Assembly: GCF_029264495.1 (NCBI RefSeq) | Contig: NZ_JARIBH010000030.1 | Location: forward strand, 1 to 64,000 | Length of the DNA stretch: 64,000 nucleotides | Direction of reading: 5' to 3' | Source of the DNA: Peptacetobacter sp. | GTDB taxonomy: Bacteria; Bacillota; Clostridia; Peptostreptococcales; Peptostreptococcaceae | In this document: positions 1-64,000 of the stretch, in pieces | How positions within the stretch are numbered: the stretch's first letter is position 1 | Layout of the letters: each line of letters starts with the position of its first letter | The notes under the pieces: generated by a model | What the model saw: the letters and a program-made list of their open reading frames with translations, nothing else | Databases searched by the model: none | Told to the model about the DNA's origin: nothing | Position numbers and translations under genes: made by a program

Positions 1-99
1 AAAAAATGATATAGTAACAAAATATGATACAAAATAAATTTCAAATTGTTACTTTTATAGTGGCTAAATTTCAACAATAATATCAAAAAGTATCAAAAA

Positions 100-164
100 A
101 TAACAGAAAAAGTTACAGAAATGTTACAAAAGGTATTGTCTATTATATAAAGCTATGATAGAAT
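100..164 (+). promoter_or_regulatory. Tandem WalR-type boxes plus promoter of the first NlpC/P60 gene
   Basis: Two GTTACA hexamers at 112-117 and 123-128 are separated by exactly 5 nt. This is the reverse complement of the established WalR (YycF) consensus TGTWAH-N5-TGTWAH. A third, ATAACA at 100-105, lies 6 nt upstream. A promoter follows: TTGTCT at 136-141, a 17-nt spacer, and TAGAAT at 159-164 with an extended -10 TGA. The boxes end 7 nt before the -35, which suits activation. The motif match is seen directly; control by WalR is inferred. Confidence 0.6.
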
Positions 165-241
165 ATAAAACGTGGAGTTAAATAAAAGTAATTCTACTAC
201 ATTAACCACTAACTAAAAGGTAAATTTCAGGAGGGCGATTA

Positions 242-1228
242 ATGCATTCGTTAAATATAAACAAAAAGATATCAAAAATAATGGCAGCTGTTGTTATAGC
301 TGGTTCACTTACAGTATTCGCAGGAAATAATACAGTAAAAGCTGATGAAATATCAGATATATCAGATGTAGCGATATTAACTGAAGATACAGTAGATGTA
401 ACAAGAGCAGCATCTAAAGATGGTTTTGTTAAAGAGGGTAACAAAACTTACTATCGTAAAAATGGAAATAAAGTAAAAGGTTGGGTTGAATCTAACGGTA
501 AAAAATACTATTTCATGAAAGATTACACAATGTCTGCTTCAATGTTTAGAGAAATAGGAAATGTTAAATACTACTTTAAAGCAGATGGAACAATGGCATC
601 TAATGAAATTGTAAAAACATCAGAAGGAATGTTCAGATTCAATGCAGATGGAACAATAGTAAAAGGTGAAGAATATGCGGAAGTTCTAGAATGTGATTTC
701 TTAAATGTAAGAACTGATGCTAATTCTAAATCAGAAGTTTTAGGAAAAATAAATACAGGTGATGTAGTTCAAATATTAAAAGATAAAAATGGATGGTCAG
801 AAATAAAAACTAAAGATGGACTTCAAGGTTGGGTAAATGATGACTATCTTACATCATATGAAGTAAATGCAAAAATACAAAAAGTAATAGCTGTAGCAAA
901 AGCTCAGATGGGTAAACCATACAGATGGGGAGCAACAGGACCAAACTCATTTGACTGTTCAGGATTAATGCAGTATTCATTTAAAAATGGAGCAAATGTA
1001 TCTCTTCCAAGAGTATCTAGAGAACAGGCAACAGTAGGTAAAAAAGTTTCTAAAGCTGAATTATTACCAGGAGATTTAGTATTCTTTGGTAGAGGTGGAA
1101 CTATAACTCATGTTGGTATGTACTTAGGAAATGATCAGTATATACATGCACCACAGACTGGTGATGTTGTTAAAATAAGTAGATTATCAGCAAGAACAAT
1201 GGCAACAGCAAGAAGAGTTATACAATAG
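242..1228 (+). CDS. Secreted NlpC/P60 peptidoglycan endopeptidase with cell-wall-binding repeats and SH3b domain
   Basis: This is a cell-wall hydrolase expected to cut the peptide stem of peptidoglycan outside the cell. Residues 1-34 form a signal peptide ending VKA. Residues 65-140 carry aromatic/glycine repeats of the choline-binding type (GW, KKYYF, KYYF). Residues 145-205 are an SH3b domain (FLNVR, GWV). The C-terminal NlpC/P60 domain has the triad Cys239 (FDCSG), His290 (THVG) and His302 (IHAP). The start follows AGGAGG. It is a close paralogue of the gene at 5368, with the same domain order and WalR-type boxes upstream, so both probably belong to a growth-linked autolysin regulon. A Rho-independent terminator follows, so it is likely monocistronic. 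Confidence 0.93.
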   Translation: MHSLNINKKISKIMAAVVIAGSLTVFAGNNTVKADEISDISDVAILTEDTVDVTRAASKDGFVKEGNKTYYRKNGNKVKGWVESNGKKYYFMKDYTMSASMFREIGNVKYYFKADGTMASNEIVKTSEGMFRFNADGTIVKGEEYAEVLECDFLNVRTDANSKSEVLGKINTGDVVQILKDKNGWSEIKTKDGLQGWVNDDYLTSYEVNAKIQKVIAVAKAQMGKPYRWGATGPNSFDCSGLMQYSFKNGANVSLPRVSREQATVGKKVSKAELLPGDLVFFGRGGTITHVGMYLGNDQYIHAPQTGDVVKISRLSARTMATARRVIQ

Positions 1229-1252
1229 TAAATATTTAAATAAAATAATTAT

Positions 1253-1279
1253 AGAACGCTAATAAGCGTTCTTTTTTTA
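1253..1279 (+). terminator. Rho-independent terminator
   Basis: Stem AGAACGCT / AGCGTTCT with an AATA loop, followed by a T tract, just after the NlpC/P60 stop. Confidence 0.9.
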
Positions 1280-1666
1280 TGTGTTTTTATAATACAGTGG
1301 ATAAGGTATAAAGTTAAAAAATATATAAAAAAATAATTATATAAAAATCATATAAAAATAAATGAGGAAAACGTATTATTGAAATAATATTATAAAAAAT
1401 AGTGAAAATTAATAAAAAAAAATTATAATTAATGTCAAATTTAACTTTGAAAAGCAATAAAAATATAAAACATAAATTCAAAAAAAATCAGAATATTTTA
1501 AAGGATTTTATATATAAAGTAAATAAAAGAATGAAAAATTGAGGAAAATTGATAAAAAAATAATTTTCTTTGGCGGGAAAACGTAATTTATATTCTATAA
1601 ATATATTATTTTGAATAATATAATCATATAAATTAATACAAAAATATTATTATAATAAAAAAAGAA
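1280..1666. other. AT-rich intergenic stretch with no gene seen
   Basis: I find no credible ORF or RNA here. It is nearly pure A/T apart from one small GC-rich patch near 1570 (TTTGGCGGGAAAACG). A weak CodY-like 15-mer, AAATTGAGGAAAATT at 1536-1550, has four mismatches to the consensus and should not be relied on. Confidence 0.6.
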
Positions 1667-1695
1667 TTGATATAAAGTTCATTAGAGAGTAAAAT
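1667..1695 (+). promoter_or_regulatory. Promoter for the POT peptide transporter
   Basis: TTGATA at 1667-1672, a 17-nt spacer, and TAAAAT at 1690-1695, about 110 nt upstream of the chosen start codon. Confidence 0.6.
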
Positions 1696-1802
1696 AAAAA
1701 TAGAAAGAGGATAACTACATTAAAAAATAAAGTTTGTTAAAATCTTTCGCAAGTACTGAATTGCAATTATATTTTGCTAAAAAAATAGGAGGGATTTATC
1801 TA

Positions 1803-3173
1803 ATGGGAGAAACAAAGAAAAAAGGATATCCAAAGGGATTTTGGGTATGTGGAACAACTGAAATCTTTGAACGTCTTGCATATTATTTAGGTCGTTCATT
1901 GATATTAATCTTCGTAACAGCGTCAGTTGCAACTGGAGGATTAGGTCTTTCTAATGCACAAGGTGCAACAATGCAATCATTATTAACAGCATTTGCTTAT
2001 CTTGGACCATTACTAGGTGGAGTTATAGCAGATAGATATATAGGTGGTCGTTATACTACTCCAGTAGGTATGGTAATAGTTGGTATAGGTTATTGGTGTG
2101 GATCAATTGCTAAATCACCAGCAATGGTTTATGTTATGATACTTTGTGTAAGTGTTGGTCTTGGATTATATAAAACTGGTGCTTTAATCGGTCGTATAAT
2201 AACTGATAAAGATCAAATAGACTCAGCATTCTCTATACGTTATACACTTGTTAATGCAGGTGCATTCGTAGGTACTTTCTTAGTAGGTATACTTTATAAA
2301 GATGTATTTGCTAAAAATGGAATATTAGGTTTTGCTCCTTGTTTTAAATTAGCAGCTATAGCAATGTGGCTAGGAGCTATATGGTTTATGTTAGGTGCTC
2401 GTTACATGGGCGAAATAGGTAAAAAACCATTCAAACTTGAAAAAACAGCAGAAGAACTTGAAAGAGAAAAAGAAGAAAAAGCTAATAAAAAAGAAGCAAG
2501 TAATGAACCTCTTACTAAAGTTGAAAAGAAAAGAATTGCTGCTATATTCCTTGTAGCTGGTTTCTCAGTTATATTCTGGATATTCTGGAACTTAGCTTAT
2601 TTACCAGTTTACTATTATTGGACTCAGCATATGAACTGGGTTGTTGCAGGATATGAAGTACCAACTACTTGGTTTGATGCTGCAAACTCTATGTTCTGTG
2701 TAATACTTGGACCTTTAACAGCTATGTTATGGAGAAAATTAGCTGCTAGACCTCAAGGTGATATGAGTTTATTCAAAAAAACAGGTGTAGGTATAGGAAT
2801 ATTAGGTGTATCTTATATATTCTTTGCTGTTTTAGATATAGCTCGTGGTGGAGCTAAAATAAGTGTTCTTTGGTTATTAATATTTGCATTCTTACTAACA
2901 TTAGGTGAAATGTTCTTCTCACCATTAGGACATGCATTTATAAGTAAATACTCTCCAAGCCGTTTCTTATCAACAATGATGGCTGTTTGGGGAATAGCAA
3001 CATTTATATCTTCATTATTATATGGACCAATATTTGCAAAAACATTTGAAGGAGGATTTAAATTCTCTCATGTATGTATAGGTATAGCTGTAATAGCATT
3101 TATATCTGCAGTGGTTCTATTTGCACTAGATAAGAAATTATCTAAATTAGTTGAAGAAGATGAAGAAGCTTAG
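1803..3173 (+). CDS. POT-family (MFS) proton-coupled peptide transporter
   Basis: Imports di- and tripeptides with protons across the cytoplasmic membrane. The N-terminal FWVCGTTEIFERLAYYLGR corresponds to the POT signature around the conserved E..ER..YY motif, and about a dozen hydrophobic segments follow. A charged cytoplasmic loop rich in Glu/Lys (about residues 210-245) splits the two halves. I chose ATG 1803, preceded by AGGAGGG at 9 nt, rather than the track start at 1734, giving 456 residues. Arginine is often coded CGT here, unlike most neighbours, which suggests high expression. Aminopeptidase P lies immediately downstream, so the pair fits uptake and breakdown of peptides by an amino-acid fermenter. 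Confidence 0.88.
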   Translation: MGETKKKGYPKGFWVCGTTEIFERLAYYLGRSLILIFVTASVATGGLGLSNAQGATMQSLLTAFAYLGPLLGGVIADRYIGGRYTTPVGMVIVGIGYWCGSIAKSPAMVYVMILCVSVGLGLYKTGALIGRIITDKDQIDSAFSIRYTLVNAGAFVGTFLVGILYKDVFAKNGILGFAPCFKLAAIAMWLGAIWFMLGARYMGEIGKKPFKLEKTAEELEREKEEKANKKEASNEPLTKVEKKRIAAIFLVAGFSVIFWIFWNLAYLPVYYYWTQHMNWVVAGYEVPTTWFDAANSMFCVILGPLTAMLWRKLAARPQGDMSLFKKTGVGIGILGVSYIFFAVLDIARGGAKISVLWLLIFAFLLTLGEMFFSPLGHAFISKYSPSRFLSTMMAVWGIATFISSLLYGPIFAKTFEGGFKFSHVCIGIAVIAFISAVVLFALDKKLSKLVEEDEEA

Positions 3174-3193
3174 AAAATAAAAGGATTATAAAA

Positions 3194-3226
3194 AAGCTAC
3201 TTCAAATTTATGAAGTAGCTTTTTTT
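3194..3226 (+). terminator. Rho-independent terminator
   Basis: AAGCTACTTCA / TGAAGTAGCTT stem with a T tract, between the peptide transporter and aminopeptidase P. Confidence 0.92.
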
Positions 3227-3255
3227 AATAATTTTAAATAGGGAGGAAAAATAGG

Positions 3256-5043
3256 GTGAACGTTAAACAAAGAATAGAAAAACTTCGTGAATTAATGAAA
3301 GAAAATAATATAGATTTATATGTAGTACCAACATCAGATTTCCATCAGACAGAATATGTTGGAGAACATTTTAAAGCAAGAAAATTTATAACAGGATTTA
3401 CAGGATCAGCAGGTACTGCAATAATAACTCTAGAAGAAGCTAGATTATGGACTGATGGTAGATATTTTACACAGGCAGAAAAACAGTTAGAAGGTTCAGG
3501 AGTTGAACTTATGAAAATGGCTGAGCCTGGTGTACCTACAATAAATGAATATTTAAAAAATACAATAGTAGAAGGAAATTGTTTAGGTTTTGATGGTAGA
3601 GTTGTAGCTATGGGAGATGGACAAAGCTATGAAGAGATAGTTAAATCTAAAAATGCTACAATAAAATATGAAGTAGATTTAATAGATGAAGTATGGACTG
3701 ATAGACCTGCATTATCAGAAAAACCAGCTTTTAAACTAGATGAAAAATATGCTGGAGAAAGTGCAGAAAGCAAAATAAATAGAATTCGTGAATATATGAA
3801 AAATTGTGGTGCAACATATCATACAGTAACTACTATAGATGATATATGTTGGACATTAAATATGCGTGGAGATGATATAGAATTCTTCCCATTAGTTTTA
3901 TCATATATGGTAGTTACAATGGACAAAGTTGATTTATATGTAGATGAAAATAAATTAACTGATGAAATGAAAAAAGAATTTGATGAAATAAATGTATTTG
4001 TTCATCCATATAATGATGTTTATGAAGATACTAAAAAAATACCAGCAGGAGAAACTATACTTGTAGACCCTGCAAGATTAAATTATGCAATATATAGTAA
4101 TATTCCTGAAGGTGTAGCTAAAGTTGAAGAAAGAAATCCAGAAGTTTTATTTAAAGCTATGAAAAATGATGTTGAAGTAGAAAATATGCGTAAAGCACAA
4201 ATAAAAGATTCTATAGCACATATCAAATTTATGAAATGGGTTAAAGAAAATGTAGAAAAAATGGAAATAACTGAAATGAGTGCTGCTGAAAAATTAGATG
4301 AATTCAGAATGGAGTTAGGTAATTTCATAAGACCAAGTTTTGAACCTATATCAGCATATGCAGATCATGCAGCTATGATGCATTACTGCTCAAGTCCAGA
4401 AACTGATGTAAGACTTAGAGAAGGAAGTGTCTATTTAACAGATACAGGAGCAGGATTCTGGGAAGGATCAACAGATATAACAAGAACATTTGTACTTGGA
4501 GAAGTATCAGATGAAATAAAAGAACATTTCACTTTAGTAGCTATGTGTAATTTACGTCTTGCAAATGCTACTTTCTTACAGGGATGTACAGGAATGAATT
4601 TAGATATATTAGCAAGAAAAGCTCTATGGGAAAGAGGTTTAGATTATAAATGTGGTACAGGACATGGTATGGGATACTTATTAAACATACATGAACCACC
4701 TACAAACTTTAGATGGAGATATAGAGCTGGAGATACTCATCCTATGGAACCAGGAATGATATTAACTGATGAGCCAGGTATATATATAGAAGGTTCTCAT
4801 GGTATACGTTTAGAAAATGAACTACTTGTTTGTATGTCAGATAAAAATGAATATGGACAATTTATGAATTTTGAAACTATAACTTATATACCATTTGATT
4901 TAGATGGAATTGTTCCAGAAGTTATGAATAGTGACGATATAAAATACTTAAATGCATATCATAAAACAGTATTTGAAAAAATATCTCCTTATTTAAATGA
5001 AGAAGAAACTGAATGGTTAAGAAAATATACAAGAGAAATATAA
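3256..5043 (+). CDS. pepP: Xaa-Pro aminopeptidase (M24 family, aminopeptidase P)
   Basis: Cytosolic metallopeptidase that removes the N-terminal residue from peptides with proline in second position. The 595-residue, three-domain length matches the long aminopeptidase P form (two creatinase-like N-terminal domains plus the M24 catalytic domain) rather than the short bacterial PepP. Expected metal ligands are visible in order: two Asp in TDTGAGFWEGSTDITRT (near 396 and 407), His in GTGHGMG (near 470), and Glu in DEPGIY and in RLENELL. The start is GTG, with GGGAGG 9 nt upstream. It probably processes proline peptides delivered by the adjacent POT transporter. No signal peptide is seen. Confidence 0.93.
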   Translation: MNVKQRIEKLRELMKENNIDLYVVPTSDFHQTEYVGEHFKARKFITGFTGSAGTAIITLEEARLWTDGRYFTQAEKQLEGSGVELMKMAEPGVPTINEYLKNTIVEGNCLGFDGRVVAMGDGQSYEEIVKSKNATIKYEVDLIDEVWTDRPALSEKPAFKLDEKYAGESAESKINRIREYMKNCGATYHTVTTIDDICWTLNMRGDDIEFFPLVLSYMVVTMDKVDLYVDENKLTDEMKKEFDEINVFVHPYNDVYEDTKKIPAGETILVDPARLNYAIYSNIPEGVAKVEERNPEVLFKAMKNDVEVENMRKAQIKDSIAHIKFMKWVKENVEKMEITEMSAAEKLDEFRMELGNFIRPSFEPISAYADHAAMMHYCSSPETDVRLREGSVYLTDTGAGFWEGSTDITRTFVLGEVSDEIKEHFTLVAMCNLRLANATFLQGCTGMNLDILARKALWERGLDYKCGTGHGMGYLLNIHEPPTNFRWRYRAGDTHPMEPGMILTDEPGIYIEGSHGIRLENELLVCMSDKNEYGQFMNFETITYIPFDLDGIVPEVMNSDDIKYLNAYHKTVFEKISPYLNEEETEWLRKYTREI

Positions 5044-5050
5044 TTTAAAG

Positions 5051-5092
5051 AAAGACCTATTTGATATATAAATCAAATGGGTCTTTTGTATT
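5051..5092 (+). terminator. Rho-independent terminator
   Basis: AAAGACCTATTTGAT / ATCAAATGGGTCTTT stem and T-rich tail after pepP. Confidence 0.88.
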
Positions 5093-5224
5093 AATCGTAA
5101 TATAGGAAATTGTTACATAAAATTCAACATATGTAACTTTTTATATTTATAAACATATAAAAATAGCAAAAATGACATAAAAACATAGAAAATAGTATAT
5201 TTTTTTGTTAAATACGGGTTAAAA

Positions 5225-5287
5225 GTTACAAAAAAGTTACAAAAATGTTACAAAAACCTTGTATACTTGTAACCATTATGTTACAAT
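5225..5287 (+). promoter_or_regulatory. Triple WalR-type boxes, promoter and a fourth inverted-sense box for the second NlpC/P60 gene
   Basis: Three GTTACA hexamers (5225-5230, 5236-5241, 5247-5252) are each separated by 5 nt, a perfect tandem WalR consensus in reverse sense. The promoter that follows is TTGTAT (5259-5264), 17 nt, then TACAAT (5282-5287) with an extended TGT. A forward-sense box, TGTAAC-CATTA-TGTTAC (5268-5284), overlaps the -10 region. The three upstream repeats each contain a CAAAAA, at 5229-5234, 5240-5245 and 5251-5256. The layout relative to -35 copies that of the paralogue at 242. Confidence 0.65.
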
Positions 5288-5367
5288 TGGAAATGTAGTA
5301 AGAGGAACTACAAAAAATGATTTATAAATACCCACTATCTATAGATCATAATTGAGGAGGTTGATTA

Positions 5368-6333
5368 ATGACAAAGATATTTAGAAATAAGTTTTTCGCA
5401 AGACTTATGGCTGCGGTTATGATATCGGGAGCGATAATAGTAACAAATGCAGATACACAGATAAGTGCAGAAGAAATAGGTGATATAAAAGCAATAGAAA
5501 TTGGTGAAACAAGGACTTCTGCAAAAGATGGAGTAAAATTAGAAAATGGAAAATATTATTACTATAGAAATGGTGTTAAAGAAAAAGGTTGGAAAGAGAA
5601 AGATGGAAATAGATACTATTTCTTAAACGATTACTCTTTAGCAACTAGTATGTGGAGAACGATTCAAGGTAAAACATATTACTTTAATGCTAGAGGAGAA
5701 ATGGTAAAAAATAGCTTTAGAGATGTTAGAGGTACTCTATATAAATTTGGAGCTGATGGCGTTGTTTCTCCTAATAAAGTAGGAAAAATTTTAAAATGTG
5801 ATTTTTTAAATGTAAGAGAATCTGCATCATCAGATGCTAAAGTTATAGAAAAAATATACACAGATGACTATGTTGAAATAAAAGGTTCAAAAAATGGATG
5901 GTACAATGTTACAACTGAGAGTGGAAAAACTGGTTGGGTAGGAGCTTCTTATGTTACAATTCCAGAAGCTACAAATTCAAAAGCAGAAGCAGCTATAAAA
6001 GTTGCAAAATCAAAACTTGGTAAACCATATAAATGGGGAGCTACAGGACCTAATTCATTCGATTGCTCAGGATTAATGTATTATGCCTACAAGAATGGAG
6101 CTAAAGTAACATTACCAAGAACATCTAGACAGCAGTCAAATTTTGGTAAAAAAGTTTCAAAATCAGAATTAAAACCGGGGGATTTAGTATTTTTCGGAAG
6201 AGGAAATTCTGTAAGTCATGTAGGAATGTATTTAGGAAATGACCAATATATACATGCACCTCAGACTGGAGATGTAGTAAAAATTAGTAAATTATCATCA
6301 AGAAAAATGATAGTTGCAAGAAGGGTTGTTTAA
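5368..6333 (+). CDS. Secreted NlpC/P60 peptidoglycan endopeptidase, paralogue of the gene at 242
   Basis: Extracellular cell-wall hydrolase of 321 residues. A signal peptide (1-34, ISA cleavage) is followed by aromatic cell-wall-binding repeats at about 60-130 (GW, RYYF, TYYF), an SH3b domain at about 137-197, and an NlpC/P60 domain with Cys233 (FDCSG), His284 (SHVG) and His296 (IHAP). The catalytic domain is nearly identical to that of the gene at 242, while the N-terminal repeats have diverged, so this is an older duplication with catalysis conserved. The start is ATG after GAGGAGG. It has its own promoter with tandem WalR-type boxes and its own terminator. Confidence 0.93.
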   Translation: MTKIFRNKFFARLMAAVMISGAIIVTNADTQISAEEIGDIKAIEIGETRTSAKDGVKLENGKYYYYRNGVKEKGWKEKDGNRYYFLNDYSLATSMWRTIQGKTYYFNARGEMVKNSFRDVRGTLYKFGADGVVSPNKVGKILKCDFLNVRESASSDAKVIEKIYTDDYVEIKGSKNGWYNVTTESGKTGWVGASYVTIPEATNSKAEAAIKVAKSKLGKPYKWGATGPNSFDCSGLMYYAYKNGAKVTLPRTSRQQSNFGKKVSKSELKPGDLVFFGRGNSVSHVGMYLGNDQYIHAPQTGDVVKISKLSSRKMIVARRVV

Positions 6334-6416
6334 AATAAAAAAGTTTATATCTGTTTATAACAGTTATAATATATACTCTTAACCAATAAATTAAAATTAA
6401 ATCAAAATGAAAAGAA

Positions 6417-6447
6417 AAAGCGGTAAATATATGTTTACCGCTTTTTT
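6417..6447 (+). terminator. Rho-independent terminator
   Basis: AAGCGGTAAA / TTTACCGCTT stem followed by a T tract. Confidence 0.92.
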
Positions 6448-6528
6448 ACATAATTTATGTTTATAATAATCAAAATATATTATAAAATATATAATTAGGA
6501 GAAATTAGTACTTAAGAAGGAGGTAAAA

Positions 6529-8652
6529 ATGAAAAGTGTATTAAAAAAAATAGCAACTATAACAATGGCTATGATGTTAGTAATAGGAAGTATTTCTTAT
6601 AAAAGTACATCATATGCACAAGAAAAAGAAATGAGAGCAGCTTGGGTATCTTCGGTATATAACTTAGATTGGCCCAAAACAAAAAATAATGCATCAAAAC
6701 AAAAATCAGAATTAATACAGTTAATGGACAAATTAAAAGGATGTGGTATAAATACAATAGTATTACAAGTAAGACCAGAATCAGATGCATTGTATAAATC
6801 ATCTATAAATCCTTGGTCTAAATATTTAACTGGAACACAAGGTAAAAATCCAGGATATGATCCTTTGGAATTTGCAGTAAGTGAAGCTCATAAAAGAGGA
6901 ATGGATATACATGCATGGTTTAATCCATATAGAGTTACATCATCAGGTACAGATTTAAATTCACTTGTACCATCTCATCCAGCTAGAAAAAATCCAAGTT
7001 GGGTTATAAAATATAATGGAAAAATGTATTATGATCCAGGTAATCCTCAAGTAGTAGACTATATTGTTAGAACAATAAAAGAAGTAGTAGACAATTATAA
7101 TATAGATGGTGTACATTTTGATGATTATTTCTATCCATCATCATCATTCCCAGATAATGTTTCATATGATAAGTATGGAAAGGGTCAGAATAGAGATAAT
7201 TGGAGAAGAGAAAATGTAAATACATTATTAAGAAAAGTAAAAGCTGTAGTAAATACTAAAAAAGGATGTGAATTTGGAGTTAGTCCATTTGGTATATGGA
7301 GAAATAAATCAACATCTTGTCCAGATGGTTCAGAAACTTCAGGAAGTCAATCATATACAAATATGTATGCTGATTCAAGAACTTGGATAAGAAAAGGATA
7401 TGTAGATTATATAGTTCCTCAGATTTATTGGCCAATAGGTTTAAAAGTTGCAGATTACTCAAAACTTGTAAAATGGTGGGCAAACGAAGTAAAAGGATAT
7501 GATGTAGATCTTTACATAGGACAAGGAATATATAAAAAAGGTCAAGAAAGTTATGGCGGACAGAATATAGCTAAAGAAATAAAAAATCAAATAAGTATAA
7601 ATAAAAAATACGATACTGTAAAAGGTAGTATGTATTTCTCAGCTAGAGATATAGTGAATAATAGCAATATATATAATGACTTAAAGAGTATGTATGGCTC
7701 ATACAATGGAAGTCAAAATCAATCAAATACAAAATTACCACAAGTTACAGAAATTCTAGGAAGAGATAGATATGATACAGCTATAAAAATAAGTAAAAAG
7801 GGTTGGAATTCATCATCTAAAGTTGTAATAGTAAATGGATATAATGAGCTAGAAGGAATAATAGCAAATCCACTTGCATCTGTATATAATTCACCTATAC
7901 TTTTAGTTGATAATAGCAAAGTAAAAAATGAAGTACTATCAGAAATAAAAAGATTAAATCCATCAGAAATAGTTATATCAGGAGTTAATAATTCAATAAG
8001 TAGTGTATCAGAAAATATTATACACAATGCTGTTCCTAATGCTAAAATAAAAAGAATTTCTGGAACAGATATTTCAGATTTATCTATGAATATAGCAAAA
8101 GAAATAGACTGTTTAAAAAATGTAAATAAAATTTATATAGCTGGTGAAAAAGGTGAAGCAGATGCTTTATCAATAGTATCAAAAGCAGCAGAAGAAAAAG
8201 CTCCTATAATAGTGACAAATAAAAATTACATAAATTCAAATGTGAAAAATTGGATATCATCAAATGATATTAAAACAGCATATTTTTTAGGTGGAGATGA
8301 AGTTTTATCAAATAATATACTAAATGAAATAAATTCTATAGTATCAGAAAATGTTTTAAACAACAGAATTGGTGGTGCTAATAGGAATCAGACTAATGCT
8401 AGAGTTATAAAAAAATTATATACTCAAAATGAATATAATACTGTATTTGTTACGAAAAATAGACCACTTGTAGATGCAATAAGTGTTGGTGCTTATGCAG
8501 CAAGAACTAAATCACCTATAGTAATAGCGGGACAATCTTTAGATACAGAACAAATAAATATACTTAATTCTAAAAAATCAAATTGTGTATTTAGAATTGG
8601 TGGAGGAATAGTTAATTCTAGTTTTAATAAAATTTTAGAAAGCTTAAAATAG
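6529..8652 (+). CDS. Secreted GHL10-family glycoside hydrolase-like protein with three CWB2 (CW_binding_2) repeats
   Basis: A signal peptide of about 30 residues (ending SYA) precedes a GHL10/YngK-type (COG1649) TIM-barrel domain spanning about 33-385. Its opening, EMRAAWVSSVYNLDWP, and the motifs WFNPYR, DGVHFDDYFYP and PQIYW are characteristic. Residues from about 405 to the end form three PF04122-type repeats (ILGRDRYDTA; RISGTD; RIGGANRNQTNA). In C. difficile such triplets anchor proteins non-covalently to a cell-wall polymer. The substrate is unknown; a glycan such as peptidoglycan is plausible. The start has AAGGAGG upstream. The L,D-transpeptidase at 48243 carries a similar CWB2 triplet, so both probably sit on the same wall polymer. 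Confidence 0.9.
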   Translation: MKSVLKKIATITMAMMLVIGSISYKSTSYAQEKEMRAAWVSSVYNLDWPKTKNNASKQKSELIQLMDKLKGCGINTIVLQVRPESDALYKSSINPWSKYLTGTQGKNPGYDPLEFAVSEAHKRGMDIHAWFNPYRVTSSGTDLNSLVPSHPARKNPSWVIKYNGKMYYDPGNPQVVDYIVRTIKEVVDNYNIDGVHFDDYFYPSSSFPDNVSYDKYGKGQNRDNWRRENVNTLLRKVKAVVNTKKGCEFGVSPFGIWRNKSTSCPDGSETSGSQSYTNMYADSRTWIRKGYVDYIVPQIYWPIGLKVADYSKLVKWWANEVKGYDVDLYIGQGIYKKGQESYGGQNIAKEIKNQISINKKYDTVKGSMYFSARDIVNNSNIYNDLKSMYGSYNGSQNQSNTKLPQVTEILGRDRYDTAIKISKKGWNSSSKVVIVNGYNELEGIIANPLASVYNSPILLVDNSKVKNEVLSEIKRLNPSEIVISGVNNSISSVSENIIHNAVPNAKIKRISGTDISDLSMNIAKEIDCLKNVNKIYIAGEKGEADALSIVSKAAEEKAPIIVTNKNYINSNVKNWISSNDIKTAYFLGGDEVLSNNILNEINSIVSENVLNNRIGGANRNQTNARVIKKLYTQNEYNTVFVTKNRPLVDAISVGAYAARTKSPIVIAGQSLDTEQINILNSKKSNCVFRIGGGIVNSSFNKILESLK

Positions 8653-8687
8653 AGAAGAGATTAAATTATTAAAAGAAATATAATAAT

Positions 8688-8726
8688 AAAAAATCCTATG
8701 AAATTAAATTTCATAGGATTTTTTTA
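8688..8726. terminator. Bidirectional terminator between convergent genes
   Basis: AAATCCTATGAAATT / AATTTCATAGGATTT stem, with A tract before and T tract after. It serves the CWB2 gene (+) and the LCP gene (-). Confidence 0.92.
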
Positions 8727-8750
8727 TTACGACACATAATATACAAATTT

Positions 8751-10073
8751 TTATTTTATATATTCCTTATCATCAAATATAAAATCTTGTAGTATTTTTA
8801 CTGATCTTTCATCAAATCTTATAACCCAACCAGCATTTTTATATTTACCTTCTATAGAATACGGTGAATCTGTTATAGGGAATTCAAACTGTTTTATATT
8901 TAAAGTTCCCATTCGTATAATAGACATACCTAAAGATACAATTTCTGTTGTCTTCATATTAGTTTTTAAATAAGGAAGAACAGCATTTAACAGTTTAGGA
9001 TACTGCCATATGGATATTGATTTAACACCAGAGAAAACAGCTTGAACAACATCTCTTTGACGACGATCTCTTTCAAAAGCTGAGTCATTTTTTCTTATAC
9101 GAGCAAATGATAAAGCTTGATATCCATTTAAAACTTGTCTTCCTGGAGAAGTTATAAGTTGCATCTCTTTAGATTTATCTTTATACCAATAATATGTTTC
9201 TGGAATAAACTTATTAAGCTCATTTAATTCAGAATCTTTTACATCAACAGTTACACCACCAATTGCATCAATAATGTACATAAATGATTCGAAATTAACC
9301 AAAGCATAATTATGTATATCAATACCAAAATTATCTTCTATAGTTTGAGTTAAAAGTTCTACTCCTCCATAGTAATATGCATGTGTAAGTTTTGTATTGC
9401 CATGACCAGGAACATTAACATAAGAATCTCTAGCTAATGATGTAAGCTTTAAAGATTTATGAATAGTGTCTATGGTAAAAATCATCATAGTATCAGTTCT
9501 AGAGTCTTTTTCGCCAGCTCTAGCATCAGATCCAAGAAGAAGTATATTGGTGATACCTTTTTTATTTATATGAGTTATATTATCAAATACTCCACTTGCA
9601 ATAGTAGGATCATATGCATCAGCTACTTTTTTTACAAAAGATATAGCACTTATAGTTGGGAAAGCTAAAACAAGAATAAGTATTAAAACTATTATTCTTT
9701 TTATTTTTAATTTTTTTCTTCTTTTTCTTTCTAAATTTCTAGCATGTCTAGCAGAACTACTATTTCTTGAAGAAGTATTATTTGATTTTTGTCTATTTTT
9801 ATTTCCGTCAGAAAAACTTATATTATTAAGACTAGGGTTTATAGGATCTTTTTTAGAAGTCCTATTTGAAGCACTTATATTTTTTTTGCTAGTTCTTCTT
9901 TGAGGAGTTCTGTTATCAGAACTTCTTCTAATATTGCTGTTTAAAGAGCTATTTCTACTAGAAGATCTTTGAACATTATTAGCATTATTTGAGCGTGAAG
10001 AACTAGTAGATTTAGATGAAGACGTGCTAACCCTTCTTATTTTGTTAGACGTACTATTTTTTTTGTCTGGCAA
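8751..10073 (-). CDS. LytR-CpsA-Psr (LCP) family wall polymer ligase with long Ser/Asn/Arg-rich cytoplasmic N-terminus
   Basis: Membrane-anchored transferase that attaches a polyprenyl-linked anionic or secondary polymer to peptidoglycan. Residues 1-120 are low-complexity and basic (Ser, Asn, Arg, Lys). One transmembrane helix follows (about 123-146), then the extracellular LCP domain with NILLLGSDAR, RTDTMM, SLARDSYV, GHGNTKLTHAYYYGG and SFARIRK, which covers the conserved Arg/Asp pyrophosphate-binding residues. The start is TTG with GAAGGG upstream. It has its own promoter and is paralogous to the next LCP gene. A likely client is the wall polymer that holds CWB2 proteins, which is an inference. 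Confidence 0.92.
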   Translation of the reverse strand: MPDKKNSTSNKIRRVSTSSSKSTSSSRSNNANNVQRSSSRNSSLNSNIRRSSDNRTPQRRTSKKNISASNRTSKKDPINPSLNNISFSDGNKNRQKSNNTSSRNSSSARHARNLERKRRKKLKIKRIIVLILILVLAFPTISAISFVKKVADAYDPTIASGVFDNITHINKKGITNILLLGSDARAGEKDSRTDTMMIFTIDTIHKSLKLTSLARDSYVNVPGHGNTKLTHAYYYGGVELLTQTIEDNFGIDIHNYALVNFESFMYIIDAIGGVTVDVKDSELNELNKFIPETYYWYKDKSKEMQLITSPGRQVLNGYQALSFARIRKNDSAFERDRRQRDVVQAVFSGVKSISIWQYPKLLNAVLPYLKTNMKTTEIVSLGMSIIRMGTLNIKQFEFPITDSPYSIEGKYKNAGWVIRFDERSVKILQDFIFDDKEYIK

Positions 10074-10147
10074 AATAAACCCTTCTTTCTAAAATTAAAT
10101 ATAAAACTTATAAATACTTAGATTAAGAATATATAAGTTACTTTTCT

Positions 10148-10176
10148 ATTATATTAAAGAGTTGCAAGTAATTCAA
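10148..10176 (-). promoter_or_regulatory. Promoter of the first LCP gene
   Basis: On the minus strand, TTGAAT, a 17-nt spacer, then TATAAT. The paralogous LCP gene has the same -35 and -10 hexamers. Confidence 0.65.
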
Positions 10177-10214
10177 GTGAATATATTGTTATATTTTATA
10201 TGCTTTTATAATAT

Positions 10215-10243
10215 AAAAAACCCTCTGAATTAATCAGAGGGTA
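10215..10243 (-). terminator. Rho-independent terminator of the second LCP gene
   Basis: CCCTCTGA / TCAGAGGG stem, read on the minus strand with a T tract (A run at 10215-10220). Confidence 0.9.
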
Positions 10244-10249
10244 AAATTA

Positions 10250-11488
10250 CTATTCTAAAGTTTCTCCACTATCTGAGCTACTAGAGTCATCTGAATTAGA
10301 ATCACTAGAATCATTAGAACTAGAATCACCTGAACTAGAGTCATCTGAATCAGAATTACTAGAGTTGCTAGAATTTGAATGGTGAGAAGAACTATTTGAA
10401 CTATTAGAATGATAATTGTCATTATCATCATCATAACTATTGTCATTATCATCATCATTACTTGAATAACGAGAAGATGTTTCTTCTTCATATTTTGTTC
10501 GACCATATTGTTTTTCGGCATTTTTAATAAGTTCTTTTGTAGGAACTATATCTTTAAATATAAAATCATGAAGTATATCAACTTCATATTCTTCAAATGG
10601 TATAACATAACCAGCTTTTCCAAGTCTTACTTCATATTCAGGATGAAGTGGGAATTGAAGAGAAGTTATATTAAAGTTTCCTATGAAAAGAACATCTTTA
10701 GCAAGACCTAAAATAGTCGAAGGAGACATATTAGTTTTTACATATGGAAGTACAGAATTCATAAGATCATTATATTTTGAAATAGGAAGACCTTTTAATT
10801 TTTTTACCATAGCCTCTATAACTTGTCTTTGTCTACTGTCTCTTTCCATAGTACCATCATTTTTTCTAATACGAGCAAATGATAAAGCCTGATAAGCGTT
10901 TAAATTTTGTCTACCGGCTTTAGTGACATATTTTATTTCGCCTTTATCTTTATGATTGTACCAACTATATGTTTCGTTTATAAATTTATTTAATTCTTTT
11001 AGTTCACTTTCTTGAACATCTACAACTACGCCACCAAGGACATTTATTATATCCATAAATGAATAAAAATCAACCTGAGCATAATCATGAATATCTAATT
11101 TAAAGTTTTCTTCTATAGTCTCAATAAGTAAATCTGCTTTTCCATAAAAATAAGCATGAGTCAACTTCTGTTTACCGTGACCAGGTATATCTACATAAGT
11201 ATCACGTCCAAGAGATGTAAGTTTAAGACTCTTATTTTTATTGTCGACAGTAAGAATCATCATAGCATCGGATCTTTGAGCATTTTCACCAGGTCTACCA
11301 TCTGTACCAAGAAGAAGAATATTTGTTATGTTCTTATCGTTTTTATGATTTAGATTTTCTAAAGCATCGAATGCTGAATCGGTGTCTTGAACAGTTTTCA
11401 ATCTACTGTAAACATAACCAAAAACACATGTTGGAAAAGCTATTACAAGAACAGACAGAACAATAACTAGTTTTTTTAGTCTAGACAA
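10250..11488 (-). CDS. LCP family wall polymer ligase with Ser/Asp/Asn-rich C-terminal tail
   Basis: Second LytR-CpsA-Psr protein, 412 residues. It has a short cytoplasmic start, one transmembrane helix (about 6-26), and an LCP domain with NILLLGTDGRPGE, RSDAMM, SLGRDTYV, GHGKQKLTHAYFYG and SFARIRK. The last 65-70 residues are almost only Ser, Asp and Asn (SDSDDSSSGDSSS), an extracellular disordered tail absent from the other LCP protein. The start is TTG with AGAAGGG upstream. A degenerate codon-level repeat encodes the tail, so its length may vary between strains. Promoter and leader resemble those of the paralogue at 8751-10073. Confidence 0.92.
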   Translation of the reverse strand: MSRLKKLVIVLSVLVIAFPTCVFGYVYSRLKTVQDTDSAFDALENLNHKNDKNITNILLLGTDGRPGENAQRSDAMMILTVDNKNKSLKLTSLGRDTYVDIPGHGKQKLTHAYFYGKADLLIETIEENFKLDIHDYAQVDFYSFMDIINVLGGVVVDVQESELKELNKFINETYSWYNHKDKGEIKYVTKAGRQNLNAYQALSFARIRKNDGTMERDSRQRQVIEAMVKKLKGLPISKYNDLMNSVLPYVKTNMSPSTILGLAKDVLFIGNFNITSLQFPLHPEYEVRLGKAGYVIPFEEYEVDILHDFIFKDIVPTKELIKNAEKQYGRTKYEEETSSRYSSNDDDNDNSYDDDNDNYHSNSSNSSSHHSNSSNSSNSDSDDSSSGDSSSNDSSDSNSDDSSSSDSGETLE

Positions 11489-11577
11489 AAAAATCCCTTC
11501 TTTCTTAACCTATCATATTACTTAGTTTAATTATTTAGTTTATAAATTTTATAAAAAGATTATAAAATCATCTTATA

Positions 11578-11606
11578 ATTATATTAGAATATCGAGAAAT
11601 ATTCAA
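11578..11606 (-). promoter_or_regulatory. Promoter of the second LCP gene
   Basis: On the minus strand, TTGAAT, 17 nt, TATAAT, about 85 nt upstream of the TTG start. Confidence 0.65.
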
Positions 11607-11678
11607 TAGATTTTAGCTTTTTATATTATATTATTCGAATTAAATGTAATTAATAATATTTTTATTCAATTAAAATTC

Positions 11679-11707
11679 TTGAAAAATCTATTTATCTAGA
11701 GTATATT
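11679..11707 (+). promoter_or_regulatory. Promoter of the HAD hydrolase gene
   Basis: TTGAAA, 17-nt spacer, TATATT. Transcription would begin close to 11713, which argues that the ATG at 11713 is not the real start. Confidence 0.65.
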
Positions 11708-11742
11708 AAAGAATGGCTAAAAAAGTAAATTGGAGGAATAAA

Positions 11743-12534
11743 ATGATAAAACTTATTGTGACTGATTTAGATGGTACAATATTAGATAATAGTGGTAATC
11801 TTAATGAAGAATTTGAAGCTGTCTTTAATGAAATTGATAAAAAAGGAATAATATTTATGGCTGCAAGTGGAAGACAATACCCTAGCCTTCTTAGAACATT
11901 TGAATCAGTAAAAGACAAGATGATGTACATAGCAGAAAATGGTACTTTTGCAGTATATAAAGGGAAAGAATTATTATGTGATCCTATTGATAAAGAAAGT
12001 GTAAATGAAATAATAGATTTTGCAAGAAAATCAAAAACAATGGAAATCCTTGTAAATACTAAATATACAGCCTATGTAGAGTGTAAGGATGAAGAATTTT
12101 TAGAAACATTAAAAATTTATTGTGCAGATGTAACAGTAGTTGATGATTTAAAAGAAGTTAATGAAGAAATTTTAAAAGTGTCTATATATGATAGAGAGCT
12201 TATAATAAACAATTGCAAACCTTATTTTGATAAATTTGGTGAAAGAATGAGTGTTTGTACATCTGGAGAACATTGGTTAGATATAATGAAAAAAGGTGTT
12301 ACAAAAGGAAAGGCTTTAGAGACGATAAAAAAAGAATATGGATTAAAAGATGATGAAATAATGATATTTGGAGATCAAATGAATGATTTAGAACTTATAG
12401 AGTGTGGGTACTATAGTTATGCTATGGAAAATGCTATTGATGAATTAAAAGAAAAGGCTAGATTTATAGCTGGAAGAAATGATGAAAATGGAGTATTGGA
12501 AAAGATAAAAGAAGTTTTAGATATAACTATATAA
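11743..12534 (+). CDS. Cof-type HAD-superfamily phosphatase
   Basis: Cytosolic phosphatase of the HAD IIB (Cof) group; substrates are typically sugar phosphates or similar small metabolites and cannot be fixed from sequence. It shows motif I DLDGTI with nucleophile and acid/base Asp, motif II-type AASGRQ, a conserved Lys in the KGVTKGKAL segment, and motif IV GDQMNDLEL. The length of 263 residues is normal. I start at ATG 11743 (IKLIVTDLDG follows), which has GGAGG at the right distance, and not at 11713. It stands alone with its own promoter and terminator. Confidence 0.9.
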   Translation: MIKLIVTDLDGTILDNSGNLNEEFEAVFNEIDKKGIIFMAASGRQYPSLLRTFESVKDKMMYIAENGTFAVYKGKELLCDPIDKESVNEIIDFARKSKTMEILVNTKYTAYVECKDEEFLETLKIYCADVTVVDDLKEVNEEILKVSIYDRELIINNCKPYFDKFGERMSVCTSGEHWLDIMKKGVTKGKALETIKKEYGLKDDEIMIFGDQMNDLELIECGYYSYAMENAIDELKEKARFIAGRNDENGVLEKIKEVLDITI

Positions 12535-12561
12535 AAAATAAAAAATTACATAAAATAAAGT

Positions 12562-12603
12562 AAAAGACTTAGGTATTTAATAATTATATCTAAGTCTTTT
12601 TAT
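12562..12603 (+). terminator. Rho-independent terminator
   Basis: AAAAGACTTAG / CTAAGTCTTTT stem with an AT-rich loop, then T residues. Confidence 0.85.
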
Positions 12604-13100
12604 TATAAAAATTATTTTTAGTATTACATATTAAATTAATCTTGAAAATATGCATTAAATGATAAAATATATTCAAATTCAATATATAAAATAGTATAAA
12701 TTGTAAATTATAAAATATATTACCATACATATAGTTAAAAAAATAACTATTTTTAAAATATAAAATATGAAAAAAATAAAAAAATAATAAAAATGGATAC
12801 AACTTATAACAAAGATGTAGGTTGTTGAATAAATAAAGATTATTCAGAAAATTTATAAAATAAATATTATTATGACTTGAAAGATAAGTCAAAGAGAGAA
12901 TTTTTCTTGTAAAAATGGATAAAAATGGATATTTTACCTAATTATTAAAATTGTATAAAAAAATAAAAAAATTTATTACAATTTATCGAAAAAGGCTTTA
13001 CTTTTTGGAATATTTTTGTTAAACTATAATCAAAGAAAAAGATAAATAAATATCAAACAAGATTTAAAATATATTGTTTATATAAATGGAGGGGACAGTT
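12604..13100. other. AT-rich intergenic region upstream of the PIITS-repeat gene
   Basis: I see no gene here. The minus-strand ORF at 12590-12892 is low complexity (Tyr/Phe/Leu/Asn) with no ribosome binding site and is rejected. A -10 TATAAT at 13025-13030 with only a poor -35 (TTTTTG) 17 nt upstream probably drives the next gene, perhaps with an activator. Short repeats of AAAATGGATA occur near 12913-12935. Confidence 0.6.
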
Positions 13101-13523
13101 ATGAAAAAGCTAAAAGTAAAAAAAATATTAGTATCAGCAATTACAGCAGTGGTATTAGCATCAGGAGTTGGTCTTCAAGGTGTTAGTGCAATGGAAAGAG
13201 TAAGTGAAAATACTAATTATCTAAAGCCAATAATAACATCAAGACCTTCAGATTTAAAAGAAGCAGACAAAAATACAATAAAAATATCTTTAGATATTGA
13301 TGAAATGAGTCCAATAATAACATCAAGAAATTTTATTAAAGAAGAAATAAAAAATGATGATTTAGAATTAAATAAAGTAGCTGAAAAAGATATAATGAAT
13401 CCAATAATAACATCAAGAGATTTTATTAATAAGGAAGAAAAAATGGATATAAAAACAACAGCATCAAATTATGATGTTATGAATCCAATAATAACATCTG
13501 AAACTATCTTATCTCACAAATAG
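13101..13523 (+). CDS. Small secreted protein with four PIITS(R/E) repeats; function unknown
   Basis: I do not recognise a family. The chosen start is ATG 13101 (GGAGGGG upstream), not 13086, giving 140 residues. A signal peptide ends near VSA (residue 30). The mature part of about 110 residues is acidic and charged and holds four copies of a hydrophobic core: PIITSR at 43-48, 71-76 and 101-106, and PIITSE at 129-134. The last two are preceded by MN, and the second and third are followed by a Phe-containing RNF/RDF. Spacing is 28, 30 and 28 residues. Repeated short cores in charged linkers suggest either a multi-copy peptide precursor or a repeated binding motif; this is inference. The gene is flanked by its own terminator. 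Confidence 0.75.
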   Translation: MKKLKVKKILVSAITAVVLASGVGLQGVSAMERVSENTNYLKPIITSRPSDLKEADKNTIKISLDIDEMSPIITSRNFIKEEIKNDDLELNKVAEKDIMNPIITSRDFINKEEKMDIKTTASNYDVMNPIITSETILSHK

Positions 13524-13562
13524 AGAGACAATATAAATTAATCCCAAAAGACTTATAATTTT

Positions 13563-13592
13563 AAAAAAGCAGGTTATATAACCTGCTTTTTT
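13563..13592 (+). terminator. Rho-independent terminator
   Basis: AAAGCAGGTTATATAACCTGCTTT hairpin with a T tract. Confidence 0.92.
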
Positions 13593-13686
13593 AATGCTTT
13601 AAATGAAAAATGATAAAATCGATTTCGTTGAAAAAAATTTTATTAAATGCTAGAATAATAAGGAATACAGAGAAAAAGGTGATACT

Positions 13687-14766
13687 ATGACAACGAATAA
13701 TAATAGTAAAAAATCAAAAAAAAGTAATGTTATATATATAGACAGAAAAAGAAATGAAAAAGTAAATACAAATAAAAATAATTTATCTAAAAAAAGCAAA
13801 GAACAAAAGAAAAATAATAATTTAAATAAAAATCATAATAAAGAAAAAGAAAATTCAAACAAAACAAAAAATAATAATTTAAAACAAAAATCAAGTCATA
13901 AAAAAATAAATAATAAGAAAAATAATTCAAAAAAAGTAAGTAATAACACAAAAAAAGATAATAATCCACAAAAACATAAAAGTAAAAAATTGAGAATAAA
14001 TAAAAAAATAAAAATAATTTTATCAATATTATTAGTAATAATAGTAGTATTTTTTGGAACAAAAGGTGTACAAAAAATAATGAATAAAGATACAAAATCT
14101 AGTGTAAGTATATCAAATACTAAAGATAATGAAAGTTTAGATAAAAATGAGATTGAGAAAAACCAATATGATTTAAAAGATGAAAAAAAAGATGTTTCAA
14201 AAAAATATAATATAGTAATAGATGCAGGTCATGGTGGTAATGACAAAGGTTCTATAGATAGCACTGATACAATATATGAAAAAGATATAGCTCTTCAAAT
14301 AGCGAAAAAAGTAGCATCTAGACTAGGAAGAGAATCAGATGTAAATATAACTATGACAAGAACAGAAGATAAGTATGTAAGTTTAGAAGAAAGAGCAGAA
14401 ATAGCTAAAAGAGCAAATGCAGATGCATTGATATCTATACATCTAAATGCTCAAAAAAAATTTGGAGATGCAAATGGATTAGAAACATGGTATAGAGGAG
14501 GAGCTACAGATGGATCTAAAGAACTTGCAGAATCAGTGCAACAAACTACATCAGCATATATAGATATAATGAATAGGGGTATTTTACAAAACAACTTTGA
14601 AATTTTAAGAGAAACTACAATGCCAGCAGTTTTAGTTGAATGTGGATTTATAACTAATGTATCTGATATGGAAAAAATTAAAAATAATAAATATCAGGAT
14701 ATGCTAGCTGAAGGTATAATGCAAGGAACGCTTTCATTTTTAGATAAGAAAAATGGAAAAAACTAA
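13687..14766 (+). CDS. Membrane-anchored N-acetylmuramoyl-L-alanine amidase (Amidase_3)
   Basis: Zinc enzyme that cuts the amide between MurNAc and L-Ala. Residues 1-110 are a Lys/Asn-rich low-complexity cytoplasmic segment. One transmembrane helix follows near 113-130 (ILSILLVIIVVFF), then a linker and the Amidase_3 domain from about 177. Zinc and catalytic motifs are IDAGHGG (His), the Glu of YEKDIAL, SIHLNA (His) and VLVECGF (Glu). It lacks a cleavable signal, so the catalytic domain stays tethered outside. It lies 44 nt before the CamA-like methyltransferase gene. From memory, an amidase also lies close to camA in C. difficile. The Lys/Asn tract is poly-A-rich DNA and may be prone to indels. 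Confidence 0.92.
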   Translation: MTTNNNSKKSKKSNVIYIDRKRNEKVNTNKNNLSKKSKEQKKNNNLNKNHNKEKENSNKTKNNNLKQKSSHKKINNKKNNSKKVSNNTKKDNNPQKHKSKKLRINKKIKIILSILLVIIVVFFGTKGVQKIMNKDTKSSVSISNTKDNESLDKNEIEKNQYDLKDEKKDVSKKYNIVIDAGHGGNDKGSIDSTDTIYEKDIALQIAKKVASRLGRESDVNITMTRTEDKYVSLEERAEIAKRANADALISIHLNAQKKFGDANGLETWYRGGATDGSKELAESVQQTTSAYIDIMNRGILQNNFEILRETTMPAVLVECGFITNVSDMEKIKNNKYQDMLAEGIMQGTLSFLDKKNGKN

Positions 14767-14810
14767 TGTAAAATAAATAAAATATATTTACTTATTTTGA
14801 GGTAATTGTT

Positions 14811-16604
14811 ATGGATAAATTTGAAGATTCTAGAATATACGAAAAAAGTTTAGATATAGAAAAAAGAAAAAGATATGGAATATATTATACACCAAAAGAA
14901 GTAGTAGAATATATTGTAGATGATACTATAAAAGATATTGATGTAATAGAAAATCCATGTCCAAAAATTTTAGATTCATCATGTGGTTGTGGAAACTTTT
15001 TATTAGAAGTATTCGAAAAATTAAAGATTAAATTTATTAAAAACTCAGATAAACTATTAGAAAAATATAATAATGATATATTTAAAGAAGAAAATATACC
15101 TAAATATATTCTCGAAAACTGTATCTATGCTACTGATATAGATAAAAAAGCAGTTGAAATTGCTAAAAAATTATTATTAGAAAAAGCAAATATAGAAAGA
15201 AATGAAAATGTAAAATTAAATATATATATAGAAGATGGGTTAAAAATAAAATGGAATACTAAATTTGATGTAATAATAGGAAATCCTCCATATGTAGGAC
15301 ATAAACATCTAACAAAAGAATATAAAGAATTTATATTAGAAGAATACAAAGATGTTTATAAAGATAAATCAGATTTATATTTTTGCTTTTATAAAAATTC
15401 ATTAGATATATTAAAAGACAATGGTGTAATACATCTTATAACGCCAAGGTATTTTTTAGAAAGTATGTCAGCATTTCTTTTAAGAGAATATATACAAAAA
15501 AATGCTGAAATAGAAGAATTAATAGATTTTTTAGGGGATGAAGTTTTTACTTATATAGGGATATCTGCTTGTATAATAAAAATGAGAAAAAAAGGATATG
15601 GAATAGAAAAAACTAATATTTATAGAAAAAAATCAGATAAATATGTATGTATGAAGAAAAGAAAAAGTGAGATATCAATAAAAGAATTAAAAGAAAAAGA
15701 TGAGATTTTTGAAAGGCTAATAATAGATACAGAAAAATTACAATCCAACTGGATTATAGCTAATGAAAAAGATATGGATTTATATTTAAAAATAGAAGAA
15801 AAAGCAAAATATAGATTATCTGATATAGCTGAGAGTTTTCAAGGAATAATAACTGGATGTGATAAAGCATTTATTCTAAAAAAAGATGACGATAGAATTA
15901 AAAATATAGACAGTAAACTATTAAAACAATGGGTAAAAAATAAAGATATAGATAAATATGTAATAAAAAATATAAATTATAAATTAATATATTCTAATGA
16001 TATAGATAATGATGAAGAATATGATTATGCTTTAGAAACATGTATAAAACCATATAAAAAAAAGTTAGAAAATAGAAGAGAATGCTTAAAAGGTATAAGA
16101 AAGTGGTATGAATTACAATGGGGAAGAGAAAAAAAGCTTTTTGAAAGAAAAAAAGTTATGTATCCTTATAAATCTAGAGATAATAAATTTGCACTAGATT
16201 ATGATAATTTATATAGTAGTGCAGATGTATATTCTTTTTATCTTAAAGAAGAATGTGAAAAGATTTTTTCTTATGAATATATAGTAGCATTATTAAACTC
16301 ATCTATTTATGATAGGTATTATAAAATAGGTGCGAAAAAGATGAGTAGAGGAATTTATGATTATTATCCAAATAAAGTTATGGATATAAAGATTTTAAAA
16401 GGAGATAATTATAAAAAAATAGAAAATTATTCTAAAAAAATTATGGAAAAAAAAGATGATATATTAGATAATATAAATAATAGCATTCAAAAAAGTACAT
16501 TAGAAAAAGAAAAATATTTATTAGAAAATAAAAAAAAATCTGATGAAATAAAAGAGTTAATAAAAGATATAGACTTATTAATAGAAGAAGATATTTTTAA
16601 TTAA
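14811..16604 (+). CDS. camA: Orphan DNA adenine-N6 methyltransferase, CamA-like
   Basis: Type II-like N6-adenine methyltransferase with a C-terminal target recognition domain and no restriction partner nearby. The N-terminal GIYYTPKEVVEYIV is followed by motif I LDSSCGCGNFLLEV (SAM binding, about 54-67) and catalytic NPPY at 158-161. The C-terminal half holds FQGIITGCDKAFIL, ENRREC..GIRKWYELQWG and SSADVYSF, which I recognise from C. difficile CamA, the CAAAAA-specific methylase that affects sporulation and biofilm. The 597-residue length is close to CamA (about 577). The order amidase, methyltransferase, patatin, ptsH, ptsI matches what I recall of the C. difficile camA locus. Target specificity here is inferred, not shown. 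Confidence 0.88.
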   Translation: MDKFEDSRIYEKSLDIEKRKRYGIYYTPKEVVEYIVDDTIKDIDVIENPCPKILDSSCGCGNFLLEVFEKLKIKFIKNSDKLLEKYNNDIFKEENIPKYILENCIYATDIDKKAVEIAKKLLLEKANIERNENVKLNIYIEDGLKIKWNTKFDVIIGNPPYVGHKHLTKEYKEFILEEYKDVYKDKSDLYFCFYKNSLDILKDNGVIHLITPRYFLESMSAFLLREYIQKNAEIEELIDFLGDEVFTYIGISACIIKMRKKGYGIEKTNIYRKKSDKYVCMKKRKSEISIKELKEKDEIFERLIIDTEKLQSNWIIANEKDMDLYLKIEEKAKYRLSDIAESFQGIITGCDKAFILKKDDDRIKNIDSKLLKQWVKNKDIDKYVIKNINYKLIYSNDIDNDEEYDYALETCIKPYKKKLENRRECLKGIRKWYELQWGREKKLFERKKVMYPYKSRDNKFALDYDNLYSSADVYSFYLKEECEKIFSYEYIVALLNSSIYDRYYKIGAKKMSRGIYDYYPNKVMDIKILKGDNYKKIENYSKKIMEKKDDILDNINNSIQKSTLEKEKYLLENKKKSDEIKELIKDIDLLIEEDIFN

Positions 16605-16628
16605 CGCTTTATAAAAAAGAGGTGTATT

Positions 16629-17834
16629 ATGAGAGGTCTAGTTCTTGAAGGTGGTGGAACAAAAGGTTCATATCAAATAGGAGCATATAAAGCTTTAAAT
16701 GAGATGGGCATGGATTTTCAAGGAATTACAGGCTCATCAATAGGAGCATTAAATGGAGCTTATATAGTACAGGGTGATATAAAAATAATGGAAGAAATAT
16801 GGCTTGAATACGATTATAAGCATTTTATAAATGTTGATTTTGAAACATATGAAAAGTTAAAAGATATAGATACTAACATGAAACAGATGAATCAAATATT
16901 TTCTCTTATAAAAAAATCATTTAAAGAAAATGATGGAATAGATATTACTCCACTAAGAGAGATGTTAGAAAAGACTTTAGATGAAGAAAAGATAAGAAAT
17001 AGAGGTATTGATTTTGGAATGGTAACTATGTACATTGATAAAAAATTAAATCCACAATCATTATTTTTAGAAGATATAGAAAAAGGTAGGTTAGTTGATT
17101 ATTTAATAGCCAGTGCAAGTTTACCAATTTTTAAAATGAATATAATGGATAATAAGTTGTATGTGGATGGTATGTTTGTAGATAACTTACCAATAGGAAT
17201 GTTAGAAAAAAAGGGATATAAAGATATAGTTGCTATTAGAATACAAGATAATTTACAAGGTACTATGAGTATAAGAAAGCATAATGACTTAAATTTAACT
17301 GTAGTATATCCATCAGAATATTTGGGTGGATCTATGAATAAGGATAGAGATCATATACAAAAAAATATAAATTTAGGTTATTTGGATACTATGAAAACTT
17401 TTGGTAAATATGATGGCGTTAGATTTTATTTTAGAAATACAGAAAATATTACAGAAGATTTATGTTTTGAAAAGATAAGAAGAATTTCTAAAAAAGATAT
17501 AGAATTTTTATGTAAAGTCTTAAACATAAGAAGAAACCCTGACTTAAGAACATTGATGGAAGTTATTGTACCTAAAATTGGAGAAGTATTAAATTTACCA
17601 AAATCTTTTTCATATAAAGATTTATATTTGTCTTTGTATGAAAATATACTAGAAAAAAATAATAAAAACAGAATAAAAGTTTACGATGTGAACTCTGTAA
17701 TAAAAGATGCATATAACAATTTATATTTTGATTATAAAAATTATAAGAAAAATAACATTAGACTTGCAATACCACAAAGAAATGATTATAAAAAATCAGC
17801 AGTTGTAGAGTGTCTAATAAATAATTTTAAATAG
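16629..17834 (+). CDS. Patatin-like phospholipase family protein
   Basis: Predicted serine acyl hydrolase of the patatin/RssA type, likely acting on phospholipids or acyl lipids at the cytoplasmic face. The oxyanion loop GGGTKG (8-13), nucleophile elbow GSSIG (Ser37) and the dyad Asp in VDGMFVDNLP (near 180) are all present. The C-terminal 150 residues have no clear domain. It starts 24 nt after the camA stop with an AAAAGAGGTG site, so it is probably co-transcribed with camA. No signal peptide or membrane segment is seen. Confidence 0.88.
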   Translation: MRGLVLEGGGTKGSYQIGAYKALNEMGMDFQGITGSSIGALNGAYIVQGDIKIMEEIWLEYDYKHFINVDFETYEKLKDIDTNMKQMNQIFSLIKKSFKENDGIDITPLREMLEKTLDEEKIRNRGIDFGMVTMYIDKKLNPQSLFLEDIEKGRLVDYLIASASLPIFKMNIMDNKLYVDGMFVDNLPIGMLEKKGYKDIVAIRIQDNLQGTMSIRKHNDLNLTVVYPSEYLGGSMNKDRDHIQKNINLGYLDTMKTFGKYDGVRFYFRNTENITEDLCFEKIRRISKKDIEFLCKVLNIRRNPDLRTLMEVIVPKIGEVLNLPKSFSYKDLYLSLYENILEKNNKNRIKVYDVNSVIKDAYNNLYFDYKNYKKNNIRLAIPQRNDYKKSAVVECLINNFK

Positions 17835-17979
17835 TGTATCATATACAACTTTAAACATCATAAATAATTTTTTTTATCAATAAATACAATCAATAAAGTA
17901 CTTTAAATAAGTTATTAATATATACAAATTGCTAAAAATTAAGTTAAAAAATTTTTTAATAAAATTATTACTGAAAGTA

Positions 17980-18009
17980 GTCGAAAAAAACAAAATTTAG
18001 TAGTATAAT
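17980..18009 (+). promoter_or_regulatory. Promoter of ptsHI
   Basis: GTCGAA (weak -35), 18 nt, then a perfect TATAAT at 18004-18009. Transcription would start near 18016-18020, giving a leader of about 105 nt. Confidence 0.5.
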
Positions 18010-18019
18010 ATTAAAAGAT

Positions 18020-18080
18020 AGTCGGGTGGGAGCAAATATAATACCGTCGGACGAAAAAAGTCCCACTAAAAAGTGGTAGA
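18020..18080 (+). promoter_or_regulatory. Structured 5' leader of ptsH with three mutually exclusive hairpins
   Basis: The leader is GC-rich against an AT-rich background. The segment TCCCACT at 18061-18067 can pair with GGTGGGA at 18025-18031 (7 bp, one G-U). Part of it can instead pair with AGTGG at 18072-18076 (CCACT-AAAA-AGTGG). GTCC at 18060-18063 can pair with GGAC at 18049-18052. These options compete, which is typical of a switching RNA. No T tract follows, so the output, if any, may be on translation or RNA stability. I do not recognise a known riboswitch class. Confidence 0.45.
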
Positions 18081-18125
18081 TATAGATAATAAATAAAATT
18101 GAAAATATTTCAGGAGGAATTTAAA

Positions 18126-18386
18126 ATGGAAAAAAAATTAACAGTTGTAAATGCAACAGGATTACACGCTAGACCAGCAGGAATGTTCGTTAAAGGAGCA
18201 TCTGAATTCAAATCAACAGTAGAAATAGAATCAAATGGTAAAAAAGTAAACGCTAAATCAATAATGGGTGTAATGAGTTTAGGATTATCAAAAGGAACTG
18301 AATTTACACTAATAGCTAATGGAGAAGATGAAGAAGCAGCTATAGCTAAATTATCTGAAATGGTTGAATCAGGATTTGGTGAATAA
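18126..18386 (+). CDS. ptsH: Phosphocarrier protein HPr
   Basis: Central phosphocarrier of the sugar phosphotransferase system, passing phosphate from enzyme I to the sugar-specific EIIA proteins. The chosen start is ATG 18126 with AGGAGG upstream, giving 86 residues; the track start at 18099 is too long. The active-site histidine is His14 in GLHARPA. The regulatory serine, phosphorylated by HPr kinase in Firmicutes, is Ser45 in KSIMGVMSL. It is co-transcribed with ptsI 38 nt downstream. A structured leader precedes it. Confidence 0.97.
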   Translation: MEKKLTVVNATGLHARPAGMFVKGASEFKSTVEIESNGKKVNAKSIMGVMSLGLSKGTEFTLIANGEDEEAAIAKLSEMVESGFGE

Positions 18387-18424
18387 GAATAATATAAATA
18401 ATCTTTTTTTAGGAGGATATTAAT

Positions 18425-20137
18425 ATGTCATTCAAAGGAACTGGAGCATCTCCTGGTGTAGCACTTGGGAAGGCTCTTGTAGTTGAACATAAAGAGCTTG
18501 TAATAGAAAAAAAATCAATAACAGATGTAGAAGCAGAAATATCTAAATTAAGAGAAGCTGTCGAAATATCAAAATCAGAACTTGAAAAAGTAAAAGAAAA
18601 AGCTGCAAAAGAATTAGGTGAAGAAGAAGCAGAAATATTTGGTGCACATCTTTTAGTTCTTGAAGATCCAGAGTTAACTGGAGCAGCAGAAGCAAAAATA
18701 ACAGAAGAAAAAGTTAATGCTGATTATGCATTAAATGAAATAAAAGAAATGTTTGTATCTATGTTCGAGTCAATGGATAACGAATATATGAGAGAAAGAG
18801 CAGCAGATATAAAAGACGTAACAAATAGAGTTTTAAGACATCTTTTAGGAATAAAAGTTGTAGATTTATCTGCATTAGATGAAGAAGTAGTTTTAATTGC
18901 TCACGATTTAACTCCGTCAGATACAGCAACAATGAATAAAAAAATGGTTTTAGGATTCCTTACAAATATAGGAGGAAGAACTTCTCATACTGCTATAATG
19001 GCAAGAACACTTGAAATTGCAGCTGTAGTAGGTCTTACTGATATAACAGAAAACGTTAAAGATGGAGATTTTGTTGTATTCAATGGAGATACTGGTGAAG
19101 TTATAGTAAATCCAGATGAAGAAACTAAAGCAGTTTATGCAGCTAAAAAAGCAGCATTTGAAGAAGAAAAGAAAGCATTAGAATTATTAAAAGGTAAAGA
19201 ATCTATAACACTAGATGGTAAAAAAGTTGAATTAGCTGGTAATATAGGTACACCAAATGATATAGAAGGTTTAATAAAAAATGATGCTGAAGGTGTAGGT
19301 CTATATAGAACAGAATTCTTATATATGGATTCAGATAAATTACCAGAAGAAGAAACTCAGTTTGAAGCATATAAAGCAGTATTAGAAGGAATGAGTGGAA
19401 AACCGATAGTTATAAGAACTCTTGATATAGGTGGAGATAAAAAATTAGATTATCTTCCTCTAGATGAAGAAATGAACCCATTCTTAGGATACAGAGCTAT
19501 AAGATTATGTTTAGATAGAACTGATATATTTAAAACTCAGTTAAGAGCACTATATAGAGCAAGTGTATATGGAAAATTAAGAATAATGTTCCCAATGATA
19601 TCTTCATTAGAAGAATTATTAAAAGCTAAAGAAGTAGTTAAAGAAGTACAAGCTGAACTTGATGCAGAAGGTATAGCATACTCTAAAGATGTTGAAATAG
19701 GTATGATGATAGAAGTACCATCAGCTGCAATAATATCAGATGTACTTGCTAAACACGTTGATTTCTTCTCAATAGGAACAAACGATTTAATACAGTACAC
19801 AACAGCTGTTGATAGAATGAATCAGAAAATAAGCTATCTTTATAATCAGTTCAACCCAGCAGTGTTAAGACTAATAAAATTAGTTATAGACAATGCTCAT
19901 AAAGAAGGAAAATGGGTAGGAATGTGTGGAGAAGCAGCAGGAGATCAAATGATGATACCAATACTTCTTGGATTTGGTCTTGATGAATTCTCAATGTCAC
20001 CAATATCAATACTTCCAGCTAGAAAATTAATAACTTCTGTTAATGAATCAGATATGAAAAAATTTGCTGAAGAAGTATTAACTATGGGAACAGCAGAAGA
20101 AATAAAAGCACACGTTGCAGAAACTTTTTGTAAATAA
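18425..20137 (+). CDS. ptsI: Phosphoenolpyruvate-protein phosphotransferase (PTS enzyme I)
   Basis: Autophosphorylates from PEP and transfers phosphate to HPr. At 570 residues it has the normal length: an N-terminal HPr-binding/swivel region, phospho-histidine His188 in GGRTSHTAIMA, and the C-terminal PEP-binding barrel with GVGLYRTEFLYM, RTLDIGGDK and the conserved Cys in GMCGEAAGD. The start is ATG after AGGAGG. It follows ptsH directly, in the standard order. The terminator at 20154 ends the operon. Confidence 0.97.
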   Translation: MSFKGTGASPGVALGKALVVEHKELVIEKKSITDVEAEISKLREAVEISKSELEKVKEKAAKELGEEEAEIFGAHLLVLEDPELTGAAEAKITEEKVNADYALNEIKEMFVSMFESMDNEYMRERAADIKDVTNRVLRHLLGIKVVDLSALDEEVVLIAHDLTPSDTATMNKKMVLGFLTNIGGRTSHTAIMARTLEIAAVVGLTDITENVKDGDFVVFNGDTGEVIVNPDEETKAVYAAKKAAFEEEKKALELLKGKESITLDGKKVELAGNIGTPNDIEGLIKNDAEGVGLYRTEFLYMDSDKLPEEETQFEAYKAVLEGMSGKPIVIRTLDIGGDKKLDYLPLDEEMNPFLGYRAIRLCLDRTDIFKTQLRALYRASVYGKLRIMFPMISSLEELLKAKEVVKEVQAELDAEGIAYSKDVEIGMMIEVPSAAIISDVLAKHVDFFSIGTNDLIQYTTAVDRMNQKISYLYNQFNPAVLRLIKLVIDNAHKEGKWVGMCGEAAGDQMMIPILLGFGLDEFSMSPISILPARKLITSVNESDMKKFAEEVLTMGTAEEIKAHVAETFCK

Positions 20138-20153
20138 ATATAAATTTATATAA

Positions 20154-20195
20154 AATAATGGGCGGTATTTATATACTGTCCATTATTTTTTTTCT
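20154..20195 (+). terminator. Rho-independent terminator of ptsHI
   Basis: ATAATGGGCGGTAT / ATACTGTCCATTAT imperfect stem and an eight-T tract. Confidence 0.88.
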
Positions 20196-20241
20196 AAAAG
20201 AATAATATATAATTTAATAAAATTTTTACTTAAAAATAATA

Positions 20242-20270
20242 TAGACTTTTTTCTTTAAATACATTAAACT
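20242..20270 (+). promoter_or_regulatory. Promoter of the lipoprotein gene
   Basis: TAGACT, 17-nt spacer, TAAACT, about 48 nt before the start codon. Confidence 0.5.
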
Positions 20271-20317
20271 TATATAGGTATAGTAATGTAAATTTTAGTA
20301 AGAAAGGAGATTAACTA

Positions 20318-21145
20318 ATGTCAAAAAAAATTAAAATTTTAGTCTTTTGTACAGTTCTTATTACATCAATATTTGCTACAGGTTGTACAAAAGATTTAGA
20401 AACAAAAGTTACGGATAAAAATGTTAATGGAATAGTAAGTGATTATACACAAGTATATAAATATTATAATAAATTGAGAGAGGATATACTTTCAGTTGAT
20501 AAAATAAGACATAAAGGTGGAACTCAAAAATCAGTTGATAAAATAACTAGTAATATAGAAAAGAATTTAACTAAAGTTGAAGGTCTTGAATATAAATATG
20601 ATAATATTTATAATGCTAATAAATATCTAAAAAAATGTTATAAAGATATAAAAAAAGCAAGTAAAAATACTATATCTAATCATAATAAATACGATAAAGA
20701 TATAATTAAATTTAAAGAACATTTTTCTGAGTTTAAAAGATATATGGCTCTTGCTAGAAAAGATATAACAAAAGTAAGAGGTATAAATGATGAAGATTCA
20801 AGTATTGTTGAAAATAACCAAACTGTAGAAGAAGATCTTGATAATAATGAAAATGACGATAAAAAAGATGCGAATAATATAATAACAGGCGTTGTTGAAG
20901 AAGTTAAAAAGCAAAATGAAGCAGAAGAACTAGATTCTGAGTTAGAAACTGCTATAAAAGAAAATGGCTTTCTTTCAGGACAAGAATATAAAGCAAATGG
21001 TGGAAAAGAAAACAATATAGAAAAAGAAGCAAAAAAAATGTTTGAAGAACTAGAAAATGATAATCCTATAAAAATAACTCAAAAACCTAAAGCTAAAAGA
21101 GTATTTATAGAAGCATTTAAAAATGGATTTAAAGACTATAAATAG
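20318..21145 (+). CDS. Putative lipoprotein of unknown function
   Basis: I do not recognise a family. The 275-residue protein begins with a lipoprotein signal peptide; the lipobox IFATGC places the lipidated Cys at 23. The first 150 mature residues are Lys/Tyr-rich and predicted helical. An acidic Asn/Asp/Glu segment follows at about 160-190, then a short charged C-terminal part. Such a layout suits an extracytoplasmic helical-bundle lipoprotein, but no role can be named. AAGGAGA precedes the ATG. It has its own promoter and terminator. Confidence 0.8.
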   Translation: MSKKIKILVFCTVLITSIFATGCTKDLETKVTDKNVNGIVSDYTQVYKYYNKLREDILSVDKIRHKGGTQKSVDKITSNIEKNLTKVEGLEYKYDNIYNANKYLKKCYKDIKKASKNTISNHNKYDKDIIKFKEHFSEFKRYMALARKDITKVRGINDEDSSIVENNQTVEEDLDNNENDDKKDANNIITGVVEEVKKQNEAEELDSELETAIKENGFLSGQEYKANGGKENNIEKEAKKMFEELENDNPIKITQKPKAKRVFIEAFKNGFKDYK

Positions 21146-21152
21146 ATTAATT

Positions 21153-21183
21153 AAAACATACTTTGATTAAAGTATGTTTTTTT
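21153..21183 (+). terminator. Rho-independent terminator
   Basis: AAACATACTTT / AAAGTATGTTT stem with a T tract. Confidence 0.9.
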
Positions 21184-21510
21184 ATATGAAAACTCAAAAA
21201 ACTTCAAAAGGTTACAATTTTTTTTCTGTTAATAAATTGAAATATGATATATAATAAAAAGACAGTATAAAATGAGTAATAAAATTTATTAAAATATGAG
21301 AATAAAAATAAATTCATAATAAATAAGCACATAATAGAAAAAGTATTAAAAAACTAGAATATTGTATTAGATTGAAAATATATAGAATTAAAAATCTATC
21401 GGTTCCAAATTATAAATAAAAACTAAGCTAATGAAATAGCGAAATGAATAGATAAATATTTTGATAGGTAGGTTTATAATTCAATGCTATCAAACGGAAG
21501 GAGTGATTAA
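21184..21510 (+). other. Intergenic region with a possible structured leader
   Basis: I see no ORF here. A TATAAT lies near 21250 without a good -35. The last 130 nt contain short complementary segments (CTATC near 21398 with GATAG near 21464, and GCTA / TAGC around ATGAAA) that could form a modest hairpin set before the ribosome binding site. No known riboswitch core was recognised. Confidence 0.3.
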
Positions 21511-22257
21511 ATGACTGATTTCTGTCCTAAATGTGGGAAAAAAGCAGAAAAAGATGAAGAACTATGTTCCGTCTGTGGAGAAAAGATAACAAGTTTGTCA
21601 CAAGATAAAAAAAATAATAGAAAAAATAAAATAAAAACCAATATATTAAATAAAATTATTTTCTTTATATTATTGATTTCTGTATTATATTTGGGAATTG
21701 GTGTAACATATAGATATTTTAACGCTGGTAAAAATATAGAGTCAAATAAAAATAATCAAAAATCAGAATTAAAAATATTAAAAGACACTAGTGGTAAATA
21801 TAAAGAAGATGAAAGTAATACAAATATAAAATCAAAAAAAAATACTGATCTAGAAAAAGTAGAACAGATTGAATCAAAAGAAAAAGCAACAATAAATAAA
21901 AAAGAAAAATATTTAAAAATGATGAATAATTTAGATAGCGAAGTTGAAAAAATAGCTAATTCGGAACTAGATGGAGGAGAAGAAAAGTTATTAGATTATA
22001 CCAGTAAAATCTATAAAAAATACGATACAGTACTAAATATGATATATCAAGAGATATCCTCTAAATTAGATAGTGAAAAAGCACAAGAACTAAAAGAAGA
22101 TGAGATAGAGTGGATAAATAAAAAAGATGAAATTGCATCTAAAGCAGTTGGTTCTGATAATACAACCGAATCTGAAGAAAATTGGGTATATTTTGATTCT
22201 CTTGCTACATCGACAAAAGAAAGATGTTATTATTTAATAAATACATATATGAATTGA
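21511..22257 (+). CDS. Zinc-ribbon membrane protein with LprI-like (DUF1311) C-terminal domain
   Basis: This 248-residue protein starts with a double CxxC zinc ribbon (CPKCG...CSVCG, residues 5-23). One transmembrane helix follows (about 47-66), then a Lys/Glu linker. The C-terminal domain of about 110 residues has the spacing of the LprI N-terminal-like family (KYDTVLNMIYQE, DEIEWINKKDEIA, TKERCYYLI). That family includes a lysozyme inhibitor, but most members are uncharacterised. The topology suggests a cytoplasmic zinc ribbon and an exported domain. AAGGAGTG precedes the start. Confidence 0.75.
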   Translation: MTDFCPKCGKKAEKDEELCSVCGEKITSLSQDKKNNRKNKIKTNILNKIIFFILLISVLYLGIGVTYRYFNAGKNIESNKNNQKSELKILKDTSGKYKEDESNTNIKSKKNTDLEKVEQIESKEKATINKKEKYLKMMNNLDSEVEKIANSELDGGEEKLLDYTSKIYKKYDTVLNMIYQEISSKLDSEKAQELKEDEIEWINKKDEIASKAVGSDNTTESEENWVYFDSLATSTKERCYYLINTYMN

Positions 22258-22320
22258 TTTTGATGATTTATATATAAAAGTTATACTTTATGAATGTTTA
22301 AAGATTAATAAATATTATTG

Positions 22321-22353
22321 ACACCATATATATAAAATGATATGGTGTTTTTT
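22321..22353 (+). terminator. Rho-independent terminator
   Basis: ACACCATAT / ATATGGTGT stem with a T tract. Confidence 0.87.
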
Positions 22354-22360
22354 ATATGTA

Positions 22361-22389
22361 TTGAAAGATATGTTATATTGTAATACAAT
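22361..22389 (+). promoter_or_regulatory. Promoter of the small Cys-rich gene cluster
   Basis: TTGAAA, 17-nt spacer, TACAAT. No terminator is evident between here and 23958, so it may drive the genes through the RseC-like gene. Confidence 0.6.
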
Positions 22390-22435
22390 ATAATTTGTGG
22401 AATTAAAAGCATTTACAAAAAGGAGAGAGTGTAAA

Positions 22436-22645
22436 ATGAAATGTCAGCGTTGCGGACATCCAATGAAATTTGGAGAAGAAAAATGCAAAAAATGTGGAAC
22501 TAAGATTAAAAAAGATGAAGAATATTTAAGAATGGAAAAAGAAAAAGAAAAAAATCAAAAAAAAGATCAAATAGCAGTTATATTTTCAGCATGTGTTTTA
22601 GTATTTATACTTATATTTGGTTTATATGTAATATTTTTCAAATAA
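22436..22645 (+). CDS. Small zinc-ribbon membrane protein
   Basis: Sixty-nine residues, starting at ATG 22436 behind AAGGAGAG; the track start at 22397 lacks a ribosome binding site. The N-terminus is a four-Cys zinc ribbon (CQRCGHPM and CKKCGTK). A Lys/Glu-rich stretch and a single C-terminal transmembrane helix (about 46-67) follow. Function is unknown. It resembles the N-terminal half of the gene at 21511 in layout, and it is the first of four small Cys-containing genes. Confidence 0.8.
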   Translation: MKCQRCGHPMKFGEEKCKKCGTKIKKDEEYLRMEKEKEKNQKKDQIAVIFSACVLVFILIFGLYVIFFK

Positions 22646-22694
22646 AAATAAATAGGAATTATTTGTAATTTTATCGTAAAAAGGGGAGGATAAT

Positions 22695-23117
22695 ATGGCG
22701 AAAAAAGTAGTTATGAAAGAAGCAGGACAATGTTCTAAATGTGGTAAAAATATAAAAAATGTAAATAGAAAATTTGATGTCGTAACACCAAGTGGTTTAA
22801 AATTAAATTGTTGTTCTAAAAAATGTAGTGAAGATATGAGTTTTTATTATAAAGGATTTAAAAAACAGAGAATAGCTTTATATGCTGAAGTGGCTTTTGG
22901 ATTAGCTGGTATAATAGCAATACTTTTACAAAATAATAGTCTAGCTCAAATATTTATAATGATAGATTCAATATTATTTTTAGCATTTCCACATGCTACA
23001 TTTAATCCAAAATCTAGAACATGCTTTGATGAAACAAAAAATCAAAGTAGAAGTATAGCATTATCATTATTATTATTCATAGCAATATGGTATTATTTCT
23101 TCGTATTTAAAAAATAA
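22695..23117 (+). CDS. Small membrane protein with Cys-rich N-terminal zinc-binding region; function unknown
   Basis: I do not recognise a family. The protein has 140 residues. The N-terminal 45 residues carry CSKCG, then CC and a further Cys (CCSKKC), a pattern suited to a treble-clef or TRASH-like metal site. Hydrophobic helices at about 57-75, 80-97 and 120-137 follow. GGGGAGG precedes the ATG. A metal-sensing or metal-handling role would fit the adjacent CsoR-family regulator, but this rests on context only. Confidence 0.75.
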   Translation: MAKKVVMKEAGQCSKCGKNIKNVNRKFDVVTPSGLKLNCCSKKCSEDMSFYYKGFKKQRIALYAEVAFGLAGIIAILLQNNSLAQIFIMIDSILFLAFPHATFNPKSRTCFDETKNQSRSIALSLLLFIAIWYYFFVFKK

Positions 23118-23179
23118 TATTTTTATATGGAGTTATATATTATGATATAATCAAAATATAGAAAGAATGAGGGATCTTC

Positions 23180-23512
23180 ATGGAAAAAAATAAATGTACT
23201 TGTTGCTGTAATGAAGATAATGAAGAAAGAAAATTATCTGATAGAAATAATAAGAAAGATCTTATAAAAAGATTAAATAGAATAGAAGGACAAGTAAAGG
23301 GAATACAAAAAATGATTGATGATGACAGGTATTGTATAGATATATTAGTCCAAATTTCAGCGGCAAAAGCTGCGATTGATAAAGTTGGAAAGATAATACT
23401 TGAAAATCATATAAAAGGTTGTGTTACTGAAAGTATAAAACATGAAAGTGAAGATGAGTCTGATAGACTTATTGAAGAACTAATGAAAAATATTTATAAA
23501 TTTATGAAGTAG
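23180..23512 (+). CDS. csoR: CsoR/FrmR-family metal- or thiol-sensing repressor
   Basis: Small all-helical DNA-binding repressor of the DUF156 family. The core LIKRLNRIEGQVKGIQKMIDDDRYC is diagnostic. The Cu(I)-sensor ligand set of CsoR (Cys-His-Cys) is present as Cys52, His77 and Cys81, so copper sensing is possible; persulfide or formaldehyde sensing cannot be excluded. An extra N-terminal Cys cluster (CTCCCNED, residues 6-13) is unusual and could bind metal or sense redox state. Its stop overlaps the ribosome binding site of the RseC-like selenoprotein gene 8 nt downstream, so the two are co-expressed. Confidence 0.88.
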   Translation: MEKNKCTCCCNEDNEERKLSDRNNKKDLIKRLNRIEGQVKGIQKMIDDDRYCIDILVQISAAKAAIDKVGKIILENHIKGCVTESIKHESEDESDRLIEELMKNIYKFMK

Positions 23513-23520
23513 GAGGAAAA

Positions 23521-23958
23521 ATGAATCAGGACGGATATATAGTAGAGATAATAGATGAAAATACTGCTATTCTTAGAATGATGAGAATGTCTGCTTGAGC
23601 AAAGTGTAATAAATGCGTGACGGTTTCGTCAGAATCAGAAGAAATACTAGTAGAAGTAGATAACTCTATTGGTGCTAAGGTAGGAGATCATGTTATGGTT
23701 AGTATGGAACATATGAATATATTAAAAGCAACTTTTTTAGTATATGTAATACCGATGATTTTACTTATAGTTGGTATAGTAGGTTCTTATTATATTCTTG
23801 ATAGCATAGGATTTAATGGAGCTAAAGAGGTAGTTGCTGCTATCATAGGTATAATACTTATGGCTCTTTCTTATATATATTTAAAAATAAATGATAATAA
23901 GTTTAGAGAAAGTAGAGAATATGTTCCAGTAGTTACTAAAATATTATTCGATTTATAA
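23521..23958 (+). CDS. rseC: RseC/MucC-family membrane redox protein with in-frame TGA: predicted selenoprotein
   Basis: In the RseC family (SoxR-reducing system), an N-terminal Cys motif and two membrane helices are typical. Reading from ATG 23521 (AGGAGGAAAA upstream) through TGA at 23596-23598 gives 145 residues, the normal family length. The TGA sits at residue 26 in SA-U-AKCNKC, where homologues have the first motif Cys (as in SACGKCG). Residues 3-63 match the family (GYIVEIIDENTAILR; GAKVGDHV), then transmembrane helices at about 70-93 and 103-121. The ORF track begins only at GTG 23617 and loses the motif. A SECIS-like hairpin follows the TGA. I conclude TGA encodes selenocysteine; a broken gene is the alternative. 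Operon with csoR. Confidence 0.8.
23596..23632 (+). promoter_or_regulatory. Recoded TGA and candidate bacterial SECIS element
   Basis: The TGA at 23596-23598 is followed by a perfect hairpin TGACG (23618-23622), loop GTTT, CGTCA (23627-23631). The loop begins 24 nt after the TGA and has G in first position. Known bacterial SECIS rules ask for a stem of 4 or more bp, a small loop with an early G, and a UGA-to-loop distance of roughly 16-37 nt. The hairpin uses ACG and TCG codons, which are rare in this AT-rich genome. Confidence 0.75.
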
Positions 23959-23989
23959 TAGATTATAAAAAATTTTAATATTAAAATAA

Positions 23990-24027
23990 AAAAATCCATT
24001 TGATTGAATATCAAATGGATTTTTTAT
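23990..24027. terminator. Bidirectional terminator
   Basis: AAATCCATTTGAT / ATCAAATGGATTT stem with A and T tracts between convergent genes. Confidence 0.92.
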
Positions 24028-24033
24028 TATAAA

Positions 24034-24693
24034 TTAATATTGATTATTATCATTTTCTTTATCATCATCTTCATTAAGGTGAAGTTCAAATTCTGCTGTA
24101 TGTTCTGTAACTAAATTACTAAAATCTTTTTCTTTAACTTTTATATTTTTACTTAATTTCTTTTTGGAAATTTTCTTTTTACTATTTGGATCATACTCTA
24201 TATTAAATTCACGCTTTTTAAGAATAGGTCTCAAATTGGCTAATAAATCGCCTTTAAACCTATATATATTTACAGTTCTAACTAAGGCAGAAATAACAAG
24301 TACACCAAAAGCAATTGAACAACTAAGTAAAAAAGCAGTAGCACCTTTTGTAGCAGCAGTCATATAGTCTTCTTGTATTATAGCTAACATAGTATTATAA
24401 AGACCTATACCAGGTATAAGAGGCAATATACCAGAAATTACAAATAAAATTGCAGGTTGATATAATTTCCTAGCCAAAATTTCACTCATAATAGATACAC
24501 AAGCTGCAGCAATAAAACCAGATAAAGATGTATTATTAGTAAGTTCCATTACAAGTAGATATATTATCCACCCAATACCACCAACAACAGCTGATGGAAA
24601 TAAAAGTTTAAGAGGAACATTAAAAAATACAGCAAAACCAGCAGTTGCTATAGCAGCAAATAAAAAGTGAGCTAATAGAGATAAATCTCCCAT
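24034..24693 (-). CDS. ThrE-type threonine/serine exporter, C-terminal half protein (DUF3815)
   Basis: Integral membrane subunit of 219 residues with about five hydrophobic helices and the segment GILPLIPGIGLYNTM typical of ThrE halves. It ends in a basic and acidic hydrophilic tail (KKKISKKKLSK). It pairs with the upstream DUF1212 protein to make a complete ThrE-like amino-acid exporter, which is a single chain in actinobacteria. Its ATG overlaps the stop of the upstream gene (TAATG), with GGAGG inside that gene's end, so the two are translationally coupled. Confidence 0.87.
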   Translation of the reverse strand: MGDLSLLAHFLFAAIATAGFAVFFNVPLKLLFPSAVVGGIGWIIYLLVMELTNNTSLSGFIAAACVSIMSEILARKLYQPAILFVISGILPLIPGIGLYNTMLAIIQEDYMTAATKGATAFLLSCSIAFGVLVISALVRTVNIYRFKGDLLANLRPILKKREFNIEYDPNSKKKISKKKLSKNIKVKEKDFSNLVTEHTAEFELHLNEDDDKENDNNQY

Positions 24694-25511
24694 TATAAAA
24701 CACCTCCTAATTTAAACCATAAATCCAACACAACTCCAACTCCAGAAGCTATAGATAATAAAATCATAAAAGCTTCAAAAACTCTAGATATACCAGAAAT
24801 AAGATTTCCAGAAATAAGATCTCTTATAGATTTTATAACAGCAACCCCTGGAAGAAGTGGCATAATTGAACCAACAATAAGCATAGTAGGAGTATTTATT
24901 ATATTCATTTCAGTAAGTATAACTCCAAGTATAGTTATAGTAAATGAAGAAACTACACATGAAAAAGCAGATATAGAACTTATTTTCATAATTTGATCAT
25001 AAATTATATCTCCAATTATAGCGACGATAAAAGTAAATATAAAGTTAATAATCTGATTTCCACCAAGTAGACATGCAAAACAAGCTGAAGCAAGGCCAGT
25101 ACATGAATAGAAAAACCATAATGGATAAGATTTTGTTTTATCAATCTCATATAACTCAGCAATAGATTTATCTATATCTGGATTTTTTACAGAACAAAAC
25201 TCTCTAGAAAAATTATTTAGCATAGAGATTTTATTCAAGTTAATTCCTCTTCTATCGATAGTCTTCATAAAACAAAAACCATCAAATTTTTCATCAGAAA
25301 TTATTACAACAGTAGGAGTTGTAAATACATTTGCATGATAAAATCCTTGAGATCTACATATTCTTAGAACGCTATCTTCAACTCTAGATGTTTCAGCACC
25401 ATTTTTTATCATAAGCTCTCCTACAAAAAGAGCAATTTTTAGAATATTTTTCTTATATTCTTTTTCTTCTGCTTCACTAGAAAATCTTGAATCTGTTGTA
25501 GTAGTATCCAT
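24693..25511 (-). CDS. ThrE-type threonine/serine exporter, N-terminal half protein (DUF1212)
   Basis: Membrane protein of 272 residues. The cytoplasmic start carries LMIKNGAETSRVEDSVLRIC, the signature of the ThrE N-terminal domain, followed by five helices including IMPLLPGVAVIKSI. It likely exports threonine, serine or a similar small amino acid; the substrate is not fixed by sequence. It follows the sortase gene by 11 nt with a clear AGGAGG and overlaps the second ThrE half, so all three share an operon. Confidence 0.88.
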   Translation of the reverse strand: MDTTTTDSRFSSEAEEKEYKKNILKIALFVGELMIKNGAETSRVEDSVLRICRSQGFYHANVFTTPTVVIISDEKFDGFCFMKTIDRRGINLNKISMLNNFSREFCSVKNPDIDKSIAELYEIDKTKSYPLWFFYSCTGLASACFACLLGGNQIINFIFTFIVAIIGDIIYDQIMKISSISAFSCVVSSFTITILGVILTEMNIINTPTMLIVGSIMPLLPGVAVIKSIRDLISGNLISGISRVFEAFMILLSIASGVGVVLDLWFKLGGVL

Positions 25512-25522
25512 ATTTTACCTCC

Positions 25523-26242
25523 TTATTTAATAGGTTTTTTTTTAATTAATTTTGCTTGCAATACTGTTCTAGCATCATTAAATTCATAACTACAAGTTGA
25601 AAGTGTAAGTATTTTATCATTTAAGGTTAAATTTGAATTGTTATCCCAAAATGTAGAATGTTTCTTAACTATATTAATATAATCATTAAAATCATTTTCT
25701 CCATTAAAACCAACTCTAACATAATCAAAAGAAGGTTCTGCAACAAAGATAGAAAAAGGTTTGTATATATACTCATAATCACCTCTATAAATATGAATTA
25801 AGGAATTTTTATTCCAAAAACTCTTTTCTTTAAATAATTCTAAGTTATTAAACATAGTCTTATTTTTCATATTATGTCCATATATTACAGTACTTTTATC
25901 TTCTTCAAAATTATTTCTATAATCCATAAATAAAGTACCGGATTTTGAATCTTCTCCTAAAAAGTCTCTAAATAGATAATAGTCATTATTACCATAAGAT
26001 ACAACTGGATAATTTATATTTGTATTTTCTACAAAAAGCCATAATCTATAATCAGGATTTATATTTTTTAAATCTGATTCTATAAACCCATCTTCTGCTT
26101 CAGGACTATAATTTTCCCGTATCTCTGTATATGTATCACTCGCTTTTTTATAGTCTAATAAAGTGGATATTATTTTATAAGCACTTACGAACATAACAAC
26201 AAGTAATATTAGTGATATAAGATTTTTTAAAAAATTTTTCAT
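25523..26242 (-). CDS. srtB: Class B sortase
   Basis: Membrane-anchored cysteine transpeptidase that links sorting-signal proteins to the cell wall. It has one N-terminal transmembrane helix (about 8-26) and a sortase domain with His123 (YGHNM), Cys217 (TLSTCSYEF) and Arg225. The extra N-terminal helices and the length of 239 residues fit class B. No protein with an LPxTG-like or (S/N)PxTG tail is seen in this window, so substrates lie elsewhere. It is the first gene of the operon with the split ThrE exporter, an unusual pairing. Confidence 0.93.
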   Translation of the reverse strand: MKNFLKNLISLILLVVMFVSAYKIISTLLDYKKASDTYTEIRENYSPEAEDGFIESDLKNINPDYRLWLFVENTNINYPVVSYGNNDYYLFRDFLGEDSKSGTLFMDYRNNFEEDKSTVIYGHNMKNKTMFNNLELFKEKSFWNKNSLIHIYRGDYEYIYKPFSIFVAEPSFDYVRVGFNGENDFNDYINIVKKHSTFWDNNSNLTLNDKILTLSTCSYEFNDARTVLQAKLIKKKPIK

Positions 26243-26346
26243 AATTTAAAAATTTGATAGATAAAATATGTATTTTTAACTAACAAATATAACCCTTTCT
26301 AAAATATTATATACATATAATTATAACGGCTATTTGAAATATTAAC

Positions 26347-26398
26347 TATATAAAAATAGAATTAATTCAACTGAAAATTATATAAAAATAGAATTGAT
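26347..26398. repeat. Two 20-bp direct repeats upstream of rnpB
   Basis: TATATAAAAATAGAATTAAT (26347-26366) and the same with one change (26379-26398), 32 bp apart, in the divergent region between srtB and rnpB. Confidence 0.5.
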
Positions 26399-26414
26399 AT
26401 TTTTATAATTTTTT

Positions 26415-26443
26415 TTGACATAGATAATTCTATATGTTAAAAT
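26415..26443 (+). promoter_or_regulatory. Promoter of rnpB
   Basis: Perfect TTGACA, 17-nt spacer, TAAAAT. RNA would begin near 26450. Confidence 0.8.
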
Positions 26444-26461
26444 AGTTTAGTCAATTTAATA

Positions 26462-26800
26462 TTGAGTAAGCCAGATAATCGCGGGCAACTGAGAAGTTGC
26501 GTGAGGAAAGTCGGAGCTCCACAGAGCAGGGTGCTAGGTAACGCCTAGTGAGAGTGATCTTAAGGATAGTGCAACAGAAATAAACCGCCAGAAATGGTAA
26601 GGATGGAACGGCGAGGTAAGAGCTCACCAGCGGCTAGGTGACTAGTCGGCTATGTAAACCCCACCTGGAGCAAGACCAAAATAGGGCTAAAAGAGTATTG
26701 CTCGTACTCTCCGGTTGGTAGGTCGCTTGAGCTTATTGGTGACAATAAGCCTAGAAAGATGATTATCTAATACAGAACTCCGCTTATAGACTTGCTCATT
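26462..26800 (+). ncRNA. rnpB: RNase P RNA
   Basis: Catalytic RNA of RNase P, which matures tRNA 5' ends. Conserved segments appear in order: GAGGAAAGTCGGAGCTCC (P4 5' side and nearby), AGGGTGCTAGGTAACGCCTAG, ACAGAAATAAACCGCC, AAGGATGGAACGGCGAGGTA, AAGAGCTCACC and the closing ACAGAACTCCGCTTATAG (P4 3' side). The ends pair as P1: TGAGTAAG at 26463-26470 with CTTGCTCA at 26791-26798. A strong promoter precedes it and a terminator follows. Exact ends are approximate. Confidence 0.96.
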
Positions 26801-26819
26801 ATCGTTTTGATTTTAAGGA

Positions 26820-26846
26820 CGTTAGCATTAATGCTAGCGTTTTTTA
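26820..26846 (+). terminator. Rho-independent terminator of rnpB
   Basis: CGTTAGCA-TTAA-TGCTAGCG stem and a T tract. Confidence 0.93.
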
Positions 26847-27034
26847 TTTTATATATTTTTATAAGAATTAAAATTTTATAAAAAAATAAAGAATAATGAA
26901 AATAAATTAAAAAAATGATATTATTATAAGTGGAATAATAGCTTATAAATGATATAATATAGAAGTATATTAAAGAGTACAATTATATAAAGTAAGTATT
27001 AGTATATAAAATTGTTTTGTAGGGAGTGAATAGA

Positions 27035-29584
27035 TTGAATAGTATTATAAAAGGAACTGTTTTGAATGTTACCCAAAGATTTTTAAAACAGGAAAGTAAA
27101 ACGAATAAAAAACTAGATAATATACTTAATAAAAAATTTGAAAAAGTAGAACTTAATGAAAATAAATATATAGATTTATTAAAATATAATGTTTTATTTT
27201 ATAAAACATTATCTAGAAATACAGAACCTATAGTATCAAAATGGATTTTAGAAAAATATATTCCAGACATAGATGAATTAGAAAGTGATTTAGAACTTAT
27301 AAACGCAAAATGTAGAAAGTATATAAACATAGCAAAAAGAGATGGAATAGATAAACTAAAAGATGCAGATGTACAGAGTTTTAATTATTACGATAAAATG
27401 GATAACTCTGAAAAAATAAAAAGACTTCAAAAAGATTATAAAGTTTTAAATATATATATGGAAGTCTTAACAATGACTTTAAGAGAACTTAGTCTTAGAA
27501 AAGAAGATAGTGTAGAAATATTTTTAATGAATCCATCAGACGCTAGAATGGAATTAAAAAGAGAGATAATATTAATTGTAAACAGAATATTATCTGGTGG
27601 AAATAATAAAAAAGAAGAACTAGAAGAAGATGAATTAGAAAATACAGAAGAAGTTAATGAAAACAATATAATAGACGTTGAATTTGCAAAAAGAATAAAA
27701 TTCATTTCAAATGCAGAAATAAATGATAATGTAGAGCAAGAATATAAAAGAATTTTAAAATTAGAAAACTTAGAAAAAGAAGATGCTTTTGGTTTTGGTG
27801 GAAGAGTAATATATGAATTTGCAGCAGCAACAGTTTTAATTGAATTCTTAAAAAGTAGATCTTTAATAGAAGGAGCGATGAGACTTACTGTATCTGGTGA
27901 ATTTGGAGAAGAAAATTTCAGTGAATTTATAGCAAAAGTTATAAAAGAAAAGAAATTTATAGAAATAGAAACTTGGAAAGAAGCTTGTAAATATTTTAGA
28001 AAAAATAAAGATTGTTTAGAAGCGACTACACCAGCAACTTCAAGAAGGACATTACCTGTTGATATAGATATAGAAGAATATATTTATATGCTTGAAAATG
28101 CTGATAAAACAGAGCCATTTAGAAATAGAATGACTAGAAAAATAGAGCCATCTATAATAATACCAGCAGTTAAAATAAAAGAAGTAGAAAAAGTAGAAGA
28201 AAATATATCAACAGAAGAAAACTTAGATAATTTAGATAATAATATAGAAACAAATAATTCTGATAATGTAGAAATTAATGAATCAAATGATATTAATACT
28301 GATGAAAATGTTGAAGAAAACTACGAAATTCACAAAGATTTAGAAAAAAGAAGAAAAGCAATTGAGAATATTGAAAGAAAAGAATTAGAAGAAGAAAGAC
28401 AAGAAAGAATAAAACAAGAAGAGATTAATAAAGAAAATGATCCTGTAGAAAGAGCAAAAAAAGCAGTAAATGAGATAAAAAGAGAAATAGAAATTGAGGA
28501 AGAAACTACAGAAGAAGATAAATTAGATAGTGATAACAAAAAATACAATGAAGAAATTATATCTGCAAAAGAAGACGAAGAAGAAAATGATAAAGAGGTC
28601 AATGAAGAAGAAAATGATTTAAATGAAATATCAAAAATTGCAGGTATTGAAAAAATTAATGATGAAGAAATAGAAGAAGATGAAGAGGAAGAATCTAAAA
28701 AAGGTGGTATTTTCTCAATATTTAAAAGAAAAAATAAATATGATGAAAATGCAGATGAAGATATAGACGAAAAAAGTGATTACGAAGAAGATGAATATTA
28801 TACAGATGAAGAAGCTGTAGAAAATAGTAATATTGTAGAAACAGAAGAAGAAATAATTGAATATGTAGATGACGATTATGAGGGTGATGATGTAGAAATA
28901 GAAGAAGAAGTAGTAATTGTACCAAATAAAGATGATAAAAAATCTAGAAAAAAATTAGATTTTATAATTGCTATACTTATAATAGCGGTAGTAGCTACAG
29001 GTTATTTCTTAACAATAAATAGGAAAAAACAGCAGGAAGAAGCTAAACAAGAACAAATAAAAGCAGAACAGCAGATAGAAGAGCAAAAACAAAAAGAAGA
29101 ACAAAGAAAAAAAGAAGAAGCTGAAAAAATAGCAGCAGAAGAAGCTAAAAGAGCAGAAGAAATTGAAAAAGCTAAAACAGGTGGAGAATACTATAGAGTT
29201 TATGCTGGATCATTAAAAGATAAAGAAAATGCTGAAAATCTAATTGAAAAGCTTGATAAAAAAGGATTAAAAGGTGAGATTATAACTATAGGAAGTTATT
29301 ACAAAGTATTTGTAGGTGGAGATACAGGAGTTTATTCAGAAGCTAAAAAAGAATTATCAACACTTAAATCAAAAGGATTTAGTGGTTATATAGAAAAATA
29401 TGATAGATATTGTGATTTAAAAATAGAAGATTTTAGATTAAAAGCAAAATCTATGAATAAAGAAGAAACAGAACAAGCATACAATACTTTGAAAGAAGAA
29501 TTACAATCTAGAAAGAATTTCAATGATTATTCAAAAATAATGGATAAAACTTATGAAGAAATAATGTCTAGTAAAACAGAATAA
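27035..29584 (+). CDS. Large acidic membrane protein with C-terminal SPOR domain
   Basis: SPOR domains bind glycan strands stripped of peptides at division septa, so a cell-division or wall-remodelling role is likely. The cytoplasmic part (about 1-640) is helical and then strongly Glu/Asp-rich low complexity from about 380. A transmembrane helix lies near 641-662. A Gln/Lys/Glu coiled coil (665-712) leads to the SPOR domain at about 716-795 (YYRVYAGSLKDKENAENL, GSYYKVFVGG). I prefer TTG 27035, which has AGGGAG 8 nt upstream, over the GTG at 27026 that overlaps that site. It heads a run of three genes with non-ATG starts. Confidence 0.85.
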   Translation: MNSIIKGTVLNVTQRFLKQESKTNKKLDNILNKKFEKVELNENKYIDLLKYNVLFYKTLSRNTEPIVSKWILEKYIPDIDELESDLELINAKCRKYINIAKRDGIDKLKDADVQSFNYYDKMDNSEKIKRLQKDYKVLNIYMEVLTMTLRELSLRKEDSVEIFLMNPSDARMELKREIILIVNRILSGGNNKKEELEEDELENTEEVNENNIIDVEFAKRIKFISNAEINDNVEQEYKRILKLENLEKEDAFGFGGRVIYEFAAATVLIEFLKSRSLIEGAMRLTVSGEFGEENFSEFIAKVIKEKKFIEIETWKEACKYFRKNKDCLEATTPATSRRTLPVDIDIEEYIYMLENADKTEPFRNRMTRKIEPSIIIPAVKIKEVEKVEENISTEENLDNLDNNIETNNSDNVEINESNDINTDENVEENYEIHKDLEKRRKAIENIERKELEEERQERIKQEEINKENDPVERAKKAVNEIKREIEIEEETTEEDKLDSDNKKYNEEIISAKEDEEENDKEVNEEENDLNEISKIAGIEKINDEEIEEDEEEESKKGGIFSIFKRKNKYDENADEDIDEKSDYEEDEYYTDEEAVENSNIVETEEEIIEYVDDDYEGDDVEIEEEVVIVPNKDDKKSRKKLDFIIAILIIAVVATGYFLTINRKKQQEEAKQEQIKAEQQIEEQKQKEEQRKKEEAEKIAAEEAKRAEEIEKAKTGGEYYRVYAGSLKDKENAENLIEKLDKKGLKGEIITIGSYYKVFVGGDTGVYSEAKKELSTLKSKGFSGYIEKYDRYCDLKIEDFRLKAKSMNKEETEQAYNTLKEELQSRKNFNDYSKIMDKTYEEIMSSKTE

Positions 29585-29596
29585 GTTTATTGTTTA

Positions 29597-29634
29597 TTAT
29601 TGCTGTCTAAAAGATTAGGCAGCAATAATTTTAA
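29597..29634 (+). terminator. Hairpin with weak T tract between the SPOR gene and the next gene
   Basis: ATTATTGCTGTCTAA / TTAGGCAGCAATAAT stem followed by only four T. It may terminate partially and set expression ratios in the operon. Confidence 0.6.
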
Positions 29635-29669
29635 AAACAACTTAAAATTTTAAGATTGGAGTGTTTCTA

Positions 29670-31667
29670 GTGTTAAAACTTGGAGAAAAAATAATATATG
29701 AATTATCTGATGGATTTAGTTTAGAAGGAATAAATAAATATTCACCAGCTAAAAAAAAGTTATTTATAACTAATTTAGGAAATGTAATTATAGGTAATGA
29801 AGAAGATGTTTTATCAGATACTGGAACAAGATATGTTTATAGTTATTCAGATTATAAGATAAAGTTATCAGCATCATTAGAAAATGAAGAGATAGTTATA
29901 TATGATGAAAATGTTCCTTTTGATGTTATAACTGGTAAAAACTCTAGAGAGTCTGTTGGAAATTTAAAAATAAAAATGAATATAAAAGATTATTCACTAA
30001 TATGTAAAAATCAAAGAGATTTTATTTTTGAAATAAATGATAGTAAAAGTTTCTTTGTATTAGATGAAGATAGAGTTTTTATGGGGGGAATAAATAAAGA
30101 CCATGAAAAATTTGTATTCATAAGTGGTAAAAATAGATTTGAAATATATTATGATGATATAGAAAGATTTTTAATAGAAGGAAATCAGATTTCGTTTAAA
30201 GGATATTTTCATATAGAAAGAGAATCTATAATAGCAAGAAGTGTTCAAATATTTTCAAATAACATAAAAAGAATGTTGCCAGCTGATTTTGAAGAAATGA
30301 TATCTTCAAATAAAAAAATAGGTAATTTACCGAATGATAGTGATATAGTATTTAGTAGAATTTCTGGAAATATAGATGGCTTCGATTATAACAATTCAAA
30401 TATGTTATTAGTTAGATACGATGAAAATTTAATAATAATAAACAAAAAAACTAAGAAAAAAATAATATCAACAAAGTTTGAGAATTGTAGCAGAATAAAT
30501 GTTGGAAATGAAAATATAATTTTCGATGGAAAAAACATATTCAAACTGTATCTAAGTGAAAAAAATAAAAAAATTGTAGATATAGATTCTATTCCTAAAG
30601 TTCAAAAAAATGACATTGGCTTTACGAAAAAAGGTAATCCATTATTTATAAGAAATAAAAATGGAATTTTAAAACTTATGAAGTCAGAAGAAAAAGAAAT
30701 AATGTCTATTGATGATAAAGATATAGTAGATATAATTACAATAAAAGAAAATAATGAAGAAAAAATAAATAAAGATTATTTTGCAACAGATATAAGATTT
30801 AAAAATGAGTATGTAAGAATTTATTTAAAAACAAAAACAATTGAAAAATTATTAAGAGATGTATTTTTAGATTCAAAAAAAGAAAAACTATCAGAAGCTG
30901 ATAATAAAGAACTTTATAAAAATTGGTCTAAATCTATGAATGATATGATATTATATAATTTCTTTGCTGATTTATATAATACAAGGAAGTTTGTTAGAGA
31001 ATCTCTAGAAAAAGAAAATACAACTGATGAAGTAAGAATAAATTTAGTAAATATGTTATATGAAGAAGTTCAAAATAAAAAAGAAGAGATAGATACGCTA
31101 AGTGTATATATGCCTTCTGTTATAGAAAAAAGTGGAGAAAAATTCTTTGATAAAGAAAATATAAAAGTAGATAGAAGTATATATAGAGATTTTGGAGAAA
31201 TATTTGCAGATACTGCATATATGCTAAAAGATGGGTTAAATGATATTGAAATTATTTTAAGTAATTTAGACTTTGTATTATCACCTTCAGATAGAAGAAG
31301 ACATGTTTATAGAATGTTAAAAGAGAATGAAAGTGATAAATTAAATCTATTTATGGATAAAATATTAAAAAAATTAAATCATATAATAGATAATATGTAT
31401 CCTTACTACATAAGAGAAATGAATGAGCGATTATATATTGTATTTTATAAATTAGGATTAGAATATAATAAGATTAAATCAGAAAATTTAAAAGAAAGTT
31501 TATTTGAAGAGATAACAGAGATGTATGCTTTTGGGCAACTTATGTATTCAGAAGAAGACGATATAAGAAGAAAAGATGTTATTGATAATCTTTATAAGAC
31601 TTCTGAAAATGATATAAGAGGAATTAATTCTAATAAATTCTTTACTGGAGGTGGACGATTTGAGTAA
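29670..31667 (+). CDS. Unrecognised 665-residue protein downstream of the SPOR gene
   Basis: I do not recognise a family. No signal peptide or membrane helix is evident. The first 380 residues are beta-rich, with alternating short hydrophobic and charged segments that could form repeated sheet or propeller-like modules. The last 250 are helical and charged. The start GTG 29670 has TTGGAG 8 nt upstream; the track GTG at 29661 overlaps that site. It overlaps the next small gene by 8 nt, so the two are translationally coupled. A role linked to the SPOR protein is plausible from position only. Confidence 0.7.
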   Translation: MLKLGEKIIYELSDGFSLEGINKYSPAKKKLFITNLGNVIIGNEEDVLSDTGTRYVYSYSDYKIKLSASLENEEIVIYDENVPFDVITGKNSRESVGNLKIKMNIKDYSLICKNQRDFIFEINDSKSFFVLDEDRVFMGGINKDHEKFVFISGKNRFEIYYDDIERFLIEGNQISFKGYFHIERESIIARSVQIFSNNIKRMLPADFEEMISSNKKIGNLPNDSDIVFSRISGNIDGFDYNNSNMLLVRYDENLIIINKKTKKKIISTKFENCSRINVGNENIIFDGKNIFKLYLSEKNKKIVDIDSIPKVQKNDIGFTKKGNPLFIRNKNGILKLMKSEEKEIMSIDDKDIVDIITIKENNEEKINKDYFATDIRFKNEYVRIYLKTKTIEKLLRDVFLDSKKEKLSEADNKELYKNWSKSMNDMILYNFFADLYNTRKFVRESLEKENTTDEVRINLVNMLYEEVQNKKEEIDTLSVYMPSVIEKSGEKFFDKENIKVDRSIYRDFGEIFADTAYMLKDGLNDIEIILSNLDFVLSPSDRRRHVYRMLKENESDKLNLFMDKILKKLNHIIDNMYPYYIREMNERLYIVFYKLGLEYNKIKSENLKESLFEEITEMYAFGQLMYSEEDDIRRKDVIDNLYKTSENDIRGINSNKFFTGGGRFE

Positions 31668-31983
31668 AAATGTTTGGGAAGGTAAATATAGATTTTTAGA
31701 ATTAGGAAGTGATGAGGATATATCTTATTATCATGAAATATCTTTAGATGATAAAATGATGGAAAATCCAATATATGAAGAAGGTAGTTTATCTGATGTT
31801 ATAGATGAAAATGAATCTAGTATATTAAATGATTTTGCTTCAGGAATAGAGATAAATGATATAGATGATGAAGCTAGTATAGATAATCAATATCTTGAAT
31901 TTAGTACAGATTTAGAAGATTTTGATGAAGACTTTGATTTAAATATAGATGAAGATATAGAAAGTTTATTAAAAGATATATAA
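31660..31983 (+). CDS. Small highly acidic protein of unknown function
   Basis: The protein has 107 residues and is extremely rich in Asp and Glu, with DEDFDLNIDEDIE near the end, and no membrane segment. The start TTG 31660 lies within the end of the upstream gene (TTGAGTAA), with GGAGG 8 nt before it, and is preferred over GTG 31651. The tight overlap suggests a partner or chaperone-like role with the 665-residue protein; this is inferred from arrangement only. A terminator follows. Confidence 0.72.
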   Translation: MSKNVWEGKYRFLELGSDEDISYYHEISLDDKMMENPIYEEGSLSDVIDENESSILNDFASGIEINDIDDEASIDNQYLEFSTDLEDFDEDFDLNIDEDIESLLKDI

Positions 31984-32002
31984 TAATTTAAAAATATCAA
32001 AT

Positions 32003-32034
32003 AAAAAAGCAGAAGAGATTTCTTCTGCTTTTTT
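32003..32034. terminator. Bidirectional terminator
   Basis: AAAAGCAGAAGA / TCTTCTGCTTTT stem with flanking A and T runs, between convergent genes. Confidence 0.93.
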
Positions 32035-32070
32035 GTATGATTTTATAAATTGTAAAATGAAATATATTTT

Positions 32071-33150
32071 TTATTTTTCAAATATATTTTTTAGTTCATT
32101 AATTAAAAGTAAATTTTCTTCTGGTTTCAAAATGCATACTCTAAAGAAAAATTCATCAAGTCCATCAAAAGATTTACAATCTCTAATTATTATTTTTTTA
32201 GGAATTAATTTATCTCGAAGTTCTTTTGCAGTCATACTTTTATCGACTATTTCACAAAGTATAAAATTACTAGAAGTTCTGTAAACTTTTAAACGAGATA
32301 AAGTGTTTAATTCATTTTCTAAAAAATCTCTTTCTTTTGACATATGAGAAGATGTATTTTTTATAAATTCATCATCAATAAACATAATTTCACCCATTCT
32401 AGATGCAAATATATTTATATTCCATAAATCTAATTTTTTAGATATATTTTCTTTAATCATTTCATTAGAAATAAGTCCATATCCTAGTCTTATTCCAGGT
32501 GTAGAGAAGAATTTAGATGTACCTCTTATAACAAATAAATTATCAAATTCATCAACAAGAGGAGTAGATGAATATTTATTTGTATCAGTAAATTCAACAT
32601 AAGTTTCATCTATCATTACATAGGAATCGCAGATAGATAAAATTTCTCTTATTTGATCTTTTGAAAAAGAAAATCCAGTAGGATTACAAGGATTACAAAT
32701 GATAACTAACTCATAGCCGCCATCTCTAGCTGTATTTGCTAAATCAATAGGATCTATTTTAAAATCATTTTCTTTTTTTGAATAATATTTTTTTATTTGA
32801 CATCCTATTTTATTTAACTCTTTTTCATATTCAGAATAAGCTGGAGAAACTAAAATTGCTTTTTTAGGATTCACAGTATCTATGAAAGAAGATATTAATT
32901 CAGTAGCCCCACTTCCTAAAATTATATTATCATTTTTACAATTACAATATTTTGATATAGAATTTTTTAAGTCTATATATTCTGGATCAGGATACATAGA
33001 TACCATATCTATATTGTTAATAACATATTCTTTTGCTTTTTTAGAAGAACCAAATGGATTTATATTAGAGCTAAAATCCATAAAATCTTCTTTAGAAAAA
33101 CCATATTTAGCAGAAAGTTCGTATAAATTTGCACCATGATTTACACTCAT
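32071..33150 (-). CDS. CobD/HisC-like pyridoxal-phosphate aminotransferase (threonine-phosphate decarboxylase type)
   Basis: Fold-type I PLP enzyme. The opening HGANLYELSAKYGFSKED..DFSSNINPFG matches L-threonine-O-3-phosphate decarboxylase (CobD) better than HisC. Other motifs are GSGATELI, NPCNPTGFSF, DETYVEF, the Schiff-base Lys in RGTSKFFSTPGIRLGY, and the phosphate-binding Arg. CobD supplies aminopropanol phosphate for cobalamin, but no other cobalamin gene is here, so an alternative amino-acid role is open. I use ATG 33150, which has GGAGG 7 nt upstream, rather than 33156. It lies 23 nt after a small gene on the same strand. Confidence 0.85.
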   Translation of the reverse strand: MSVNHGANLYELSAKYGFSKEDFMDFSSNINPFGSSKKAKEYVINNIDMVSMYPDPEYIDLKNSISKYCNCKNDNIILGSGATELISSFIDTVNPKKAILVSPAYSEYEKELNKIGCQIKKYYSKKENDFKIDPIDLANTARDGGYELVIICNPCNPTGFSFSKDQIREILSICDSYVMIDETYVEFTDTNKYSSTPLVDEFDNLFVIRGTSKFFSTPGIRLGYGLISNEMIKENISKKLDLWNINIFASRMGEIMFIDDEFIKNTSSHMSKERDFLENELNTLSRLKVYRTSSNFILCEIVDKSMTAKELRDKLIPKKIIIRDCKSFDGLDEFFFRVCILKPEENLLLINELKNIFEK

Positions 33151-33173
33151 TTTCATACCTCCAAAATTTAAAT

Positions 33174-33431
33174 TTATTCATCGAAATTTATTATAAATTC
33201 TTCATTTTCACTATTTATTTTCAAAACAGAAAGATTAAAATTATCATCAAAAATAGAAACATTATAAGTAAAAACATCACCACTATCTTTTTTAGAAATT
33301 AAAAGATATGTTCCATTTTCTTTATCTTCAATCTCATCACAAATATCATTGTAAACTTCTTCTCCAGAAAAAGTACCTTTGTAACCAGACGACAGGATTT
33401 TTTCTTCTATAGCTTTATATAATTCTTCCAT
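33174..33431 (-). CDS. Small hypothetical protein upstream of the CobD-like gene
   Basis: Eighty-five residues, starting at MEELYKAIEEK with AGGAGG 9 nt upstream; the track start at 33518 adds an unsupported hydrophobic extension. It is acidic, with a helical N-terminus and a beta-rich C-terminus. I do not recognise a family. It is probably co-transcribed with the aminotransferase gene. Confidence 0.72.
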   Translation of the reverse strand: MEELYKAIEEKILSSGYKGTFSGEEVYNDICDEIEDKENGTYLLISKKDSGDVFTYNVSIFDDNFNLSVLKINSENEEFIINFDE

Positions 33432-33519
33432 ATTATATTTCCTCCTATATATTTTAATAGACATATAAAATTTATTATAATTAATATAACAAAAAATATA
33501 ATAAAAATCAAAAATCAAG

Positions 33520-33533
33520 TGTAAAATATTACA
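33520..33533. promoter_or_regulatory. Inverted repeat TGTAA-N4-TTACA, possible operator
   Basis: TGTAA (33520-33524) and TTACA (33529-33533) flank AATA in the divergent region between the 85-residue gene and hpt. Operator status is a guess. Confidence 0.3.
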
Positions 33534-33661
33534 AAAATTAAATAATGTTTAAAAAAATACTGATTTAGAGTATAATAATAGTATCTAAAAAATATAATAA
33601 TTGTAAATGTTGTAAAGATTTATTAATTTTATAAAACCAAATAACTGGTTAGGAGGAATTT

Positions 33662-34192
33662 ATGTATAAGATAACTGGAAAAATGTTCACAGAAGAACAG
33701 ATTAGAGAAAAAGTAAAAGAAATGGGTAAAAAAATTGAAAATGATTATAAAGGAGAAGAACTCCTAGTAGTTGGAATATTAAAAGGGGCAAATGTATTTA
33801 CTTGTGACCTTATAAGACAGATAGACCTAGATGTAAAAATAGACTTTATGAATGTTTCAAGTTATGGAGAAGGAACAGAGTCATCTGGAACTGTTAGAAT
33901 TTTAAAAGATTTAGATACTGATATAAGAAATAGAAATGTTTTAATAGTTGAAGATATAATAGATTCAGGAAGAACTCTTAGTAACTTAGTGAAAGAGTTA
34001 AAAATAAGAGAACCAAAAAGTTTAAAATTATGTACACTTTTAGATAAACCTAGTAGAAGAGTTGTAGATGTAGATGTAGAATATGTTGGTTTTGAAATAG
34101 AAGATAAATTTATAGTTGGTTATGGTATAGACTATGCAGAAAAATATAGAAATCTTCCATATATTGGTATAGTTGAAGATGTAGAAGAATAA
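33662..34192 (+). CDS. hpt: Hypoxanthine phosphoribosyltransferase
   Basis: Purine salvage enzyme that forms IMP/GMP from hypoxanthine/guanine and PRPP in the cytosol. The 176 residues contain the PRPP-binding loop VLIVEDIIDSGRTL, the base-binding region VGYGIDYAEKYRNLPYIG and the flexible loop MNVSSYGEGTESSG. AGGAGGAA precedes the ATG. It stands alone between terminators rather than next to tilS/ftsH, the common location in Firmicutes. Confidence 0.95.
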   Translation: MYKITGKMFTEEQIREKVKEMGKKIENDYKGEELLVVGILKGANVFTCDLIRQIDLDVKIDFMNVSSYGEGTESSGTVRILKDLDTDIRNRNVLIVEDIIDSGRTLSNLVKELKIREPKSLKLCTLLDKPSRRVVDVDVEYVGFEIEDKFIVGYGIDYAEKYRNLPYIGIVEDVEE

Positions 34193-34221
34193 ATACTAAA
34201 ATATTAAAATTTTTTAAGAGT

Positions 34222-34252
34222 AAAGGCATGCTTTTTAAGTATGCCTTTATAA
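34222..34252 (+). terminator. Probable terminator of hpt
   Basis: AAAGGCATGCT / AGTATGCCTTT 11-bp stem with a short T run. The track ORF start at 34228 lies inside it and is therefore rejected. Confidence 0.7.
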
Positions 34253-34275
34253 TATACAAAAGAAAGGTAATATGT

Positions 34276-35184
34276 ATGAATAATATAAAATATTTTGAAA
34301 ATATTCAGCTTCCAATTCTTTTATTTTTTCAGAGTATAAGAAATCCAATCTTAAATTTTATTTTTTTATTTTTCACGATAAGTACAGAAGCACCCATTGT
34401 AGTGATTATTACTTCAATAATCTACTGGTGTATAGACAAAAGAGCAGGACAAAGAATGTTATATTCTCTTACAGGAAATATTGCATTAAATGGAGCTATT
34501 AAAGATTATTTTAAGATTGAAAGACCAATAGGAAAATATGGACTTAAATCTATGAGAGTGGAAACTGCAACTGGATATTCTTTTCCAAGTGGACACACAC
34601 AAACAGCAACAACATTTTGGACGTCAATAGTTATTTTATTTAAGAAAAAATGGCTAAAAATATTAGCAGTTCTAATGGTGACAGGTGCAGGATTATCAAG
34701 ACTATATCTAGCAGTTCATTGGCCACTTGATGTTATATTAGGATTTATATTGGGGATATTATTTACTATATTTTTAATAAAAATTTTAGATAGAGCTGAA
34801 ATAAGTGGAAAGTATACAGAAATGTTTTTGTTATTAATACCATTTGCAATAATGGCTATTATTTTGAAAAGTAATGAATATGTAAAATTTTTTGCTCTCA
34901 TTTTTGGATTTACAGTTGGATATTTTTTAGAAAAAGAATATATTTCATTTGATACAATAAATATAAAAAATTTGAATAAAAAAGAGATTATTATAAAAAG
35001 TAGTATTAGATTTATTGTTGGAATATTAAGTTTAGCATTAGTTTATATAGTACCTAAATTTATACTATATAATATTTATCTAAAAAACAATATAAGTATG
35101 ATTATTGATTTTTGTAGATATTCATTTGTAGTTATATGGGGAGTTGCAGGAGCACCATATGTTTTTAAAAAATTAAATATATAA
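34276..35184 (+). CDS. PAP2-family membrane phosphatase
   Basis: Integral membrane lipid phosphatase, such as a phosphatidate, undecaprenyl or phosphatidylglycerol phosphate phosphatase; the substrate is not defined. The three PAP2 motifs are visible: KDYFKIERP, PSGHTQ, and SRLYLAVHWPLDV with catalytic His and Asp. It has about eight helices in 302 residues, longer than minimal PAP2 enzymes, with extra C-terminal membrane segments. The start ATG 34276 has AGAAAGG upstream. It is followed at 19 nt by a flavoprotein gene. Confidence 0.9.
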   Translation: MNNIKYFENIQLPILLFFQSIRNPILNFIFLFFTISTEAPIVVIITSIIYWCIDKRAGQRMLYSLTGNIALNGAIKDYFKIERPIGKYGLKSMRVETATGYSFPSGHTQTATTFWTSIVILFKKKWLKILAVLMVTGAGLSRLYLAVHWPLDVILGFILGILFTIFLIKILDRAEISGKYTEMFLLLIPFAIMAIILKSNEYVKFFALIFGFTVGYFLEKEYISFDTINIKNLNKKEIIIKSSIRFIVGILSLALVYIVPKFILYNIYLKNNISMIIDFCRYSFVVIWGVAGAPYVFKKLNI

Positions 35185-35203
35185 AGAAAGGGTAGCTTAA
35201 TTT

Positions 35204-36430
35204 ATGAAAAAAGTTGTAATAATAGGTGCTGGTCCAGCAGGTATGACAGCGGCTTATTCAGCATCACAAAAAGGTTTAGATGTGATTTTAATTGAAAAAA
35301 ATGAAAGAGTTGGTAGAAAACTTTTAATAACGGGAAAAGGAAGATGTAATATAACAAACAATTGTGAAATTGAAGAATTAATAGCCAATGTAAATACAAA
35401 TTCTAAATTTTTGTATAGTGCATTTTATACATTTACAAATGATGCAGTTATGGATATGTTTGAGAGTTTAGGAGTTAAACTAAAAACAGAAAGGGGAAAT
35501 AGAGTATTTCCTGAAAGTGATAGAGCTATAGATGTAGTAGATGCAATGGCTAAGTTAATAAAGAGAAAAAACATAAAATTGATTACAGGAAAAAGTGTTA
35601 AAGATATAAAAGAAAAAAATAAAAAAATAGAATCGGTAATTTTAGATAATGGCAAAGAGATAAAAACAGATGCTGTTATAATTGCAACTGGAGGAGCGAG
35701 TTATAAAAGAACAGGATCTACAGGCGATGGATATAAGCTTTCTGAAAAACTTGGACATAAAATAACTCCAATTAAACCATCTCTTATAGGATTAGAAATA
35801 AATGAGGAATTTGTATATAAATTAAAAGGACTTAGTTTAAGAAATGTTTCTATAGTTGTATATGGGAATAAAAATAAAAAAATATATGATGATTTTGGTG
35901 AAATGGAATTTACAGACTATGGAATCGATGGCCCGATTATAAAATCAGCAAGTTGTATTATGAAAGATTTATCAAAAGAAAATTATAAAATAATCTTAGA
36001 TTTAAAACCAGCTTTAGATTATGAAAAATTAGATAAAAGAATACAAAGAGATTTTAAAAAGTTCATAAATAATAAATTTGAAAATTCTTTATCAGAATTA
36101 CTTCCTAGTAAGATGATACCAGTAGTGATAGAAAAATCTGGGATAGATAGAAAAACTCCAGTAAATTCTATAACAAAAGAAGAAAGAAAAAATTTAGTTC
36201 ACACAATTAAAAATATAGAGATGAATGTTAAAAGATATAGACCTATAGAAGAAGCTATAGTTACATCTGGAGGTGTGAAAACATCAGAAATAAATTCCAG
36301 TACAATGGAATCTAAACTAGTAGAGGGCCTTTATTTTGCAGGCGAAGTTATAGATGTAGATGCATATACAGGAGGATTTAATTTGCAAATAGCATTTTCT
36401 ACAGGATATTTAGCAGGAATGTCAATATAA
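35204..36430 (+). CDS. NAD(P)/FAD-dependent oxidoreductase of the HI0933/BaiN family
   Basis: Flavoprotein of 408 residues. The FAD-binding Rossmann motif IGAGPAGMTAA is at the N-terminus, followed by the family motif GRKLLITGKGRCNITN and the C-terminal FAD contact GGFNLQIAFSTGYLAG. HI0933/YhiN proteins are widespread and mostly uncharacterised; BaiN of gut clostridia reduces bile-acid intermediates, but that activity cannot be assumed. No transmembrane region is seen. It is likely co-transcribed with the PAP2 gene. Confidence 0.9.
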   Translation: MKKVVIIGAGPAGMTAAYSASQKGLDVILIEKNERVGRKLLITGKGRCNITNNCEIEELIANVNTNSKFLYSAFYTFTNDAVMDMFESLGVKLKTERGNRVFPESDRAIDVVDAMAKLIKRKNIKLITGKSVKDIKEKNKKIESVILDNGKEIKTDAVIIATGGASYKRTGSTGDGYKLSEKLGHKITPIKPSLIGLEINEEFVYKLKGLSLRNVSIVVYGNKNKKIYDDFGEMEFTDYGIDGPIIKSASCIMKDLSKENYKIILDLKPALDYEKLDKRIQRDFKKFINNKFENSLSELLPSKMIPVVIEKSGIDRKTPVNSITKEERKNLVHTIKNIEMNVKRYRPIEEAIVTSGGVKTSEINSSTMESKLVEGLYFAGEVIDVDAYTGGFNLQIAFSTGYLAGMSI

Positions 36431-36439
36431 AGTTAATAC

Positions 36440-36488
36440 AAAAATGGAGTATACAATCCTAAAAAGAATTTGTTTACTCCATTTTTTA
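36440..36488. terminator. Bidirectional terminator
   Basis: AAAATGGAGTA / TACTCCATTTT stem with A and T runs between convergent genes. Confidence 0.85.
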
Positions 36489-36956
36489 TTAATGTTCTTT
36501 ATAAACATAGTTGTAAATATTTTCATTACCTAAATCTATATTTCCAGTAGTAATATATTTTGATATATTATCGATATCATTAATAGTAAGATACTGAGAA
36601 GGTATAGATAGAACATATCCAGTATCGCTAAGTAAATGTTTTAATTTTAATACTTTAGACATATCAGGTTTTTCACTTATTTTTTTATGGTATTTATTTT
36701 TACTTTTAATAAGGTTATCATTCTGAATACAGATTAGCTTGTCTACATATCTATGGTAAGAATTGATAAAATCACGTTCTTCTAATATTTCATCTGGTAA
36801 AATTTGATGAATAGAATTATCACACAAAATATTATGAACAAACTTGTCAGATGTAAGCTTACCAGAAATGATTCCCTTTTGATACTTTCTTAAAACCTTT
36901 TTTGTAATAGTATAGATTTTGCACCTAGTTTCTAAATTAAGTTCCTCTACTAGCAT
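36489..36956 (-). CDS. Hypothetical protein, single gene behind a CodY-like box
   Basis: I do not recognise a family. Starting at ATG 36956 (AAAGGA 10 nt upstream) it has 155 residues; the track GTG at 36965 is too near the ribosome binding site. It is helical and basic in the first 120 residues (TRCKIYTITKKVLRKYQKG, KSKNKYHKKISEK), with a short C-terminal region. No membrane segment or known motif is seen. A near-perfect CodY box lies 34 nt upstream, so it may respond to branched-chain amino acids or GTP. Confidence 0.72.
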   Translation of the reverse strand: MLVEELNLETRCKIYTITKKVLRKYQKGIISGKLTSDKFVHNILCDNSIHQILPDEILEERDFINSYHRYVDKLICIQNDNLIKSKNKYHKKISEKPDMSKVLKLKHLLSDTGYVLSIPSQYLTINDIDNISKYITTGNIDLGNENIYNYVYKEH

Positions 36957-36990
36957 TGCAATCACATCCTTTCATAATAATTCTAAGTTA

Positions 36991-37005
36991 AATTTTCAGA
37001 AAAAT
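36991..37005. promoter_or_regulatory. CodY-like box
   Basis: AATTTTCAGAAAAAT matches the established CodY consensus AATTTTCWGAAAATT in 14 of 15 positions. It lies upstream of the minus-strand hypothetical gene and about 240 nt upstream of the GAF-SpoIIE gene. Confidence 0.6.
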
Positions 37006-37246
37006 CAAGCATTTACTAAAACAAAAAGAATAAACAAAAAAGGATTTAAGAAATATAAAATTTAATCATGTAAAATAAAGATAAATATTATTTATAGTTT
37101 AAAAAATTTTAGTAATGATATTTTTTATTAGAGATGGATAAGAGAATATGCTAAAATAGATATTAACTTAGAAGTTCAAAAATATATAATATATATTGAA
37201 AAGGGGGTGTATATTGCTATAATTATCAAAATTATAGTAATAAGAT

Positions 37247-39025
37247 ATGACTTATAAATATATGAAAAGAATGAAAAATTTAGTAGAGATTTCTAAATTA
37301 GTGACACAATCACAAGATTTTTTTAGTATCAAAGATATAATAATAAGTAAAATGTTGGAAGTTGTCCATCCCGCTAAAGCTTGTGTAAATATATTTTATA
37401 ATGAAGATTTTAATTATGCATATCTGGTATGTTCAAACACTTTAGATTATATTCCAAAAGTTTTTGAAGGAACTGACAGACCAGAAGGAGCTAAAATAGA
37501 TTTTAATTTATATCCAGATTATATTAGAGAAGCTATACAAGAGAAAAAGGTTGTATATGTAAAAGATGTTTTCTTTGATGAATCTGCAGAAAAAGAAAGA
37601 GAAGTTGCAAAAAATGAAGGATATTCAGGTAGAGCGGTATTTCCATTTGTTATAGAGGAAAAAGTTGTTGGATTTATGACTACATTTATAGAAAAAGGTG
37701 AATTTATAAGTGATGAAGATATGAATTTTATCGCATCAGTAGCCTCATTAATGGCACTTTCAATAGAAATAACAAGAAAAAATGAATCTGTAAATAAATT
37801 AGTGAGCAAATTAAGACAAGGAATGGCATCTATAAATGATGCAACTAGAAAATTATACGCTGATAAAGATATAGATACTTATTTGAAGGATCTAACAAAA
37901 CAAGCAGCCGAAATAACAGATAGTGAAGAAGCTATAATTATATTAAATAAAAACAAAAAACATGAAAGAATAGTAAATTGTTACAATAAAAATGAAAGTA
38001 GAAGAAGTAATTTATTTTTGATGTTAGATAAAATATCAGGGACACCAAAAAATGGTGATTTTGCTAATAATGTAAATGAAGTTCTTGAAAATGGATCACA
38101 AATAAATAGTTATATATATCATAGATTGATGAATGAAGACAGTACTTTAGGGTATATAATATGTGCAAATGCAAAAAAATATACGAAAGATGATTTTAGC
38201 ATATTATCAATAATGTCGAATCAAATAACTGTTGGAACACAGATTTATGAATACAATCAAAATGAAGTAAAGCATAGAGTTTTACAAAATGAGTTAGCGG
38301 TCCTAAATAAACAGCAAAAACTTATGATGAATGATGCTAATATTATATGCAATAGGAAAAGTCAACTTTATTGTTATCATAAATCAGCAAAAGTTGTAGG
38401 TGGAGATTTCTATGATGCGTTGAGAGTAGATGATGAAAGAGTTGTATACATAGTAGCTGATGTAATGGGGCATGGTATAGTTTCAAATTATATGGTTGCT
38501 TTAATAAAAGGAGCATTTAAAGTGCTTTGTAGACAATTTACAAAACCGTCAGATATAATGAATAATTTAAATAGTATGCTATTTGAAGAATTTGATAAAA
38601 TGGAAGTTTTTGCAACTTGTATTGTTGGAAGTTTAAATACAGTACATAATACACTTACAATTTCTAATGCAGGACATTATAGTCCGATAATAATAAAAAA
38701 AGATGGAAGTGTCGAAAGAGAAAAAAAATGTATGAAAGGAATACCAATAGGAGTTATAGAAGATCGGAATTACAAAGATAATGTTATTTACACTGAAAAT
38801 TACCCTATGATATGTATGTTTACAGATGGTATTTTAGAAATTAAAAACAAAAACAAAGAAGAATTTGGTCAAGAAAGATTTGAAAAAATACTTTGTAATA
38901 CTTATAAGTATAGTCGGAAATCTATAGTACAAAGAATGAAAGAAGAATTTTATATTTTTTCAGGAAAAAAAGATTATGCAGATGATATAATGATGGTTAT
39001 GTTAAAAGATAATATTTCAGAATAA
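37247..39025 (+). CDS. GAF-domain SpoIIE-type PP2C serine/threonine phosphatase
   Basis: Signal-responsive phosphatase, typically removing phosphate from an anti-anti-sigma (STAS) protein in a partner-switching pathway. It has a GAF domain at about 15-180, a second GAF-like region at about 200-350, and a PP2C/SpoIIE catalytic domain at about 385-590. Metal-binding motifs are VVGGDFYDA, VADVMGHG, FTDGILE and YADDIMM. An in-frame stop lies 6 nt before ATG 37247, so the start cannot be further upstream, yet no ribosome binding site is close; AAGGGGG sits 39 nt away beyond a small hairpin. No STAS or anti-sigma partner gene is in the window. Confidence 0.9.
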   Translation: MTYKYMKRMKNLVEISKLVTQSQDFFSIKDIIISKMLEVVHPAKACVNIFYNEDFNYAYLVCSNTLDYIPKVFEGTDRPEGAKIDFNLYPDYIREAIQEKKVVYVKDVFFDESAEKEREVAKNEGYSGRAVFPFVIEEKVVGFMTTFIEKGEFISDEDMNFIASVASLMALSIEITRKNESVNKLVSKLRQGMASINDATRKLYADKDIDTYLKDLTKQAAEITDSEEAIIILNKNKKHERIVNCYNKNESRRSNLFLMLDKISGTPKNGDFANNVNEVLENGSQINSYIYHRLMNEDSTLGYIICANAKKYTKDDFSILSIMSNQITVGTQIYEYNQNEVKHRVLQNELAVLNKQQKLMMNDANIICNRKSQLYCYHKSAKVVGGDFYDALRVDDERVVYIVADVMGHGIVSNYMVALIKGAFKVLCRQFTKPSDIMNNLNSMLFEEFDKMEVFATCIVGSLNTVHNTLTISNAGHYSPIIIKKDGSVEREKKCMKGIPIGVIEDRNYKDNVIYTENYPMICMFTDGILEIKNKNKEEFGQERFEKILCNTYKYSRKSIVQRMKEEFYIFSGKKDYADDIMMVMLKDNISE

Positions 39026-39041
39026 AATAGTGGGGAATAAA

Positions 39042-39632
39042 ATGGAAGAAGAAATACTAATAATAAATGCAAGCCCTAGAAAAAATAAAAATTGTTTTAA
39101 TATAGTTAAAGATATTATTAATATATTTAATATAGAAAAAATAAAATATAGGGTTTTAAATATATATGAAATGGATATAAACTATTGTGATGATTGTGGT
39201 TTTTGTCAAAGAAAAAAAGGGTGTAGAATAAAGGATGATATGTCAGAATTATATGATGCTTTTGATAAATCAAAAGGAAGTATTGTAGTCAGTCCAATTT
39301 ATTTTAATTCTATTCCGGCAAAAATGAAAACATTAATAGATAGGACACAAGCAATTTATTCTAGTAAGTTCATATTAAAAGATTCTATAATAGATAGAAA
39401 TAAAAAGAGAGCTAGTATGTATATAGCTGTTGGAGGATCAGATGAATATGAAGATCAGTTTGCAGGTGGAGATATAGTAATGGACTTTTTCTTTAAAAGT
39501 ATCAATGCTAGGAGTATAAAGAATATAAGAATATCAAATACAGATGAAAAATCTTACTTACAGAGTAAAGAATATCAAAATAATATAAAAGAAAATACAA
39601 TTGACTATATAAATAATATAAAAAATTTATAA
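39042..39632 (+). CDS. Flavodoxin-like NAD(P)H:FMN oxidoreductase family protein
   Basis: Flavodoxin-fold FMN protein of the iron-sulfur flavoprotein/multimeric flavodoxin group. It has LIINASPRKNKNCFNIV (FMN phosphate loop), a Cys cluster CDDCGFCQRKKGC of the type seen in this group, the GSIVVSPIYFNSIPAKMKTLIDR segment, and a late glycine motif AVGGSDEYEDQ. It has 196 residues from ATG 39042, with GGGG upstream. The electron partner and substrate are unknown. It follows the SpoIIE gene at 16 nt and may be transcribed with it. Confidence 0.85.
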   Translation: MEEEILIINASPRKNKNCFNIVKDIINIFNIEKIKYRVLNIYEMDINYCDDCGFCQRKKGCRIKDDMSELYDAFDKSKGSIVVSPIYFNSIPAKMKTLIDRTQAIYSSKFILKDSIIDRNKKRASMYIAVGGSDEYEDQFAGGDIVMDFFFKSINARSIKNIRISNTDEKSYLQSKEYQNNIKENTIDYINNIKNL

Positions 39633-39676
39633 TGATTATAAAATTGAATTTATCTAAATACTAGGAGGTTGAATTC

Positions 39677-40774
39677 ATGAATATAATTACAACTGGAAAT
39701 GATTTGTGTAAAATATTAATTTCAGATGAATATGAAGAGCTATCTAATATTTTATATGAAATAATAGATAGAGATAAAAAATATGATAAAGCAGTTATTA
39801 TAACTGATGAAGTAGTAGATAAAAATCTTTATAAAGACTTGTCAAATAATATATTTGATAAAGTAGATAAAGATAAATTTATAAAAATATGTATTAAAAG
39901 TGGAGAAAATTTTAAAAATATAGATACATATAATGAAATTATAGAAAAACTTATTAATTATGAAGTAAGTAGAAATTCACTTATTATAGCCTTTGGAGGA
40001 GGTGTAATAGGTGATATAGCTGGATTTGTAGCATCAACATATATGAGAGGCTTAGATTATATACAAGTTCCAACAACAATATTATCACAAGTAGATTCAT
40101 CAATTGGTGGTAAAAATGGGTTAGATGTGGGTATATATAAAAATATGATAGGTACAATAAAACAACCATTATTTACATATATAAACATAAATACTTTAAA
40201 AACTTTACCAAAAGAAGAAATAAATAGTGGTTTTGGAGAAGTTATAAAGTATTCAGCGATTATGGACGATGATGGATTGTTTGCAGACTTTTTATATAAA
40301 AATGCTGAAGATATAAAAAAAATAGAAAATAAAAAAATTATTGAAACTATACTAAAATGTGCTAAATTTAAGTCTGGAATTGTAAAAGCTGATGAAAAAG
40401 ATTTGGGATTGAGGAAAATCTTAAATTTTGGTCATACTTTTGGTCATGCTATAGAAAGAGAATACGGTCTAAAACATGGTGAATCAGTAGCATATGGTAT
40501 GAAAATATCTTTTGATATAGCACTTAGTAAAAATTATATTAATAAAAATTATTATAATAAATTTTTAAAATTACTTGAGGTATATGATTTTCATTTTGAG
40601 TTGAAAAAAATAAATATAGAAAGAGTTATTGAAGTTATGAAAAAAGATAAAAAGAATAGTTTTAATGAAATTTCTATTATTTTACCTGATGCAGATTCAT
40701 GTGTAGGAATATTTAAAATGAAAGCAGAAATGCTGGAAAAAGCGATGAAATCATGTGATTTTACTAAAATATAA
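39677..40774 (+). CDS. aroB: 3-Dehydroquinate synthase
   Basis: Second enzyme of the shikimate pathway, converting DAHP to 3-dehydroquinate with NAD+ and a divalent metal. Motifs are AFGGGVIGDIAGFVASTYMRG, QVPTTILSQVDSSIGGK, and metal ligands in NFGHTFGHAIE and KHGESVAYGM. The 365-residue length is normal. AGGAGG precedes the ATG. No other shikimate genes are in the window, so aroB is separated from the rest of the pathway. Confidence 0.95.
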   Translation: MNIITTGNDLCKILISDEYEELSNILYEIIDRDKKYDKAVIITDEVVDKNLYKDLSNNIFDKVDKDKFIKICIKSGENFKNIDTYNEIIEKLINYEVSRNSLIIAFGGGVIGDIAGFVASTYMRGLDYIQVPTTILSQVDSSIGGKNGLDVGIYKNMIGTIKQPLFTYININTLKTLPKEEINSGFGEVIKYSAIMDDDGLFADFLYKNAEDIKKIENKKIIETILKCAKFKSGIVKADEKDLGLRKILNFGHTFGHAIEREYGLKHGESVAYGMKISFDIALSKNYINKNYYNKFLKLLEVYDFHFELKKINIERVIEVMKKDKKNSFNEISIILPDADSCVGIFKMKAEMLEKAMKSCDFTKI

Positions 40775-40894
40775 TGTAAAAAATATATATCTTAATATAC
40801 ATCTTTAGGATAGTATAAAAATAATATTTTATATAAGTATAAAAAAATAAATTAGAAAAATACGTTATCTTATTATTATTTAAATAGTAATTAT

Positions 40895-40923
40895 TTGATT
40901 TTGATAATAATATTTTGTATAAT
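40895..40923 (+). promoter_or_regulatory. Promoter of pduL
   Basis: TTGATT, 17-nt spacer, TATAAT, 60 nt before the start. Confidence 0.7.
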
Positions 40924-40982
40924 GTATGTGAAGTAATTATAGTTAAATAAATTTAACATAGAAAATTGTTAGGAGTGAGAAT

Positions 40983-41549
40983 ATGAAATTACCAATAGCA
41001 TTATCAAACAAACACATACACTTATCACAGGAACATATAGATGTTCTATTTGGGAAAGGACATGAATTAGTAAAACTAAAAGATCTTTCTCAACCAGGAC
41101 AGTATGCTTGTGAAGAAAAAGTAGATTTAGTTGGAGCAAAAGGAAAATTAACTGTTAGAGTTTTAGGTCCAGCTAGACCAGAAACACAGGTAGAAGTTTC
41201 TTTAGCAGACTGTTTCCCTTTAGGTGTTAAAGCTCCAATAAGAGAATCAGGAGATATAGAAGGTACTCCAGGTGTAAAACTTGTTGGACCAGCAGGTGAA
41301 GTTGAATTAGAAAAAGGTGTTATAGTAGCATCTAGACATATACACATGAGCAATGAAGATGCAAAAGCATTTGGTGTAAAAGATAAAGATATAGTAAAAG
41401 TTAGAACAGAAGGACCAAGAGGTTTAGTATTTGAGAATGTATTAGTTAGAGCTAAAGACAGTTTTAAACTAGAAATGCATGTTGATATGGAAGAAGGAAA
41501 TGCAGCTGGTGTTAAAAATGGAGATTTAGTAGAATTAATAGCAGAATAA
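40983..41549 (+). CDS. pduL: PduL-type phosphate acyltransferase
   Basis: Zinc-dependent phosphotransacylase that swaps acyl-CoA and acyl-phosphate, unrelated in sequence to classic Pta. The 188 residues contain two PduL repeats with SNKHIHLS near the start and SRHIHMSNEDA in the second half, whose His residues bind the metals, plus PARPETQVEVS. There is no encapsulation peptide, so it is a cytosolic form and not a microcompartment one. PFOR lies directly downstream, which suggests it handles acetyl-CoA and yields acetyl phosphate for ATP formation by acetate kinase. Confidence 0.93.
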   Translation: MKLPIALSNKHIHLSQEHIDVLFGKGHELVKLKDLSQPGQYACEEKVDLVGAKGKLTVRVLGPARPETQVEVSLADCFPLGVKAPIRESGDIEGTPGVKLVGPAGEVELEKGVIVASRHIHMSNEDAKAFGVKDKDIVKVRTEGPRGLVFENVLVRAKDSFKLEMHVDMEEGNAAGVKNGDLVELIAE

Positions 41550-41555
41550 TATTAT

Positions 41556-41627
41556 TTATATAACATACTAAATAAATAACAAATATAAAAAATAAAACAA
41601 AAATAGAGTTATATAGCATACTAAATA
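41556..41627. repeat. Pair of 19-bp direct repeats between pduL and PFOR
   Basis: TTATATAACATACTAAATA (41556-41574) and TTATATAGCATACTAAATA (41609-41627) differ at one base and start 53 bp apart, about five helical turns. They may be operator half-sites for PFOR control. Confidence 0.45.
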
Positions 41628-41670
41628 GGTAAAAAATTTTGAAATATGATGAACATTGTATATGATATGA

Positions 41671-41716
41671 AATATTCTGAAAAAAAGTTGGATTTTCAAA
41701 AAAAATGTAGTATGAT
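41671..41716 (+). promoter_or_regulatory. PFOR promoter with CodY-like box
   Basis: TTGGAT (41688-41693), 17-nt spacer, TATGAT (41711-41716). AATATTCTGAAAAAA at 41671-41685 matches the CodY consensus in 12 of 15 positions and touches the -35. The leader is about 120 nt. Confidence 0.55.
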
Positions 41717-41819
41717 ATATAACGGAAGAAAAATTATAAGTTTTTTATACTCTAAATAACATAGAGATTTATAAGTATAAATAAAAATGAACTTGCCTTT
41801 AGATAGACAAGCTAATTAA

Positions 41820-45383
<3,564 letters not shown>

Positions 45384-45404
45384 TTATTATTAAATATATA
45401 AGTA

Positions 45405-45441
45405 AGATGCTACAAGAAAATTCTTGTAGCATCTTTTTTTA
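45405..45441 (+). terminator. Rho-independent terminator of PFOR
   Basis: AAGATGCTACAAGAA / TTCTTGTAGCATCTT stem and a T tract. Confidence 0.95.
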
Positions 45442-45534
45442 TGAATAAATTATAAATTATAAATATATTTATTAATTAAAATTAAGTATTTACTACAAAT
45501 TATAAGTCTAGATAGAACTTATTTTATTGTTATA

Positions 45535-45543
45535 TGGTATAAT
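45535..45543 (+). promoter_or_regulatory. Extended -10 promoter of murE
   Basis: TGG-TATAAT at 45535-45543, with no good -35 (TAGAAC 19 nt before the -10). Confidence 0.5.
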
Positions 45544-45588
45544 ATATTAAGTATTATTTATAGATATAAAGAAAGAGAAGGTGTTTTA

Positions 45589-47046
45589 ATGAAACTTGAT
45601 AATATACTAGAAGGAATAGAATTTCTATCAATAGTTGGAAATAAAAATATAGATATAAACGATATTCAATATGATTCAAGAAAAGTTGAAGAAGGAACTA
45701 TGTTTATATGTATAAAAGGATTTGTATCAGATGGTCATAAATTTATAGATTCTGCATATGAAAAAGGAGCAAGAGTATTTTTAATACAAGATGATGTAGA
45801 ATTTAAAAAAGATTGTACTTATATAAAGGTTGAAGATAGTAGAAAAACTATGGCTAAAGTTGCTGCAAATTTATGCGAACATCCATCAGATAAGTTTAAT
45901 GTTATTGGAGTAACTGGAACGAATGGGAAAACTAGTATTACTACATTTATAAATGAAATACTTAGAAATTGTGATAAAAAAGTTGGTCTTATAGGGACTA
46001 TAAAAATTTTTGATGGTGATAATGAAGTACCATCAAATTCAACAACACCAGAAAGTGTAGATTTACAGAAAATATTTAAAAAAATGTTGAATAATGGATG
46101 TGATTGTTGTGCTATGGAAGTTTCATCTCACTCATTAGAACTTAATAGAGTTGATGATACTAATTTTAAAATAGGTATATTTACAAATTTAACTCCAGAT
46201 CATCTAGATTTTCATAAAACTCTAGAAAACTATAGAAAAGCAAAAGAAAAATTATTCTATAAAACGACAGAAGCAAATATTATAAATATAGATGATGAAG
46301 GTGGTAAAAAAATATACGATAGTATAAAAAATTTAGATACTAAATGTCTTACATATGGAATAGAAAATAAAGCTGATTTTATGGCTAAAAATATAAAATC
46401 AGATGCATCTGGTGTAGCATATACACTTATAACACCGATGTATGAAGAAGAAATATTTATACCAGTTCCAGGAAAATTTACAGTATACAATACGTTAGCA
46501 GTAATAGCTGCCTGCGAAATGCTAGGAATAGATAAAAATGATTATTTAAAATCTCTTAGAAATACAGGAGGTGTTTCAGGTAGATTTGAAACAGTACCAA
46601 ATAATAAAGGAATAAGTGTAATAGTAGATTATGCACATACTCCTGATGCACTTGAAAATGTTCTTAAAACAGCTAGAGAATTTGTTGAAGGAGAATTGAT
46701 ATCTGTTTTTGGATGTGGAGGAGATAGAGATTCAGAAAAAAGACCTCTTATGGGTAAAATAGGTCAAAATCTTTCAGATAGATGTATAATAACTAGTGAT
46801 AATCCTAGAACAGAAAATCCTACATTAATAATAGAAGATATTTTAGATGGTCTTGATAAAAATAATAAAAATTATGAAGTAATAGAAGATAGAAAAGAAG
46901 CGATAAAAAAAGCTATTAAATCTTCTAAAAAAGGTGATGTCGTATTAATAGCAGGAAAAGGACATGAAAATTATCAAATTATAGGTAAAACAAAACACCA
47001 TTTTGATGATAAAGAGATAGCAAGAGAAGTTTTAGCATTAATATAA
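45589..47046 (+). CDS. murE: UDP-MurNAc-tripeptide synthetase, diaminopimelate type
   Basis: Cytosolic Mur ligase that adds the third residue of the peptidoglycan stem. The ATP loop GVTGTNGKTSITTF is near 107-120, with the central motif TPDHLDFH. SDNPRTENP (near 403) matches the DNPR signature of meso-diaminopimelate-adding MurE, rather than DNPA of lysine-adding enzymes. Length 485 is normal. Unusually it is isolated, about 16 kb away from rsmH and the start of a possible dcw cluster. The ribosome binding site is AGAAGGTG. Confidence 0.93.
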   Translation: MKLDNILEGIEFLSIVGNKNIDINDIQYDSRKVEEGTMFICIKGFVSDGHKFIDSAYEKGARVFLIQDDVEFKKDCTYIKVEDSRKTMAKVAANLCEHPSDKFNVIGVTGTNGKTSITTFINEILRNCDKKVGLIGTIKIFDGDNEVPSNSTTPESVDLQKIFKKMLNNGCDCCAMEVSSHSLELNRVDDTNFKIGIFTNLTPDHLDFHKTLENYRKAKEKLFYKTTEANIINIDDEGGKKIYDSIKNLDTKCLTYGIENKADFMAKNIKSDASGVAYTLITPMYEEEIFIPVPGKFTVYNTLAVIAACEMLGIDKNDYLKSLRNTGGVSGRFETVPNNKGISVIVDYAHTPDALENVLKTAREFVEGELISVFGCGGDRDSEKRPLMGKIGQNLSDRCIITSDNPRTENPTLIIEDILDGLDKNNKNYEVIEDRKEAIKKAIKSSKKGDVVLIAGKGHENYQIIGKTKHHFDDKEIAREVLALI

Positions 47047-47174
47047 TATATATTAACATTATAAAATTTTATTAATGTAAATTTGATGAAATTAATTAAT
47101 TATGTTATCATTATTTTGTAATGTTTGAATTTTAAATATTTTTTATAAATAAAAATAAGAAAGAGGTAAATAAA

Positions 47175-48185
47175 ATGGCGGTATTAGTAACAGGTGGTGC
47201 TGGTTATATTGGTAGTCACACATCAATAGAATTACTAGCAGAAGGATATGATGTTATAATAGCTGATAATTTTTGTAATAGTAACCCTATAGTTATAGAT
47301 AGAATAAAAGAATTATCAGGAAAAGATGTGATTTGCTATGAAGTAGATGTTAGAGACTTTGAAAAAATGGAAGAAATATTTAAAAATAATAAAATAGATT
47401 CTATAATACATTTTGCAGGTCTTAAAGCTGTTGGAGAATCTGTTGAAAAACCAATAGAATATTATAATAATAATTTAATATCTACACTTACAATATTTGA
47501 TTTAATGAAAAAATATGATGTTAAAAACTTTGTATTTAGTTCATCAGCTACTGTATATGGAGATCCTCATAAATGTCCTATATTAGAAGATTTTCCATTA
47601 TCAGTAACAAATCCATATGGTAGAACAAAACTAATGATAGAAGAAATGTTAAAAGATATAGCAAAAGTAGATGATACTATGAATATAGCTATACTTAGAT
47701 ATTTTAATCCAGTTGGGGCACACAAAAGTGGTAAAATAGGAGAAGAACCAAATGGAATTCCTAATAACTTAGTACCATATATAACTAAAGTTGCAATAGG
47801 GCAATTAAAAGAGGTTAGTGTGTTTGGTGATGATTATCCAACTGTAGATGGTACGGGAGTTAGAGATTATATACATGTTGTAGATTTAGCAAAAGGACAT
47901 GTAAAAGCAATAGATAAATTAAATGAAAAACCAGGTTTAGTTGTATATAACTTAGGAACTGGTGTTGGATACAGTGTTTTAGAAATGATAAAAATGTTCT
48001 CAGAAATAAGTGGAAGAGAAATTCCTTATAAAATAGTTGGAAGAAGAGCAGGAGATATAGCAGAATGTTATGCTGATCCTACAAAAGCAGAAAAAGAATT
48101 AGGATGGAAAGCAGAATATGGCTTAAAAGAGATGTGTGAAGACTCTTGGAGATGGCAAGAAAATAATCCGAATGGATATAATTAA
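47175..48185 (+). CDS. galE: UDP-glucose 4-epimerase
   Basis: NAD-dependent SDR epimerase interconverting UDP-glucose and UDP-galactose, possibly also the N-acetyl forms. The 336 residues have VTGGAGYIGSHTSIELL at the start, the catalytic FSSSATVYG and YGRTKLMIE (Tyr-x3-Lys), and LRYFNPVGAH. It sits between murE and a wall-anchored L,D-transpeptidase, so supply of sugar nucleotides for wall or surface polymers is a likely use. Confidence 0.95.
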   Translation: MAVLVTGGAGYIGSHTSIELLAEGYDVIIADNFCNSNPIVIDRIKELSGKDVICYEVDVRDFEKMEEIFKNNKIDSIIHFAGLKAVGESVEKPIEYYNNNLISTLTIFDLMKKYDVKNFVFSSSATVYGDPHKCPILEDFPLSVTNPYGRTKLMIEEMLKDIAKVDDTMNIAILRYFNPVGAHKSGKIGEEPNGIPNNLVPYITKVAIGQLKEVSVFGDDYPTVDGTGVRDYIHVVDLAKGHVKAIDKLNEKPGLVVYNLGTGVGYSVLEMIKMFSEISGREIPYKIVGRRAGDIAECYADPTKAEKELGWKAEYGLKEMCEDSWRWQENNPNGYN

Positions 48186-48242
48186 AAGCTTATAAATGAA
48201 ATTATAAGATAAATTAATGAAATTAGTAGGAGGAAATTGGTA

Positions 48243-50048
48243 ATGAAAAAGCTAATTAAAAAGTATTTTGCTATAATTATGTCTGTTTTTATGATTTTTT
48301 CGGTTGGCTTCCAAGACAATACAGTTGAAGCAGCTTCAAAACAGTTAATAATAGTTAATACAAAATATAATAAGTTATCATTTTATGAAAATGACAAGTT
48401 AGTAAGAAGATTTGATGTAGCATCAGGGAAACCGAGTACACCTACTCCAACAGGAAAAACAAGTGTGGCCAATAAAATAGTTAATAGACCATATTATTCA
48501 GGTGGAATCCCAGGAGGACATCCAAATAATCCTCTAGGAAATAGATGGATTGGAATTTTTGGTGGAAGCACTTATGCTATGCATGGAAATAACAAAGAAA
48601 GCTCTATAGGAAAACACGTTTCTGGTGGATGTATAAGAATGCATAATGCAGAAATAAGATGGTTATTCCCTAAAGTTAGAATAGGATGTACTGTACTAAT
48701 AGATTATAGTTCAAAAACTGATGAACAGATAGCTAAAAAATATGGAGTTTCATTTAAGACACCAATAAAAGCTGGCTGGAAAGTAGTTAATGGACAGAAA
48801 AAATATCTAAAAGAAAATGGTAAATATGCTACTAATGAATGGTTAACAATATCAGGTAAAAAATATCATTTCAATTCTAATAGTTTTGCAGATAGAGGAA
48901 TGCAGACAATATCAGGTAAAAAATATTACTTTGATAAAGAATGTGTAATGAAAACTGGTTGGATAACAGATAGTGGATTTAAATACTACTTTGATTCAAA
49001 TGGATCAGCTCATGTAGGATGGTTAGAATTAAATGGAAAAACATACTATTTTGACCAAACAGGAGCAATGGTAAAAGGAAATCAGACAATAGATGGAACA
49101 GAATATTCATTTAATGAAAATGGAGAAGCTGTTTCAAATTGGGAAACAGTAAAAGGAAATAACAGATATTCTACTGCTGCCGAAATAAGTAAAATGAACT
49201 ATTCAAATGGAGGAACAGTTGTTTTAGTAAATGGAAATGCAATAGTAGATGGAATAGCAGCTACACCACTTGCATCATCAGAAAATGCTTCAATACTATT
49301 AGCTGATAAAGATAGATTACCTTCAGAAACAGATAAAAGAATAAGAGAAATAGCACCACAAAAAATAATTATTGTTGGTGGAACAAATGCAGTTAGTACA
49401 GCATTAGAAAATAAAATATCTAAAGACTATGCAGTAAAAGTGGAAAGAATATCAGGAAAAGATAGATATGATACTTCATTTGAAATAGCAAAAAAATTAG
49501 CTGAAAATGGAGTGGCAATAGAAAAAGTATATGTAGTATCTGGTAAAGGTGAAGCAGATGCACTTTCTGTAGCATCAAAAGCAGGTGAAGAAAAACAACC
49601 AATTATACTTACAGATAAAGATTCTATAAATATGGATATGTTCAACTGGTTAAAAGAACAAAATCTTCAAGATGCATATTTTATAGGAGGAGATAGAGTA
49701 ATATCAAATAATGTTATAAATTCTGTAAATGATATAACAGTAAATGATGTATCAAAAAATAGAATATCTGGAAGTAATAGAGAAGAAACAAATGCAAAAG
49801 TTATAGAAGTATTATATAAAGAAGGATATGATACAATATTTGCGGCTAAATCTAATGTTTTAATAGATGCACTTTCAGCAGGTCCTATTGCAGCACAGAG
49901 AAATTGTCCTGTAGTTTTAGTTAATTCAAGAGGGCTTGTAGAATCTCAAAAAAGAGTTTTAAGTGGATCTTATGCAGATAGTTTATATCAAATTGGTGGA
50001 GGCGTTTCATTTAAAGGAATGAGCCAAATAAATTCTATGATAAAATAG
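48243..50048 (+). CDS. Secreted L,D-transpeptidase (YkuD) with choline-binding-type repeats and CWB2 repeats
   Basis: Makes 3-3 peptidoglycan crosslinks or attaches other groups to the stem peptide outside the cell. A signal peptide (1-30, VEA) precedes the YkuD domain (34-155) with His114 (MHGNN) and catalytic Cys130 (SGGCIRMHN). Residues 175-300 carry aromatic repeats (GW, KKYYF, TYYF). Residues 305-601 carry three CWB2 repeats (RISGKDRYDTS, RISGSNREETNA). Two kinds of wall-binding module in one protein is unusual. The chosen start is ATG 48243 with AGGAGG 9 nt upstream; the track begins at a TTG inside that spacer. Confidence 0.92.
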   Translation: MKKLIKKYFAIIMSVFMIFSVGFQDNTVEAASKQLIIVNTKYNKLSFYENDKLVRRFDVASGKPSTPTPTGKTSVANKIVNRPYYSGGIPGGHPNNPLGNRWIGIFGGSTYAMHGNNKESSIGKHVSGGCIRMHNAEIRWLFPKVRIGCTVLIDYSSKTDEQIAKKYGVSFKTPIKAGWKVVNGQKKYLKENGKYATNEWLTISGKKYHFNSNSFADRGMQTISGKKYYFDKECVMKTGWITDSGFKYYFDSNGSAHVGWLELNGKTYYFDQTGAMVKGNQTIDGTEYSFNENGEAVSNWETVKGNNRYSTAAEISKMNYSNGGTVVLVNGNAIVDGIAATPLASSENASILLADKDRLPSETDKRIREIAPQKIIIVGGTNAVSTALENKISKDYAVKVERISGKDRYDTSFEIAKKLAENGVAIEKVYVVSGKGEADALSVASKAGEEKQPIILTDKDSINMDMFNWLKEQNLQDAYFIGGDRVISNNVINSVNDITVNDVSKNRISGSNREETNAKVIEVLYKEGYDTIFAAKSNVLIDALSAGPIAAQRNCPVVLVNSRGLVESQKRVLSGSYADSLYQIGGGVSFKGMSQINSMIK

Positions 50049-50087
50049 TTATAAAAATATAGAATAATATTTTAAATAGAGTATTTA

Positions 50088-50146
50088 AAAAGCAGTTTTC
50101 TATTTATAGTTATCAATTGACTATATAGGAAACTGCTTTCTTTATT
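50088..50146 (+). terminator. Rho-independent terminator
   Basis: AAAGCAGTTTTCTAT / ATAGGAAACTGCTTT imperfect stem with a T-rich tail. Confidence 0.8.
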
Positions 50147-50229
50147 TTAATATATTCTTATTATTTATAAATAAAAATAGTATAAAAAAATATTTCTCAG
50201 CCTAATTGTTTATTTTTTAAATATACCCT

Positions 50230-50258
50230 TTGAAAAATTCATTTAAATCTGATAAAAT
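50230..50258 (+). promoter_or_regulatory. Promoter of brnQ
   Basis: TTGAAA, 17-nt spacer, TAAAAT. Confidence 0.65.
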
Positions 50259-50309
50259 AACAATATAATAAAACAGAATAGTCAGAAAAATCAAAAAAGG
50301 AGGGTTTAT

Positions 50310-51593
50310 ATGAAGAAAAAAACAAATGATATACTTATTGTAGGATTTGCTTTGTTTTCAATGTTCTTTGGTGCAGGAAATTTACTTTTCCCACCGTATT
50401 TAGGAATGGTATCTGGGAAAAATTGGTTCATATCATTTTTAGGATTTATAATAGCCGATGCAGGATTATCACTTTTAGTTATAGTAGTAGCAGCAAAAAA
50501 TAAAGGAATATTAGATGAAATTTTAATAAGAGGTGGTAAAAAATTAGCTAGATTTATAGGTTGTGCCTCTATACTGTGTATAGGCCCATTTTTAGCTATA
50601 CCAAGAACAGCAGCAACAACATTTGAGATGAGTGTTTTACCTTTTGCACCTAATTCTAATACTTTAGTTTCTGTTATTTTTTCAATTATATTCTTTGGAA
50701 TAACATATGCTCTTACAATAAGGGCAACAAAAGTAATAGATATTATAGGAAAAATTTTAACACCAATACTAATAATATCTTTATTAGCACTTATAGTAAA
50801 AGGAATAATAACTCCAATAGGGCCAATAAGTTCAACTAGTATGATAGATAGAAGTTTGTTTAGTGAAGGTATATCTCAAGGATATTTAACTATGGATGCT
50901 TTGGGTTCTGCTGCAATGGCAAGTATAATGATAAGTACAATAGTATCAAAAGGATATAATGATCCTAAAGAACAAATATCTATGACAATAAAAGCTGGAT
51001 TAGTGTCAGGACTTGCTTTAGCTGTAGTATACGGAGGTTTAACGTATTTAGGAGCTACATTATCTACTATGCACGATTTAAATACATCACAGGCACTTTT
51101 AGTAGTAGCTGCTACAGAAGGAATATTTGGAGCTCCAGGAAAAATTCTACTAGCTATAATGGTATTATTTGCATGCTTGACAACATCTATAGGACTTACA
51201 TCGTCAGCAGCTAAGTATTTTTCAGATATATCAAATGGTAGATTATCTTATGAAAAAATAGTTACAGCTATATGTATATTTAGTGCAATTGTATCTAATT
51301 TTGGAGTAAGTACAATAATAAAATTTTCGATACCAGTACTTCAAACAATTTATCCTGTTATGATAATACTTGTAGTTTTAACTATATTTACTAAAAAAAT
51401 AAAAAATGATAACACTTTTAAAGGTGCAGCTTATTTTGTATTTGTATTTAGTATATTATCAGTATTAAATTCTTTAACAGGAGTATTTAAATTTGTGACT
51501 TTAGTACCATTAGCTTCATTAGGATTTGGATGGATTATACCAGGAATAGTAGGAGCTATATTGGGAAGTTTTATAAAAACTAGAAAAATATAA
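50310..51593 (+). CDS. brnQ: Branched-chain amino acid transport system II carrier protein
   Basis: Sodium- or proton-coupled importer of leucine, isoleucine and valine in the cytoplasmic membrane. The 427 residues have about 12 helices, with the family opening FALFSMFFGAGNLLFPPYLG and the segment IPRTAATTFEMS. AGGAGGG precedes the ATG. It supplies Stickland-type substrates, in line with the peptide uptake genes elsewhere. It has its own promoter and terminator. Confidence 0.95.
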   Translation: MKKKTNDILIVGFALFSMFFGAGNLLFPPYLGMVSGKNWFISFLGFIIADAGLSLLVIVVAAKNKGILDEILIRGGKKLARFIGCASILCIGPFLAIPRTAATTFEMSVLPFAPNSNTLVSVIFSIIFFGITYALTIRATKVIDIIGKILTPILIISLLALIVKGIITPIGPISSTSMIDRSLFSEGISQGYLTMDALGSAAMASIMISTIVSKGYNDPKEQISMTIKAGLVSGLALAVVYGGLTYLGATLSTMHDLNTSQALLVVAATEGIFGAPGKILLAIMVLFACLTTSIGLTSSAAKYFSDISNGRLSYEKIVTAICIFSAIVSNFGVSTIIKFSIPVLQTIYPVMIILVVLTIFTKKIKNDNTFKGAAYFVFVFSILSVLNSLTGVFKFVTLVPLASLGFGWIIPGIVGAILGSFIKTRKI

Positions 51594-51599
51594 AGTATA

Positions 51600-51648
51600 A
51601 AATAAAAGTATGTTTTAGATTATCTAGATATACTTTTATTTTTTTTAT
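51600..51648 (+). terminator. Rho-independent terminator
   Basis: AATAAAAGTAT / ATACTTTTATT stem and a T tract. Confidence 0.87.
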
Positions 51649-51695
51649 ACTAAACATTTAATATTGTTTTAAATTAAGTTTTAATGTTTTTTTTC

Positions 51696-51725
51696 TTGAA
51701 ATATGATAAACTAAATAGGTATATT
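51696..51725 (+). promoter_or_regulatory. Promoter of the DUF3798 gene pair
   Basis: TTGAAA, 18-nt spacer, TATATT. The spacer contains CTAAATAGG, also present in the repeat upstream of PFOR. Confidence 0.5.
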
Positions 51726-51788
51726 ATTTATGTATAAAAAATTTAAAATATAATCTATTTTATTATTAGATAGAGAGGGGAAATATAG

Positions 51789-52922
51789 ATGTTAAAAAAG
51801 ACTATAGTGCGGATAATTTCTTTTTGTATGATAGTTGGAATGGCGGGTTGTTCAAAAAATGATAAAAAAAATACTGCTAATCTTACAGATAGTTATGCTC
51901 AAATAATGTTAGTTAGACCTGAATCTGTAAAACTTGAAAAAAACTTCTTGGAAGGAAACTCTAAAGTAAAAGAAGTTATTTTACCTAAAAATTATGATAA
52001 AAATATAGAGAAAACTATTGAAGAAATAGCATCATTTGCTGATAATGATAAAGTTAAAAGTATAATTATATGTTCTGATAAAGATGGTTTATTACCAGTT
52101 TTTTCAAAAATAAATAAAAAGAATGATTCTATTATGACTGTTGCAGCTGGAATAGAGGAAATGCAGAATAAAGAAAAGAGAAATGAAGTAGAAACAGATG
52201 AATTTGTAACAATGGGTTTTAATCCAACAGACACAGATAATAATATTAATGCTATAAGAATGGCAAAAATTATGGGCTCTAAAGTTTTTGTAAATTATTT
52301 AGATAGTTTTTCTGAAAATGATATAGAATTACAGAATAAAAATAAAGATATGCAAAGTGAATGTAATAGAAATAATTTAAAATATATAGAAGTAAAAATA
52401 CCTAATATGAAGAATGAAGATGATTATAAAACTGCTTTAGAATTTATAAAAAAAGATGCAATTGAAAAGAAAAAAACTTATGGCGAAGATGTAAGTTTAT
52501 ATGGAAGTAGAGATATTATGGATAGAGGGTGTATTGAGGCGGCTTTAGAAAATAGATTAATGGTACCTAACATACATTCTATAGATAGCACAAAACTTTA
52601 TAGTGATATATTGGATATAAATATAAAATCAAGTGAAAGTGATGATTACAAAAAAATAAATGATGAAATTTCTAAAAAGTTAAAATCATTAAATATGGAA
52701 GCTAGATTGGCAGGAACAGAGATTCCTGAAAAAACTTTTTGTGTTGAAGTAGCAGTAGATACTATGACAAGACTATTTAGTGAAAAAACAGATGAAGCTA
52801 TTGTTTTTGGAGAAATGCAAAAAAATATAAAAGAAAAAACAGGAATATTAGCTGAATATAAAAAGGTAAGATATGATAAGAATTTCTTTAAAGTAGTTGA
52901 AATGTATCCTATACTATATTAG
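51789..52922 (+). CDS. DUF3798 lipoprotein, periplasmic-binding-protein-like (first of two)
   Basis: Lipoprotein of 377 residues; the lipobox is VGMAGC (Cys21). The body resembles DUF3798 proteins, which have a two-lobed periplasmic-binding-protein-like fold and no firmly known ligand. Supporting segments are SIIICSDKDGLLPVF, NINAIRMAKIMGSKVFVNY and RLAGTEIPEKTFCVEVAVDTMTR. No ABC transporter genes accompany it. It lies 10 nt before a divergent paralogue, so they form an operon. GAGAGGGG precedes the ATG. Confidence 0.8.
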   Translation: MLKKTIVRIISFCMIVGMAGCSKNDKKNTANLTDSYAQIMLVRPESVKLEKNFLEGNSKVKEVILPKNYDKNIEKTIEEIASFADNDKVKSIIICSDKDGLLPVFSKINKKNDSIMTVAAGIEEMQNKEKRNEVETDEFVTMGFNPTDTDNNINAIRMAKIMGSKVFVNYLDSFSENDIELQNKNKDMQSECNRNNLKYIEVKIPNMKNEDDYKTALEFIKKDAIEKKKTYGEDVSLYGSRDIMDRGCIEAALENRLMVPNIHSIDSTKLYSDILDINIKSSESDDYKKINDEISKKLKSLNMEARLAGTEIPEKTFCVEVAVDTMTRLFSEKTDEAIVFGEMQKNIKEKTGILAEYKKVRYDKNFFKVVEMYPILY

Positions 52923-52932
52923 GGGGTGTAGA

Positions 52933-54081
52933 ATGGTGAAGAAAGTAGTTTCGCTTATTTTATTGTTATCAATAGTATCGTTATCTTTGGTTGGATGTGA
53001 AACAAAAGAAGATAAAAGTACAAAAATAGCTATTGTAACTGAAAATAAAAATGAAGATTATAATAATTATATGTCTGCAAATTATATTAAGAATATATAC
53101 AAACAAAATAATAAAAGCAATATAGTGAATGATGAAATTATACACATGATAATGCCTAATGAATTTGTAAATAATACAAAAGAGTCAGAAAAATTTATCA
53201 AAAAAATAATAAACAATAAAGATTTAAATGGAGTTGTATTTGCATCGGATAAAAAAGGAATAGTTGATTATACAAAAAAAATTAAAAAATCTAGAAAAGA
53301 TATGGTTGTTATAGGAGCAGATTTAAATGCTACAGAAAAAGAATTAGCAAAAAATCTAGATCTTAGTTATATTTCTAATACAAATTTAAATGGGAAAAAT
53401 ACTGTAGAACTTGCAAAAGAAATGGGTGCAGAATCATTTATAATATACTATTCAGAAAAAGATTTAAAAGATAAACCTAATTTTAGAAAAAAAATATCTG
53501 AGATAGAGAGTGAATGTAAGGTTCAAGATATTAAATTAGAAAAAATTAAAGTTAAAGATATTAATACTAAAAAAGATGAATATGAAGTTAAAAAATTTAT
53601 AAGTGAAAATATAAATAATCAAATATATAAATATGGAAAAGAAATAAATTTATTTGGAACAAATAATATTATAGATGATGTTATTTTAAAAAGAGCAATA
53701 AAAAGTAAACTTATAGTAGCTGAATCTAGTGATATCTGTATGACTGAAGATTTAAAAGATTTATTTAGAGTAATAAGAAATACAGTATATTTAGGAGATT
53801 ATAAAAGTTATTCTAGAAGTATAAGTGATAGAAGTTCAAAGTATGAAATGAGAGGTAGATTAGGCGGAATTACAATGCCAAATAAAAGATTTACTGTATA
53901 TGCAGCTGTTGATACAGCTATAGCTATAGTTGAAAATGATATGGATATAAAAAAAGCATACAAACCGGTATTTTTAGAAAAAAATATAGATGAAAAAGAA
54001 GGAATTACAGCTTCTTTTGAAAGTATAAATAAAAAATATCCATCTGTAAAGGTTGTAACAATAGATCAACTTATATATTAA
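52933..54081 (+). CDS. DUF3798 lipoprotein, periplasmic-binding-protein-like (second of two)
   Basis: Paralogue of the preceding gene, 382 residues from ATG 52933 (AGGGGG upstream; the track start at 52897 overlaps the upstream coding end). The lipobox is LSLVGC. It shares the layout GVVFASDKKGIVDYTKK, TVELAKEMGAESFIIYYSEKD and RLGGITMPNKRFTVYAAVDTA, and both proteins end in a similar short C-terminus (QLIY and PILY). Sequence is strongly diverged, so the copies may bind different ligands. The ligand and any membrane partner are unknown. Confidence 0.8.
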   Translation: MVKKVVSLILLLSIVSLSLVGCETKEDKSTKIAIVTENKNEDYNNYMSANYIKNIYKQNNKSNIVNDEIIHMIMPNEFVNNTKESEKFIKKIINNKDLNGVVFASDKKGIVDYTKKIKKSRKDMVVIGADLNATEKELAKNLDLSYISNTNLNGKNTVELAKEMGAESFIIYYSEKDLKDKPNFRKKISEIESECKVQDIKLEKIKVKDINTKKDEYEVKKFISENINNQIYKYGKEINLFGTNNIIDDVILKRAIKSKLIVAESSDICMTEDLKDLFRVIRNTVYLGDYKSYSRSISDRSSKYEMRGRLGGITMPNKRFTVYAAVDTAIAIVENDMDIKKAYKPVFLEKNIDEKEGITASFESINKKYPSVKVVTIDQLIY

Positions 54082-54103
54082 AATAGAATAAATATTGTAA
54101 TAA

Positions 54104-54140
54104 AAAGGACTTTTATATTAATGTAAAAGTCCTTTTTTTT
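54104..54140 (+). terminator. Rho-independent terminator
   Basis: AAAAAGGACTTTTA / TAAAAGTCCTTTTT stem with a T tract. Confidence 0.93.
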
Positions 54141-54267
54141 ATCAAAAAAAATAAAGAAATAAAAAATGAAAAATGAAAAATGATTTTCAAATATATATAT
54201 CAAAATAAATGAGAAAAAGCAGTTTTACTTTAATTAATAACAAAAAGATATAACAAAAGAATGATTA

Positions 54268-54321
54268 AAAAATCAGAAAATTAAATGATTTCTTGACAAA
54301 TGAAAAATTAAAGTTTATTAT
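54268..54321 (+). promoter_or_regulatory. asnA promoter with possible CodY half-conserved box
   Basis: TTGACA (54293-54298), 17-nt spacer, TATTAT (54316-54321), a near-ideal promoter. AAAAATCAGAAAATT at 54268-54282 matches 12 of 15 CodY positions just upstream of the -35. No T-box leader is seen. Confidence 0.6.
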
Positions 54322-54368
54322 ATTAAAAATCGAAAAATTCAAAAAGAAAGTTTAGAGGAGTATAAGTT

Positions 54369-55373
54369 ATGGCATTAAAATTACCAAAAGATTATAAAGA
54401 TAAATTAGATATAATGGAAACCCAAATAGCAATAAAAAAATTAAAAGATTACTTTGAATTAAGACTTAGTAGAGAACTTAATTTAAGCAGAGTTTCCTCA
54501 CCACTTTTTGTTTTACCAGAAACCGGTATGAATGATAACCTAAATGGTGTAGAAAAAGCTGTTAATTTTAATGTGCCATTTTTAGATAAAAATGCAGAGA
54601 TAGTACAATCTCTTGCAAAATGGAAAAGAATGGCATTAAAAAGATATGGCTTCACGTCAGGTTCTGGATTATATACTGATATGAATGCAATAAGAAAAGA
54701 TGAAGAATTAGATAATTTACACTCCTTATATGTAGACCAGTGGGACTGGGAATTAGTTATAAATAAAGAAGAAAGAAATATAGAAACACTTAAAGATATA
54801 GTAGAAAAACTTTATAGAGTATTTAAAGATACAGAGGTATTTGTATGTTCTCTTTATCCACATATTTCAGAAATTCTTCCCGAAAAAATAACATTTTTTA
54901 CATCTCAGGAATTATTGGATAAATATCCTGAATTTTCGGCTAAAGAAAGAGAAAATAAAGCGGTAAAGGAATATGGTGCTGTATTTATAATGCAGATTGG
55001 AAAGATACTTTCAAATGGAGAAAAGCATGATGGTAGAAGTCCTGATTATGACGATTGGGATTTAAATGGAGATATACTTTTCTATAATCCTATTTTAGAT
55101 GAAGCTATAGAATTATCATCTATGGGAATAAGAGTTGATGAAGAAAGTTTAGATAGACAGTTAACTTTAGCTGGATGTGATGATAGAAGAGAATTAGACT
55201 ATCATAGAATGCTTTTAAATGGTGAATTGCCTTATACTATAGGTGGAGGTATCGGACAATCTAGAATATGTATGTACTACTTAGAAAAAGCACATATTGG
55301 AGAGGTACAAGTTGGAATTTGGCCTGAAGATATGATTAAAGAATGTGAAAAAGTTGGTATAAAATTATTATAA
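54369..55373 (+). CDS. asnA: Aspartate-ammonia ligase (asparagine synthetase A)
   Basis: Makes asparagine from aspartate, ammonia and ATP through an aspartyl-AMP intermediate; it is related to class II aminoacyl-tRNA synthetases. The 334-residue length is typical. Motifs include SPLFVLPETGMNDNLNGVE, KWKRMALKRYG, DMNAIRKDEELDNLHSLYVDQWDWE, and the C-terminal LPYTIGGGIGQSR that corresponds to class II motif 3. GAGGAG precedes the start. It is monocistronic with a strong promoter. Confidence 0.97.
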   Translation: MALKLPKDYKDKLDIMETQIAIKKLKDYFELRLSRELNLSRVSSPLFVLPETGMNDNLNGVEKAVNFNVPFLDKNAEIVQSLAKWKRMALKRYGFTSGSGLYTDMNAIRKDEELDNLHSLYVDQWDWELVINKEERNIETLKDIVEKLYRVFKDTEVFVCSLYPHISEILPEKITFFTSQELLDKYPEFSAKERENKAVKEYGAVFIMQIGKILSNGEKHDGRSPDYDDWDLNGDILFYNPILDEAIELSSMGIRVDEESLDRQLTLAGCDDRRELDYHRMLLNGELPYTIGGGIGQSRICMYYLEKAHIGEVQVGIWPEDMIKECEKVGIKLL

Positions 55374-55432
55374 ATGCAAAATACTAGAAAATTTATAGTA
55401 AATAGATTATAAATAAATCTTTATAGAAATAT

Positions 55433-55481
55433 AAAAGAGCTACTTTGTTTTTAAAATAAAACAAAATAAGCTCTTTTTTAT
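55433..55481 (+). terminator. Rho-independent terminator
   Basis: AAAAGAGCT / AGCTCTTTT outer stem enclosing a second TTTGTTTT / AAAACAAA helix, then a T tract. Confidence 0.85.
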
Positions 55482-55526
55482 TATAGAAAATATTTAAAAT
55501 TAAGTAATTTAAAAGGAGGAAGAGAT

Positions 55527-56729
55527 ATGAAAAAAGAAAAGAAAGTCAAAAAAATTGGTTTAGTCCCGAAATTAATTATAGGGATTGTAGTAGGTATTAT
55601 AATAGGAACATATTTCCCATCAAAATTTGTTGAAATTTTAGTAACAATTAGCAATGTATTTTCTGCATTTTTATCATTTGTGATACCTTTTATAATTATA
55701 GGATTTGTAACAGCAGGAATAGCTGATTTAGCAACTGGAGCTGGGAAATTACTTGGAATAACAACAGCAATAGCATATGGTTCAACTTTAGTAGCAGGTT
55801 CAATAGCATTTATAATAGCATCAACATTATTTCCAAGATTTATAACATCTTCAGTAATAGATAAAATAGGAGATCCAAGTGCAGGACAATTATCTCCAAT
55901 ATTTTCAATACCTTTAGAGCCTATGGTAGATGTGACAGCAGCAATCGTATTTGCATTTATGATGGGACTTGGAATATCAGCATTAAGAAATAAAGGAAAG
56001 GGAGAGGTACTTTATAAATTCTTTAATGAATTTCAAGAGATAGTAAAGGCAACTCTTTCAACAATAATAATTCCATTATTACCAATATACATAGCAGGAA
56101 CATTTTCTAATATAGCTTATGCTGGACAAGTTTGGAATATATTGAGTGTTTTCTGGAAAGTATTTGTAACAGTAATTCCATTACATTTAATATACTTACT
56201 AGTACAATTTGGAGTTGCAGGTAGTATAGGAAAGAAAAATCCATTTACAATGTTAAAAAATCAAATACCAGGATATCTAACAGCAATAGGAACACAATCT
56301 TCAGCAGCAACTATACCAGTAAATGTAGAATGTGCTGAAAAAAATGGAGTTTCAAAACAAATAAGAGAATTTGTAGTTCCATTATGTGCAACAATACATT
56401 TATCAGGCTCTATGATTTCTATAACTTGCTTTACAACAGCAGTATTAATGATGAATAATATGCCACACGGGATAAATGTATTATTCCCTTACATAGCAAT
56501 GTTAGGAGTTGCTATGGTAGCTGCACCAGGAGCACCTGGAGGAGCTATAATGTCAGCTTTACCATTTCTTCCTATGGTAGGAATACCTTCTGAAGGAGGG
56601 CTTGCATCACTAATGATAGCACTTTATTTAACTCAAGATAGTTTTGGAACTGCTTGTAATGTATCAGGTGATAATGCAATAGCAGTTATAGTTGATAGAA
56701 TAAATAGTATAATGTTCAAAGAGAAATAA
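55527..56729 (+). CDS. Dicarboxylate/amino acid:cation symporter (DAACS family)
   Basis: Sodium- or proton-coupled transporter of acidic or neutral amino acids or dicarboxylates, 400 residues, with the eight-helix plus two-hairpin pattern. The hairpin 1 serine-rich motif appears as AIGTQSSAATIPV. The usual NMDGT motif of helix 7 is replaced by IHLSGS (VVPLCATIHLSGSMI), so cation or substrate preference may differ from classic GltP/GltT. AAAAGGAGG precedes the ATG. No clear promoter is visible after the asnA terminator; partial read-through is possible. Confidence 0.9.
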   Translation: MKKEKKVKKIGLVPKLIIGIVVGIIIGTYFPSKFVEILVTISNVFSAFLSFVIPFIIIGFVTAGIADLATGAGKLLGITTAIAYGSTLVAGSIAFIIASTLFPRFITSSVIDKIGDPSAGQLSPIFSIPLEPMVDVTAAIVFAFMMGLGISALRNKGKGEVLYKFFNEFQEIVKATLSTIIIPLLPIYIAGTFSNIAYAGQVWNILSVFWKVFVTVIPLHLIYLLVQFGVAGSIGKKNPFTMLKNQIPGYLTAIGTQSSAATIPVNVECAEKNGVSKQIREFVVPLCATIHLSGSMISITCFTTAVLMMNNMPHGINVLFPYIAMLGVAMVAAPGAPGGAIMSALPFLPMVGIPSEGGLASLMIALYLTQDSFGTACNVSGDNAIAVIVDRINSIMFKEK

Positions 56730-56756
56730 TTATGAAATAGAGAATTGATTTATTTA

Positions 56757-56806
56757 TAAAAAGTATCTTTTATGGTAATATATCATAAAAGGTACTTTTT
56801 TATTTT
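56757..56806 (+). terminator. Rho-independent terminator
   Basis: AAAAGTATCTTTTATG / CATAAAAGGTACTTTT stem with a T tract. Confidence 0.9.
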
Positions 56807-56821
56807 GAAAGGATGGTGTGT

Positions 56822-57352
56822 ATGAAAAAGAAAAATTTATTTATTGTATTTGTAGTAACAATTATTAGCAGTATTTTGCTTGTAGGATGTGGACAAAACA
56901 CTTCTGAAGTGAAAATTTTACAAAAAGGTGATGAAGCACCTAATTTTACAGCAGAATTAAATAATGGAAAAACATTTGAATTAGCAAACAATAAAGGTAA
57001 GAAAATAACAATTTTAAATTTTTGGGCAACTTGGTGTGGACCTTGCGTAGAAGAATTGCCAGCTATGGAGAAATTACAAAAAGATTATGGTGATAAAATA
57101 GAAGTTATGGCTATAAATAGTGGTGATAGCAAAGATTTAATAGGAAAATTTCTAAAAGCAAATAAATATACATTACCTATAGCATATGATGAAAACTTAG
57201 ATATATCTAGAAAATATCCAACTGACGGTATTCCATATACATTAATAATTGATAAAGATGGAAAAGTATATGAAGTATATACTGGATCTAGTGGAGCAGA
57301 AGCTCAATATATGTTGATTTCTGAGAAGATAGAGGAGATTTTAAATAAATAG
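56822..57352 (+). CDS. TlpA/ResA-like thiol-disulfide oxidoreductase lipoprotein
   Basis: Membrane-anchored extracytoplasmic thioredoxin-like protein of 176 residues; the lipobox LLVGC puts the lipidated Cys at 23. The active site is WATWCGPC, followed by the cis-Pro segment DGIPYTLIIDKDG. It begins a three-gene cassette with a 46-residue CXXC membrane peptide and a membrane 4Fe-4S protein, a set that suggests electron transfer from the cytosol to extracytoplasmic thiols. The start ATG 56822 has AAAGGATGG upstream, preferred over 56813. Confidence 0.92.
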   Translation: MKKKNLFIVFVVTIISSILLVGCGQNTSEVKILQKGDEAPNFTAELNNGKTFELANNKGKKITILNFWATWCGPCVEELPAMEKLQKDYGDKIEVMAINSGDSKDLIGKFLKANKYTLPIAYDENLDISRKYPTDGIPYTLIIDKDGKVYEVYTGSSGAEAQYMLISEKIEEILNK

Positions 57353-57493
57353 ATGAAATTAAAAATAATTTTAAGAAAGACAATAATTTTAGTGGCAATT
57401 TTATTTATAATTATTGGAATACATAATGGAGATATTAGAGATATAGTTAATAAAGCCACAAGAATTTGTTATGAATGTATAGGTATAGGATAA
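57353..57493 (+). CDS. 46-residue membrane peptide with C-terminal CxxC-type motif (CD1871A-like)
   Basis: The ORF track omits this gene. ATG 57353 directly follows the TlpA stop, and TAA 57491-57493 overlaps the next ATG (TAATG), so it is translationally coupled on both sides. The peptide has a basic start (MKLKIILRK), one hydrophobic helix (about 10-24), and ends RICYECIGIG, with Cys-x2-Cys. I recall a small family named after C. difficile CD1871A with this motif and neighbourhood. It may link the redox proteins on either side; no activity is known to me. Confidence 0.8.
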   Translation: MKLKIILRKTIILVAILFIIIGIHNGDIRDIVNKATRICYECIGIG

Positions 57494-58311
57494 TGAAAAA
57501 TTGGATAAAAGATAAAAAAAGAAAATTGATACAGCTTTTGTGTGCTATTTTGTATAATTGTAATATATCAGGATTTGCAAAAGGCAATATATATAAAGGA
57601 GAAATAAAAAGTGTGTGTGTACCTGGGCTTAATTGCTACTCTTGTCCTGGAGCAATAGCTTCCTGTCCAATTGGAAGTTTACAAACAGCTTTAGTATCTG
57701 CAAGATATAAATTTCCTTACTATATAATAGGATTAATGTTATTGTTTGGGATTTTACTTGGGAGAGTAATTTGTGGTTTTTTATGTCCTTTTGGATTAAT
57801 ACAAGAATTACTTTATAAAATTCCTTCTAAAAAAATAAAAAAAGGAAATTGGAGTAAAAAATTATCATCAATAAAATATATTGTATTAATTGTATTTGTA
57901 ATTTTAATACCTATTTTTATGGCTGCACCTGGTTTTTGTAAATATATATGTCCAGCCGGTACAGCAGAAGCAGGTATAATTTTAGTTTCAAAAAATGATA
58001 GTCTTAAAGCTCTGATAGGATTTTTATTTAATTGGAAAATTGTTTTGATGATGAGTATATTAGTATCATCTGTATTTATATTCAGGATATTTTGTAGATT
58101 TATTTGTCCATTAGGAGCTTTTTATGCTTTATTTAATAGAATATCAGTATTTGGATTTGAAATAGATAGTAAAAAATGCAATGGTTGTAATGCATGTACA
58201 ATAACTTGTAAATTAGATGTAAAAAATGTTGGAGATATGGAATGCATACAGTGTGGAGATTGTATGAAAAAATGCAGTCAAAATGCAATACAATTTAAAA
58301 GAAAAAAATAA
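57493..58311 (+). CDS. NapH/CcoG-like membrane 4Fe-4S protein
   Basis: Integral membrane electron-transfer protein of 273 residues from ATG 57493 (TAATG overlap), preferred over 57475. It contains CVPGLNCYSCPGAIASCP near the N-terminus, then CGFLCPFG, CKYICPAG and CRFICPLG at membrane helix ends, a pattern of NosR/NapH-like proteins. Two C-terminal 4Fe-4S sites follow (CNGCNACTITC and CIQCGDCMKKC). With about five helices it could pass electrons from a cytosolic ferredoxin to the TlpA-like protein outside. The partner assignment is inferred from the operon. Confidence 0.9.
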   Translation: MKNWIKDKKRKLIQLLCAILYNCNISGFAKGNIYKGEIKSVCVPGLNCYSCPGAIASCPIGSLQTALVSARYKFPYYIIGLMLLFGILLGRVICGFLCPFGLIQELLYKIPSKKIKKGNWSKKLSSIKYIVLIVFVILIPIFMAAPGFCKYICPAGTAEAGIILVSKNDSLKALIGFLFNWKIVLMMSILVSSVFIFRIFCRFICPLGAFYALFNRISVFGFEIDSKKCNGCNACTITCKLDVKNVGDMECIQCGDCMKKCSQNAIQFKRKK

Positions 58312-58342
58312 ATTTGATATATTAATTAATAGTATTAAGATA

Positions 58343-58380
58343 AAAAAATAAAACCAAGTAAACTTGGTTTTATTTTTTTA
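58343..58380. terminator. Bidirectional terminator
   Basis: AAATAAAACCAAGT / ACTTGGTTTTATTT stem with A and T runs between convergent genes. Confidence 0.92.
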
Positions 58381-58386
58381 TTTATT

Positions 58387-59484
58387 TTAAACATTGAATT
58401 TAAATAATATAACATCTCCATCTTTTACTATATATTCTTTACCTTCAAGTCTAACAGCACCTTTTTCTTTAGCTGCAGTCATATTTCCATACTGTATAAG
58501 GTCTTCATAAGCTATAGTTTCAGCTTTTATAAATCCTCTTTCTATATCAGAGTGTATTTTTCCACCAGCTTGTGGAGCTTTTGTTCCATTTTTTATAGTC
58601 CAAGCTCTAACTTCCATTTCACCAGCAGTAAGGAAAGAGATTAATCCTAAAAGATGATAAGAAGCTCTTATAAGTTTATCAAGACCAGATTGTTCAAGAC
58701 CTAAAGTTTGAAGGAATTCCATTTTTTCTTCGTCTGTTTCAAGTTCAGATATTTCAGCTTCTATTTGAGCACATACAACAACAGTGTCAGAACCTTCTGT
58801 ATCAGCAAATTCTCTAACTTTTGCAACCATAGGATTATTAGCACCATCGTCTGCTAAATCATCTTCACATACATTAGAAACATATATGACAGGTTTAGAA
58901 GTTAAAAGATTTAAAGATTTTACAAAAGCTTCTGTATCATCATCAAATTCCATTGTTCTTATGCACTTATTATCTTCAAGAGTAGCCATTAAACTCTCAA
59001 GTATATCAATTTCTCCTTGAAGAGTTTTATCAGCTTTAAGAGCTTTTCTAGTTTTAACTAATCTTCTTTCAAGAACTTCTATATCAGAGAATATAAGTTC
59101 TAAGTTTATAGTTTCAATATCTCTTAAAGGATCTACAGAACCATCAACATGAACAACATTAGGATCTTCAAAGCATCTAACAACATGAACTATGGCATCA
59201 ACTTCTCTTATATTAGATAAGAATTTATTACCAAGTCCTTCACCTTTAGAAGCACCTTTAACAAGACCAGCTATATCGCAAAACTCTATAGCAGTTTGAA
59301 CTATTTTTTTAGAATTATAAAGTTCTTTAAGTTTATTTAATCTTACATCTGGTACAGAAACAACACCTATATTAGGGTCTATTGTACAGAATGGATAATT
59401 TGCTGACTCAGCTCCAGCTTGAGTTATAGCATTAAATAGAGTACTTTTACCAACATTTGGTAAACCAACTATACCTAATTTCAT
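58387..59484 (-). CDS. ychF: Redox-regulated ATPase/GTPase YchF (Obg family)
   Basis: Ribosome-associated P-loop NTPase, the bacterial Ola1 homologue, which prefers ATP and takes part in stress responses. The P-loop [15 protein letters not shown] and switch region [13 protein letters not shown] are followed by [20 protein letters not shown] and the C-terminal TGS domain ([28 protein letters not shown]). Its length of 365 residues is typical. It is transcribed alone from the minus strand. Confidence 0.97.
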
Positions 59485-59571
59485 AATTTAATCGTCCTCT
59501 CTCTTTTTATTTTTAATAAATTTATAAAATTTATGCAAACTTATATAATTTATCTATTGACATATAGATTC

Positions 59572-59601
59572 ATTATACAACAGAATAAGTATTTCTGTAA
59601 A
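59572..59601 (-). promoter_or_regulatory. Promoter of ychF
   Basis: On the minus strand, TTTACA, 18-nt spacer, TATAAT, about 90 nt before the ychF start. Confidence 0.55.
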
Positions 59602-59698
59602 ATATATTTTGTACAAATGCGAATATTTTATGTATATCTTTATCGTTAAAAAGGTTATAATTAAATGTAATAGAAAAATTCAAAATAGGAGGAATAGA

Positions 59699-60967
59699 AT
59701 GGAATCTATAATAAAAAAAGAAATAGCTAAGGGTATGGGGCTTACTCTTATAAAAACTGAAAAATTTAAATCAAATCTGATTAGTATAAATATACAGAGA
59801 ATGCTGGAAAAAGAAGAGGCAGCAAAAAATTCGTTATTACCTCAAGTTCTTTTAAGTGGGTGTGAAAGATACCCTTCTATGAGAGAACTTTCTGATAGAT
59901 TGGATGATCTTTATGGGGCATCTATAATGGGAGATACATCAAAAAGAGGAGAAAAACAAATAATATCTTTTAAAATATTAAATACTAATGATAAATATAT
60001 AGATGAAAAAATATTTGCAGATATTATAGAATTAATGAATAATATAATAACAAAACCTCTTATAGTAGATGGTGGATTCAAAAAAGAATATTTGGATATA
60101 GAAAAAGAAAATTTAAAAAATAAAGTGTTATCTATAATAAATGATAAAAAATCATACGCACACAAAAGATGTATCGAAATAATGTGTGAAGACGAAAAAT
60201 ATAGTATTCCTTCATCTGGGAATATAGATGAAATAGAATCAATAACTACAGAAGATTTATATGAGCATTATAAAAAGATAATAAGAGATTCTAGAATTGA
60301 TATAATAGTTGAAGGTGATTTTGATTGTGAAGAAATAGAAAATATTATAAAAAATCATTTTTCTATAGAACGTGGGCAAATACAAGAATTAACAAGAGAA
60401 GATTTTTCTAAAAATGTAAGTAGTGTAAAAAAAGTGGATGAATCTATGGATATTACACAAGGAAAATTAGTTATGGGTTACAGAGCAAATGTGGATTATA
60501 AAGATGCAAAAAAATACTATGCATTAGTTACAGGATGTAGTGTTTTAGGTGGAGGAGCACACTCTAAATTGTTTAATAATGTAAGGGAAAAAGAAAGCTT
60601 ATGTTATTATATATTTGCAACTGTAGATAAATATAAATCTATAATGTTAATTTCTTCAGGAATAGAAATAGAAAATAGAGATAAGACAGAAAAACTTATA
60701 AATGAAAATTTAAAATCAGTTATGAATGGAGATATAACAGAAGAGGAATTATTAAATACTAAAAAATCTCTTATAAATGGGTTTAAATCTTCTTGTGATG
60801 GAATAGGTGGAATGTCTGAATTTGTATTTTCTCAAGAATTAGGAAATACAGATTATAAAATAGAAGAAATAATAGAATATGTTGAAAATGTTACTATTGA
60901 AGATATAGTAGAAGCTATGAGAGATATACAGGAAGATACAGTGTACTTCCTTACAAATGAAAAATAA
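59699..60967 (+). CDS. yfmF: M16-family peptidase-like protein, YfmF type
   Basis: Inactive-looking partner of an M16 (pitrilysin-type) protease pair; in B. subtilis YmfF/YmfH-type proteins are linked to EF-P modification. It has 422 residues from ATG 59699 (AGGAGG upstream); the track start at 59609 adds a spurious extension. The region LLSGCERYPSMRELSDRLDDLYGA aligns with the M16 N-terminal domain but lacks the HxxEH zinc motif, as expected for the non-catalytic member. The catalytic partner follows, 10 nt past the stop. Confidence 0.88.
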   Translation: MESIIKKEIAKGMGLTLIKTEKFKSNLISINIQRMLEKEEAAKNSLLPQVLLSGCERYPSMRELSDRLDDLYGASIMGDTSKRGEKQIISFKILNTNDKYIDEKIFADIIELMNNIITKPLIVDGGFKKEYLDIEKENLKNKVLSIINDKKSYAHKRCIEIMCEDEKYSIPSSGNIDEIESITTEDLYEHYKKIIRDSRIDIIVEGDFDCEEIENIIKNHFSIERGQIQELTREDFSKNVSSVKKVDESMDITQGKLVMGYRANVDYKDAKKYYALVTGCSVLGGGAHSKLFNNVREKESLCYYIFATVDKYKSIMLISSGIEIENRDKTEKLINENLKSVMNGDITEEELLNTKKSLINGFKSSCDGIGGMSEFVFSQELGNTDYKIEEIIEYVENVTIEDIVEAMRDIQEDTVYFLTNEK

Positions 60968-60977
60968 GGAGAAAAAA

Positions 60978-62273
60978 ATGGAAAAAATAGTAAATAATAT
61001 TATAAAAGAAGAATTATATTTTGAAACATTGGAAAATGGATTAAAAGTATATTTTATGCCTAAAAAAGGATTTATAAAAAAATATGCTGTATTAGCTACA
61101 GATTTTGGTTCTAATGATTTAGAATTTATTCCAAAAGGAGAAAATGAAAGGATAAAAGTAAATGAAGGGATTGCACATTTTTTAGAACATAAAATGTTTG
61201 AACAACCAGATGGAAAAAATGCATTCGATTTATTTTCTAAATATGGAGCAAATGCAAATGCATTTACAAATTTCAATATGACAGCATATCTATTTTCAGC
61301 AACAGAAAATTTTAATGAATGTTTAACACATCTTATAGATTATGTACAAACGCCATATTATACAGATGAAAATGTAGAAAAAGAAAAGGGAATAATAGCT
61401 CAAGAGATAAAAATGTATGATGATGATGCTAATTGGCAAGTATACTTTAATGCCTTAAAAGCAATGTATCAAAAACATAATGTCAAAATAGATATAGCAG
61501 GAGATGTAGAAAGCATATATAAAATAACACCAGAAGAACTTTATAAATGCTACAATACTTTCTATAATCCATCGAATATGATTTTATTTATTATAGGGGA
61601 TTTGGATCAAAAAGAAGTTTTTGAAACAGTAAAAAAAGCTAACCACACTGAAATAGAAAAAATAGAAGGTAAAATAACTAGATTTTCAGAAAAAGAACCA
61701 AAAGAGATAGCGTGTAAAGAGATAGTAGAAAAGTATCAAGTTTCAATGCCTATGTTTAATATAGGATATAAAGATGAAGATATAAATTTAAGAGGTAAAG
61801 AACTTTTAAGAAAAGAAGTTGTTAGTGATATACTTTGTGATATGATTTTTAAAACAGGAAGTGAATTAAATGACTATCTTTATATGAATGGGCTTGTAAA
61901 TGATAGTTTTTATGGAGGATTTTATTCAGAAGTTGAATATGCATTTACTCTTATATCTGGTGAGGGCAAAGATCCGTATAAAGTAAAAGATATTATAAGT
62001 GAATATATTGAAAAATATAAAAAAGAAGGCTTATCTAAAGAAAGTTTTGAAAGAGCAAAAAAGAAAAAAATTGGTGAATTTATAAAATATATGGATTCAA
62101 TGGAGTTTATAGCGAATAATTTTGTATCTTATGCATTTAAAGATATCAATATTTTAGATTATTTAGAAGTTTTAAAAGATGTTAAATTTGAAGATGTTGA
62201 AGAGAGATTAAATAAACACTTTAAAGAAGAAAATTGTGTGATTTCTATAATAGAGCCGATAGAATCTATGTAA
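60978..62273 (+). CDS. yfmH: M16-family zinc metallopeptidase, YfmH type
   Basis: Catalytic member of the YfmF/YfmH pair. The inverted zinc motif HxxEH is present as GIAHFLEHKMFE (near 71-75), with the downstream Glu in the EKGIIAQEIKMYDD segment. It has 431 residues from ATG 60978, behind AAGGAG that overlaps the end of yfmF; the track start at 60957 is inside that gene. Tight coupling to yfmF and then lgt (13 nt) suggests one operon. Confidence 0.9.
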   Translation: MEKIVNNIIKEELYFETLENGLKVYFMPKKGFIKKYAVLATDFGSNDLEFIPKGENERIKVNEGIAHFLEHKMFEQPDGKNAFDLFSKYGANANAFTNFNMTAYLFSATENFNECLTHLIDYVQTPYYTDENVEKEKGIIAQEIKMYDDDANWQVYFNALKAMYQKHNVKIDIAGDVESIYKITPEELYKCYNTFYNPSNMILFIIGDLDQKEVFETVKKANHTEIEKIEGKITRFSEKEPKEIACKEIVEKYQVSMPMFNIGYKDEDINLRGKELLRKEVVSDILCDMIFKTGSELNDYLYMNGLVNDSFYGGFYSEVEYAFTLISGEGKDPYKVKDIISEYIEKYKKEGLSKESFERAKKKKIGEFIKYMDSMEFIANNFVSYAFKDINILDYLEVLKDVKFEDVEERLNKHFKEENCVISIIEPIESM

Positions 62274-62286
62274 ATAGGGGGGAAAA

Positions 62287-63030
62287 ATGGATAGAGTAGC
62301 ATTTAATATTTTGGGAATAGATGTAATGTGGTATGGAATATTAATAGCACTAGGAATGCTTTTTGGAATATATTTAGCATTAAAAGAAGCTAAAAGAGTT
62401 GGAATATCAGAAGATGATGTTTTAAATATTGCTATAATTGCTATTCCAATAGCTATTATATGTGCGAGATTATACTATGTAGTGTTCAGTTGGGATTATT
62501 ACTCTCAAAATTTAAGAGAAATATTTAATATTAGAGGTGGAGGACTTGCAATACATGGTGGTCTCATAGGTGGTATACTTACAGGATATATATATACAAA
62601 AGCAAAAAAAATGAATTTCCTAAAAACAGCAGATGCAGTTATTATAGGTATGCCTCTAGCACAAGCAATAGGAAGATGGGGGAATTTTATAAATAAAGAG
62701 GCACATGGTGGACCAACAACTCTTCCTTGGGGAATAATGGTGGATGGTATTAAAGTACATCCAACATTTTTATATGAATCTATTTGGGATTTTATGATAT
62801 TTTTATTTATAATACTTTATATGAGAAAGAAAAAAACATATGAAGGAGAAGTTATAATATCTTATATAATTTTATATTCTATAGGTAGATTCTTTATTGA
62901 AGGACTTAGAACAGATAGTTTAATGATAGGACCTTTAAGAATGGCACAAATTATAAGTTTGGTTGGTATTATAATTGGTATATTCGCACATTTATATTTA
63001 AAAAAAAGAAATAAAAATAAATTAATTTAA
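62287..63030 (+). CDS. lgt: Prolipoprotein diacylglyceryl transferase
   Basis: Membrane enzyme that transfers diacylglycerol from phosphatidylglycerol to the lipobox Cys of prolipoproteins, the first step for the lipoproteins seen in this window. The 247 residues have seven helices. Signature motifs are GGGLAIHGGLIGGI and GRWGNFINKEAHGGPT, with the family's conserved His, Arg, Asn and Glu. GGGGGG precedes the ATG. It lies between yfmH and rsmH in an apparent operon. Confidence 0.96.
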   Translation: MDRVAFNILGIDVMWYGILIALGMLFGIYLALKEAKRVGISEDDVLNIAIIAIPIAIICARLYYVVFSWDYYSQNLREIFNIRGGGLAIHGGLIGGILTGYIYTKAKKMNFLKTADAVIIGMPLAQAIGRWGNFINKEAHGGPTTLPWGIMVDGIKVHPTFLYESIWDFMIFLFIILYMRKKKTYEGEVIISYIILYSIGRFFIEGLRTDSLMIGPLRMAQIISLVGIIIGIFAHLYLKKRNKNKLI

Positions 63031-63042
63031 AAGGAGGTAAGT

Positions 63043-63978
63043 ATGGAATTTAATCATGTATCAGTACTTCTTAATGAATGTATAGATAATCTCAATATAA
63101 AACCGGATGGAGTTTATGTAGATTGTACTATGGGAGGTGCAGGACATTCAAAAGAGATAGTAAAAAAACTTTCAAAGGATGGTTTGTTTATAGGATTCGA
63201 CCAAGATAAAAATGCTATAGCAACGGCAAAAGAAAGATTAGCAGAATATAGTGACAGAGTGAAGTTTGTACATAGTAATTTTGAAAATATAAAAGAAGAA
63301 TTAGAAAAAATAGGGGTCTATAAAATAGATGGAGTTCTTGCTGATTTAGGAGTTTCCTCTCATCAGTTAGATGAAGCAGATAGAGGTTTTTCTTATATGC
63401 AAGATGCACCTCTTGATATGAGAATGGATATAAGAAAAGATTTTTCTGCATATAATGTTGTAAATGAATATACAGAAGATGAACTTGCAGAAATAATAAA
63501 AAAATATGGAGAGGATAATTGGGCAAAAAGAATAGCTAAATTTATAGTTGAAGCTAGAGAAGAAAATCCTATAAAAACAACAGGTGAGTTAGTGGATATA
63601 ATAAAAAAAGCAATTCCTAAAAAAGCTAGAATAGATGGACCTCATCCAGCAAAAAGAACTTTTCAAGCAATAAGAATAGAAGTAAATAATGAATTAGGCG
63701 TAATAACAAAAATGATAAAAGATGCCTGCTCTATAATGAATACTGGAGGTAGAATATGTATAATAACATTTCACTCATTAGAAGATAGAATTGTTAAAAA
63801 TGAATTTAAATATCTTTCTCTTGATTGTATTTGTCCTCCAGAAATACCTTTCTGTCAATGTGACAAAGTTTCTGAAGTGAAGGTAATAACAAGAAAACCT
63901 ATATTACCTAGCAAAGAAGAAATAGAAGAAAATCCAAGATCAAGAAGTGCAAAATTAAGAGTTGCGGAAAAGAAATAA
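63043..63978 (+). CDS. rsmH: 16S rRNA (cytosine(1402)-N(4))-methyltransferase
   Basis: SAM-dependent methylase of the ribosomal P site (formerly MraW). The 311 residues include [13 protein letters not shown], the SAM loop [39 protein letters not shown], and [18 protein letters not shown], all conserved. AAGGAGG lies in the 12-nt gap after lgt. It usually begins the dcw division cluster; mraZ is not upstream here, and the window ends 22 nt after its stop. Confidence 0.97.
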
Positions 63979-64000
63979 TTATATATTTTTATAAATATAT

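Follow-up and report, generated by a model that had tools for sequence, protein, structure and literature searches.

Multi-copy precursors of secreted peptide pheromones have been described for systems of the Bacillales in which the receptor is encoded next door (PMC9765709). RRNPPA propeptides may carry up to 6 identical copies of the peptide (PMC9765709), and in duplicated Phr propeptides the pheromones are conserved while the linkers are not (PMC11343458). The length of RRNPPA propeptides has been given as 50-120 residues (PMC11343458) or as 10-100 residues (PMC10075063). RstA of Clostridioides difficile has been described as an orphan RRNPP regulator, the precursor of which is not adjacent (PMC6414698, PMC11115286). 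These statements, and the comparisons made with them below, follow excerpts of the cited papers.

In this work we have analyzed a gene encoding a secreted protein with four PIITS units (Table 1), located in a stretch of 64,000 nucleotides from Peptacetobacter sp. (contig NZ_JARIBH010000030.1; referred to as the window). We propose that its product is a putative multi-copy peptide precursor, an unfolded protein in which a short peptide is repeated, and put the probability of this reading at roughly 45%. The open reading frame, the signal peptide, the three copies of PIITSR followed by PIITSE and the period of 28-30 residues were all found where the initial annotation of this DNA had placed them. 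PIITS occurs at residues 43, 71, 101 and 129, with spacing of 28, 30 and 28 residues. There is an alternative in-frame ATG at 13086, but 13101 is the better start since the ribosome-binding sequence GGAGGGG directly precedes it. By eye, the leader consists of a basic start, a hydrophobic stretch and an AxA-like end. The mature protein contains 16 K/R and 21 D/E residues, and the linkers are strongly charged. When the mature part was shuffled 20,000 times, no 5-mer appeared four times; a 5-mer was found three times in one shuffle and twice in 321.

Table 1 Features of the PIITS locus (coordinates of the window)
Feature	Position	Strand	Basis or remark
Upstream neighbour, HAD hydrolase (Hydrolase_3)	11743..12534	+	family match
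CodY-like box ATTATTCAGAAAATT	12839..12853		262 bases before start codon
Promoter block, TATAAT at 13025-13030	12997..13035	+	in 3/3 genomes
Gene for 140-residue secreted protein with four PIITS units	13101..13523	+	ORF read, orthologues in 3/3 genus genomes
Sec-type signal peptide, probable type I cut after VSA (residue 30)	13101..13190	+	by reading
Unit 1 core PIITSR	13227..13244	+	repeat analysis
Unit 2 core PIITSR	13311..13328	+	repeat analysis
Unit 3 core PIITSR	13401..13418	+	repeat analysis
Unit 4 core PIITSE, then C-terminal tail TILSHK	13485..13502	+	repeat analysis
Intrinsic terminator hairpin and T run	13561..13594	+	hairpin computation
Downstream neighbour, N-acetylmuramoyl-L-alanine amidase (Amidase_3)	13687..14766	+	family match

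Orthologues were found at the same place, with the same surrounding gene order, in all three Peptacetobacter genomes searched: that of the window (G000, 94.5% complete), P. hominis (G001) and a third genome, G002. The three species probably include P. hiranonis, a gut bacterium that 7-alpha-dehydroxylates bile acids. The window protein is 140 residues long and its two orthologues 160 and 99, and the number of PIITS copies, the comparison of which the initial annotation had suggested, differs between the species: four in the window, five in G002 and three in P. hominis. The leaders of both orthologues have, by eye, the same layout as that of the window protein and end in ASA and VNA. A protein search of the window genome and 60 relatives gave convincing orthologues only in the other two genomes of the genus, and a profile search of 71 genomes of the family recovered the same three. 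No relative was detected by this search in the other 68 family genomes; two weak matches (E 0.003 and 0.006) show no P[IVL][IVL]T[ST] motif in any frame over 40 residues. Among the eight genomes of genus g18, which we take to be Clostridioides, the profile search did not find the gene and gave one weak match without the motif. At the level of the order, a motif pattern that requires M at position -2, and to which the units with L there (2/12) are invisible, matched 10 of 393 genomes: the three of the genus (3, 2 and 4 hits) and seven others with one hit each, at loci never containing more than one motif per frame. In a genome contig database, from which records close to the genome of the window may be left out, none of 207 pattern stretches was confirmed with the single protein and one of 59 (P. 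hominis) with the alignment. Searches of phages, plasmids and viral contigs gave no match to the protein.

The PIITS core is invariant in all 12 units of the three species, and the linkers change; a core not conserved in homologues would, according to the initial annotation, have spoken against its proposal. That annotation had also pointed to the core DNA CCAATAATAACATC. Its identity in all four copies of the window does hold, but it proves little by itself because each of its codons is the commonest in the genome (CCA 0.67, ATA 0.81, ACA 0.54 and TCA 0.41), and the orthologues encode identical core residues by other codons. Recent duplication and DNA-level constraint were considered as causes of the identical core DNA and rejected, given the synonymous changes in the orthologues and the divergence of the units. 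Over all pairs of units, which are not independent of each other, codon differences in the core are synonymous in 77 cases and nonsynonymous in none; the corresponding numbers for the linkers are 80 and 881, which argues for selection at the protein level. Because of this non-independence, the four orthologous units of the window and G002 provide a cleaner test: 6 synonymous and 0 nonsynonymous differences in the core, 13 and 32 in the linkers (Fisher p 0.0015). From these codon comparisons we conclude that the motif is under protein-level selection. The DNA of orthologous units is 0.70, 0.70, 0.80 and 0.87 identical between the window and G002, as compared with 0.53-0.74 among the units of either protein; orthologous units are thus mostly more alike than units of the same protein, so that the repeats are old and have been kept. 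In our reading of the alignment the extra unit of G002 appears as a clean whole-unit difference. The repeated motif is real, and the case for it is stronger than could be known from the window sequence on which the initial annotation was based.

Alignment of the 12 units gave the consensus D-x-M-N-P-I-I-T-S-R. Arg follows the core in 9/12 units; the only exceptions are the last units of the three proteins, where E, E and A take its place. Also kept outside the core are M at -2 (10/12), D at -4 (8/12) and K/D around +13/+15, and the spacing of units is regular (27-30 residues) across the three species. After the C-terminal copy the protein continues with ETILSHK or ATVK.

Profile searches of Pfam, NCBIfam, PHROGs and PDB returned nothing convincing for the protein, in agreement with the initial annotation, in which no known family had been recognised. 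Weak matches, with best E values of 0.0048 (Pfam) and 0.0027 (PHROGs), concern unrelated families and were discarded; the one match in Pfam for the window protein, to DUF3660, scored 16.5 bits, below the cut-off of 25. Cys and Trp are absent. A structure model, of low confidence (mean pLDDT 48.6, three-sequence alignment), is mostly unstructured and contains no strand. A folded domain built of the repeats, which the initial annotation had named as the finding that would contradict it, was seen neither in the family searches nor in this model. Literature searches found no mention of PIITSR or NPIITS; those on Peptacetobacter and quorum sensing, and on hiranonis and secretome among the matches listed, gave no paper about the protein by title.

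The gene stands alone, preceded by a spacer of about 570 bases. The best conserved upstream block (about 12987-13062) has an exact TATAAT and lacks a good -35, which bears out the promoter with a poor -35 reported earlier. The 39-base pattern of the promoter block has one site per genome in the three genomes at up to 3 mismatches, always at this place, and no shared regulon was therefore found for it. A generic promoter scan gave 12 promoter-like sites as compared with 11.9 in shuffles. The gene has, as had been claimed, its own terminator, a hairpin of 15 pairs (-17.8 kcal/mol, z -5.8), and hairpins are present in both orthologues too. A simple terminator scan found none, we think because the stem runs into the T run. 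CodY-like boxes with up to 2 mismatches lie 262 (window), 260 (G002) and 264 (P. hominis) bases upstream, and a gene for CodY is present in 3/3 genomes. The number of boxes taken alone is significant only in G002 (three boxes at up to 2 mismatches, reached in 0/1000 shuffles), the window and P. hominis having a single box apiece (p 0.07); allowing 3 or 4 mismatches gives no excess in the window. Control of the gene by CodY is predicted as probable, the common position of the box at 260-264 being a better argument than the box counts. No riboswitch or leader RNA was matched by Rfam in 11500-15500 at E up to 1.

The neighbourhood comprises the HAD hydrolase, the amidase, a DNA methylase, a patatin, HPr, PTS enzyme I and LytR-CpsA-Psr proteins. 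The amidase is apparently membrane-anchored, judging from a hydrophobic stretch seen by reading. In the neighbouring genus g6, presumably Peptostreptococcus, 9 genomes of which gave HAD matches, a gap of 8 to 39 bases that holds no gene separates the HAD and amidase genes at 5/5 loci examined. Peptacetobacter has thus either gained the gene or is the only genus to have kept it, and the neighbourhood says little about its function. Several other elements of the region were recorded. An Eco57I-like DNA methylase (14811-16604), for which no restriction partner is obvious, lies between amidase and patatin, and methylase-like ORFs follow the amidase, by reading, at loci L120 and L122 too. Transposase-like ORFs were read as an insertion between the two LytR-CpsA-Psr genes of G002 (L137:5290-6868), and a large exported protein of the window (6529-8652) combines a GHL10 glycosidase-like domain with CWB2 cell-wall binding repeats.

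According to the precursor reading, a small exported protein that would lack a stable fold is expressed from its own conserved promoter, which CodY probably controls, so that expression would track the nutrient state. Once the leader is removed, 3 to 5 copies of the linear motif would be displayed in charged linkers; extracellular proteases would cut the linkers, probably beside the Arg after the core, and several copies of an NPIITSR-like peptide may be released as an extracellular signal. That a linear motif stays frozen while its linkers drift suggests direct contact of the motif with a partner. The presence of Arg in internal units and its loss from the last one would suit a cut site for the internal copies. 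The differences by whole units, together with the parallel of the duplicated Phr propeptides, would speak for a precursor, and the lack of Cys and Trp and the mostly unstructured model may be counted for it as well. Against it stand the residues kept beyond the core and the regular spacing, which are more than a bare precursor needs, the residues after the C-terminal copy, the lack of a receptor among the proteins found and the restriction of the HTH-TPR candidate to two of the three genomes. The peptide-precursor reading is plausible and partly supported: two checks named in the initial annotation, conservation of the core in homologues and comparison of the repeat number, spoke for its proposal of a pheromone-like propeptide or of tandem ligand motifs, and the searches yielded no receptor common to the three genomes.

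The main rival assumes that the protein remains uncut and acts as a disordered multivalent ligand. All PIITS units would dock on one and the same partner, e.g. a protein of the cell surface or wall, and avidity would rise with their number. This reading would account for the regular spacing, the extra conserved residues near the core and the 3 to 5 copies throughout, and cell-wall-related neighbours (the amidase, two LytR-CpsA-Psr proteins and the CWB2 protein) fit it, but HAD hydrolase and amidase occur together without the gene in genus g6, and profile searches found no anchor, wall-binding domain or partner in the protein; we regard it as possible though doubtful. A structural or aggregating secreted protein, such as a fibre or matrix component with stacked PIITS strands, could be built of short beta-branched cores at regular spacing, and its unit number could vary as it does in known fibre proteins. 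The charged linkers, the proline that opens every core and the absence of a strand from the low-confidence model make it very unlikely.

A classical RRNPPA propeptide, the peptide of which would be re-imported by an oligopeptide permease and bind an intracellular TPR receptor encoded elsewhere, agrees with the leader (Sec-type by eye in 3/3 orthologues), the copy number and the conservation pattern, the motif copies being better conserved than the linkers (12/12 cores invariant). Unlinked or orphan receptors are known in the class, e.g. RstA of C. difficile (PMC6414698). The expected TPR receptor of 250-500 residues is absent from beside the gene, whose direct neighbours belong to other families in the same order in the three genomes, and only one of the three orthologues falls within the propeptide length range. 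HTH_3 and TPR_12 searches of the three genomes revealed no HTH-TPR protein common to all; the candidates, HTH proteins with a weak TPR match, are L073 of G002 and its relative L070 of P. hominis, the L073 type having no match at E 1e-10 in the 94.5% complete window genome. SBP_bac_5 matches numbered two in G000, three in G001 and one in G002, where the only match is a 707-residue lipoprotein with no permease genes alongside; it has orthologues in all three genomes, and G000 and G001 additionally hold one or two SBP_bac_5 proteins of 553-558 residues. These searches employed two receptor models (HTH_3, TPR_12) and one transporter model (SBP_bac_5), which a divergent receptor could escape. Since adjacency fails, these searches found no common HTH-TPR protein and the SBP_bac_5 protein of G002 is an orphan, the protein is not filed in the RRNPPA class; membership is not supported, and we consider the classical scheme improbable. 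The lipoprotein of 658-707 residues (L141:1951-4074 in G002, L142:2358-4415 in G000, L143:3315-5291 in G001), again with no permease genes alongside, adjoins in the three genomes a gene that reads as lytic-transglycosylase-like, and is possibly an orphan peptide sensor. No rstA-like gene was seen beside parB, near which we take rstA of C. difficile to lie, in the three Peptacetobacter regions, a weak negative, and none was found by the HTH_3/TPR_12 searches, in which RstA itself was not the query. Only tentatively do we suggest a genus-wide extracellular peptide system of Peptacetobacter, in which the CodY-linked protein would release or display 3 to 5 copies of NPIITS(R) that act extracellularly or via another receptor, outside the RRNPPA scheme; this leans on the missing adjacent TPR receptor and on one species without an obvious Opp-type oligopeptide-binding protein.

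Fungal precursors of the alpha-factor type carry repeated pheromone copies with constant dibasic cut sites. The PIITS protein resembles them in that a secreted precursor would carry one peptide several times over, but shows no homology and lacks such sites. With the Phr/NprX/AimP/PapR-type propeptides, as excerpted, it shares the small Sec-exported precursor, repeated near-identical motifs in variable copy number and the conservation of motifs but not of linkers (PMC11343458, PMC9765709). It differs from the Phr type in the lack of an adjacent TPR receptor, in its length (99-160 versus 50-120 residues) and in its motif, unlike the Phr peptides RRGHTA and SRGHTS of these excerpts (PMC11343458, PMC9765709); moreover, the gene occupies one fixed chromosomal place in a genus of the Peptostreptococcaceae, whereas the Phr type belongs to the Bacillales. 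The RstA system is found in the same bacterial family as Peptacetobacter and has a receptor with no precursor beside it, but the PIITS gene was found in 0/8 genomes of genus g18 and no rstA-like gene was found in Peptacetobacter. The question of the orphan receptor RstA illustrates, as far as the excerpt of PMC6414698 goes, the difficulty of finding such precursors in this family. The PIITS protein offers a clear candidate from gut Peptostreptococcaceae, and with its motif named to five residues peptide signalling in the group becomes testable with a synthetic peptide.

Follow-up and report, generated by a model that had tools for sequence, protein, structure and literature searches.

A CamA-family adenine methyltransferase gene conserved in Peptacetobacter, a lineage without Spo0A, SigF, SpoIIE and SpoIVA

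The window (the whole stretch of DNA analysed, 64,000 nucleotides of a Peptacetobacter contig) contains an open reading frame that starts with ATG, occupies exactly positions 14811-16604 of the + strand and encodes a protein of 597 amino acids. The gene and its surroundings comprise the following features.

11713-12534, + strand: Cof-type HAD hydrolase, a conserved member of the block in Peptacetobacter, Peptostreptococcus and some Clostridioides
13687-14766, + strand: N-acetylmuramoyl-L-alanine amidase (Amidase_3), conserved upstream neighbour
14811-16604, + strand: camA orthologue, gamma-class N6-adenine DNA methyltransferase of the CamA family (open reading frame, phmmer, Pfam, alignment)
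14967-15008, + strand: SAM-binding motif I, residues 53-66, the LDSSCGCGNFLLEV region (alignment A1)
15282-15305, + strand: catalytic motif IV NPPY (residues 158-161) and the minor-groove contacts H164 and K165, CamA H171 and K172 (alignment; contact list of PMC8187626)
15750-16370, + strand: target-recognition domain, approximate limits (alignment; contact list of PMC8187626)
16629-17834, + strand: patatin-like phospholipase, conserved downstream neighbour
18099-18386, + strand: ptsH (HPr), conserved neighbour
18425-20137, + strand: ptsI (enzyme I), conserved neighbour

The original prediction described the product as a CamA-type methyltransferase with motif I and NPPY, and its orthology to CamA is confirmed by database matches, synteny and phylogeny. 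Among solved structures, the best phmmer match is CamA of Clostridioides difficile (PDB 8cxz, 7lni; E 4e-181, residues 2-573), to which the window protein is 53% identical over 574 amino acids; the runner-up, M.BseCI, reaches only E 8e-23. Pfam assigns Eco57I/N6_Mtase and TaqI_C specificity domains. The catalytic motifs are present, namely an SxGxG-type motif I (DSSCGCGNFLLEV), NPPY as motif IV and the aromatic cage Y30/Y168/F253, and the catalytic residues Y30, N165, P166, P167, Y168, F200 and F253 (CamA numbering) are identical to those of the C. difficile enzyme. The numbering is that of the G004 protein, which shows one difference from the crystal-structure CamA across all 577 residues. 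The two enzymes share domains, base contacts, catalytic residues and orphan status, although the window protein is about 20 amino acids longer and its host is without the sporulation genes discussed below.

The amidase-camA-patatin-ptsHI neighbourhood was predicted to be conserved; the gene order is as stated, and the amidase-camA-patatin-ptsH-ptsI block recurs in nearly all core Peptostreptococcaceae genera. C. difficile also has this neighbourhood, but there two other genes separate the amidase from camA, whereas in the window the amidase is directly upstream. The four Peptostreptococcus genomes that keep camA have the order amidase-camA-ptsH-ptsI; the patatin gene has been lost from the block, with camA kept, in P. 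hominis (L045) as well as in the Peptostreptococcus loci. The window also encodes, in the interval separating the HAD hydrolase gene from that of the amidase, a small secreted protein (13086-13523, + strand) with four PIITSR/E repeats, of which congeners have five (L044, about 7145-7633) and about three (L045, about 4873-5160). It has no Pfam or NCBIfam match and may serve as the precursor from which repeated signalling peptides are made.

The residues of CamA that contact the bases of CAAAAA have been listed (PMC8187626). In an alignment of homologues from the family and from Clostridia, the window protein has the same residue as CamA at each of these 15 positions: H171, K172, Q346, I349, R425, Q438, W439, R441, Y455, K456, S472, A473, S514, I517 and Y521 (CamA numbering). 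Its target-recognition domain carries Q344, I347, R423, Q436, W437, R439, Y453, K454, S470, A471 and Y519, corresponding in this order to CamA Q346, I349, R425, Q438, W439, R441, Y455, K456, S472, A473 and Y521. Twelve of the 15 contacts do not vary among 37 core-family proteins, and ten do not vary among 94 CamA-type proteins of Clostridia. At positions 171, 438, 455 and 456, four distant paralogues, found in three further genera of the family, carry E, H, Q and R. M.BseCI (PDB 7qw5), which reads ATCGAT, shares with the window protein the gamma-class architecture of a methyltransferase and a C-terminal recognition domain, but does not keep the equivalents of Q346, R425, W439 and R441. Because the paralogues and M.BseCI differ at several contact sites, the comparison of base contacts is discriminating, and with all 15 contacts identical, recognition of CAAAAA is the best prediction from sequence for the window enzyme. 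The number of CAAAAA sites in the window is unremarkable (159 found, 172 expected).

The host had tentatively been supposed to be a non-sporulating Peptostreptococcus. The genus was mistaken, since the host belongs to Peptacetobacter, together with Peptacetobacter hominis, and Peptostreptococcus is the sister genus; the supposed lack of sporulation is supported by gene content. SpoIVA, full-length SpoIIE and Spo0A are absent from all three Peptacetobacter genomes (G000, G032, G033), and none of the three has a SigF above the cut-off. As controls, 51-54 other genomes of the family pass the cut-offs for SpoIVA, SpoIIE and SigF, and sporulating family members score for Spo0A. One of the Peptacetobacter genomes is a single contig of 2.52 Mb, so that the absence of these genes is not due to missing sequence. 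The description of P. hiranonis as spore-forming (PMC11747423) conflicts with this gene content. A lone diverged sigma factor resembling SigF/SigG is kept in spore-less Peptacetobacter, with neither spoIIAA nor spoIIAB beside it (L164, 4719-5471, - strand, in the genome of the window; L165, 6280-7098, - strand, in P. hominis); in the genome of the window its gene and a pilB-pilC-pilin-like operon are divergently oriented. Given the absence of Spo0A, SigF, SpoIIE and SpoIVA, the promotion of sporulation known for C. difficile CamA is not expected here. That phenotype is a trait of the C. difficile enzyme and does not define the family in sequence, and it is no ground for excluding the window protein from it.

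Matches at E<=1e-20 were found in 63 of 71 Peptostreptococcaceae genomes, of which 59 are CamA-type after removal of the four distant paralogues. In the CamA tree every genus with several members forms a clade, and Peptacetobacter and Peptostreptococcus are sisters, as they are in the rpoB tree, in which congeners stand in for the host because rpoB was not found in its own assembly. Seventeen of 20 strongly supported CamA splits recur in the rpoB tree, with two conflicts, and the distances of the two proteins are correlated (r=0.83; as high in 0 of 2000 permutations). CamA thus follows rpoB, is not grouped with mobile type IIG enzymes, and has been inherited vertically in the Peptostreptococcaceae. 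The genera g2, g21 and g22 have longer, mostly non-syntenic CamA-type forms. Tepidibacter and Alkalithermobacter have longer CamA-type proteins of 773-968 amino acids encoded away from the ptsHI locus (L064-L068, L071, L072, L076), with an N-terminal extension of 150-180 amino acids and in some cases also a C-terminal one, in which no PD-ExK motif was seen by eye. In G012 (L069, about 6991-8746) camA is spread over three frames, possibly as a pseudogene or through an assembly error.

The gene has also been lost. It is missing from five of nine Peptostreptococcus genomes, and in the four of these that were examined ptsH directly follows the amidase, which indicates clean loss; camA is therefore dispensable in the absence of sporulation. 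Across the family it is present in 52 of 54 genomes with SpoIVA versus 7 of 17 without, a comparison uncorrected for relatedness that points mainly to a role in sporulation. Two small genomes of genus g7 (L218, L219) have sporulation genes but no camA; at its usual site, from which it is missing, the amidase, patatin and ptsHI genes are close together, with a 114-aa gene between amidase and patatin in L218.

In Peptacetobacter, by contrast with those losses, camA is intact in all three genomes; stops seemingly present in the G032 gene proved to be an artefact of match limits, and its reading frame is intact at 615 amino acids. The dN/dS of camA, calculated for the window against its nearest congener, is 0.14, an approximate value because dS is 1.3; the neighbouring HAD hydrolase gene has 0.18 and patatin 0.10. 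The intact genes and this ratio, together with CAAAAAR methylation in other spore-less Clostridia (see below), make a role of camA beyond sporulation in Peptacetobacter well supported, though not proven. It is thus probable, and we hold it with good confidence, that the window gene encodes a CamA-family enzyme that was inherited vertically and is kept for regulation outside sporulation in the Peptacetobacter lineage. The main competing view is that the enzyme does methylate CAAAAA but now has no regulatory role, being a slowly decaying relic of a sporulating ancestor. The losses in Peptostreptococcus would agree with it, as would the terminal branches of Peptacetobacter and Peptostreptococcus in the CamA tree, which, when set against rpoB, look longer than those of Clostridioides. 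However, rpoB has diverged by 5% within Peptacetobacter, a span in which a neutral gene would have had time to break, and yet the three genes are unbroken, every contact residue is kept in the window protein and the dN/dS resembles that of the neighbours, which makes a relic unlikely.

If the gene is kept for regulation, the enzyme would bind asymmetrically to CAAAAA and, acting throughout the genome with no partner nuclease, add an N6 methyl group to the final adenine after flipping it out, as proposed from its identity to a crystallised enzyme, complete at the base contacts. The mark would probably alter how a transcription factor or polymerase gains access to a small number of promoters; an effect of this kind has been demonstrated at spoIIE in C. 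difficile (PMC13395437). Since the sporulation genes are absent, selection in Peptacetobacter would have to maintain the enzyme for functions in vegetative life or in association with the host; this agrees with the finding that in mice the fitness effect of C. difficile camA for the most part does not depend on sporulation (PMC13395437). CAAAAA sites upstream of 44 orthologue pairs of the window and a congener showed no excess of conservation over control A-rich hexamers, and so they do not single out a target promoter.

CamA-type genes extend beyond the family. A scan of genomes with alignment A1 collected 264 relatives. Of 291 sampled genomes of class Clostridia, 35 have CamA-type matches. 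Among the Clostridiaceae (genome group f44, taken as such because it behaves like named Clostridium loci), 91 of 147 genomes and 32 of 46 genera have a homologue. In G160, presumably the genome of Acetobacterium woodii, Spo0A and SigF are missing, and the homologue departs from CamA at just two of the 15 base contacts (S514G and I517L). According to published methylomes, m6A occurs in CAAAAAR in C. pasteurianum, C. ljungdahlii, C. autoethanogenum and E. limosum; in the spore-less A. woodii 98.9% of CAAAAAR sites are methylated, and the responsible enzyme, Awo_c14460, has been cloned (PMC6700114). A review of CAAAAAR methylomes remarks on the likeness to CAAAAA (PMC10745947). Homologues of the type of these orphan enzymes (C. 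pasteurianum CP6013_1459, A. woodii Awo_c14460) are about 34-43% related over the whole protein and have the same key contact residues as the window protein in the sequences examined. For the orphans of Clostridium and Acetobacterium, m6A is reported at the sixth position of the motif, which has an extra purine compared with CAAAAA, and the Clostridiaceae homologues adjoin the sigF operon, not ptsHI.

As CAAAAAR is the motif methylated by the wider family, the specificity of the window enzyme might have shifted to CAAAAAR or to CRAAAAR, motifs known from reports on Clostridium, Acetobacterium and Eubacterium. However, its equivalents of S514 and I517 are as in C. difficile, whereas those of the Clostridiaceae and of the probable A. 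woodii protein are mostly G and L, and a shift is accordingly rather improbable. One might guess that these two positions set the last base of the motif. CAAAAA itself remains the favoured prediction.

The enzyme was predicted to be an orphan, and this is borne out: Pfam detects no nuclease domain in the protein and no restriction gene among the annotated genes at 6.5-24 kb of the window, which are cell-wall, PTS and regulatory genes. The methyltransferase core is common to BREX PglX and type IIG Eco57I-type enzymes, but the window protein is half as long and scores far under the curated cut-offs. Identity with BREX PglX was rejected (79.6 bits against a curated cut-off of 500, with no brx genes nearby), as were a type IIG origin, on account of the missing fused nuclease domain, the length of 597 amino acids, the conserved synteny and the vertical tree, and a mobile origin, the phage and plasmid relatives being distant (<=33% identity among the matches listed). 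It is very improbable that the protein shields the DNA from a CAAAAA-specific restriction enzyme encoded at another locus, or that it is a type IIG restriction-modification protein in its own right, for although it belongs to the gamma-class Eco57I family, a class that also holds type IIG and BREX PglX enzymes, and further Eco57I-like genes exist elsewhere in its genome, it is a short protein without a nuclease, its gene sits at a conserved chromosomal site beside housekeeping genes and tracks rpoB, no plasmid or phage relative exceeds the above identity among the matches listed, and the CamA of C. difficile is an orphan enzyme (PMC8187626). The other Eco57I-family matches in the genome number four (G000 C87, C11, C57 and C88; L002-L005), and the one in L002 is part of a long open frame of 1361 aa resembling a helicase-methyltransferase.

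In the Clostridiaceae the homologue is located directly upstream of spoIIAA-spoIIAB-sigF, with one gene between in some species (L138, L146, L148, L157-L163). All 91 homologue-bearing genomes have sigF, and in 81 both genes are on one contig. In 67 of these 81 informative genomes sigF starts 0.9-4.1 kb downstream of the homologue on the same strand, and in ten more it is within 30 kb; the 67 cases represent one conserved arrangement and not independent events. A brief literature search found no report of this adjacency. CAAAAA is not enriched upstream of spoIIAA in Clostridiaceae (3 versus 5.7 expected). In C. difficile camA and sigF are far apart, and CamA raises sigma-F activity via one methylated site at spoIIE (PMC13395437). 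These observations lead us to favour, by a modest degree, the view that CamA is one branch of an old CAAAAA(R) epigenetic system of Clostridia whose gene in Clostridiaceae resides at the sigF operon. The C. difficile enzyme, though encoded at the ptsHI locus, would still act on sigma-F through spoIIE, and after the loss of sporulation in Peptacetobacter, in part of Peptostreptococcus and in Acetobacterium, the mark would have been kept for non-sporulation regulation, which could be isolated in these natural spore-less lineages.

CamA has been described as a C. difficile-specific enzyme (PMC8187626, PMC13395437), and the later of these papers argues from this for CamA as a drug target (PMC13395437). 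With the wide distribution of CamA-type genes and the published CAAAAAR methylation, that statement is untenable as written. Because camA occurs in most of the family, including the gut commensals Intestinibacter, Romboutsia and Peptacetobacter, a CamA inhibitor may not be selective. The conserved link between the homologue and the sigF operon suggests that control of early sporulation by methylation may far predate C. difficile. In species that have camA but have lost sporulation, other functions of CamA can be studied apart from its effect on sporulation.
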